From assembly GCA_029244925.1 (NCBI GenBank), contig JAQWQE010000049.1, positions 1 through 37,188 of the forward strand: 37,188 nucleotides of DNA, given 5' to 3'. The position numbers and the translations under genes were made by a program. Shown here piece after piece: positions 1 through 37,188 of this stretch. The notes below the pieces were generated by a model. It was not told the DNA's origin, did not search any database, and was given only the letters and a program-made list of their open reading frames with translations. Origin of the DNA: Gammaproteobacteria bacterium. GTDB taxonomy: Bacteria > Pseudomonadota > Gammaproteobacteria > Steroidobacterales > UBA11654. Every line of letters starts with the position of its first letter. Position 1 is the stretch's first letter.

Positions 1-138
1 AATGGGCAGATTCCCAAGTATTACTCACCCGTCCGCCACTCGACGCCTGGAAGCAAGCTTCCATCGTTTCCGTTCGACTTGCATGTATTAGGCATACCGC
101 CAGCGTTCAATCTGAGCCAGGATCAAACTCTTCATATT
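1..138 (-). rRNA. rrs: 16S ribosomal RNA, 5' end (partial)
   Basis: Read on the minus strand, this is the start of a bacterial 16S rRNA. It contains the universal 27F site (AGAGTTTGATCCTGGCTCAG, complement of 112-131), then the ACGCTGGCGG and ACATGCAAGTCGA motifs, the V1 variable loop and the GTGAGTAAT motif. Aligned to E. coli numbering, nucleotide 1 falls near position 138, so the window holds only about the first 138 nt and the gene runs off the left edge. The form of the first 100 nt is gammaproteobacterial, but the fragment is too short to name a genus. A contig edge inside an rRNA operon is a common assembly break. Confidence 0.97.
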
Positions 139-223
139 ATATATATTTTTATTTGATTCGTGCTCACAAAATTACAAAAAAATTGTATAGTTTTGCTCGC
201 ACCTGTAACTACGTTACTTGATC

Positions 224-266
224 CGAGCACCCACACAAATTACCTAAGTTCAATTTTTAAAGATCA
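224..266 (-). promoter_or_regulatory. 16S rRNA leader with boxA-like antitermination element
   Basis: On the minus strand, TGATCTTTAAAAA (254-266) closely resembles the gammaproteobacterial rRNA boxA (TGCTCTTTAACAA in E. coli). It is followed by ATTTGTGTGGGTGCTCGG (223-240), the counterpart of the conserved leader segment that precedes mature 16S and takes part in RNase III processing stems and Nus-factor antitermination. The rest of 139-223 is AT-rich leader with no other recognised element. Confidence 0.75.
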
Positions 267-307
267 CATTGTCTTGTTAAAAAATCTTTAACAAAGACGA
301 ATGGAGG

Positions 308-335
308 ATTGTAGACTTATTTAAAGGATTAGCAA
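308..335 (-). promoter_or_regulatory. Probable rRNA operon promoter (sigma70 type)
   Basis: On the minus strand a -35 box TTGCTA (330-335) and a -10 box TACAAT (308-313) are separated by 16 bp, upstream of the boxA leader. The DNA just upstream of the -35 is A/T-rich (336-360) and could act as an UP element; it overlaps the last codons of tyrS. Spacing and position fit a strong rrn promoter. The call rests on motif match only; a start site near 300 is inferred. Confidence 0.55.
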
Positions 336-344
336 CAGTTATGT

Positions 345-1559
345 TTAAATAATTTTAACTTTTTTAAATCTTCTTTTACCAAAAGAAAGAATGTAGGTTT
401 TATTGTTCTCAAATACTAAATTTTTGTTGTCTATTTTTTCACCTTCAAGCCTTATAGAACCTGCTTTAATAGCTCTATGTCCTTCACTGATACTGTTAAC
501 CAATTCGGACAATGAAAGTAATTTAGCAAGGTTGGTTTCTCCATCATTATTTTGTATGTCTTTTAATGGAATTGATACGAGCTCAATATTGTCTGGTAGC
601 TTTCCTTTTTGAAACCTATTAAGAAAAGAATCTTTTGCAGATGAAGCTTGCTTTGAACTATGAAATCTCTCAACTATCTCAATTGCTAAAATAAACTTTA
701 TATCTCTTGGGTTATCGCCATCTTTAACTTGTTGTTTCATAGAATTGATTTCATCAATAGTCTTAGCGCTTAATAATTCAAAATAACGCCACATTATTTT
801 ATCTGACAATGACATAACCTTTCCAAACATCTCATCTGCTGAATCTGTCAATGCAATATAATTATTTGCAGACTTAGACATTTTCTTAATTCCATCAAGC
901 CCTTCTAACAAAGGCAGTGTAATAACAGTCTGTGGTTTTTGACCATAGATCTGCTGCAGGTGCCGACCCATTAATAAATTAAACTTCTGATCTGTACCTC
1001 CCATTTCCACATCGGCTTCGAGTGCAACCGAATCATAGCCTTGTATTAATGGATAGAGAAACTCATGGATAGAGATAGGGTTCTCAGACTTAAATCTTTG
1101 CTTAAAGTCATCTCTTTCCAGCATTCTTGCAACAGTGTAGTTTGATGCTATCTCAATAAGCTTTGAAGTATTAACCTCATTCATCCATTTAGAATTGAAC
1201 TCTACTCTGGTTTTTTCCTTGTCTAATATTTTATAAATTTGTTTTGTATAGGTTTTTGCATTTTCTTTTATCTGCTCTTCACTAAGCACGGGTCTGGTTG
1301 CATTCACTCCCGAAGGATCCCCAATCATTGCTGTAAAATCACCAATTAAGAATATTACCTCATGGCCATATTCTTGAAACTGTCTCATTTTATTTATAAT
1401 AACCGTATGGCCAATATGCAGATCTGGAGCAGTTGGATCAAAACCCACTTTTATTTTAAGTGGCTTATTTTGTTTATATCGACGAACAAAATCTTTCTCT
1501 ATAAGAACTTCTTCAGTTCCCCTTCTTATTTCATCAAGCTGTTTATTTTTAGAAACCAT
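345..1559 (-). CDS. tyrS: Tyrosyl-tRNA synthetase
   Basis: Class I aminoacyl-tRNA synthetase that charges tRNA-Tyr with tyrosine in the cytosol. The Rossmann catalytic domain carries the HIGH-type signature HIGH, and the second ATP-binding loop KMSKS is intact (about residues 57-60 and 235-239 counted from the upstream start at 1586). A C-terminal S4-like RNA-binding segment ([22 protein letters not shown]) follows. An in-frame ATG at 1586 would add nine residues. I prefer the ATG at 1559 (404 aa) because [17 protein letters not shown] aligns with the usual N-terminus of this TyrS/TyrZ type; neither start has a clear Shine-Dalgarno. It lies directly upstream of, and in the same direction as, the rRNA operon, an arrangement known from Pseudomonas (tyrZ beside 16S). 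The rrn promoter overlaps its 3' end. Identification is very secure; the start is less so. Confidence 0.97.
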
Positions 1560-1632
1560 ATTGGATTGTTTAATTATATATCTCATTATAGATCGGATAT
1601 ATAATCAAATTAATAAAAAATATAATTTTAAT

Positions 1633-2769
1633 ATGAAACCTAATCTATTCATTGGAGTTATGTCGGGTACCAGCATTGATTCTGTAGATGCTGCTCTGAT
1701 GAAAATCAATCCAAAATCTTGGAGTTTTATTGGGGGACACACGATTAAGTTTCCAAAAGTATTAAAATCTAAACTCAGAGAATTATCCAGATCACAATAT
1801 AAAGTAGACCTGAAAACCTTAATTGAACTGAATTATAAAACAGGGCATTTATTTGCTAAGTGTGTGAATAAATTATTATTTAAGGAAAGTATCGATCCAT
1901 CCAGTGTAAAAGCTATAGGCCTTCATGGGCAAACTATCATGCATCATACGGCAACAAATTTTCCTGGTTCTCTTCAAATAGGAGATGCAGCATTGGTTGC
2001 AAAAGAAACAGGTATTACAGTTGTTTCTAATTTCAGGAATAATGATATTGCCTCAGGCGGAGAAGGCGCTCCTTTTGCACCATTATTTCATTCGTGGTTA
2101 TTTTCAAATAAGAAAGTAAATAGGATATTAATTAACATTGGAGGGGTATCGAATATTTCACTTCTTCTTAAGAATGGTAACTATAAAGGATATGATATTG
2201 GTCCTGGAAATATATTGATGGACTCCTGGTCAATAGCAAATAAGAAAGGAGACTTTGATCTGAAAGGTCAATGGGCTATCACTGGTAATATTAATCATCG
2301 ACTATTAAGTGAATTCAAAAAAGATGCTTTCTTTAAAAGAAAGCCTCCAAAAAGTACGGGCACAGATTACTTTAATCTCAAATGGATAAAAGAGAAAATA
2401 TCGATTAATAATAAATCTTTAGCGACTGCTGATGTGCAAGCAACCCTTACTGAACTTACAGTAGATATAATTCTTGATGCTATAAAAGAATATCCAAAAG
2501 AAAGTGAAATTGCTTTTTGTGGAGGAGGTATTAAAAATAACTTCTTAATGAGTAGGATAAAACACAAACTAAATAAGAAAATAAATCTTACTTCCGATTG
2601 GGGTATTGAATCTAAATGGGTTGAAGCTGCTGGCTTTTCCTACTTATCAAAAAAAAGGATCGATAAAATTTATTCTGACTTGAGGCTTGTTACTGGTTCT
2701 AATGTTCCAACTATGCTCGGAGGAGTATTTCTACCACCAGAAAAAATTAATAAACTAAGAGGTCGTTGA
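1633..2769 (+). CDS. anmK: Anhydro-N-acetylmuramic acid kinase
   Basis: AnmK (378 aa from this start) hydrolyses the 1,6-anhydro ring of anhMurNAc and phosphorylates it to MurNAc-6-P during recycling of cell-wall peptidoglycan. The N-terminal ATPase signature GVMSGTSIDSVDAAL, the internal NIGGVSN and GYDIGPGN blocks and the C-terminal CGGGIKNN nucleotide-binding loop are all present, and the length is typical (about 370 aa). The frame is open upstream to 1561, but the ATG at 1633 begins the conserved MKPNLFIGVMSGTS and is chosen. It is divergent from tyrS and convergent with erpA (1 nt between the two stops). In Pseudomonas an M23 peptidase gene lies between tyrS and anmK; it is absent here. 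The product would feed the MurNAc-6-P etherase MurQ, which is not in the window. Confidence 0.97.
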   Translation: MKPNLFIGVMSGTSIDSVDAALMKINPKSWSFIGGHTIKFPKVLKSKLRELSRSQYKVDLKTLIELNYKTGHLFAKCVNKLLFKESIDPSSVKAIGLHGQTIMHHTATNFPGSLQIGDAALVAKETGITVVSNFRNNDIASGGEGAPFAPLFHSWLFSNKKVNRILINIGGVSNISLLLKNGNYKGYDIGPGNILMDSWSIANKKGDFDLKGQWAITGNINHRLLSEFKKDAFFKRKPPKSTGTDYFNLKWIKEKISINNKSLATADVQATLTELTVDIILDAIKEYPKESEIAFCGGGIKNNFLMSRIKHKLNKKINLTSDWGIESKWVEAAGFSYLSKKRIDKIYSDLRLVTGSNVPTMLGGVFLPPEKINKLRGR

Positions 2770-2770
2770 A

Positions 2771-3103
2771 TCAAGAAAATGAAGAGCCACAGCTGCAAGT
2801 TGTGGTTGCATTTGGGTTCTTGATTACAAATCGAGCTCCTTGTAGATCTTCTTGAAAATCAATTTCAGCTCCCATTAGATATTGAATACTCATTGGGTCC
2901 ACAATTAAATTGACGCCTCTCTTAGTTACCTCAGTATCGCCATCATCTTTATTTTCATCAAAAGAGAAGCCATACTGAAAGCCTGAACAACCGCCTCCAG
3001 TCACATAGACTCTTAAGTTCATTTTTGAATTGTCTTCGTCGGCTAAAAGTGAGCCAACTTTCATAGCGGCTGCATCTGTAAAAATTAAAGCTTCTTGTTC
3101 CAT
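2771..3103 (-). CDS. erpA: Iron-sulfur cluster insertion protein ErpA (A-type carrier)
   Basis: A-type carrier of the HesB/IscA family (110 aa) that delivers Fe-S clusters to apo-enzymes such as those of isoprenoid synthesis and respiration. The three cluster-binding cysteines are visible: C39 in GGGCSGFQY, and C103 and C105 in the C-terminal CSCGSSF. ErpA rather than IscA or SufA is favoured by the MYGXXF-free form [15 protein letters not shown], the length, and the neighbourhood (anmK/erpA adjacency is conserved in Pseudomonas). It is the last gene of a minus-strand run tyrA-rppH-erpA, 41 nt after rppH. Its stop abuts the anmK stop, leaving no room for a separate terminator. Confidence 0.95.
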
Positions 3104-3144
3104 AATTTAATATTAATAATTTGTACCGCCATTATAGACCAGTT

Positions 3145-3630
3145 CTATTTTTCAATGAAAGGTTTAAATTCTTCTAATACTTTTCTGTAGACATCTTTTT
3201 TAAATCCAATGACTTGCTTGATAACAATTTCAGGTGTTGCCCATTTCCAAGAATCAAATTCCTGTTCACTATGATGTTCCAAATCAATTGCTTCCTCATC
3301 GTCTGTAAACTTTAAAAGATACCATTTCTGTCTTTGCCCTATAACTTTGATCCCATTTTTAATTCTTCTAATATTTTTTTTTGGTATTTGATACTGATAC
3401 CAATGCTCAGATTCCTTAATAAACTTGGTATTTTTCTTATTCAATCCCGTTTCTTCACTCAGTTCTCTATACATTGCCTGGATAGGCTTTTCTCCAAGAT
3501 GTATCCCCCCTTGAGGAAATTGCCAACCCGACTGATAACGCCTTTTTGCAAAAAATAAATTATTATTTTGATTTGAAATAATGATACCAACATTAGCTCT
3601 ATAGCCATCATCATAGATTAAATCAGCCAT
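3145..3630 (-). CDS. rppH: RNA pyrophosphohydrolase RppH (Nudix)
   Basis: RppH removes pyrophosphate from the 5' triphosphate end of mRNA, which opens it to RNase E decay. The start MADLIYDDGYRANVGIII and the full Nudix box (GGIHLGEKP followed by RELSEETGL, about residues 41-63) with its metal-binding glutamates are present. RRYQSGWQFPQGG and WYQYQIP are typical of the RppH subfamily rather than MutT or Ap4A-specific families. Length 161 aa is normal. It lies 25 nt downstream of tyrA and 41 nt upstream of erpA on the minus strand and is probably co-transcribed. Confidence 0.96.
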   Translation of the reverse strand: MADLIYDDGYRANVGIIISNQNNNLFFAKRRYQSGWQFPQGGIHLGEKPIQAMYRELSEETGLNKKNTKFIKESEHWYQYQIPKKNIRRIKNGIKVIGQRQKWYLLKFTDDEEAIDLEHHSEQEFDSWKWATPEIVIKQVIGFKKDVYRKVLEEFKPFIEK

Positions 3631-3655
3631 TGCTCTTTACCTTCAAATTGATTAT

Positions 3656-4744
3656 TTATTTTACAGAGAAATAAGATTTGCCATCTTCCATCATTGCCAC
3701 AAATGCATCTTCATCTCCCTGTTCTATGTATTGTGAAATATTTTCTATCACAGCGCTTAACTCGTTAATCATCTTTGAGCTGTGCTTATTCATATATTGA
3801 ATTTCATAATATAGATGTGGATTTTCATCTGTCACTCTTTTAGCAACACTCAATTGATCTTTAAAGGTCGTGCTTGATAGTTCAGAAAGTAGATCTTTAT
3901 TCTCTCCACTGCTAGCCAATACCTTTGCAAAAGCAATATTAAGAGTGTGTGACAATCCAAGTACATAGGAAATAGCAAAATCATGGCTATCAATGGACAT
4001 TTCTATTAATTGAGCAGTGGTTGATTCAAACAGTTGTCTGACTTTTGACAAGGTTTTATTCGAGTCTATATTCATAAATATAATATGCTTGCCTGTTAGT
4101 AAATCAGCATCAGGTCCAAACATAGGATGAATGGATGCGACTTGAATTCCTTTTTGAGCCATTCTTTTTAATAGGTCTTTAACAGGTGACTTCAAAGAAC
4201 CAATGTCAAAGACAATGCCTTTTCTTCCGGTTTCCAACATGTCACTGAGTATTGTAACCGACTCTCTTAAAGGAGCTGCAATAACAGTCATATCATAGTT
4301 ATCATCAGCATCTTTCCAGTTTTGAAAAGAATTATCACTAGATCTTTCTTGACTCGGATCCGCTATCTCTACTGTATATCCTTGAGAAGTTAGAAATTCA
4401 ACAAACCAGTTACCCATTCTCCCGCAGCCTCCAATAACCAAAACTTTTTGCCCTGATCCTAATCCCTCTTCCTTCACTCTAGCTTTTTCTTGTGTCTTGA
4501 GAGAACTCTTTATCAGTAATTGCATCAAATCAACGATCATCTCTGATTCTATATTAAGCTTACTTGCATGTTCTTTTGCCAATTCAATAACTTCTTTTTC
4601 TCTCTTGTAGTCTCTTGTTGGCTTTCCTTTTGTTCTCTTAAGGATTCCAATGTCTTGCGATAAGGATTGTCTTTGATGAATCAGATCTATGATTTTTAAA
4701 TCAATCTCTGAAAGCTTTGACCTTAGTTTCTTTAAATCACTCAT
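3656..4744 (-). CDS. tyrA: Bifunctional chorismate mutase / prephenate dehydrogenase
   Basis: TyrA of the enteric fusion type (T-protein, 362 aa). It converts chorismate to prephenate and then, with NAD+, to 4-hydroxyphenylpyruvate for tyrosine synthesis. Residues 1-90 form an AroQ chorismate mutase helix bundle with R8, R25, K36, D45 and E49 at the positions of the E. coli active-site set. From about residue 100 comes the NAD-binding dehydrogenase with the GGCGRMG loop (105-111), and SIHPMFGPD carries the catalytic histidine. No C-terminal ACT domain is seen, so feedback by tyrosine would act through the dehydrogenase domain as in E. coli. It is the first gene of the tyrA-rppH-erpA run. Confidence 0.96.
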   Translation of the reverse strand: MSDLKKLRSKLSEIDLKIIDLIHQRQSLSQDIGILKRTKGKPTRDYKREKEVIELAKEHASKLNIESEMIVDLMQLLIKSSLKTQEKARVKEEGLGSGQKVLVIGGCGRMGNWFVEFLTSQGYTVEIADPSQERSSDNSFQNWKDADDNYDMTVIAAPLRESVTILSDMLETGRKGIVFDIGSLKSPVKDLLKRMAQKGIQVASIHPMFGPDADLLTGKHIIFMNIDSNKTLSKVRQLFESTTAQLIEMSIDSHDFAISYVLGLSHTLNIAFAKVLASSGENKDLLSELSSTTFKDQLSVAKRVTDENPHLYYEIQYMNKHSSKMINELSAVIENISQYIEQGDEDAFVAMMEDGKSYFSVK

Positions 4745-4854
4745 GATTACCTCATTGAATCTCTATTTATTTGAAAGATTATTTTTCTTCTTCTTACTCT
4801 GATTGTTATCATTGAATCAGAAATTAAATTATAACAAATCTTAAATTGTATTAT

Positions 4855-5523
4855 ATGAGCATGGAATTAAATCAATCAGATATTCTAAATCCTATGGAGG
4901 TCTTAAACGATTGGATGAAGGAAGTCAGTGAGGCTGAAAAACAACCCAATCCCAATTGTTTTTCTATTGCTACAACAAATCAAGAAGGGTCTTCGAACGT
5001 CCGCATGGTTCTTTGTAGAGAGATTAATATTGTGGATGGCTATGTTGTGTTTTATAGCAATTATAATTCCACCAAAGCAATTGAGCTGGCTTACCAACCT
5101 AAATGCAGTGGTGTGTTTCATTGGGATAATTATGGGTATCAAATACGAATTAAAGGATACGCCTTAAAATCGCCACATGATGAAAGCGACGATTACTTCT
5201 TATCACGTTCTCTGGGCAGTCAAGTTGCGGCTTGGGCAAGTGAGCAAAGCAATAGTATTGGCAGTAGAAAGGATCTTGAAAGTCAATTTGATAAAGCATT
5301 AAAAAAATTTAATATTGAACGCAAACAACTTGCTATCAATGACAAAAAATTACCCAGACCGCCATTTTGGGGTGGTTATAGAATCTGGATTCATCAAATA
5401 GAAATTTGGTTAAATCAGAATAATCGATTTCATGATCGTTTACTTTTTCAAAGAGACTTATCATTAAAAGGTAATGCATACATTTCAACCCAAGGTTGGA
5501 CAAAAAAAAGGCTTCAGCCCTAA
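4855..5523 (+). CDS. pdxH: Pyridoxamine/pyridoxine 5'-phosphate oxidase
   Basis: FMN-dependent oxidase that makes pyridoxal 5'-phosphate from PNP or PMP, the last step of vitamin B6 synthesis and salvage. Visible family marks are RMVLCRE and FYSNYNSTKAIEL (FMN binding), SQVAAWASEQSNSI, PPFWGGYRIWIHQIEIW, and an R-L-x-P end (KRLQP) close to the canonical RLAP. The frame is open from a TTG at 4846. I choose the ATG at 4855 (222 aa), with another ATG at 4861 possible; no start has a good Shine-Dalgarno. PLP made here serves several enzymes in this window (the dehydratase at 31790, YggS as PLP carrier). The B12 promoter and riboswitch start right after its stop. Confidence 0.95.
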   Translation: MSMELNQSDILNPMEVLNDWMKEVSEAEKQPNPNCFSIATTNQEGSSNVRMVLCREINIVDGYVVFYSNYNSTKAIELAYQPKCSGVFHWDNYGYQIRIKGYALKSPHDESDDYFLSRSLGSQVAAWASEQSNSIGSRKDLESQFDKALKKFNIERKQLAINDKKLPRPPFWGGYRIWIHQIEIWLNQNNRFHDRLLFQRDLSLKGNAYISTQGWTKKRLQP

Positions 5524-5524
5524 G

Positions 5525-5553
5525 TTTACAAGTGAGCACTTTTAGGGTTTAAT
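5525..5553 (+). promoter_or_regulatory. Candidate sigma70 promoter for the B12 uptake module
   Basis: TTTACA (5525-5530) and TTTAAT (5548-5553) stand 17 bp apart, starting two bases after the pdxH stop. Transcription would begin near 5560, exactly where the riboswitch P1 stem starts (5561), which is why I favour this pair. The imperfect hairpin around the pdxH stop (CCCTAA with TTAGGG, 5518-5547) could instead be a weak pdxH terminator. Both readings come from motifs only. Confidence 0.45.
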
Positions 5554-5560
5554 AAATTTA

Positions 5561-5772
5561 TTAAGTTTCAGTGAAAGCTGATTGGGAAGTTGGTGAAATA
5601 AAATATTCCAACGCTGCCCCCGCAACGGTAATCAAGTTAAAGGCAATAACTGAATAGTCATCTATTCAAGCCACTATCAAAAGATGGGAAGGTTTATTGC
5701 TTAGGTAACTGCTTGTTAGCCCGGAGACCGACTTAACATAAATTATAGTACGGGTGGGTACGTTCATTAAGT
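5561..5772 (+). promoter_or_regulatory. Cobalamin (adenosylcobalamin-type) riboswitch with expression platform
   Basis: A cobalamin riboswitch precedes the BtuB gene. The hallmark core GCTGCCCCCGCAACGGTAA lies at 5613-5631 and the 3' B12-box AGCCCGGAGACCG at 5718-5730, in the right order and spacing, with the GGGAAG and GATGGGAAGG segments around them. The closing P1 stem is a perfect TTAAGT (5561-5566) paired with ACTTAA (5731-5736). Downstream, GTAC (5748-5751) and GTAC (5758-5761) can form a hairpin with loop GGGTGG, placed and composed like the L13 loop that kisses the C-rich L5. A second TTAAGT at 5767-5772 could pair with the same ACTTAA. The btuB ribosome site is near 5803-5808. B12 binding is expected to shut off btuB (known behaviour of the class). 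Confidence 0.95.
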
Positions 5773-5814
5773 TTGACGTTTTCCTACATATTTACTTCAT
5801 TATGAGGAATAATT

Positions 5815-7605
5815 ATGATCAAGCTTATAAAAAGAACGATTCTTTCAGCTCTTTTTATTTCAATACATACTGCTCCTTCATTCTCAGAAAACATTGATGA
5901 TCTTGAGAATCTTGTTGTTACTGCTACAAAAACAAGTGTTGCCAAAGATAATATAACTGCACCAATCACCATCCTCTCTTCTGAAGATATTGCTCTTTCA
6001 GGAGCGAATAATTTAGCAGAATTGCTCCGTTTTGTAGGTGGAATTGATATTTCAATGAATGGTGGACCTGGTCAGCTGACGTCTTTGTTTCTTCAAGGTT
6101 CAAATAGCAATCATGTCCTTGTTTTACTTGATGGTGTTGCTATCAATGATTCAGCCACTGGTGTTGCTGCTATTCAGAATATTAATCCTGACTTTATTGA
6201 TAAAATTGAAATAGTTAAAGCGCCTAGAACCAGCCTCTATGGCTCTCATGCAATTGGTGGTGTCATCAATATTTTCACTAAGAAAAATAATGGAAATAAT
6301 TTAGAAACCACTCTCACAACTGGCTCGGATAATATGAAAAATATAAATCTCATGGCCTCTAGAAATAAAGAGAATATGACAAGTGGTTTGCAATGGAGTC
6401 ATTATCAAACCGATGGTTTTCCTACTAAGGTTAATAGTACTATTGATAATGGCTATGATAATAATTCACTGCATGGCTACTTCCAAATCAAAGATACACA
6501 TAAGATAATCAAAACTAGTATCTGGAGTTCATCAGGTACGACTGAATATATGGATTTTTTTCTCAGTCCAATCAGTCAGGACTTTGATAACCTTGTCTCT
6601 GCAATTAATGTAATAAATCCAATCAATAATTTATGGTCATCCAGTCTTAATCTTAATTCAAGTAAAGATAAAATTGATCAAAATTATTCCGCCGACTTTA
6701 ATCACAGCAAAAAACTATCATTGGAATGGCAAAATACTGTTCAATGGAATCCTTCCAATGAGTTAATTATTGGTTACATTCATGAAAAAGAAGACTTTAA
6801 TGCCAGCAATTATGAACTGGTTGTAGATACTGAGGTATCGAGTGATGCAGTTTATTTAGAAAATCTTACATTGCTTGATAAACATCAATTATTAATGGCT
6901 GTAAGGTTAAATAATAAAGAAAAGATCCAAGATCAAACCACTTGGAATTTGGAGTATGGCTATAAAGTAAATACCAGTATCAAGTTTATTGCCAATCTAG
7001 GCAAAGCAATTCGTGATCCTTCTAATTTTGATCTTTATGGTTTTGGTGGAAATCAAACATTAATTCCTGAAGTATCAAATAATAAAAGTATTGGCATTCA
7101 ATATTCACCAGAAGGATTGAGCCGTATTGAACTGAGGTTTTATGAAAATAAGATCAATGAGTTAATAGCTTTTAACTATTCTGATTTCAAACTCTACAAT
7201 ATTGAAGAAGCATTGATCCAAGGCTTTGATCTTCAGTTCTCCACCTTAATCATGAAATGGGAATTTAATGTTAATGCGACACTCCAAGAAGCGGATAACT
7301 TGACCAATCAGAGTCGTTTATTGAGAAGGCCTAAAAGTTCCATTGGAATTGGCTTAAGAAGAAACTTTGGGAAACTAGACCTTAATCTGAATATGGCAAA
7401 AAACTCATCCCGTATTGATTTTGGAAATGTGAAGTTACATCCTTATTTGATTGGAAATATAGTCATGCGATATCGAATGAATGATCGCTTATCTTTTAAA
7501 GCAGCATTAAATAATTTTGCTGATGAAGAATACACATTAGCCAATGGCTATAAAACAGAGACAAGAAAAATATTCGTAGGATTCAACTACAGGCCTTCGC
7601 TGTAA
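5815..7605 (+). CDS. btuB: TonB-dependent vitamin B12 receptor BtuB
   Basis: Outer-membrane TonB-dependent receptor of the BtuB type (596 aa), importing cobalamin with energy from TonB-ExbBD. It begins with a signal peptide (MIKLIKRTILSALFISIHT, cleavage near SFS-EN), then a TonB box (LENLVVTATK), a plug domain (about residues 40-150, with PITILSSEDI, LLDGVAIND, IEIVKAPRTSLYGSHAIGG) and a 22-strand barrel ending in an aromatic-rich C-terminus (IFVGFNYRPSL; the last residue is Leu rather than the usual Phe). The cobalamin riboswitch directly upstream sets the substrate as a cobalamin or corrinoid. The inner-membrane BtuCDF transporter is not in the window. It is probably co-transcribed with the adenosyltransferase 60 nt downstream. 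Confidence 0.95.
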   Translation: MIKLIKRTILSALFISIHTAPSFSENIDDLENLVVTATKTSVAKDNITAPITILSSEDIALSGANNLAELLRFVGGIDISMNGGPGQLTSLFLQGSNSNHVLVLLDGVAINDSATGVAAIQNINPDFIDKIEIVKAPRTSLYGSHAIGGVINIFTKKNNGNNLETTLTTGSDNMKNINLMASRNKENMTSGLQWSHYQTDGFPTKVNSTIDNGYDNNSLHGYFQIKDTHKIIKTSIWSSSGTTEYMDFFLSPISQDFDNLVSAINVINPINNLWSSSLNLNSSKDKIDQNYSADFNHSKKLSLEWQNTVQWNPSNELIIGYIHEKEDFNASNYELVVDTEVSSDAVYLENLTLLDKHQLLMAVRLNNKEKIQDQTTWNLEYGYKVNTSIKFIANLGKAIRDPSNFDLYGFGGNQTLIPEVSNNKSIGIQYSPEGLSRIELRFYENKINELIAFNYSDFKLYNIEEALIQGFDLQFSTLIMKWEFNVNATLQEADNLTNQSRLLRRPKSSIGIGLRRNFGKLDLNLNMAKNSSRIDFGNVKLHPYLIGNIVMRYRMNDRLSFKAALNNFADEEYTLANGYKTETRKIFVGFNYRPSL

Positions 7606-7665
7606 AAATTTTTTGCTTCTATAGCTTCATAAACGATAAGATATCTATAAGAAAGAGGATAAAAT

Positions 7666-8214
7666 ATGGCCAATAGATTAACAAAGATTTTCACAAAAAA
7701 GGGTGATGATGGCTCCACTGATATTGGTGGCAATCAACGAGTGCCTAAATACGATCAAACGATACAAGTCTATGGATCAATTGATGAGCTAAGTGCTGCT
7801 ATCGGATTGATAACAACTGAAGAAAATATACCCAAACATATCCTGGAATTCCTTAATGGAGTGCAGCAAAACTTATTCAATCTCTCTGGTGAAATATCAG
7901 CCCCTCAATTCAAAAGCATTGATGAAAAAAAAGTAATCGCTATTGAAACGTTCATCGATGAATTGAATGAGAGATTACCGCCACTGAAAGATTTTGTTGT
8001 CCCAGGAGTAAACAAAAGCTCCACATTTACTCATCAATCCAGGGCAATATGTAGAAGAGCTGAGAGAGAATTATTCAAATTGGCTGAAGAAAAAGAGGTG
8101 AATCAACAATCACTGAAATATATTAATCGATTATCGGATGCATTCTTTGTCATTGCTAGGACTTTAGCACGAGAAGAAGGTGAAGAAGAAATCTGGAATC
8201 ATGAAAGAAAATAA
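7666..8214 (+). CDS. Cob(I)alamin adenosyltransferase, PduO type
   Basis: PduO-type ATP:cob(I)alamin adenosyltransferase (182 aa), which attaches the 5'-deoxyadenosyl group to make coenzyme B12. The ATP-binding N-terminal motif appears as TKKGDDGSTDIGGNQRVPK (usual form TxTGDxGxT), and the second signature is FVVPG followed by ICRRAERELFKLA. A bundle of helices follows and the length is typical. Lys replaces the usual Thr just before GDDG, a mild change. An AGAGG ribosome site precedes the ATG. Its place just after btuB implies that imported B12 is adenosylated in the cytosol, and probably that both genes answer to the same riboswitch. Symbols used for this family (pduO, cobO, btuR) refer partly to unrelated enzymes, so none is given. 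Confidence 0.93.
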   Translation: MANRLTKIFTKKGDDGSTDIGGNQRVPKYDQTIQVYGSIDELSAAIGLITTEENIPKHILEFLNGVQQNLFNLSGEISAPQFKSIDEKKVIAIETFIDELNERLPPLKDFVVPGVNKSSTFTHQSRAICRRAERELFKLAEEKEVNQQSLKYINRLSDAFFVIARTLAREEGEEEIWNHERK

Positions 8215-8268
8215 TGAAAAGCTTTTTTAATACATGGATATAGAAATAATTCTAGAGCCAGAAAAGTA

Positions 8269-9606
8269 ATGATAATTATCGATTGGTTAATACTTGAAGT
8301 TAGACGACGATATCTAAAAAAATTCTTATCTCAATCAACACAACATAAGAAGAGAAATAAAAAAGAATCTTTAAGAATAAAGAATAATAGACCTCATGAG
8401 GTATTTTATCTCCATCAGGTTGATGACCCTTACAGTCATCTTTGTTGCCAAGTTCTCGATCAATTGACCGCTAGCTATGAAATAAAAATAATACCTTTGG
8501 TTGTAGGCATGCCTCCTCAATCAACTACACCTGAGGTAGAGCTTTTAAAACAACATAGTATTGATGATGCCACTATTATTGCTCCATACTACGGTTTGAA
8601 TTTTTCTACTAAGAGAAATGAAATACCTATAGAGATGATAGAAAAAGCACAATCTATTCTGCTATCAACAAATTCTACTCGATTTGCCTCTAAAGCTAAA
8701 AGAGTTGGTGAAGCTCTTTGGCAGAATAATAGGATAGCTCTTGATGAGATGCTGAAAAAAACTAAACCAATTACTCATCAAGATGTAAAAGAAAGGATTG
8801 AGGTCAATAACATAAAACGAAAACAACTTGGTCACTACCTTGGTGCTGTATTTGCTTATGAAGGTGAGTGTTACTGGAGCATTGACCGTTTACCATTTTT
8901 AGAAGAAAGGTTGAAAGATCTAAATGTGAGAAAACACAATAAAGAATTAGTGATAAAACGAAATTCTTTGAAAACAAATACACCCTTGATCTCTTCCCAA
9001 AAAATGACAATTGATTTTTTCATTTCAGCTAGAAGCCCCTATAGTTATCTGGCCCTAAAACAACTGATAGAACTCAAAAAACAATTGCCACTGAAGATTA
9101 ATTATCGTCCAATTCTACCTATGGTAATGCGAGGTATGAAAATTGATCTTGAAAAAGGTATGTATATATTGAGTGATTGCAAAAGAATAGCAAATCAAAA
9201 AGAAATCTCTTTTGGAAATATTACTGACCCTCTAGGAAGGGCTGTCGAGCGTTTTTATTCTTTATTTCCATATGTCAAAGAACTCAATAAAGAAGAAGAG
9301 TTTTTTGATCTATTTCTTACCGCTGTTTGGGCAAATGGAAAACATGGTTATTTAGATAGCACTTTAAAAAATATAATTCGGAAACTCGACTTACCCTGGG
9401 ATGATGCAAAAAAAGAGTTAGATACAGATTACTGGAGAGAAGAAATAGAAAACAATAGAAAAGCGATGTATAAAATTGGTAAATGGGGACCGCCTAGCTT
9501 TGCAGTAAAAAACCAAAACAATGAAGTTCTTATAAATCTTTGGGGGCAGGATAGATTATGGTTGATTGAAGAAATGATGTATTTAATGAAAGATAAAGAT
9601 AAATAA
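8269..9606 (+). CDS. Two-domain DsbA-like / 2-hydroxychromene-2-carboxylate isomerase-like protein
   Basis: A 445-residue protein with two thioredoxin-fold DsbA-like domains of the HCCA isomerase / GST-kappa class in tandem. Domain 1 starts near residue 43 (EVFYLHQVDDPYSH) and domain 2 near residue 247 (IDFFISARSPYSYLALKQL). Both have a Pro-Tyr-Ser motif at the end of strand 1 where DsbA has CxxC. In this class the serine binds and activates glutathione, so thiol-disulfide exchange is unlikely. WGPPSFAVKN near the C-terminus is the cis-Pro loop of domain 2. A Lys/Arg-rich stretch of about 40 residues precedes domain 1, with no signal peptide. The substrate is unknown. It is followed on the same strand by a short-chain dehydrogenase. 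The family is confident, the reaction is not. Confidence 0.8.
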   Translation: MIIIDWLILEVRRRYLKKFLSQSTQHKKRNKKESLRIKNNRPHEVFYLHQVDDPYSHLCCQVLDQLTASYEIKIIPLVVGMPPQSTTPEVELLKQHSIDDATIIAPYYGLNFSTKRNEIPIEMIEKAQSILLSTNSTRFASKAKRVGEALWQNNRIALDEMLKKTKPITHQDVKERIEVNNIKRKQLGHYLGAVFAYEGECYWSIDRLPFLEERLKDLNVRKHNKELVIKRNSLKTNTPLISSQKMTIDFFISARSPYSYLALKQLIELKKQLPLKINYRPILPMVMRGMKIDLEKGMYILSDCKRIANQKEISFGNITDPLGRAVERFYSLFPYVKELNKEEEFFDLFLTAVWANGKHGYLDSTLKNIIRKLDLPWDDAKKELDTDYWREEIENNRKAMYKIGKWGPPSFAVKNQNNEVLINLWGQDRLWLIEEMMYLMKDKDK

Positions 9607-9648
9607 TATAAATTAGTAAACAATTTTTAACTTATTAAAACCCTAATC

Positions 9649-10395
9649 ATGAAAGAAAATGAAAAAGTATTTATAACTGGAGCAAGCAGTGGAATTGGTG
9701 CTCAGATCGCAATAGAGTATGCAAGACGAGGAGCTATACTAGGTTTAGCTGCTAGACGAGAAGAAAAACTCATCAAAATAAAACAACAATGCTTGGATGA
9801 AGGGGCTAAAGAAGTGATTACCTACTCACTTGATGTTGCTGATCAAGAAAAATCTAGTGGTATCTGTCTGGAATTCATGAACTACTCAGAAAAAGGAATT
9901 GATATAATTATAGCCAATGCAGGTGTAGCTTATTCAGACCATTTATCATCAGGGGATGCCACACAAATAAATCAAACATTAATTACCAATATACTTGGTG
10001 TAACCAATACAATATTGCCGTTCATTCCTAGTATGAAAGATACAAAAAATGGCAAGATTGTTATCATTTCTTCAATCGCAAGCTTTACTTTGCCAGCATT
10101 CTTTGGAGGCTATGCTGCATCAAAAGTAGCGGTTAGAAGACTGGCGGATAGCTGGAGGGGTTATCTTAAAAAATATAATATTCAGGTAACAACGATATGC
10201 CCCGGCTATATTAGAAGTGAAATGACAGACATCAATGAATTTAATATGCCTTTTTTAATGGACACTGATGTGGCTGCAACTAAGATGGTCAGAGCAATTG
10301 ATAATGGTAAGAAAACCTATATTTTACCCTGGCAATGGAGACCAGTTATTTTTATCTCTAATTTGCTAGGCAAACGCCTTTTATCAAGAATATAA
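9649..10395 (+). CDS. Short-chain dehydrogenase/reductase (SDR)
   Basis: Classical SDR oxidoreductase, 248 aa. The cofactor loop TGASSGIG is at residues 10-17, NAG at 90-92, the catalytic serine in VIISSIAS (about 141-142) and the YxxxK pair as Y155 and K159, then CPGYIRSEM. The Arg-rich end of strand 2 (AARREEKL) favours NADP(H). The C-terminal WQWRPVIFISNLLGKRLLSRI is hydrophobic and basic and could touch the membrane, as in several SDRs that act on lipids. It lies 6 nt upstream of the HAD gene and 42 nt after the DsbA-like gene. The substrate cannot be told from sequence. Confidence 0.88.
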   Translation: MKENEKVFITGASSGIGAQIAIEYARRGAILGLAARREEKLIKIKQQCLDEGAKEVITYSLDVADQEKSSGICLEFMNYSEKGIDIIIANAGVAYSDHLSSGDATQINQTLITNILGVTNTILPFIPSMKDTKNGKIVIISSIASFTLPAFFGGYAASKVAVRRLADSWRGYLKKYNIQVTTICPGYIRSEMTDINEFNMPFLMDTDVAATKMVRAIDNGKKTYILPWQWRPVIFISNLLGKRLLSRI

Positions 10396-10401
10396 AATTC
10401 T

Positions 10402-10905
10402 ATGCACAACCGAGCCATTGTTTTTTTGGACATGGATGGTGTCCTAGCAGATTTTTTCAGAGCCTTTGCTGATTGGGCAGGCGTTAATCACTGGAAAGAA
10501 CTTACTGAAGAGGAGTTGGCAGAAGAATTGGATCGAATAATAGGAAGTGATTTTTTTGCAAATATACCTAAGACTCCTTCCTGTGATCAGATTATTCAAT
10601 TAGCTCTTGGTTTTTCTGGATCCTATTCAATACTTTCATCCCCATTAAGAAATGATGAAGAAAATACAATCATTCAAAAAAAAATATGGATTCAAAAAAA
10701 TTTATCTCCCTTACCAGAAGAAATTTTTATTGTTAGAGAGAAATTTCCTTTTGCTCAATACCAAGGAACAAAAAATATTTTAATCGATGACCGTCCAGAC
10801 AATATTATTCAATGGAAAGAAGCTGGGGGTTTTGGTATACGCTATCAAGCCAATAAAGATGATATTGAATTAATTGAAAAAGAATTGATTAATATCCAAC
10901 TATAA
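10402..10905 (+). CDS. HAD-superfamily 5'(3')-deoxyribonucleotidase-like protein (NT5C family)
   Basis: A 167-residue HAD phosphatase. Motif I is FLDMDGVLAD with nucleophile D10 and acid/base D12; motif II is in YSILSSPLRND; motif IV is ILIDDRPDNI with D129 and D130. Length and cap insert (about residues 18-60) fit the NT5C / phage-type 5'-deoxynucleotidase family, which removes phosphate from pyrimidine (deoxy)nucleotides. It is transcribed with the SDR gene (6 nt gap) and is convergent with the unrecognised gene at 10911, leaving 5 nt between the two stops. The family is sure; the exact nucleotide substrate is inferred. Confidence 0.8.
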   Translation: MHNRAIVFLDMDGVLADFFRAFADWAGVNHWKELTEEELAEELDRIIGSDFFANIPKTPSCDQIIQLALGFSGSYSILSSPLRNDEENTIIQKKIWIQKNLSPLPEEIFIVREKFPFAQYQGTKNILIDDRPDNIIQWKEAGGFGIRYQANKDDIELIEKELINIQL

Positions 10906-10910
10906 ATTTT

Positions 10911-11642
10911 TTAGTCATACCTTAATTCAACCAATTCATACCAAGTCTGCATATAGCCAGTAACTGAAGCCTGTACAATAATAAAGTCATCTTCAGTAAG
11001 CCAAATATCATAAGGTGGATGCTTAACACCTTCATTAAATCCCACATCATCAATATAACTAAAGTGATGGCAATTGAATACCCCTGCTTGAACTGTTACC
11101 TCCTCCATACCATGATACTGACAATCTATGGTTAACTCTGATATTAACGGTGGTGTGGCACCTCTATGATCGAGAGATGGCATAAAGCATCTCATGGTTT
11201 CAATCACTGGTCCTTTACTGATATCTATTGATTTACAGTTAAAGCCGTCTCCCACTATTGGGTGTGTTCCAAATGCATGAAAAGATCCGTTTGTTTTTTC
11301 TTTTTGGGAGACGCGATCTATCGATGGCCCAAAAGACTCACACTCTATAATCCCATCACCCGTTTCATCTAAATCAAAACGAAACCAACCCGAACCCATG
11401 AATTCATCCCCAACTGTCAATCGAATGAAACAATCCGTTGGTTTATTATTCTTGTCTTGAGCTAGAATTACATCTCGCATGACTGATGGCTGTGGCTCTT
11501 CAATTTCACAATGAGCTCTCAATGTGACTTTACCATCGTTATGCTTGGTTATATGAAATGTTTCATGCCCTCTGGGCTGATTCATCAATTCTTCTTTTTT
11601 TGATGTATAAGCAATCCGTCCGAAAATATTTTGATGTTCCAT
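10911..11642 (-). CDS. Conserved-looking protein of unknown function, third gene of the fad operon
   Basis: I do not recognise this 243-residue protein with certainty. It has no signal peptide or membrane segment and looks like a cytosolic, mostly beta protein, with alternating short hydrophobic strands (CFIRLTVGDEFMGSGWFRFD, ELTIDCQYHGMEEVTVQAG). The C-terminal part, VQAGVFNCHHF followed by YDIWLTEDDFIIVQ, resembles the 'xVPAGTFxCxxY...xWxxxxxxxP' pattern of DUF3108-like lipocalin folds, a weak hint only. It starts 12 nt after fadJ on the same strand, so it is probably translated from the fadI-fadJ transcript and may bind or process an acyl or lipid compound. That role is a guess from context. 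Confidence 0.75.
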   Translation of the reverse strand: MEHQNIFGRIAYTSKKEELMNQPRGHETFHITKHNDGKVTLRAHCEIEEPQPSVMRDVILAQDKNNKPTDCFIRLTVGDEFMGSGWFRFDLDETGDGIIECESFGPSIDRVSQKEKTNGSFHAFGTHPIVGDGFNCKSIDISKGPVIETMRCFMPSLDHRGATPPLISELTIDCQYHGMEEVTVQAGVFNCHHFSYIDDVGFNEGVKHPPYDIWLTEDDFIIVQASVTGYMQTWYELVELRYD

Positions 11643-11654
11643 AAATAAGATTCT

Positions 11655-13790
11655 TTAGCTTTTATAAAAATATTTAGTTGTTTTTTGATGCTCTTTCAAA
11701 AAATCAACCGGTTTAAATCTCTCTCCATACTGGTCAACTAATTCTTCCATCTGAGTTAAAATGAGTTCAAGATTTTTATCAAGCATTCTAAATGGGCCAC
11801 CTTCAAAAGGAGGGAAACCCATACCAAATATAGCTCCTATATCCCCATCTTTTGGATTGCTTATAATGCCTTCAGAAAGAGTTAATGCTGCTTCATTTAA
11901 TAAGGAGAAAAGTAATCGATTCTGAATAATTTTCAATGGAATTTTATTTTGATTCCCTCTTTCAATCAAAGAATCAACAGAGGAATTAACACTCGATTTT
12001 TTACCGGTTTTAGGATCATAGAGATAGAAACCTTTACCGCCTTTTTTGCCAAGCAAGCCTGCTTCATCATGCATCTTCTTAGCAGTAAAAGAGACTTCCT
12101 TCCTTGTTTTTTCATCCATTGCTAAAAGTCGATCTTCACTAATGACATCAGCACAAACATCCAAGCCTACATGATCCATAAGTGTTAGTGGTCCCATAGG
12201 GAACCCAATTTTCATTATGGCACTATCTATTGACTTTGCGTCCACACCTTCATCAAACATTTTTAGTGCTTCATTCATATAAGGCCCTAAAATCCTATTC
12301 ACATAAAAGCCAGGACTGTCTTTAACTATGATGCAAGTCTTACCTTGTCTAACACCAAGATCATAGCTCGCGGCCACTACATGTTCAGAAGTGAATGGGG
12401 TTCTTATTATTTCTAATAAAGGCATAAGTGGCACAGGAGAAAAATAGTGCATTCCAATAATATTCTCAGGTCTCTTAGCAGACTCAGCCATTTCTGAAAT
12501 AGACAAAGATGATGTATTCGATGCAATAATTGTATTGCTGTTTGTTTGGGCTTCAAGGTCTGCAATAATCTCTTTTTTTAAATTCATGTTTTCAAAAACA
12601 GCTTCTATGACTAAATCAACTTTTGAAAACTCGCTGAGAGTAACATTGCCTCTCATGCGATGAATGATCTTTTTAGCTTCTAAGGATGTCATGGCTTTTC
12701 TTTTTACTTTCTTCGAAAGTCGCTTCCATATTTCTGTTTTTGCATGTGAGATACTTTTATCTGCTACATCTGTTATTAATACATCCAATCCATTTTTTAT
12801 AGAGACCTCTGCAATGCCAGCACCCATGAATCCAGCGCCCATAATTCCCATGGACTCAATCCTTGAAAAAGATGAAGTAATAGGATTTTTCTTTTTCTCT
12901 GTGGATGTAAAAAAGATGTTCATCAATTCTTTACTCACGTCACCAATAATCAGTTCTTCGCACAATTCAGACTCTCTCTGATACCCTGCCTTGATGCCTT
13001 TCTTTAATCCTGTCTCAACACAATCAATAATGGCTAACGGTGCTGGATAATGTCCTTTGGTCATCTTTTGAATGGTCTTTCTTGCTTGACTAAAAACCAA
13101 ACGATTGCCAAAAAATGTATGATCCAAAAATCGGTTCATTAAGGTTTTCTTACGCTTCCTTTGGAATGCATTGTCTTTTAGCTTTTTAACCATGGAGCAA
13201 GCTGCAATTAAGAGTTTGCTTTGGTTAACTACTTCATCAACCAGGCCCATTCTTAAGGCTTTCTTTGCAAAGATATTCTTACCCGTGAGCATCATATCCA
13301 ACGACGCACTTGCACCAATTAATCGAGGAAGTCTTTGAGTCCCTCCTCCTGCTGGTAAAATACCTAATTTTACTTCAGGTAAGCCAAATTTTGTCCGACT
13401 ATCGTCTGAAGCTATTCTACCCTGACAAGCCAAAGTAATTTCTAGGCCAAGTCCATAACAAACACCATGAACTGCAGAGACAATTGGTTTTGGAAAATCT
13501 TCTAAGTATTGAAGAAATCGATGTCCTTCCTCAAAGATGGGAATGAAATCTCCTTTCTTTTCCGCTTTGAACGAATGAATGTCAAAACCAGCAATAAAAT
13601 CTTTTTTCTTACTGATCAATACCATGCCCTCAATAGAATCATCATTAGCCAAAGAGAGAAAGGTATCTTCAAAATCACTGAGTAAATCAAAGGACATAAC
13701 ATTTTGCTCTGAACCCGATTTATCAAGCCAAATAACAGCTATATTGTCCCTAATTTCTATCGTTACATTTTTACTTTGATCTGAGTTCAT
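11655..13790 (-). CDS. fadJ: Fatty acid oxidation complex alpha subunit (enoyl-CoA hydratase / 3-hydroxyacyl-CoA dehydrogenase)
   Basis: Multifunctional beta-oxidation enzyme (711 aa from this start). Residues 1-190 form the enoyl-CoA hydratase/isomerase with catalytic glutamates E117 (GLGLEITLA) and E139 (GLPEVKLG). A linker leads to the NAD-binding GAGFMGAG (318-325) of 3-hydroxyacyl-CoA dehydrogenase, with its catalytic histidine in GMHYFSP (H448) and two C-terminal 3HCDH domains. FadJ rather than FadB is suggested by pairing with a FadI-type thiolase. The frame also opens from a GTG at 13802 that overlaps the fadI stop (GTGA). I choose the ATG at 13790 because it aligns with the E. coli FadJ N-terminus. 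Second gene of the fadI-fadJ-11642 operon. Confidence 0.95.
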   Translation of the reverse strand: MNSDQSKNVTIEIRDNIAVIWLDKSGSEQNVMSFDLLSDFEDTFLSLANDDSIEGMVLISKKKDFIAGFDIHSFKAEKKGDFIPIFEEGHRFLQYLEDFPKPIVSAVHGVCYGLGLEITLACQGRIASDDSRTKFGLPEVKLGILPAGGGTQRLPRLIGASASLDMMLTGKNIFAKKALRMGLVDEVVNQSKLLIAACSMVKKLKDNAFQRKRKKTLMNRFLDHTFFGNRLVFSQARKTIQKMTKGHYPAPLAIIDCVETGLKKGIKAGYQRESELCEELIIGDVSKELMNIFFTSTEKKKNPITSSFSRIESMGIMGAGFMGAGIAEVSIKNGLDVLITDVADKSISHAKTEIWKRLSKKVKRKAMTSLEAKKIIHRMRGNVTLSEFSKVDLVIEAVFENMNLKKEIIADLEAQTNSNTIIASNTSSLSISEMAESAKRPENIIGMHYFSPVPLMPLLEIIRTPFTSEHVVAASYDLGVRQGKTCIIVKDSPGFYVNRILGPYMNEALKMFDEGVDAKSIDSAIMKIGFPMGPLTLMDHVGLDVCADVISEDRLLAMDEKTRKEVSFTAKKMHDEAGLLGKKGGKGFYLYDPKTGKKSSVNSSVDSLIERGNQNKIPLKIIQNRLLFSLLNEAALTLSEGIISNPKDGDIGAIFGMGFPPFEGGPFRMLDKNLELILTQMEELVDQYGERFKPVDFLKEHQKTTKYFYKS

Positions 13791-13798
13791 ATTTTTTA

Positions 13799-15085
13799 TC
13801 ACTGATACTTTTCAATAATCATCGCATGGCCATGAGCACCCGCAGCACAAGCGGCAATTAAAGCATACCTTCCATTCTCTCTGATTAATTTATTAGAGGC
13901 CATTGTAAGTAGGCGTGAGCCAGTTGCTCCAAATGGATGACCAATAGAAAGTGAGCCGCCTTCGGTATTAATTTTTTCCATTGGAATCTTCCCTATGCTT
14001 CTCTTTAAGCCAAGCTTATCTCTTGAAAACTCATCCGACTCTAAGGCTTTTAATACCGCAAGCACCTGGCCAGAAAAAGCTTCATGCAACTCAAAGAAAT
14101 CAATTTCATCCAAACTGAGCCCAGTTTTTTGTAATACCTTGGGAATTGCATAGGCAGGCCCTAGCAGCAATTCATCGTCTAGGCTTTGGCCTGTGAATAC
14201 GAAATCAACAATTCTTGATTTAGGCTTTAAATTGAGTTCGACTGCTTTTTCTTCCGTCATAATCAATGTCGCAGCTGCTCCATCGGTTAAAAAAGAAGAA
14301 TTGGCCGCAGTAAAAGTGCCATGTTTTTTATCAAAAACTGGTTTTAACTTTGCAATTGCTTCAGCTGTGGTATCCCCTCTAATGCCATTATCTTCTTTAA
14401 TAGGTATAAATCCAGGTGGCAATGAAACCTCAATAATATCTTCAAAAATGCCCTCTTCATTTGCTTTTGATGCCAGTTGATGAGAGCGAGCAGCAAAAGC
14501 ATCTGTTTCTTCTCGGGTTACGCCGTATTTTGAAGCAATAATTTCTCCATCATCTCCCATGCTTCTTTTTGTGAAAAACTCAGAAATACTAGGTGGATCA
14601 GGCAAAAAATCAGTTGGTCTTAATGACAATAAAAACTGTAGGCCTTGAAGTGGTGATTTTATTTTTTGTGCCTTAATGAGTTTTTTTCTCATACTTCTCT
14701 TATAACCAATAGGAGCATCCGAAGCACTCTCAACGCCTCCTGCTATTATGACTTCAGATTGCCCTGATAATATATTTCCAATAGCATCAGCTATGGCTCG
14801 ATTGGAAGAAATACAGGCTTGACTAACGGTATAACATGGCACTGAATCTGGAATACCAGCAAGCAATGCGGATTCTCTTGCTACATTGTGTGTTTTAACA
14901 TTGGAGACTACATTTCCCATAATGACTTCATCAATATCAAATGGGCTAATACCCGATCGAGTTAAAAGACCTTTAATAGCAAGGTGGCCTAATTCATATG
15001 TAGACAGATCATCGTATCCGGTTCCTGATCTTAAAAAAGGGATTCTGGCACCTTCTATAAATACGATATTTTTGCTAAAAGCCAT
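13799..15085 (-). CDS. fadI: Acetyl-CoA C-acyltransferase (3-ketoacyl-CoA thiolase) FadI
   Basis: Thiolase that cleaves 3-ketoacyl-CoA to acetyl-CoA and a shortened acyl-CoA, the last step of beta-oxidation; it forms a complex with FadJ. The nucleophile is C91 in SQACISSNRA. The C-terminal signatures NTEGGSLSIGHPFGATGSR and CAAGAHGHA carry the catalytic His and second Cys. The 428 aa length and the loop insert with RSMGDDGEIIA match FadI (about 436 aa) rather than the shorter FadA (about 390). A CAGGAG ribosome site sits before the ATG. First gene of the operon, with a candidate promoter and operator just upstream and divergent from rsmE. Confidence 0.95.
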   Translation of the reverse strand: MAFSKNIVFIEGARIPFLRSGTGYDDLSTYELGHLAIKGLLTRSGISPFDIDEVIMGNVVSNVKTHNVARESALLAGIPDSVPCYTVSQACISSNRAIADAIGNILSGQSEVIIAGGVESASDAPIGYKRSMRKKLIKAQKIKSPLQGLQFLLSLRPTDFLPDPPSISEFFTKRSMGDDGEIIASKYGVTREETDAFAARSHQLASKANEEGIFEDIIEVSLPPGFIPIKEDNGIRGDTTAEAIAKLKPVFDKKHGTFTAANSSFLTDGAAATLIMTEEKAVELNLKPKSRIVDFVFTGQSLDDELLLGPAYAIPKVLQKTGLSLDEIDFFELHEAFSGQVLAVLKALESDEFSRDKLGLKRSIGKIPMEKINTEGGSLSIGHPFGATGSRLLTMASNKLIRENGRYALIAACAAGAHGHAMIIEKYQ

Positions 15086-15109
15086 TTTACTATCACTCCT
15101 GAGGTTGCA

Positions 15110-15144
15110 TAGTTTAGAATAGAAACTAAAGATAAATTAATCAA
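15110..15144 (-). promoter_or_regulatory. Candidate fadI promoter with an inverted-repeat operator over the -10 box
   Basis: On the minus strand TTGATT (15139-15144) and TATTCT (15116-15121) are 17 bp apart, placing a start about 20-25 nt before the fadI ATG. The -10 box is framed by a perfect inverted repeat, TAGTTT and AAACTA (15110-15115 and 15123-15128, 7 nt between arms). A repressor bound here would block RNA polymerase, as expected for fatty-acid degradation genes, but the arms do not match a FadR or PsrA consensus that I can recall with confidence. Confidence 0.4.
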
Positions 15145-15176
15145 TATTATATCTCCAATATTAATATTAGAGTGCT

Positions 15177-15917
15177 ATGAGAAGCAAAAGAAAACAAAGA
15201 TTTTATTGTCAGACTATCCAAGAAGGTGCAGAAGAAATCATTCTGTCCGGAGATACAGCTCATCACTTAACTAAAGTTTTACGATTTAAGCCAGGAGACA
15301 TATTGACAATTTTTGATGGAAGTGGTTTTGAATGGGATTCAAAAATACTGGATAAAAAAAGAAAGTCGGTTGTGGTTAAGTTACTCGCAAAAAACAAACC
15401 CATTGTGGAATCGCCATTAAAAATTACTTTGATGCAATCGGTATCAAGAAGTCAAAGAATGGATTTAGTGGTTCAAAAAGCAACCGAATTAGGAGTTCAT
15501 CGAATCGTGCCCATGCTAACCAATAACTCAGTGGTTCAATTGGACAGTAAAAATGCCAAGAAAAAAATGGATCATTGGAAAAATATTATTATCAATGCTG
15601 CTGAACAATCAGGCAGAGTGACTTTACCATTAATAGAAGAGCCAACTCAACTGAATGAAACATTGCTACATTTGTATAAAAATGAACACGCCTTCTTTCT
15701 GGATACAACTGGAACAACAAACTTAGGATCAAAAAAAGCAGACAGTATAACTATAGCCATTGGTCCTGAAGGTGGCTTTACTGAGGTTGAAAAAAATATG
15801 GCAGATCAAGCTGGCTATCACATTGTAAAAACTGGTCCCAGACTCTTAAGAACTGAAACTGCACCAATTATGGCTATCAGTATTTTACAATATCTATATG
15901 GGGATCTAGCCAATTAG
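15177..15917 (+). CDS. rsmE: 16S rRNA (uracil(1498)-N3)-methyltransferase RsmE
   Basis: SPOUT-class methyltransferase (246 aa) that methylates U1498 of 16S rRNA in the assembled 30S subunit using SAM. An N-terminal PUA-like domain (about residues 8-75) is followed by the SPOUT knot with RMDLVVQKATELGV, IIINAAEQSGR, AIGPEGGFTEVE and the C-terminal RLLRTETAPIMA, all hallmark RsmE motifs. First gene of the plus-strand run leading to gshB, an order also seen in E. coli. It is divergent from fadI, with 91 nt of shared upstream region. Confidence 0.96.
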   Translation: MRSKRKQRFYCQTIQEGAEEIILSGDTAHHLTKVLRFKPGDILTIFDGSGFEWDSKILDKKRKSVVVKLLAKNKPIVESPLKITLMQSVSRSQRMDLVVQKATELGVHRIVPMLTNNSVVQLDSKNAKKKMDHWKNIIINAAEQSGRVTLPLIEEPTQLNETLLHLYKNEHAFFLDTTGTTNLGSKKADSITIAIGPEGGFTEVEKNMADQAGYHIVKTGPRLLRTETAPIMAISILQYLYGDLAN

Positions 15918-15958
15918 TTTAAGATGATGAGTATTAATATAAGAAAAAAATAATCAGT

Positions 15959-16906
15959 ATGAAATTAGCAGTAATCATGGACCCGATCGATGAGATCATT
16001 CCTCAAAAAGATGGCACTTTGGATCTACTATTAGAGGCACAATCCAGATCTTATGAAATAACTTATTTTGAACAAAAAGACCTCAAAATAATGGATGGAA
16101 AAGCTATCGGTTCAGGCAAAAAATTACAGGTTGAAGACAACTCGGATAAATGGTTTTCATTCAAAGAAGATCATGAAACGGAATTGTCTTATTTTGACAT
16201 TATCCTAATGAGAAAAGACCCACCATTTAATACTGAATACATCTATGCCACCTATATACTTGACTTGGCAGCTGCAGAGGGATCATTGGTGGTCAATCGC
16301 CCTGATGCTTTAAGAAATTTTAATGAAAAAGTAAGTATCAGTCTCTTTCCTCATGTAACTCCTAAAACTTTAATCAGTTGTGCAGAAAAAGAACTGAGAG
16401 GCTTCATTGCAAAACAAGATAAAACAGTGGTTAAACCCCTCGATGGTATGGGAGGTAAATCAATCTTCATCATTGATAAAAATGATCTCAACACTAGATC
16501 TATTCTTGAAGCGGTTACTTCTGACTTTACAAAAACTATTATGGCGCAAACCTATGTACCAGAAATCACAGCTGGTGATAAAAGGATACACATCGTTAAT
16601 GGAAAACATTGTGAGGTTCTTCTTGCAAGAATACCCTCTGAAACGGATCACCGTGGAAACCTAGTTATGGGTGCTAAGCCTGAAGTACAGCCCTTAAGTG
16701 ATAGGGATAAGGAAATATGCAATACCATTGCGCCTACATTAGTGGAAAATGGAATTCTATTTGCTGGAATTGATGTCATTGGAGATTTTTTAACAGAAAT
16801 CAATATCACAAGTCCTACTGGCATGAGAGAAATTGAGAAATACCATCAGTATAGTGTTTCAGCGATTCTCTTTAATCAATTAGAAAAGATATTGAATGAA
16901 AAGTAA
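15959..16906 (+). CDS. gshB: Glutathione synthase
   Basis: ATP-grasp ligase (315 aa; E. coli 316) joining gamma-glutamylcysteine and glycine. Visible blocks are the N-terminal MKLAVIMDPI, MRKDPPFNTEYIY, VVNRPDALRNFNEK, the ATP-grasp glycine loop VKPLDGMGGKSIF, the substrate loop RIPSETDHRGNLVMGA and the metal-binding end EINITSPTGMREI. The usual Gly-rich form of the substrate loop (RIPxxGExRGNLAAGG) is altered, but the Arg-Gly-Asn core is kept. Its 3' end overlaps yqgE by 11 nt, so translational coupling is likely. It provides the glutathione that enzymes such as the DsbA/GST-kappa-like protein at 8269 would need. Confidence 0.96.
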   Translation: MKLAVIMDPIDEIIPQKDGTLDLLLEAQSRSYEITYFEQKDLKIMDGKAIGSGKKLQVEDNSDKWFSFKEDHETELSYFDIILMRKDPPFNTEYIYATYILDLAAAEGSLVVNRPDALRNFNEKVSISLFPHVTPKTLISCAEKELRGFIAKQDKTVVKPLDGMGGKSIFIIDKNDLNTRSILEAVTSDFTKTIMAQTYVPEITAGDKRIHIVNGKHCEVLLARIPSETDHRGNLVMGAKPEVQPLSDRDKEICNTIAPTLVENGILFAGIDVIGDFLTEINITSPTGMREIEKYHQYSVSAILFNQLEKILNEK

Positions 16907-17465
16907 TCAATCGATCATTGATAATTTAACCGGTCAATTACTGATTGCTTCGCCGAATTTGAATGATCCAAATTTTATTAAAACTGTCACTCTGATCTGT
17001 GAAAATAATGCGAAGGGATCACTTGGACTCATTATTAATAAACCTGCACAAAGCACTATAGAAGACATTTTTAACGAACTCGATATTCAAACCTTGGATG
17101 AATTCAATAGCATACCCATAATGCAAGGAGGTCCTATGGGAATGGAAAGAGGCTTTGTTATCCATAATGATGGTGAATACAAGCACACATCAATCATCAA
17201 TAAACAATTCAATATCACTACTTCAAAAGATATCTTAGAGGACATATCAACTGGAAATGGACCTACAGATTCTCTGCTAATCCTAGGTTATGCAGGCTGG
17301 GGGGCCGGTCAACTGGAGGAAGAGCTAAAAACTAATTCTTGGCTATGTGCGCCCTCAGATGAAAATATCTTATTCAAAACGCCCTATCAAAATAGATGGG
17401 AGCATGCCATTCATAGGCTTGGTATAAATAGCAACAATATGTCAGATGAAATTGGCCATGCTTAA
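16896..17465 (+). CDS. yqgE: YqgE/AlgH family protein (UPF0301)
   Basis: A 189-residue member of the YqgE/AlgH (DUF179) family. Markers are LTGQLLIASPNLNDPNFIKTV, GSLGLIINKP, MQGGPMGMERGFVIH, LLILGYAGWGAGQLEEEL and the C-terminal RWEHAIHRLGI. The molecular function is unsettled; the family includes Pseudomonas AlgH and is nearly always next to ruvX, as here. It overlaps gshB by 11 nt and is followed 21 nt later by ruvX. Cytosolic, no signal peptide. Confidence 0.95.
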   Translation: MKSNQSIIDNLTGQLLIASPNLNDPNFIKTVTLICENNAKGSLGLIINKPAQSTIEDIFNELDIQTLDEFNSIPIMQGGPMGMERGFVIHNDGEYKHTSIINKQFNITTSKDILEDISTGNGPTDSLLILGYAGWGAGQLEEELKTNSWLCAPSDENILFKTPYQNRWEHAIHRLGINSNNMSDEIGHA

Positions 17466-17486
17466 GCTTAAACAGTATTGAGTGAA

Positions 17487-17915
17487 ATGAGTGCAAGTAT
17501 TATAATAGGTTTTGATTTTGGTACGAAAAAAATGGGCGTAGCCATTGCACAAACCATTACAAATACTGCTACCCCTATGCCAGCAATAAAAATGGTTAAT
17601 GGTCAGCCAAAATGGAATGAACTGGATGCAATCATTTCAGATTATAAACCCAATAAAGCCATCATTGGTCTTCCGGATTCAAAGAATCAACAAACTATAA
17701 AGCTCATCGAAAAAATTAAAATATTCTCATCTGCTTTAGAAAAAAAATATACAATTCCAACAATATTGATCAATGAGGGTTTTAGCACTCAAATGGCAAA
17801 ACAAGAATTGAAAGAAAAGAGAAACTCTGGAATCTTAAAAAATAGAATTAAGAAAGGACAAGCGGATAGCACCGCTGCAAAAATTATTTTGGAGCAATGG
17901 CTCCAATCAAATTAA
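17487..17915 (+). CDS. ruvX: Putative pre-16S rRNA nuclease / Holliday junction resolvase-like YqgF (RuvX)
   Basis: RNase H-fold nuclease of the YqgF family (142 aa from this ATG), thought to trim the 5' end of pre-16S rRNA. The first catalytic Asp lies in GFDFGTKKMGVA and the last in KGQADSTAA. The middle motif is altered: the family usually reads DERLTT or DERLST, while here it is NEGFST, keeping the Glu but losing the Asp and Arg. The loop after GLP is also short (DSKNQ in place of the usual Asn/Asp-Gly-Thr). A TTG at 17478 gives three extra residues; the ATG matches the E. coli N-terminus better. It sits in the usual place between yqgE and pyrB, but pyrR, common here in Pseudomonas, is absent. 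Confidence 0.92.
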   Translation: MSASIIIGFDFGTKKMGVAIAQTITNTATPMPAIKMVNGQPKWNELDAIISDYKPNKAIIGLPDSKNQQTIKLIEKIKIFSSALEKKYTIPTILINEGFSTQMAKQELKEKRNSGILKNRIKKGQADSTAAKIILEQWLQSN

Positions 17916-17948
17916 TATGGCTATTGAAACATATAAGGATCAGAACTT

Positions 17949-18878
17949 TTGAAACATCTGCTTTATTTAAGAGATCTGAATAAAGACTTAATCGATGAAC
18001 TCCTTGAGTCAGCAGAATATTTCTTATCGAAGAAGAATAATGTTTCGATGACAGAACAAATATTACAAGGCATTGATCTTGCTAATATCTTTTTCGAACC
18101 CAGTACAAGAACTCGCAGCTCCTTTCAAATAGCTGCGAGAAAACTAGGAAGCAATGTTCTGAATATTGATGAAGAGCACTCCTCAAGAACCAAAGGTGAA
18201 ACAATCATTGATACAATCAAAACACTTGAGGCAATGGGTGTTACTTATTTTATAATTCGTCATAAGGAGCAGGGATTCTTAGAAACTGTCTTAGAGAAAA
18301 TTGGAGAAGATTCGCACTTAATCAATGCAGGTGAGTCATCAGTGTCTCATCCAACACAAGGCTTGCTTGATCTTCTAACCATTAAAAGACATAAGAGTAA
18401 TTTTCAGGACATTAAAGTAACCATAGTGGGTGATATCAAACATTCAAGAGTCGCTAGATCACTGGCAGAGGGTTTATCGATTATGGGGACCGGTCAAATA
18501 TCCTTGGTCTCCCCGAATGAATTTAAGCCAGATATGAGCCATTATCAGAATGCGGATCATACCGATGACCTAGCAATTGGACTGAAACAAGCAGATGCAG
18601 TTGTAGCACTAAGAGTGCAGAAAGAAAGAATTCAAGAATTAAATAATGATATAGATTCTGGTCATTACTTTGAAGCTTATGGATTAACTGATGAGAAGAT
18701 AGCAAATTGCAATGACAGAGTTATTGTCATGCACCCAGGACCAATGAATCGAGGCATAGAAATTTCCAATGAAGTTGCCGATGGCCCTCATTCAGTAATC
18801 AATGAACAAGTCACAAATGGTATAGCAATGAGAATGGCTCTATTATCCTTAATCCAGCGTAGGTATTCATCATCATGA
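17949..18878 (+). CDS. pyrB: Aspartate carbamoyltransferase catalytic subunit
   Basis: Transfers the carbamoyl group of carbamoyl phosphate to aspartate, the first committed step of pyrimidine synthesis (309 aa). The carbamoyl-phosphate loop FFEPSTRTRSSF has S52, T53, R54 and T55. HPTQ (134-137) and the C-terminal HPGPMNRGIEI (aspartate loop, Pseudomonas/Bacillus-like form) are intact. It starts with TTG at 17949; no ATG or GTG in frame begins the conserved N-terminus, and AAGGA lies 9 nt upstream. No regulatory chain gene (pyrI) or pyrR is adjacent. Its last 4 nt (ATGA) overlap the start of the PyrK-like gene, so the two are coupled. Confidence 0.96.
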   Translation: MKHLLYLRDLNKDLIDELLESAEYFLSKKNNVSMTEQILQGIDLANIFFEPSTRTRSSFQIAARKLGSNVLNIDEEHSSRTKGETIIDTIKTLEAMGVTYFIIRHKEQGFLETVLEKIGEDSHLINAGESSVSHPTQGLLDLLTIKRHKSNFQDIKVTIVGDIKHSRVARSLAEGLSIMGTGQISLVSPNEFKPDMSHYQNADHTDDLAIGLKQADAVVALRVQKERIQELNNDIDSGHYFEAYGLTDEKIANCNDRVIVMHPGPMNRGIEISNEVADGPHSVINEQVTNGIAMRMALLSLIQRRYSSS

Positions 18879-19759
18879 ATCAAAAGACTTCAACTGTTTT
18901 TGAAGAAAAAGCAAAGGTTATTTCACACAAAGAATACGCCGATCAACAATTTGTTCTAACTCTTAAGGCACCAAAGTCAGCATCAAAAGCAAAACCAGGA
19001 GAATTTGCATTTATCGATTGTGGAGAAAACCATCTACTGAGAAGACCGCTTTCCTACTTGAGAAATAATGCCAGCAACAACACTGTCGAATTTATGTATA
19101 AAATCTTAGGACCTGGGCTCGAAGCCTTAAGCAAATTAAAGCAAGGCGATCATGTGAATCTTATGGGTCCTATTGGAAATGGCTTTAGCCTTGAAGACCC
19201 TGTTAAACAACCAGTTATGATTGGTGGTGGTGTCGGCATACCACCAGTGCTATTTCTAGCAGAATATCTAAAACAGTGCAATGAAGCTTGCCAGCCCATC
19301 GCTTTTTTTGGCTCTGAACTACCTTTTCCTTTTGCTTTAACTCAGTCAAACATAAACATCGCTGGTGTAAAAAAAGAAAACAATACCACGATTCAATCCA
19401 TGGAAAAACTTGATATCGCTTGTCGATTATCCAGCTTTTCTAATTTTGAAGGATGCTACCCAGGCTATGTTACAGAATTGGCTGATCAATGGTTGCGTGG
19501 TTTAACTAAAGAAGAGAAAGGTGAAGTAATTATTTATGCATGTGGTCCTGAGCCAATGTTGGCAGCCACCAGTAAATTAGCTTATTCTCATGGAGTGGAC
19601 TGCAAGCTATCTCTGGAAGAATTTATGGCATGCGCTATCGGGGGTTGTGCTGGCTGCACTGTTAAAGTTTATTTACCTGAAGGTGAAGCCATGAAAAGAG
19701 TATGTGTGGATGGTCCAGTATTTGATGCGATAAGCATTTATCCCAATGAATCAGATTGA
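18875..19759 (+). CDS. pyrK: Dihydroorotate dehydrogenase B electron transfer subunit (PyrK-like)
   Basis: A 294-residue flavoprotein of the ferredoxin-NADP reductase family with a C-terminal [2Fe-2S] site. The FAD-binding barrel has RRPLSYLRNN, the NAD domain has IGGGVGIPPVLFLAEYL and YACGPEPMLAA, and the cluster ligands are C253, C258, C261 and C277 (MACAIGGCAGC followed by RVCVDGPVF). This is the PyrK signature; PyrK passes electrons from dihydroorotate dehydrogenase type 1B to NAD+. Gammaproteobacteria normally use the quinone-linked type 2 PyrD, so a PyrK in the pyrB operon is unusual, and no pyrD lies in the window. It overlaps pyrB by 4 nt and yggS by 14 nt. Family confident; partner unknown. 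Confidence 0.88.
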   Translation: MNQKTSTVFEEKAKVISHKEYADQQFVLTLKAPKSASKAKPGEFAFIDCGENHLLRRPLSYLRNNASNNTVEFMYKILGPGLEALSKLKQGDHVNLMGPIGNGFSLEDPVKQPVMIGGGVGIPPVLFLAEYLKQCNEACQPIAFFGSELPFPFALTQSNINIAGVKKENNTTIQSMEKLDIACRLSSFSNFEGCYPGYVTELADQWLRGLTKEEKGEVIIYACGPEPMLAATSKLAYSHGVDCKLSLEEFMACAIGGCAGCTVKVYLPEGEAMKRVCVDGPVFDAISIYPNESD

Positions 19760-20426
19760 GAAGAACCACCTTTTAATACAGGCTAACATTGCAAAATTGA
19801 TTGAAAATAACAATCTTGTGATTCAATCTCCTACTCTTATTGCAGTAACAAAAAAAAGGTCTATTGCAGAAATAAATACGGCCTATCAATTAGGTATTAA
19901 TCACTTTGGTGAAAACTATCTTCAAGAAGCTATTGAAAAAATTAATTTATTTAAAGAACAAGCAACTTGGCACTTTATTGGCTCAATTCAATCAAATAAA
20001 ACAAAATTAATTGCGAAGAATTTTGATTGGGTTCACACGATTACTCGAATTAAAGTGGCACAAAAACTCAATGAATACAGAACTTCAAAAATGCCATTGT
20101 TAAACATTTGCATACAAGTGAAACTCGATCAGAGTGATGTAAGAGACAGTCTATCTATTGATCAGATTCCACAATTAATGAAAGAATTAGACGTCTGCTC
20201 CAACTTAAAAGTTAGAGGATTAATGGGAATAACTCACCCTGATGCTTCAATGCAACATCGTGTTCAATGCTTTAAAAGATTAAAAGAAGCTTTTGATGCC
20301 ATCAATCAAAGTGGCTATAGTATGGATACAATCTCTCTTGGAATGTCTGATGATTATGAATTAGCCATTCAAAATCATTCAAATATGATTAGAATAGGCA
20401 CAGCATTATTTGGTATGAGAAAATAA
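19746..20426 (+). CDS. yggS: PLP homeostasis protein YggS (PLPBP/PROSC family)
   Basis: Single-domain fold-type III PLP-binding protein (226 aa) with no known catalytic reaction. It buffers pyridoxal phosphate and affects amino acid and keto acid balance. The PLP lysine is K36 in LIAVTKKRS. FGENYLQEA, WHFIGSIQSNK, GLMGI and the phosphate-binding SLGMSDDYELAI with RIGTALFG are all present. The start overlaps pyrK by 14 nt and proC follows 16 nt after the stop. yggS-proC-yggT is a widely conserved order. Confidence 0.96.
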   Translation: MNQIEKNHLLIQANIAKLIENNNLVIQSPTLIAVTKKRSIAEINTAYQLGINHFGENYLQEAIEKINLFKEQATWHFIGSIQSNKTKLIAKNFDWVHTITRIKVAQKLNEYRTSKMPLLNICIQVKLDQSDVRDSLSIDQIPQLMKELDVCSNLKVRGLMGITHPDASMQHRVQCFKRLKEAFDAINQSGYSMDTISLGMSDDYELAIQNHSNMIRIGTALFGMRK

Positions 20427-20442
20427 ATTTAGATTTTTTGTT

Positions 20443-21267
20443 ATGTATGAGAATAAAAAAATAGGTTTCATAGGTGGAGGAATGGTTGCAGAAGCAATCA
20501 TTCGAGGATTGATTCTGCATGGACACAATGCAGCCAATATTTATGTATCAGACCCCTCTGAGAAAAGAAGAGAATTACTATCGATACTCAATAAAAAATT
20601 GAACATTGATGTGAGTAATAATACCACTGTTGAACAATCTGAAATTGTCATCATGGCTGTTAAACCACAAGTTTTTATAGGTGTTGCAGAGGACATAAAA
20701 ATCAGACAGGCTCAACAGAATACAATGATTATGTCGGTTGCAGCTGGAATTGAAATGAAACAAATGCAAAATATTTTTGGAGATAAAACAAAAATATGCA
20801 GAGTAATGCCTAATACACCTTGTTTGGTTGGCCAAGGAATATCGGCCCTAATACAATCCAATTTAAGTGAGTCAGAAATTGTTCTGGCTACTTATATTTT
20901 TAATTCTGTAGGAAAAACAATATGGATCCAAGATGAAGAATGGATGCACACCATAACCGCCGTTTCTGGGAGTGGACCAGCTTACTTTTTTCATATGATG
21001 AATGTCCTCAAGCTGGCTGGAAACAAAGCTGGTATTCCAGAAGAAATATCAAAAGCTCTTGCCATACAAACCGCCTTAGGTGCGAGTCATTTAGCGTTGA
21101 ATAGTTCGGACGATCTTGAAACCTTAAAAAAGAAAGTCATGTCACCTGGAGGAACCACTGAAGCAGCATTTGATTCTTTAATGGAGAATAAGCTTGATAA
21201 GATATGGGAAGAAGCGATTGCTTCTGCGAAGCAAAGATCAATTGAATTAGGCGATCAGGAAGATTAA
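20443..21267 (+). CDS. proC: Pyrroline-5-carboxylate reductase
   Basis: Reduces pyrroline-5-carboxylate to proline with NAD(P)H (274 aa). The dinucleotide loop is IGFIGGGMVAEAIIRG. RVMPNTPCLVGQG, the catalytic/dimer motif TAVSGSGPAYFFHMM and the C-terminal SPGGTTEAAFDSL are hallmark ProC sequences. It sits between yggS and yggT, 16 nt and 30 nt away, in the plus-strand run. No oddities; the start ATG at 20443 fits the conserved beginning. Confidence 0.97.
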   Translation: MYENKKIGFIGGGMVAEAIIRGLILHGHNAANIYVSDPSEKRRELLSILNKKLNIDVSNNTTVEQSEIVIMAVKPQVFIGVAEDIKIRQAQQNTMIMSVAAGIEMKQMQNIFGDKTKICRVMPNTPCLVGQGISALIQSNLSESEIVLATYIFNSVGKTIWIQDEEWMHTITAVSGSGPAYFFHMMNVLKLAGNKAGIPEEISKALAIQTALGASHLALNSSDDLETLKKKVMSPGGTTEAAFDSLMENKLDKIWEEAIASAKQRSIELGDQED

Positions 21268-21297
21268 TTACAACTCTTGGGAGAGATATAAAGCAAG

Positions 21298-21873
21298 ATG
21301 CACCTTTTTTTATTCTTATTTAAAACACTGGTTGATTTACTGATAATTGGTTTAATGCTCAGGATATTCTGCTCACTCTGGATCAATAACACCAATCCAA
21401 TTCATCAGGCCATTGTCTTGATGACTAATCCATTGATTAGTCCATTGTCACCATACATCAGAAACAAGAAACAATTGATACTTCTCCTAGTTGGTTTGTC
21501 ATTAATGATTAAATTTTTCTCCCTCTGGTTTGCATTCTCCCTTTATTGTTTGGTAGGACTGAACCTACTTCAATTATTGGCTTTGAGTCTAATGACCTTG
21601 ATAACCTTTGTTTTAAAACTCTTTTTCTTTGGTATTTTAGCCCATGCAATTTTAAGTTGGTTGGCTCCAAATAATTATAGCCCTGCATCGGATTTTATCA
21701 GACAATTGATCGTCCCGATTCTCGGACCAATACAAAAGAGATTGCCTTACCCAGCTGGTTTAGATTTTTCACCTTTTATTGCCATAGTGATCATCCAGGC
21801 TCTTATAATGATAGTTCCAATTAATAGTGTATTGACCCAAGTGGTCTGCACCAATTTGTATCAAATACTATAA
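21298..21873 (+). CDS. yggT: YggT family integral membrane protein
   Basis: Inner-membrane protein of the YggT family (191 aa; E. coli 188), made of two repeated halves, each with two hydrophobic segments. Each half carries the family's loop: IFCSLWINNTNPIHQAIVLM with NPLISPLSPYI in the first, and ILSWLAPNNYSPASDFIRQL with PILGPIQKRLPY in the second. About four membrane segments are visible (near 5-25, 58-80, 83-112 and 158-180). It follows proC as in most gammaproteobacteria and has been linked loosely to osmotic and envelope functions. A GGGAGAG ribosome site lies 11 nt before the ATG. Confidence 0.94.
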   Translation: MHLFLFLFKTLVDLLIIGLMLRIFCSLWINNTNPIHQAIVLMTNPLISPLSPYIRNKKQLILLLVGLSLMIKFFSLWFAFSLYCLVGLNLLQLLALSLMTLITFVLKLFFFGILAHAILSWLAPNNYSPASDFIRQLIVPILGPIQKRLPYPAGLDFSPFIAIVIIQALIMIVPINSVLTQVVCTNLYQIL

Positions 21874-21885
21874 TATGAGTAGGGT

Positions 21886-22953
21886 ATGAAAGTAGTAAAA
21901 GTCAATATTTATAAACACGATATGCAGCTCAAAGCACCGTGGGCCATTGCTGGAAGAGTTATGGAATCAGTTGAAAATATTTTTATTGAACTGACAACCG
22001 AAGAGGGACTTATTGGTCTAGGATCTGGCGCTCCCTCGCCCGATGTTGCAGGAGAATCAGTTGAAGATTCTCATGTAAAAATTAAGCATTTCTCTAAGAA
22101 TTTGATAGGGGTTCATCTGGATGATGCAAACCATGTATTTGACTTACTAGAGAATAATTTAAAAAATTTCCCTGCTGCAAGATCTGCTATCGATATGGCA
22201 ATCTATGACTTATTGTCTAAATCAGAAGACAAATCACTTATTGATCTACTGGGGAGATCAATAAGGACTCTTCCCACTTCGATTACAATAGGTGTATCTT
22301 CTTTTGAAAAAACTGTAGCTGATGCTAAAGCACATATTGATAATGGATTCTCTCATCTAAAAATTAAAATTGGTGAAAATGTCGATGAAGACATTGAGAA
22401 AGTATCCGCTCTTTTTGACATAAGCCCTGAATCTGTATCAATTCGTGTGGATGCAAATCGAGGCTACTCATTGAAAGATTTAGAAAAGTTTTACGATCGC
22501 ACTCACCATTTAGGTTTGGAATTAATTGAACAGCCATTGGAAGTAGATAAAAATAAAGAAATGTTAAATTTTTCCGATGACATCAGGGCAATCTGTGTTG
22601 CTGATGAAAGTCTTCACTCACCCGCTGATGCCGTTGCTTTGGTTTCAAATCCAAAACCTTTTGGAGTTTTTAATATCAAACTAATGAAATGCGGAGGCAT
22701 ACATGAAGCCTTGAAAATTGCTAAAATAGCTGAAAATGAGGGTATTGCTTTGATGTGGGGTTGCATGGATGAAAGTAAAATTAGTATTGCTGCCGCACTG
22801 CATGCAGCATTCTCATCTTCTGCAACCAAGTATATTGATTTAGATGGTTTTTTTGATTTGGGTTGGGATTTAGTCAGTGGAGGTTACATTTGCAATAATG
22901 GGATGATGGAAACCAATGGAAAACTAGGATTAGGAGTCTTTTGCAATGAATGA
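21886..22953 (+). CDS. dgcA: Enolase-superfamily racemase: N-acetyl-D-glutamate racemase (DgcA) or dipeptide epimerase
   Basis: A 355-residue enolase-superfamily enzyme of the muconate-lactonizing subgroup. Catalytic set seen: the KxK pair K159/K161 (HLKIKIG), metal ligands D189 (DAN), E215 (EQPL) and D240 (ADES), and the second base K268 in NIKLMKCGG. This is the 1,1-proton-transfer geometry of amino-acid racemases and epimerases. A D318-x-D320 pair (IDLDG) matches the DxD that binds the dipeptide ammonium in L-Ala-D/L-Glu epimerase. However, the 8-nt overlap with a DUF1611/DgcN gene matches the D-glutamate pathway in which DgcA racemises N-acetyl-D-glutamate. I favour DgcA by context; the dipeptide epimerase reading remains open. 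Twelve nt after yggT. Confidence 0.8.
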   Translation: MKVVKVNIYKHDMQLKAPWAIAGRVMESVENIFIELTTEEGLIGLGSGAPSPDVAGESVEDSHVKIKHFSKNLIGVHLDDANHVFDLLENNLKNFPAARSAIDMAIYDLLSKSEDKSLIDLLGRSIRTLPTSITIGVSSFEKTVADAKAHIDNGFSHLKIKIGENVDEDIEKVSALFDISPESVSIRVDANRGYSLKDLEKFYDRTHHLGLELIEQPLEVDKNKEMLNFSDDIRAICVADESLHSPADAVALVSNPKPFGVFNIKLMKCGGIHEALKIAKIAENEGIALMWGCMDESKISIAAALHAAFSSSATKYIDLDGFFDLGWDLVSGGYICNNGMMETNGKLGLGVFCNE

Positions 22954-23995
22954 TCCCAGAGGCACTGCCTTTGTCTACAGTGGCGGTTTATTAGATGAGA
23001 TACATGCTAAAACAGCCCATGGTTTGCTCAGATATTCTGAACGATTCAGTATTCTAGGAATGCTTGATCAAAAGTTTGAAGGTCGCTGTTCAGATGAGAT
23101 AATCTCAAATTGCAAACTAAACATCCCAATCTATAAAGATTTTGAGACTGCGTGTCAGTCGTTAAATCAAAAGCCTGATTTTCTCGTAATCGGAGTTGCA
23201 TTTGGAGGAGGAAAACTTCCCAATGAACATCGTCAGGTGGTTGTAGATGCTTTAAATAAGGGTGTTAATGTGGTCTGTGGATTGCATGAAGTTCTAGGAG
23301 ACGATCCAGATTTTAAAATTATTGCTGAACAAAATGGTGCAGAGATTTTTGATATTAGAAAACCAAAAAATATCGATCAACTCTCTTTTTGGAGTGGAAA
23401 AATACTCAGTTTAGAAACACCCAGAATTGCTGTATTAGGAAGCGACTGCGCAGTAGGGAAAAGAACAACGTGTCAATTTCTAACCAAAGCATTGAATCAA
23501 CAATCCATTAAAACAGAGGTTATTTACACCGGGCAAACAGGCTTTCTGCAAGGCTTCAAACATGGTTTTATTCTTGATTCAACAATGAATGACTTTGTTT
23601 CAGGTGAGTTAGAGAAAGCAATCTTGGAGTGTGAAAAAGAGAGTCAACCCGACTTGATGCTGATTGAAGGCCAATCCTCTCTCAGAAATCCATCTGGACC
23701 TTGTGGCTCGGAATTGCTCTTATCTGCTGATGTCCAGGGCGTTATTCTGGTGCATCCATTTGATAGGAAATATTTTGATAACTTTGAAGAGTTTAAATGT
23801 GAACTGCCCACTCTAATAGAAGAAATAGAATTAATAAAAAGTTATGGAAAAGAAACTCTAGGCATTTGCATCAATTGCAATGATAAAGACTTCAACTCTG
23901 AGACAATAGTTCAAGAAACTGGGATTCCTGCCATCAATCCAATTCATCAAAAACTTTCACCGATTATTGAGAAGATAAAAAATACTATTTTGTGA
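22946..23995 (+). CDS. dgcN: DUF1611 protein: D-glutamate N-acetyltransferase DgcN (probable)
   Basis: A 349-residue DUF1611 protein: an N-terminal Rossmann-like domain (about residues 5-150, with FLVIGVAFGGGKLP and GLHEVLGDD) and a C-terminal P-loop domain with GSDCAVGKRTT (165-175), YTGQTGFLQG and LMLIEGQSSLRNPSG. Members paired with a DgcA-type racemase acetylate D-glutamate with acetyl-CoA; the N-acetyl-D-Glu is then racemised and deacetylated to L-glutamate (pathway described in marine Proteobacteria and haloarchaea). The start overlaps dgcA by 8 nt, showing coupling. The 3' end overlaps the convergent TerB-like gene by 11 nt. No dgcR regulator and no deacetylase lie beside it. Function is inferred from family and pairing. 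Confidence 0.8.
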   Translation: MNDPRGTAFVYSGGLLDEIHAKTAHGLLRYSERFSILGMLDQKFEGRCSDEIISNCKLNIPIYKDFETACQSLNQKPDFLVIGVAFGGGKLPNEHRQVVVDALNKGVNVVCGLHEVLGDDPDFKIIAEQNGAEIFDIRKPKNIDQLSFWSGKILSLETPRIAVLGSDCAVGKRTTCQFLTKALNQQSIKTEVIYTGQTGFLQGFKHGFILDSTMNDFVSGELEKAILECEKESQPDLMLIEGQSSLRNPSGPCGSELLLSADVQGVILVHPFDRKYFDNFEEFKCELPTLIEEIELIKSYGKETLGICINCNDKDFNSETIVQETGIPAINPIHQKLSPIIEKIKNTIL

Positions 23996-24428
23996 ATACT
24001 TGGTGTTTAATCTTCAATACTATTGAGTTGGATACATAGAGTAAATCTGCAATCTTACGAACTAAATAATCTTCATGCTTATCAAGAGTATTATCCGAAA
24101 CTGCTAATGTCCAGAGCAGAGCAATCACGTCTTCTTTTTGCTTGTGATCAAGAATGTCATGGAGATCTTTTGTAAATTCATGCAATGATACACTTTCATC
24201 TAATTTGTCTTCAGCCAGACTGAATAATAGTTTTGAATCCTCAGGGGTTAAGTCAAAATGTTTTTTCAATAAATCAACAATGGATTGATTCTCAGATTCA
24301 TCTTGATGAAAATCAGCTCTAGCCATTTCAATCAAAAGAACGCCCACAGCTATTTGATGGGAGTTGAATTCAGCTTCAGTACTGAGCTCTTCTTTTTTTG
24401 ATTTAAATAAATTGAAAAATGATGCCAT
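23985..24428 (-). CDS. TerB-like tellurite-resistance-family protein
   Basis: A 147-residue all-helical protein of the TerB/DjlA-N fold. Markers are the paired acidic segments IAVGVLLIEMARADFHQDESE and VIALLWTLAVSDNTLDKHEDYLVRKIADLL, in which the D-x-x-x-D/E sites can bind divalent metal. No other ter genes are present, so the name does not imply tellurite resistance; lone TerB-like proteins are common and of unknown role. It is transcribed alone on the minus strand, overlapping the dgcN 3' end by 11 nt and divergent from the membrane protein at 24534 (105 nt between starts). Confidence 0.82.
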   Translation of the reverse strand: MASFFNLFKSKKEELSTEAEFNSHQIAVGVLLIEMARADFHQDESENQSIVDLLKKHFDLTPEDSKLLFSLAEDKLDESVSLHEFTKDLHDILDHKQKEDVIALLWTLAVSDNTLDKHEDYLVRKIADLLYVSNSIVLKIKHQVFTK

Positions 24429-24533
24429 CTATTTTCTTCCAAATAATTATAAGAATTGATGATAATCGATCTGTAAGAAGTTTTATATAGTTTCCAATTA
24501 ACATAGAATGGTTCAATCATAAATAATTACGAT

Positions 24534-25538
24534 ATGAATACTGAAATAAATTCTTCACAAGCTTTAAAAATTGGCATTCTTGCCAGTGTATTTTTTACCA
24601 TTCTTATTTGGGTGACTGATCAACTCTGGCTTCAAGAACCTATATTGTTGCCCAAACCAGAAGGGATTGCTTTTTGGTATAAGTGGCAATTGCTTGAACC
24701 CAGTTTTATGTCACGATTGACTGCTTGGATTCTTTTTCTTTTTCATCAATGCAGTATTTGGTGGCTGATTTATAAAGCACAGCAAAGCCAACCAAAATAT
24801 ACCTCTGGCTTGCATTGGTTTAATATTGCAGCGCTCATGGTTAATGCTATATTTATTTTGCTTCATCTTATACAAACTTCCATCTGGTATGATGGTTTGG
24901 CTCAAGATGTGGCTGAAGTCTCAGCTCAGTGGTCCGTGATTGTCCTATTATTTGTGGTATTGATTATGGAGAATCAAAGACGAGGAATGTTTTTTGGCAA
25001 GCCTTTAAATTTTGTTACAGCAGCAGCTCATGGATTGAGAAAATACCATGGCTACTATTTTGCTTGGGCTACAATTTATACTTTTTGGTATCACCCAATG
25101 ATTATGACTCAAGGCCATGCCTTTGGTTTCTTTTACATGTTTTTATTGCTACTTCAAGGCAGTTTATTTTTTACCAAGGCGCACTTAAATTCTAAATGGA
25201 CAACCTTCGTGGAAGTAATGGTTGTTATTCATGCTCTGATGGTAGCTCTTATGATTGGGCACAATTGGCCCATGTTTGTATTTGGATTCTTAGGTATTTT
25301 TATGGTCACTCAATTATATGGGTTGCCCATCAGCCAAAAAATGAGAATGTTCCTCTGGGGTTTATTTCTTGCTTTTTATTTTCTGGTCTATAATTTTCAA
25401 GAATGGGAAAATTTTTATGAAATTATTTTCATTACTTCAACAGAGTGGGGATGCGCAATGCTACTCTCAGCTTTGATATTATTTTTTCAATCCGATTTTA
25501 TTAAACATTTGTTTACCACTAAAAAAATACAATCATGA
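24534..25538 (+). CDS. Polytopic membrane protein of unknown function, His-rich
   Basis: Not recognised. The 334 residues hold about nine or ten membrane segments (near 12-31, 58-78, 93-115, 130-148, 170-188, 195-215, 222-243, 246-264, 270-288 and 298-320). Histidines lie in or next to them: FHQCSIWW, LLHLIQTSIWYDG, RKYHGYYFAW, WYHPM, QGHAFGF, and HALMVALMIGH followed by NW. Such a set could bind haem or metal or form a channel lining, but nothing proves it. Trp and aromatic content is high. No signal peptide beyond the first segment. Its last 4 nt overlap the PEBP gene start (ATGA), so both are made together. Orientation and substrate unknown. Confidence 0.8.
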   Translation: MNTEINSSQALKIGILASVFFTILIWVTDQLWLQEPILLPKPEGIAFWYKWQLLEPSFMSRLTAWILFLFHQCSIWWLIYKAQQSQPKYTSGLHWFNIAALMVNAIFILLHLIQTSIWYDGLAQDVAEVSAQWSVIVLLFVVLIMENQRRGMFFGKPLNFVTAAAHGLRKYHGYYFAWATIYTFWYHPMIMTQGHAFGFFYMFLLLLQGSLFFTKAHLNSKWTTFVEVMVVIHALMVALMIGHNWPMFVFGFLGIFMVTQLYGLPISQKMRMFLWGLFLAFYFLVYNFQEWENFYEIIFITSTEWGCAMLLSALILFFQSDFIKHLFTTKKIQS

Positions 25539-26161
25539 AACTGCAATCCACTACATTCTTGAACAATACATTAATCCCGGATCGCTGTGCTTTTGGAATC
25601 AAAGATGAAGAAAAGCATATGGCACTTGGATCTAACAAAAACCCTCAATTATCTTGGTCCAAAATACCAAAAAATACCCTCTCCTTGGTTCTACTATGCA
25701 TCGATACAGACGTTCCATCCTCTTTGGATGATTTCAATAAAGAGGGCCGGACGATCTCAAAAGATTTAGCTCGAGTTAACTTTGTTCACTGGGTGATGGT
25801 CGACATCAAGCCAATGAATGACAGTATTGAAGAAGGTGAGTGCTCGGATGGCATTACGCCAGGCGGCAAACAAAATCCATCTGGACCGGAAGGAAGCCGC
25901 CAAGGCATTAATGATTACACACAATTTATGTCTGCTGATCCTGAAATGGAAGGCAATTACTTTGGTTATGAAGGGCCATGCCCTCCTTGGAACGATGAAT
26001 TAATTCACCATTATCGATTCAAACTTTTTGCTTGTGATTTTGATCAATGCCCAGTTGAAGGTGCATTCACAGAAGAAGATGTGAAAACAGCGTTAGAAGG
26101 ACATATTATCGATGAGGTAGAACTTACCGGGTTGTATAGCTTAAACCCAGTTTTAGGTTGA
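25535..26161 (+). CDS. YbhB/YbcL-type phosphatidylethanolamine-binding protein (PEBP)
   Basis: A 208-residue PEBP / Raf-kinase-inhibitor-like protein. Family marks are NPQLSWSKIPKNTLSLVLLCIDTDVP, FVHWVMVDI, GECSDGITPGG, Y-F-GYEGPCPPWND and HHYRFKLFACD, which together shape the small anion-binding pocket. Compared with YbhB it has a longer loop between the DTDVP and FVHW motifs (about 25 residues, with FNKEGRTISKDLARVN). No signal peptide, so probably cytosolic. It is coupled to the membrane protein by a 4-nt overlap and overlaps the convergent oxidoreductase gene by 9 nt. Bacterial PEBPs have no settled function; the ligand may be a phosphorylated or acidic small molecule. Confidence 0.9.
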   Translation: MKLQSTTFLNNTLIPDRCAFGIKDEEKHMALGSNKNPQLSWSKIPKNTLSLVLLCIDTDVPSSLDDFNKEGRTISKDLARVNFVHWVMVDIKPMNDSIEEGECSDGITPGGKQNPSGPEGSRQGINDYTQFMSADPEMEGNYFGYEGPCPPWNDELIHHYRFKLFACDFDQCPVEGAFTEEDVKTALEGHIIDEVELTGLYSLNPVLG

Positions 26162-27214
26162 CGTTTCGAAAATGAATGAGCCACAATCAGGAAGACGTTC
26201 AACTAAATTTGGACCAACCAATTGACTGGGAGTCAGCGTTCCAAAATCGCCCTGGTAATTTTCCAGTAGGTGATTAGCACAAGTTATAGACCCATTAACG
26301 GTAACCTCGTAACCATTGTTTGTTTTTATGCGACATATTACTTTTTTGCCTGCAGCATTCTCCACCTCACCCCAAACATGCATGGGTGATTTCTGACGTT
26401 GGTTCTCATCAGGTCCTTTAGGGCCTTGATCTATCTTATTTTTTAGTATTTTTTGAACAACATTGAGTCCCATCAACCAACGCACATAATTGGCCAATTT
26501 CATAAACTTTAGAGCCGTTGCTGAAGTTGGCATATAGACTTCTATGTTTGGAATCAAAGTGCTATAAAACGCAGTGGAAATGTCCCCCCATGGAATGGCA
26601 ACTGCCAGTTTTTCACCATTGCCAAAATCAATTTTTCTATCTAAAGCGCCAAGAGCAATGGTGGTTAGTTTTCCATTTTTTCTAATCTTGCAACCTTGCG
26701 GCATTCCTTCAATGCTTGTTTTAGCGGTGCCTCTACTGAAACTTCCATTGGAGTCAAATCCCATTCTTAAATAAATGGCATCTGGCATTTTTAATTTTAA
26801 CTGTGCGGCCACACAATCGGTAGGAATCACATCAAAACCGACTCCAGGACAAATAACTATTTCTGCCTCTTTAGCTTGATGGGATAATCCTTGAGAAGCT
26901 TCGAAAACAGAAATCTCTCCTGTGATATCCAAATAGTGCGTCTTGGCTTTAATGCAAGCCTCCATCATGGGTTTAGCCGTGTTAGAAAAAGGTCCAGCAG
27001 AATGCACGATCACTGAAACATCTTTAATGCATTCAACTAAATCATTGTCCTCAAGAGAAAAGCATCGAAAAGGTAAATCTAATTCATCAGCCAATGCTTT
27101 AATACTCTCTTCATTTCGACCAGCCAAAATCGGTTTCATGCCTTGCAATTTAGCTCTTCGAGCTGTTAATTCTCCGGTATAGCCATTAGCACCATAAATC
27201 ATCCATCCACTCAT
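26153..27214 (-). CDS. Saccharopine dehydrogenase-like NAD(P)-binding oxidoreductase
   Basis: A 353-residue oxidoreductase with an N-terminal Rossmann loop ([17 protein letters not shown]), [15 protein letters not shown] at the end of strand 2, and [30 protein letters not shown]. These are typical of the saccharopine-dehydrogenase-like / trans-acting enoyl reductase family rather than of true lysine-pathway enzymes. [11 protein letters not shown] and [11 protein letters not shown] continue the family pattern. The 4-nt overlap with msrB (its upstream neighbour on the minus strand) indicates an msrB-oxidoreductase operon. The substrate is unknown; a lipid or polyketide enoyl group is possible from family members. 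Confidence 0.85.
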
Positions 27215-27612
27215 TCTGCTTCTCCATTTGATTCAAAACTTAATGCAAGTGAGTTGATGCAATATCTAAGACCAGTTGGCTGAGGACCATCGTTGAAGAC
27301 ATGGCCAAGATGGGCTTCGCAATTAGCACATAAAACTTCATCTCTCGCCATGCCATGACTTCGATCTGACTCTACACTCACTGCATCAGTATTCTCAATA
27401 TCATAAAAACTTGGCCAACCAGTGCCTGAGTCAAATTTAGTTTCAGAATCAAACAGTCTATTGCCACAGCAGACACATATGTATAAACCTGAATCTTTAT
27501 TAGCAAGAAGCTCTCCTGTAAAAGGTGCCTCAGTGCCTTTTTGTTGTGTTACAAACGCTTGATCCTCGGTTAGATGATCCAAGTTTATTTCATTCTTTTT
27601 GTCAGCATTCAT
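27211..27612 (-). CDS. msrB: Peptide-methionine (R)-S-oxide reductase MsrB
   Basis: Repairs methionine-R-sulfoxide in proteins (133 aa). Zinc ligands are two CxxC pairs, C46/C49 ([10 protein letters not shown]) and C95/C98 ([12 protein letters not shown]). GTGWPSFYD lines the pocket and the catalytic cysteine is C118 in [25 protein letters not shown] is a near-perfect family signature. A cytosolic form, with no signal peptide and no MsrA fusion. First gene of a two-gene minus-strand unit, divergent from the LpxL-type gene with 89 nt between the starts. Confidence 0.97.
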
Positions 27613-27648
27613 AAACTCATTTTAAAACATTTAGAATGTGATGAGCGA

Positions 27649-27677
27649 TTATTTTTTAAGAGACATGTTTATATAAT
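27649..27677 (+). promoter_or_regulatory. Candidate promoter of the LpxL-type gene
   Basis: A perfect TATAAT (27672-27677) stands 25 bp before the ATG of the acyltransferase. The matching -35 at 17 bp spacing (TTATTT, 27649-27654) is poor. This is the only good -10 in the divergent region with msrB. Motif evidence only. Confidence 0.3.
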
Positions 27678-27701
27678 CCATATTGCGATTAAACTAAGTG
27701 A

Positions 27702-28634
27702 ATGGAACATAAAAAAATAAGTTTTTATAATTACTTACTTCCGAAGAACTGGATCATCAGTATTGTGTTATTAAAAGCCAGGTTAATCTCACTCCTCCCA
27801 TTTAATTGGATTTTAAAGTTAGGGCATATACTGGGCATGTTGCTTTATTGCATCCCATCCAAACGATCCATGGTTGCTATGAAGAATATTGAGCTTTGTT
27901 TTCCAGAATTATCTGCATTTGAACAAAAGAAATTATTGAAAAAACATTTTAGTTCTCTTGGTATTGGCTTTCTTGAAGTGGCTATGGTTCGTTGGAAACC
28001 CAATAAAGTTTTAAAAAAACTCATAACAATTAATGGCTTAGATCATCTGAGGAATGCCATTAAAAAAGATAAAGGTGTAATTCTTATGAGCGCTCATTTT
28101 ACTTCATTGGAAGTCAGTGCCTTAATTGGAAGAGAAGAGATAGCATCCGATCTTCCTCCCATGGTGGGTATGTATCGCTTAGGCAACAATCCAGTGATCA
28201 ATCAATTCTTTCGTGAAGCTAGACTTAGATCCGTTGAAAGCTTAGTAACTAAGTTTGAAGTAAAAAGCTTAATCCAGGCTTTAAAAGAAAAGAAAATTAT
28301 CTGGTATGCTTCGGATCAAAACTTCAGTGGTAAAAATGCAATCGAATTGGATTTTTTCAATCAAAAAGCTATGACAAACAGTGCGATTACTCGATTCAAT
28401 GAAATAACAGGTTGTAGTGTACTTCCTTTTTTTCCTGCAAGATTGCCCAATCATCAAGGCTATAGTCTTAATATATATCCAGAAATTGAGTACACGGACC
28501 ATCAAGATCCGAGAGAATACCTTATAAAATTTTATCGTGTCCTAGAAGAGCATATTAAGAAAAATCCCGAACAATATTATTGGATACACCGAAGATTCAA
28601 GTCTAACTTTGAAAATAAGAATCCATACCTATAA
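27702..28634 (+). CDS. lpxL: Lipid A biosynthesis acyltransferase (LpxL/HtrB family)
   Basis: Inner-membrane acyltransferase (310 aa) that adds a secondary acyl chain to Kdo-lipid A (or its precursor) from acyl-ACP. One N-terminal membrane segment lies near residues 29-50. The catalytic HX4E pair is H132 and E137 in SAHFTSLEVSA; WYASDQNFSGKNAIELDFFNQKAMTN and the C-terminal NPEQYYWIHRRFK are standard for the family. LpxL and LpxM cannot be separated on these motifs, so the symbol is a family-level choice. It opens the envelope block of the window and faces the MORN-like gene, with 19 nt between the two stops. Confidence 0.9.
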   Translation: MEHKKISFYNYLLPKNWIISIVLLKARLISLLPFNWILKLGHILGMLLYCIPSKRSMVAMKNIELCFPELSAFEQKKLLKKHFSSLGIGFLEVAMVRWKPNKVLKKLITINGLDHLRNAIKKDKGVILMSAHFTSLEVSALIGREEIASDLPPMVGMYRLGNNPVINQFFREARLRSVESLVTKFEVKSLIQALKEKKIIWYASDQNFSGKNAIELDFFNQKAMTNSAITRFNEITGCSVLPFFPARLPNHQGYSLNIYPEIEYTDHQDPREYLIKFYRVLEEHIKKNPEQYYWIHRRFKSNFENKNPYL

Positions 28635-28653
28635 AAAAGACTTATGGATTGCC

Positions 28654-29010
28654 TTATCTGATTCTTGGTTTTCCTGAATAAGGGTTTCCCCTGCTGGTTG
28701 GCGGAAGACTACCAATATGCCTGAAATCTTTTTTCTCCATCAGCCTTCCATTAGGAGAAAAAGTTTTCCACACCCCCGTTGCTACACCCTCATTGTATTG
28801 CTCTCTTGCTTGAAGCTCTCCACTCTCATAAAAAAATTCCCACACACCATGTTTTTTTCTATTTTTTACTTCGCCAGAAACATAAATTTCACTATTTTCA
28901 TGGTAAGCAATAAATGGACCGTCTGGGGGAAGCTCTTGTGCCCCTATATTGATTATGAATATAAAGAACACTCCAGAGAGCAGCATGAGTTTTTTGATTA
29001 TCAGATGCAT
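28654..29010 (-). CDS. Small exported MORN-like repeat protein (YwqK-like)
   Basis: A 118-residue protein with an N-terminal signal peptide (KKLMLLSGVFFIFIINIGAQ), so periplasmic or envelope-bound; no lipobox Cys is present. The mature part holds short tandem units of the MORN/YwqK type: YHENSEIYVSGEVKNRKKHG, VWEFFYESGELQAREQYNEG and VWKTFSPNGRLMEKKDF, each a beta hairpin with a G-x-W/Y start. The tail is Pro/Gly/Arg-rich. Family members are sometimes labelled toxin-antitoxin antidotes, but nothing here supports that. It follows kdkA on the minus strand after 66 nt. Function unknown. Confidence 0.82.
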   Translation of the reverse strand: MHLIIKKLMLLSGVFFIFIINIGAQELPPDGPFIAYHENSEIYVSGEVKNRKKHGVWEFFYESGELQAREQYNEGVATGVWKTFSPNGRLMEKKDFRHIGSLPPTSRGNPYSGKPRIR

Positions 29011-29076
29011 TGAAAAAATAATACGATATTTAACCTATATTTAATAGTGACATGTGCTGAATACCCATTGAATGGA

Positions 29077-29787
29077 TTAATAAGAAGTCGCGGAAACTAA
29101 ATCAATCCAACCTTTCTCTGGAAAATCTTGATTTCTCAATAAGGTCAATTTTAATATTGATTTTCTGAGCCTTCTCAGATTAGCACCAAGAATTTCCGGT
29201 GATGATTTTGAGAATCTTGTTTTATCAAAATCTAAGAAAAATACCTTATCATTGTCATCAATTTGTATGTTTTCAATATTAAGATCTTTATGAGCTATTC
29301 CTTGTTGATGGAACTTAGAAAGACACTGCCCAATTGATTGCCACAGTTCTTTAGTCATCAATTCTTGTCTTAATTTATCTCCCATGGACTGCACATTTGG
29401 AATCACTTGCGTCAAAAGATCCGCTTGATAGATTAAACCCGACTGCCTTACCCTAGCAGCTATCGGCACAGGCACAGGTAAACTCAAAGCATGCATCTGA
29501 CTCAACAAATTCCACTCCATAAAAGAACGTGTTTCTTCTAGACCCAAATAAAGGTATTGGTCGTAAATCAATTTAGAGAGTAATCCGCCACGGCAATAGT
29601 GTTTTAAAGCACACGACTTTCCTTCTAAATCAATAAAGAAAACAGAACCTCTTCCTTTTTTATTTTCATCTAAGGTTTGGTTATTTTGCCAATTGGCTGA
29701 ATTGAAAATATCATCGTTCACATCGTGAATTAAAGTATCATCGTATAAAATGATACTTTGATTAACTTTTAAAATTTTTTTACTCAT
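29077..29787 (-). CDS. kdkA: 3-deoxy-D-manno-octulosonic acid kinase (KdkA)
   Basis: Kinase-fold enzyme of the WaaP/KdkA family (236 aa) that phosphorylates the Kdo residue of Kdo-lipid A. The ATP-grip region has GRGSVFFIDLEGKSCALKHYCRGG. The catalytic loop is HKDLNIENI with D168 and N173, and the metal-binding motif is DFD (186-188). The block RSFMEWNLL and LPVPVPIAARV closely match KdkA from Haemophilus-type organisms, which have one phosphorylated Kdo. The start codon lies only 3 nt from the ATG of the divergent heptosyltransferase, so each gene's ribosome site and promoter must lie inside the other. On this strand AAGAGAA sits about 7-13 nt upstream. Confidence 0.92.
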   Translation of the reverse strand: MSKKILKVNQSIILYDDTLIHDVNDDIFNSANWQNNQTLDENKKGRGSVFFIDLEGKSCALKHYCRGGLLSKLIYDQYLYLGLEETRSFMEWNLLSQMHALSLPVPVPIAARVRQSGLIYQADLLTQVIPNVQSMGDKLRQELMTKELWQSIGQCLSKFHQQGIAHKDLNIENIQIDDNDKVFFLDFDKTRFSKSSPEILGANLRRLRKSILKLTLLRNQDFPEKGWIDLVSATSY

Positions 29788-29790
29788 ACA

Positions 29791-30858
29791 ATGAATTCTC
29801 TTAATGGTAGTTTAGCTCTAAAAAATATTTGTGTAATCAGATTATCAGCACTTGGCGATTGTTGTCATGCTTTAGCGATAACCCAACATTTACGAAATCA
29901 ATTACCTCAAGCTAATATCACATGGATTATTGGCAAGACTGAGTACCAACTTGTTGATCAAATAACAGACATTCAATTCATCGTGGTTGATAAATCAAAG
30001 CTGTTTAAATCTTTAAAACAAGTCTTTTTAGCATTAAGGCATACAACCTTTGATGTGGTCTTAAATATGCATGCTTCCATGAGTGCAAATTTAGTAAGTC
30101 TAATGGTGAAATCAAAAAGAAAAATTGGTTATGACAAGACCAGGGCCAGAGATTTACAGAATTTATTCTGCCATGAATCAATACCTACAGAAAGCAATCA
30201 ACATGTTTTGGATGGCATGCTTGAGTTCCCAAAATTCATTGGGATCGATTGCAATAAACCAAAATGGAACTTACCTATTTGCAAAAAAGCTGAAGACACT
30301 ATGAGGTCTCACATCAAACTAGATCAAATCACCTGCGTGATCAGTCCCTGCAGCAGTCAACGTTATGGTGATCAATACAATAGAAGTTGGCCAATTGAAA
30401 ACTACATTGAGGTCATCCATCACCTGATTAAAATAGATACGCAAGTTATTATCACGGGTGGCAACACAGAAATAGAAAAAAAATATTCAGAAGAAATCTC
30501 TAAAACTTTCCCAAACCAAATTACTAATTTAGTTGGTAAGAGTTCTATCAAAGAATTGGCTGCCATTATCAGCTTGTCGGATTTTATTATTTCACCTGAT
30601 TCGGGACCTGCCCATATAGCCACAGTGACAAACACCCCAGTTATTGGCCTTTATGCTATGACTAACCCCTTAAGAAGTGGTCCTTATAATTCTCAAGAAT
30701 GGGTTATTTCTGCCTATGAAGAATCACTGAACACCTTTATGAACACCAATTCTGAAAATGTAAAATGGGAACAGAAAATAAAACATCCCGAGGCCATGAG
30801 TCTTATTCTACCCAAGACAGTAACGCATTGTATTGATCAACTAATAGCGACCTTATAA
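29791..30858 (+). CDS. Lipopolysaccharide heptosyltransferase family protein (GT9)
   Basis: Glycosyltransferase family 9 enzyme (355 aa), the ADP-heptose:LPS heptosyltransferase family of inner-core synthesis. The N-terminal acceptor-binding start is ICVIRLSALGDCCHALAI. The C-terminal donor site has LVGKSSIKELAAIISLSDFIISPDSGPAHIA followed by GLYAMTNPLRSGPY. I cannot tell heptosyltransferase I, II or a later paralogue apart, so no symbol is given. The ATG at 29791 has no clear Shine-Dalgarno. The conserved motif begins near residue 13, and no later in-frame ATG is suitable. It overlaps the convergent cyclodeaminase-family gene by 22 nt. Confidence 0.9.
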   Translation: MNSLNGSLALKNICVIRLSALGDCCHALAITQHLRNQLPQANITWIIGKTEYQLVDQITDIQFIVVDKSKLFKSLKQVFLALRHTTFDVVLNMHASMSANLVSLMVKSKRKIGYDKTRARDLQNLFCHESIPTESNQHVLDGMLEFPKFIGIDCNKPKWNLPICKKAEDTMRSHIKLDQITCVISPCSSQRYGDQYNRSWPIENYIEVIHHLIKIDTQVIITGGNTEIEKKYSEEISKTFPNQITNLVGKSSIKELAAIISLSDFIISPDSGPAHIATVTNTPVIGLYAMTNPLRSGPYNSQEWVISAYEESLNTFMNTNSENVKWEQKIKHPEAMSLILPKTVTHCIDQLIATL

Positions 30859-31793
30859 ACCGCTTCTGCTATCACTAAATCTTGAACGGCCACTCCAGTC
30901 AAATCTGCAACTGTTATCTGGTCAAAATGATTTCGACCTTGGGCTGATCCTTCAAATATTTGTCCTATTTCAACCAATTCATTGGGTTGTATCGTTCCTT
31001 TTTTTAAGGCTTGATGTATTTCACCCCTTAATTGATTCTGCGGAATACTATCAGCAACCACTATGTCTGCTCTGGATAAGATATCAGAATCCAATTCACA
31101 TTTTTCCGGCGTGTCTGAACCTACAGCTGTGATGTGAGTTCCTGGTTGCACCCAATTGGATTGAATGATTGCCTTCTTTGAAGAAGTCGTGGTAATAATC
31201 AGTTTATTTTGTTTTATCACATCAGCCAAATCTTCATGTATTAACAATTCAGCGTCAAGATCAGAAAGATCCTGTTGCAATTTCTTACTCTTTTCTTTGT
31301 CTCGTCCCCAAACATTTATGATTTTAATTGGCATAAGTTCCATCAAGCATCTTGCTTGGTATCTGGCTTGAACGCCATTCCCTATAATAGCTACACTTTC
31401 AGTGCCTTCATTAGCCAAGAGGACTGAAGCCATAGCCCCTGCAATACCAGTTCTTAAATCAGTTAAGTTAGCTTGATCAATCAATATTGCTTTTGGAATA
31501 CCTGTGACTATGTCAAACAGGAGCATCATCCCTTGCCCGGGCTTTACTCCTAATTGATTATTGCCAGAGAAGCCTGAAGCAATCTTAATCACGTAGAAAG
31601 ACCCGCCTTTGATATACCCATATTTAATATGTACTTCGCCAGGTGGTTCCTCAAACAGTAGTTCGCCCACTGGAGGTATCTCTGCATTGCCATTGGAGTA
31701 TTCAATAAATGCCTGTTTCATTGGCTCATGTATCTCAATTTGATCAAGCAAAGATGATATTTTCTCCCAATCAAGAACAATGGGTTGAGTCAT
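30837..31793 (-). CDS. Ornithine cyclodeaminase / mu-crystallin family protein
   Basis: A 318-residue NAD(P)-dependent enzyme of the OCD/mu-crystallin family, which includes ornithine cyclodeaminase, alanine dehydrogenase, ketimine reductases and EutC of ectoine catabolism. Features are EVHIKYGYIKGGSFYVIKIA, DQANLTDLRTGIAGAMAS (substrate and catalytic Asp/Arg region), the Rossmann loop IGNGVQARYQAR, and GTHITAVGSDTPEKCELD. The 4-nt overlap (ATGA) with the dehydratase upstream shows a coupled pair. That pairing, rather than ornithine metabolism, suggests joint handling of a beta-hydroxy or imino amino acid. Ends 22 nt inside the convergent GT9 gene. Confidence 0.87.
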   Translation of the reverse strand: MTQPIVLDWEKISSLLDQIEIHEPMKQAFIEYSNGNAEIPPVGELLFEEPPGEVHIKYGYIKGGSFYVIKIASGFSGNNQLGVKPGQGMMLLFDIVTGIPKAILIDQANLTDLRTGIAGAMASVLLANEGTESVAIIGNGVQARYQARCLMELMPIKIINVWGRDKEKSKKLQQDLSDLDAELLIHEDLADVIKQNKLIITTTSSKKAIIQSNWVQPGTHITAVGSDTPEKCELDSDILSRADIVVADSIPQNQLRGEIHQALKKGTIQPNELVEIGQIFEGSAQGRNHFDQITVADLTGVAVQDLVIAEAVYKVAIS

Positions 31794-32746
31794 GCAATAA
31801 TCTCCTTTATTTTATCCATGCTTATATTGGCACCACAAATAATGATTAATACTCGTTTGCCTTTTAAGTGTTGTTTAAGTTTTATAAACCCAGCAACAGC
31901 CGTGCCAGCAGCACCTTCTATCATCATTTGATGTGAATCCATAAAAGACTTCATGGCGCTGGCAATTTCATTTTCACTCACCAAAATAGACTGATCCACT
32001 ATGGATTGACAATAATCAAAAGTAATGGATCCACGTTCTAACGCTCCTGCAGATCCATCACTCAAAGTATCCAAATGGTTAATATCTATAATGTACCCAG
32101 CCTGCAAGGCATAATGCATAGCGGCTGAGTGTGCTGGGGAGCAAGCTATCACCTTTGTATTGGAATTTTTTTGCTTTAAATAGCCTCCAATGCCCGAAAT
32201 TAAGCCGCCTCCACCAACACAAACTAATACAACATCTATCGACTGCATCTGTTCATAAGCTTCAGCAGCGGTGGTTCCTTGCCCAACAATTACATCATAA
32301 TCATTGTAAGGAGAAAGGAATGGTAAATTATGCTTTTCTGCATATAGCCGGCCGGCAGTTTCTGCATCTCCAGATGTTTCTCCCTCAATCTTAAAGTCAG
32401 CCCCCAAATATTTTATTTTATTCAACTTTGCTGGAGAAACACTCTCAGGAAGAAATATCAATGTGTCTAAATTCAAAATTCCTGCAGCATAGGCAACAGC
32501 AGAACCATGATTACCAGATGAAGCTGTTATGATTTTTTTAGGATTTTCTTCGGAGAGCAGCATCAATTTATTACTCGCTCCTCTTGCTTTGAATGAGCCA
32601 GTGACCTGATAATTCTCTAATTTTAAAAAAACTTCTGCTTCAGATTCTTCACTCAAGGAAGGTGAAAATTGCAATGGTGTTCTTCGAATAATTTTCTGTA
32701 TTCTCTCAAGAGCAATCTCAACGTCCTTATAAAAATTATCTTGCAT
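31790..32746 (-). CDS. PLP-dependent threonine/serine dehydratase-like protein
   Basis: Fold-type II PLP enzyme (318 aa) of the threonine/serine dehydratase family. The Schiff-base lysine is K53 in GSFKARGA. ASSGNHGSAVA binds the substrate carboxylate and GGGGL (178-182) the PLP phosphate. There is no C-terminal ACT domain, so it is not the feedback-regulated IlvA; the short form resembles catabolic TdcB, serine racemase or EutB. It is coupled by 4 nt to the OCD-family gene and overlaps the glycosyltransferase gene upstream by 11 nt. Substrate not determinable; L-threonine, serine or hydroxyaspartate are candidates. Confidence 0.88.
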   Translation of the reverse strand: MQDNFYKDVEIALERIQKIIRRTPLQFSPSLSEESEAEVFLKLENYQVTGSFKARGASNKLMLLSEENPKKIITASSGNHGSAVAYAAGILNLDTLIFLPESVSPAKLNKIKYLGADFKIEGETSGDAETAGRLYAEKHNLPFLSPYNDYDVIVGQGTTAAEAYEQMQSIDVVLVCVGGGGLISGIGGYLKQKNSNTKVIACSPAHSAAMHYALQAGYIIDINHLDTLSDGSAGALERGSITFDYCQSIVDQSILVSENEIASAMKSFMDSHQMMIEGAAGTAVAGFIKLKQHLKGKRVLIIICGANISMDKIKEIIA

Positions 32747-33803
32747 TTGTTTGCACTCCCATTTTCTTATATATCTCTACATAGGAATCCGTCATTTTAT
32801 CCACCGTATAATGTTTTGACTTCTCAATATTATTAAACTTCATTTTCTCATAAATTTCTTTATTGCTAAACAAGATCAATAACCAAGACATATAATCACC
32901 GATTGCATCCACTTCCACTAAGTAACCATTATTATCATGTTGAATAATTTCAGGTATCCCGCCCACATTAGAAGCAATGATAGGCAAACCAAAAGCAAGT
33001 GCATCGAGCAATATAGACCCTAAACCTTCATGCCGAGAAGGAAATAAAAATACATCAAATACCTTCATATAATCACCAACATTTTCAACGTATCCAATGA
33101 CTTTAAGATTGCTTAACTTTTTAGCCTTCTTTGAGAATTCATTTTCATCTCTGCCCCCACCCACCAATAAAAAAATAATATTGGGATGACTTTTTTCCAT
33201 TTTTTCTGCAAGAGAAAATATTTGATGCTGTCCCTTATGACTATCATCGAGAGCACCAATATGGCCAACCACGAATCTACCTCCGAACTCAGATTTTATT
33301 TTTTCAACATTAAATGGATTATAACTAAGTGACGAATGAGCACTGTTGATGATTTTGCTATCCAAAGAATGAATTAGGCTCTTTTCTATGCTCTCAGCAA
33401 TATTGTGAGTCAAAGCAACAATATTAGATGCTCCTTGATAAATAGATGCATTCAATACATTATTTTTAGGAGGTCTTTGCACTCTCCTTGTGATCAAATA
33501 ATTTTTTCTCAAAAATAAAGTAGACAACCAAAAAGCAAAGAAAGCTCTTGATTCATGGAAATGAAGAGTGCCTTCATTAAAAAAATACCTAATGCATGCA
33601 ATCGTGTTTAACCCAGTTACATTGATCTCAAGATTTTTAATTCTTTCAGCTTTTTTTTGTAAATCTGAATTCTTTCTACAAACCAGTGATTGATTAAAAC
33701 CTCTTTTAGATAATGCATCCATCAGAAGTAAGGTTTGCCTCTCTCCCCCTCTGAAGCCAGATGCTAAATTGATGTGAGTCAATCTTGAAAGACTTTTATC
33801 CAT
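32736..33803 (-). CDS. Glycosyltransferase family 4 (GT-B fold)
   Basis: A 355-residue retaining GT-B glycosyltransferase. The N-terminal domain begins with INLASGFRGGERQTLLLMDAL. The C-terminal donor domain has VVGHIGALDDSHKGQHQIF, LVGGGRDENEF, VFLFPSRHEGLGSILLDALAFGLPIIASNVGGIPEII, the usual E-x7-E motif region. A frame opens from a TTG at 33812, but the ATG at 33803 is chosen. That ATG lies 8 nt inside the zinc-finger gene, suggesting coupling. Likely an LPS core or surface-glycan enzyme by neighbourhood; donor and acceptor unknown. Confidence 0.9.
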   Translation of the reverse strand: MDKSLSRLTHINLASGFRGGERQTLLLMDALSKRGFNQSLVCRKNSDLQKKAERIKNLEINVTGLNTIACIRYFFNEGTLHFHESRAFFAFWLSTLFLRKNYLITRRVQRPPKNNVLNASIYQGASNIVALTHNIAESIEKSLIHSLDSKIINSAHSSLSYNPFNVEKIKSEFGGRFVVGHIGALDDSHKGQHQIFSLAEKMEKSHPNIIFLLVGGGRDENEFSKKAKKLSNLKVIGYVENVGDYMKVFDVFLFPSRHEGLGSILLDALAFGLPIIASNVGGIPEIIQHDNNGYLVEVDAIGDYMSWLLILFSNKEIYEKMKFNNIEKSKHYTVDKMTDSYVEIYKKMGVQTNAR

Positions 33804-33975
33804 CAAAATCAATTATTTCATAAACTGTACTGCAATAAGGACATCTAGTTTCTTTGGATTCAACTTCGAGAAAAACCTTAGGATGTCCATCCCAATTGTC
33901 ATTGCCAAGTATGGGACAGCATAAGGGCAGATCTTCTTTTTTTATTTGAATTATTTTTTCCTGATTGGCACTCAT
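33796..33975 (-). CDS. Small zinc-finger domain protein (zf-CHCC type), 59 residues
   Basis: A short gene encoding 59 residues. It starts MSANQEKIIQIKKEDLPLCC, continues GNDNWDGHPKVFLEV and ends TRCPYCSTVYEIIDFDG. The CHCC zinc set is visible as C19/C20, H31, C45 and C48 (CPYC), matching the zinc-finger family found as free-standing small proteins in gammaproteobacteria, often near ilvE or waa genes, and related to the mitochondrial NDUFS6 zinc domain. It overlaps the GT4 start by 8 nt and is the first gene of a unit continuing through GT4, the dehydratase and the cyclodeaminase. Function unknown. Confidence 0.85.
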   Translation of the reverse strand: MSANQEKIIQIKKEDLPLCCPILGNDNWDGHPKVFLEVESKETRCPYCSTVYEIIDFDG

Positions 33976-34032
33976 TTTTTAATCCTTATTTTAGTTCATG
34001 ATAGACAACGGCAAACTATAAATCTAATCTAT

Positions 34033-34062
34033 AAAAAAAGCCCCGCTAGGCAGGGCTTTAAT
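34033..34062 (-). terminator. Rho-independent terminator of groESL
   Basis: A perfect 7-bp stem AAAGCCC (34037-34043) and GGGCTTT (34053-34059) with a 9-nt loop is followed on the minus strand by a run of seven T. It lies 24 nt beyond the groEL stop and ends the groES-groEL transcript before the zinc-finger gene on the same strand. Confidence 0.85.
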
Positions 34063-34085
34063 TTTTGTAGACTAGGATGGTTTCT

Positions 34086-35753
<1,668 letters not shown>

Positions 35754-35786
35754 TTAATTAATATATATTTAAATTATTTTGATGCA

Positions 35787-36077
35787 TTAGCCTTCAAATA
35801 CTGCCATCACATCATCTTCTTTCATTACAAGTAGTTCTTCACCATCCAGTTTGATTTCTGTTCCACTGTATTTACCAAAGAGAACTTGATCCCCTACTTT
35901 TAAGTCCAATGGTCTTAAATCACCATTGTCTTGAACCAAACCCTTGCCTACTGCAACAACTTCACCTTTTATTGGTTTCTCAGTTGCACTATCAGGTAAA
36001 ACGATTCCGCCTGGTGAAGTTTTTTCTTCTTCCATGCGTCTTACAATTACTCTGTCTTGAAGCGGACGAATATTCAT
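35787..36077 (-). CDS. groES: Co-chaperonin GroES (Hsp10)
   Basis: The 96-residue heptameric lid of the GroEL chamber. It starts [20 protein letters not shown], has the mobile loop [15 protein letters not shown] (GroEL contact), VVAVGKG, and ends [11 protein letters not shown], all typical. First gene of the groES-groEL operon; a GAGGAG ribosome site lies just upstream of the ATG. The CIRCE operator and promoter lie 64-118 nt upstream of its start. Confidence 0.99.
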
Positions 36078-36140
36078 CTATAATCTCCTCAATTTGTTAT
36101 CATCTTTTTAAATCAATCCCTTATTTAAAAGATTGCAATT

Positions 36141-36167
36141 TTAGCAGTCTCCATAGGGGAGTGCTAA
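36141..36167 (-). promoter_or_regulatory. CIRCE operator (HrcA binding site) of groESL
   Basis: On the minus strand TTAGCACTC, nine bases, then GACTGCTAA. The canonical CIRCE is TTAGCACTC-N9-GAGTGCTAA, so the left arm is perfect and the right arm has one change, with the exact 9-nt spacer. It lies between the promoter -10 and the groES start, where bound HrcA would block transcription until heat stress. hrcA itself is not in the window. Confidence 0.92.
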
Positions 36168-36195
36168 TGATAGGGATGGTTTAGAAAAATTCAAG
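36167..36195 (-). promoter_or_regulatory. groESL promoter (sigma32-like, overlapping a sigma70-like reading)
   Basis: On the minus strand CTTGAA (36190-36195) is followed after 14 bp by CCCTATCAT (36167-36175), close to the sigma32 pattern CTTGAA-N11-15-CCCCATNT. The same DNA also reads as a sigma70 promoter, TTGAAT and TATCAT with 16 bp between. Either way the start site falls at the edge of or inside the CIRCE element. Confidence 0.6.
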
Positions 36196-36255
36196 TGCCA
36201 ATGATGGATTTTTTAGTATTTTTTTAAATTTTGATTAAAGAGAAAAACTGAGTAA

Positions 36256-37077
36256 ATGCTAACAAGAACAATAAAGATCACAATTCTGATTATATTAATA
36301 CTGCCAGTAACGCTATTGGCACAACAGGTACTGAAACCTCAAGAGGCTTTCCCAGTATCGATTTCTTACCAAAATAATGTATTGCAAATCACGCATGAGA
36401 TACAAAAAGGTTACTACTTATACAAAGATAAAATCTCCTATTCCGCATTAAATGATGATTTTGAATTAGGGAAAATAAAATTACCCAATGGCATTGAATA
36501 CACTGATGAATTTTTTGGCGCAACAGAAATTTATCGCTCAGGGTTTACTCACTACCTTCCAATTAATATAAAAAATGAATCTATTGACACATTTAATATA
36601 GAAGTAAATTCACAAGGATGTGCTGATATTGGTTTGTGTTATCCACCTCAAAAATGGATTAAAACCTTTTCAATTACATTAAAAAATCAAGAAGCTGTAA
36701 TCTCAAATAAAGAAGTACAAATTTCAGAACAAGCACGATTGGGAAATATCATTACTGATGGCAATATTCTTTTAGTTTTCTTCATTTTTCTAGGTCTTGG
36801 TTTTGGATTGGCTTTTACTCCCTGTCACCTTCCTACAATCCCTATACTCTCGTCGATCATTATTGGTCAATCAGGCAGTAATAGATTTAAAAGTTTATCG
36901 TTATCCTTATCTTATGTTGCTGGGATGGCTATCACATATTCTATTGCTGGTATTGCTGCTGCAATTGCAGGAAAACAACTTCAAGCTCTCTTTACATTAC
37001 CCAGCATACTAAAGCCCAAGATTCCAAATAAAATAGAGATAGCTATGATGAATGTGGGCAACGTAAAGAGAGCTTGA
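36256..37077 (+). CDS. dsbD: Thiol:disulfide interchange protein DsbD, N-terminal part (frame disrupted at the contig end)
   Basis: DsbD carries electrons from cytosolic thioredoxin to periplasmic thiols. Seen are a signal peptide (MLTRTIKITILIILILPVTLLA), the periplasmic alpha domain with both catalytic cysteines in GCADIGLCYPPQKW, and the start of the membrane domain with FTPCHLPTIPILSSIIIG, where one membrane redox cysteine lies (family usual FTPCVLP; His replaces Val). The normal protein is about 570-600 aa. The native reading ends near 37003 (about residue 249, ...LQALFTLP). The last 24 residues and the stop at 37077 come from an inverted copy of the gene's own sequence, so this is not a natural C-terminus. 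Confidence 0.9.
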   Translation: MLTRTIKITILIILILPVTLLAQQVLKPQEAFPVSISYQNNVLQITHEIQKGYYLYKDKISYSALNDDFELGKIKLPNGIEYTDEFFGATEIYRSGFTHYLPINIKNESIDTFNIEVNSQGCADIGLCYPPQKWIKTFSITLKNQEAVISNKEVQISEQARLGNIITDGNILLVFFIFLGLGFGLAFTPCHLPTIPILSSIIIGQSGSNRFKSLSLSLSYVAGMAITYSIAGIAAAIAGKQLQALFTLPSILKPKIPNKIEIAMMNVGNVKRA

Positions 37078-37188
37078 AGTTGTTTTCCTGCAATTGCAGC
37101 AGCAATACCAGCAATAGAATATGTGATAGCCATCCCAGCTACATAAGATAAGGATAACGATAAACTTTTAAATCTATTATTTCCTGAT
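36870..37188. repeat. Fold-back inverted repeat within dsbD (probable artefact)
   Basis: The arms 36870-37003 and 37055-37188 are reverse complements over 134 bp with about five mismatches (roughly 96% identity), separated by 51 nt. Read on the minus strand, the right arm and spacer encode LQALFTLPTFIIAISILFG then ILGFSM, which is how the dsbD protein should continue. So the end of the window is a second, slightly different dsbD copy joined head to head, most simply a chimeric read or assembly. Confidence 0.9.

Follow-up and report, generated by a model that had tools for sequence, protein, structure and literature searches.

A putative second racemase-DUF1611 module, distinct from DgcN-DgcA, in a gammaproteobacterial genome

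An enolase-superfamily racemase gene that overlaps a gene for a DUF1611 protein immediately calls to mind the D-glutamate pathway formed by DgcN and DgcA, in which the DgcN reaction is the acetylation of D-Glu. Such a pair lies within the window (the whole stretch of 37,188 nucleotides that was analysed), and a preliminary description made from the sequence read it as probably this pathway. Does the pair belong to DgcN-DgcA, or does it represent another use of the same two protein families? The genes concerned, and their context, are as follows.

1561-2769, + strand: AnmK, anhydro-MurNAc kinase (PF03702, 374.7 bits); context, outside the module
19746-21873, + strand: yggS-proC-yggT run upstream of the pair
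21886-22953, + strand: racemase open reading frame (ORF), 355 amino acids, ATG start
22946-23995, + strand: DUF1611 protein ORF, 349 amino acids, ATG start
22946-22953, + strand: overlap of 8 nt between the two genes, read from the sequence

The ORFs and their Pfam domains bear out this overlapping arrangement, and the PF03702 match places AnmK within the window as described. In the upstream run ProC was confirmed, and the positions and sequences of the other two genes agree with YggS and YggT. The order proC, yggT, racemase-DUF1611 pair is kept in all ten of the relatives from the same genus or family that were searched. In a genome of the sister genus (G010; loci L003 and L031) the racemase gene is intact and the DUF1611 gene lies in two pieces in different frames, a frameshift that is due to assembly error or decay. 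Elsewhere in the window, on the - strand at 30837-32746, an ornithine-cyclodeaminase-like gene (PRK06823, 314.3 bits, under the cut-off) and a threonine/serine dehydratase gene (PRK06815, 394.1 bits, over the cut-off) are adjacent to one another beside glycosyltransferase genes.

Both proteins match their Pfam families far above the gathering scores. The racemase carries MR_MLE_N (54.3 bits) and MR_MLE_C (122.2 bits), the combination that places it in the muconate-lactonizing (MLE) subgroup of the enolase superfamily, and its partner carries DUF1611_N and DUF1611. Scores against more specific profiles fall well short of their cut-offs: the racemase obtains 171.5 bits with DgcA (NF042940, cut-off 400), and 200.8 and 116.8 bits with L-Ala-D/L-Glu epimerase (AEE; NF041118, cut-off 500, and NF011708, cut-off 343), whereas the DUF1611 protein reaches 129.6 bits for DgcN (NF041892, cut-off 480), its sole NCBIfam match. 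These low values are not a product of the lineage, because DgcA/DgcN pairs from the same order score at or just under the cut-offs (384-413 bits for DgcA and 457-483 bits for DgcN).

Phylogeny separates the pair from DgcN-DgcA on both sides. Maximum-likelihood analysis united the window racemase with 28 relatives and with 3rit, the Methylococcus capsulatus dipeptide epimerase, in one clade (support 100/100), and placed the DgcA-type racemases in a separate clade that includes the E. coli AEE (1jpd) and 4gfi. Window-type DUF1611 proteins likewise form one clade (100/99), from which the DgcN clade, with 7xrj, stands apart. The part of the earlier proposal that survives is the coupling of a dipeptide-epimerase-type racemase to a DUF1611 enzyme; neither scores nor trees support the DgcA and DgcN labels, and in the trees the racemase groups with dipeptide epimerases and its partner falls outside the DgcN clade. 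Holding the window type and DgcA alone as one clade was rejected (AU test, p 0.000175), which suggests that the coupling of a racemase to a DUF1611 enzyme arose independently in the two types. We put this as a suggestion because a larger clade that also takes in the E. coli AEE and 4gfi was not rejected (p 0.167).

The closest solved relative of the racemase is 3rit (277.7 bits, 41% identity), whose entry title reads 'complexed with Mg and dipeptide L-Arg-D-Lys'. It is also the top match of the AlphaFold2 model (pLDDT 92.6; Z 51.7, rmsd 1.4 over 353 residues). By homology, then, we classify the protein as a racemase or epimerase of the MLE subgroup, in the clade of the M. capsulatus dipeptide epimerase. 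The residues on which the comparison turns are listed here.

22360-22368, + strand: K159-x-K161 (KxK motif), predicted to be catalytic and to supply one acid/base lysine; invariant in 52 relatives, by homology with AEE K162
22678-22680, + strand: K265, predicted second acid/base lysine; invariant in 52 relatives, by homology with AEE K268
22768-22770, + strand: D295 in WGC[MNF]DES, a clade marker
22837-22845, + strand: D318-L319-D320 (DxD); also in DgcA and hence not diagnostic

The window racemase retains the catalytic lysines, Mg ligands and DxD motif of dipeptide epimerases (K161, K265, D189, E215, D240, D318 and D320). It shares its fold, catalytic residues and the WGCxDES and DLDG motifs with the M. 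capsulatus enzyme (3rit, 3ro6), from which it differs at residues 51-53 (S51-P52-D53 rather than E51-R52-H53). The L-Ala-D/L-Glu epimerases 1jpm and 1jpd and the T. maritima dipeptide epimerase 2zad have the same fold, KxK motif, Mg ligands and DxD, but they belong to separate clades and lack the S132, W291 and D295 that set the window clade apart; most other dipeptide epimerases, and DgcA, have Ile, Leu, Gly, Val or Thr at the site of D295. Many members of the window clade also have an acidic residue at positions 51-53, as do 3rit (E51) and the N-succinyl Arg/Lys racemase 2p88 (DDH). This residue changes position and is absent from some members, and the correlation is a weak hint that the substrate has a cationic side chain. 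Arg24 is found in the window racemase, in 3rit and in the B. subtilis AEE, whereas the relatives of the window racemase carry His24, a difference that may mean that substrate specificity varies within the family.

The presence of D318 and D320 (codons 22837-22839 and 22843-22845) had been reported correctly, and the DLDG motif that holds them is invariant across 52 aligned relatives. It had further been argued that a DxD pair, which binds the free ammonium of dipeptides, fits poorly with an N-acetylated substrate. This argument fails, in that all nine DgcA-type racemases compared from the same order or class have DLDG, DIDG or DLDA at this site, one of them in a protein that exceeds the DgcA cut-off (413 versus 400 bits). 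Among the racemases compared, only 2p88 lacks the motif. We therefore rejected DxD as a test for distinguishing dipeptides from N-acyl substrates.

The partner protein is also modelled with confidence (pLDDT 93.5), and its features are listed below.

22946-23995, + strand: predicted domains of the DUF1611 protein, a Rossmann-like N-terminal domain and a dethiobiotin-synthetase-like P-loop C-terminal domain (from the model)
23438-23470, + strand: P-loop GSDCAVGKRTT, residues 165-175, aligned with GTDCSVGKMYT of DgcN
23666-23713, + strand: EGQSSLRNPSGPCGSE, residues 241-256, the subfamily signature

The model matches 2obn (Z 38.6), 2g0t (Z 37.3) and DgcN itself (7xrj, Z 30.8; entry title 'N-acetyltransferase DgcN-25328'), and the next matches for residues 156-349 are dethiobiotin synthetases (Z 14.8). 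Within the P-loop, G165, D167, G171, K172, R173 and T174 are invariant across 46 DUF1611 relatives. The fold and the P-loop, AKT and TGQTG motifs are all present, as they are in DUF1611 subfamilies generally. Distinction comes instead from the signature position, where the window protein has its EGQSSLRNPSGPCG loop, DgcN has EGQGSLFHxxYSGVT, and a third subfamily has mostly EGQGALSHPAF. This third subfamily, the sister of the window type (99/96), comprises DUF1611 proteins that adjoin ornithine-racemase-like PLP enzymes, which have a fold unrelated to that of the window racemase and score 349-380 bits against NF040742, below its cut-off of 480, so that ornithine is no more than a candidate substrate for them. 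In four gammaproteobacterial genomes (L150, L151, L163 and L165) the sister-subfamily gene lies directly before the gene for the PLP racemase. We know of no activity for any DUF1611 protein of the window-type subfamily, and its differing signature loop may indicate a reaction other than that of DgcN. The window pair and DgcN-DgcA both join a DUF1611 enzyme to an enolase-superfamily racemase and share the P-loop and DxD, but they differ in clade, in the DUF1611 signature loop and in the 50s and 290s loops of the racemase.

Scanning bacterial and archaeal genomes with the clade alignment yielded 80 loci. The two genes are side by side in 67 of these, in both gene orders, mostly less than 60 bp apart and often overlapping, and several of the remaining loci are broken by contig ends. 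Since the loci were fetched independently and the genes adjoin in either order, the pairing is not due to chance. Pairs occur in Bacteroidota, Thermodesulfobacteriota, Marinimicrobia, Planctomycetota and Proteobacteria. A Methylococcus-like genome with a copy 90% identical to 3rit has a DUF1611 gene of the same subfamily directly upstream, and a DUF1611 enzyme is very likely the working partner of the M. capsulatus L-Arg-D-Lys epimerase. We rejected a gene fusion in that genome, where a 754-amino-acid frame is merely open through the upstream gene and DUF1611 lies in another frame.

No gene other than the two recurs widely among the neighbours of the fetched loci. A shared operon partner sought in Bacteroidota was not found, only the pair recurring there. 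Two Desulfobacterota loci (L042 and L053) have the order Lrp/AsnC regulator, racemase, DUF1611, D-aminoacylase-like amidohydrolase, peptide-binding protein and permease, and a third (L084) runs from an M20 N-acyl hydrolase through the racemase and DUF1611 to a peptide-binding protein. In Marinimicrobia (L047, with equal gene sizes in L054) a PLP enzyme, an S9 peptidase and an amidohydrolase precede the pair. Two genomes (G150 and G270) carry the racemase and DUF1611 genes apart, with the latter adjoining genes for oligopeptide ABC transporters and a run of serine-metabolism genes. The peptide transporters, D-aminoacylase-like amidohydrolases and Lrp regulators at some loci suggest catabolism of a D-amino-acid compound. 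At two loci a single protein encoded upstream of the pair (L051:2300-4825 and L088:2-2590) combines a serine beta-lactamase/D-aminopeptidase-like domain with a D-aminoacylase-like amidohydrolase domain.

Starting from the observed family membership, conserved coupling and conserved catalytic residues, we tentatively favour, at somewhat less than an even chance, a 3rit-type racemisation module separate from DgcN-DgcA, in which N-acylation by the DUF1611 enzyme would be followed by racemisation and release by a hydrolase. N-acylation followed by racemisation is proposed on the precedent of DgcN, which acetylates D-Glu according to Yu et al. (2023) as cited in PMC12363236. The DUF1611 enzyme would N-acylate a D-amino acid, by analogy with DgcN with an acetyl group taken from acetyl-CoA, and the resulting N-acyl-D-amino acid would act as a small dipeptide mimic. 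The racemase would hold the carboxylate of this compound on Mg2+ (D189, E215 and D240) and invert the configuration at the alpha carbon, with K161 and K265 on either side, after which a general N-acyl-L-amino-acid hydrolase could free the L-amino acid; the M20 family has one match in the window's genome. The natural substrate is probably not free D-Glu, and the best, though weak, fit is a cationic or polar D-amino acid of the Lys, Arg, Orn or diaminopimelate type.

This module is favoured by the position of the racemase with 3rit, apart from DgcA; by the sister relationship of its partner to the DUF1611 subfamily beside ornithine-racemase-like enzymes; by adjacency across several phyla and in the genome with the 3rit relative; by the regulator, amidohydrolase, hydrolase and transporter genes near some loci; and by the acidic 51-53 residue that many members have in common with 3rit and 2p88. 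Against the module as read here stand the retention of DxD, a feature of enzymes whose substrates present a free amino group, and the lack of shared operon neighbours past the pair at most Bacteroidota loci.

The main rival dispenses with acylation before the racemase. Here the racemase would epimerise free dipeptides with a D-residue, cationic as for M. capsulatus, and the DUF1611 enzyme would catalyse some other reaction, which may depend on ATP, with the product or a D-amino acid as its substrate. We regard this as possible but doubtful. The ligand in the nearest solved enzyme, the retained DxD, the oligopeptide transporter genes beside the pair in Desulfobacterota (L042, L053 and L084) or beside the DUF1611 gene alone (G150 and G270), and the likeness of the P-loop domain to ATP-using dethiobiotin synthetases are all consistent with it. 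However, DgcA keeps DxD too, and the near-obligate coupling to DUF1611 is left unexplained when the sole characterised member of that family modifies an amino acid at its amino group.

A link to muropeptide recycling was also considered, in which the racemase would be an L-Ala-D/L-Glu epimerase feeding the breakdown of murein tripeptide together with AnmK and Mpl. The peptidoglycan genes of the window's family were also surveyed. MurI was found in none of its 11 genomes, and MurC, MurD and MurE over their cut-offs were absent from ten of them (G001-G010; 64-92% complete), eight of which have MraY over its cut-off. The genes retained are mraY, murG, murB, ddl, murF and mpl. Three division clusters (L222, L223 and L224, from G000, G001 and G008) have the order ftsI-mraY-ftsW-murG-murB-ddl-ftsQ-ftsA-lpxC, with ddl, ftsQ, ftsA and lpxC named by their start sequences, and the slots that murE, murF, murD and murC occupy in the cluster of a relative from the order are closed up. 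MurF and Mpl, over their own cut-offs, are encoded elsewhere in the genome. In these clusters ftsZ, recognised from its start sequence, does not follow ftsA but stands between mraZ and mraW/rsmH (L222:1202-2335, L223:902-2038 and L224:437-1612). The window's assembly does include a 16.9-kb contig (C14 of G000, L206; 1.07% of the assembly) with murE-murD-murC-dapF and a lysA-like gene; it is absent from every relative and may be contamination.

Mpl attaches the L-Ala-D-Glu-mDAP tripeptide (PMC3060825). If the loss of MurI, MurC, MurD and MurE is real, UDP-MurNAc would therefore be loaded with salvaged tripeptide alone, and it is possible that the family depends on such salvage. A link between this gene loss and the racemase-DUF1611 pair is a possibility. 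All matches to the D-amino-acid aminotransferase profile fell under its cut-off, and MurD2-MurL was rejected as the lineage's source of D-Glu once the divergent Mur ligase had been identified as Mpl. As a role for the pair, muropeptide recycling is nevertheless unlikely. The presence of AnmK in the window and Mpl in the genome, the alignment of Arg24 with Arg24 of the B. subtilis AEE, and the lack of MurI in the lineage speak for it, but the racemase scores below both AEE cut-offs, its clade residues S132, W291 and D295 are unlike those of AEEs, its relatives carry His24, and neither MpaA nor an endopeptidase lies beside the pair.

A functional but diverged DgcN-DgcA pathway for D-Glu is a shade more improbable still: the pair has the same two superfamilies in the same coupling, with AKT, P-loop, TGQTG and EGQ motifs in common, and no NCBIfam model other than DgcN matches the DUF1611 protein, but scores far below the equivalog cut-offs, positions outside both clades and the existence in the same order of DgcA/DgcN pairs that score at or just under the cut-offs weigh against it. 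It is very unlikely that the pair has turned to cell-wall use here, handling D-residues from salvaged murein peptide or making the D-centre of a free peptide that Mpl attaches to UDP-MurNAc, a reading under which a change of role would explain why the window genes have long branches in both trees.

We therefore describe the pair, from sequence comparison, as what appears to be a second, broad racemase-DUF1611 module distinct from DgcN-DgcA. Surveys of D-amino-acid use are likely to label DUF1611 proteins as dgcN (compare the metagenome counts in PMC12363236), and a loose search would miscount this second module as the D-Glu pathway. For the solved M. capsulatus epimerase, we found no record of a cellular role, to which the coupling described here is relevant. 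DUF1611 proteins adjoin three groups of racemases, namely the DgcA type, the 3rit type and the ornithine-racemase-like PLP enzymes, and this recurrence suggests a general rule, in which the DUF1611 enzyme would prepare a racemase's substrate or take it over.
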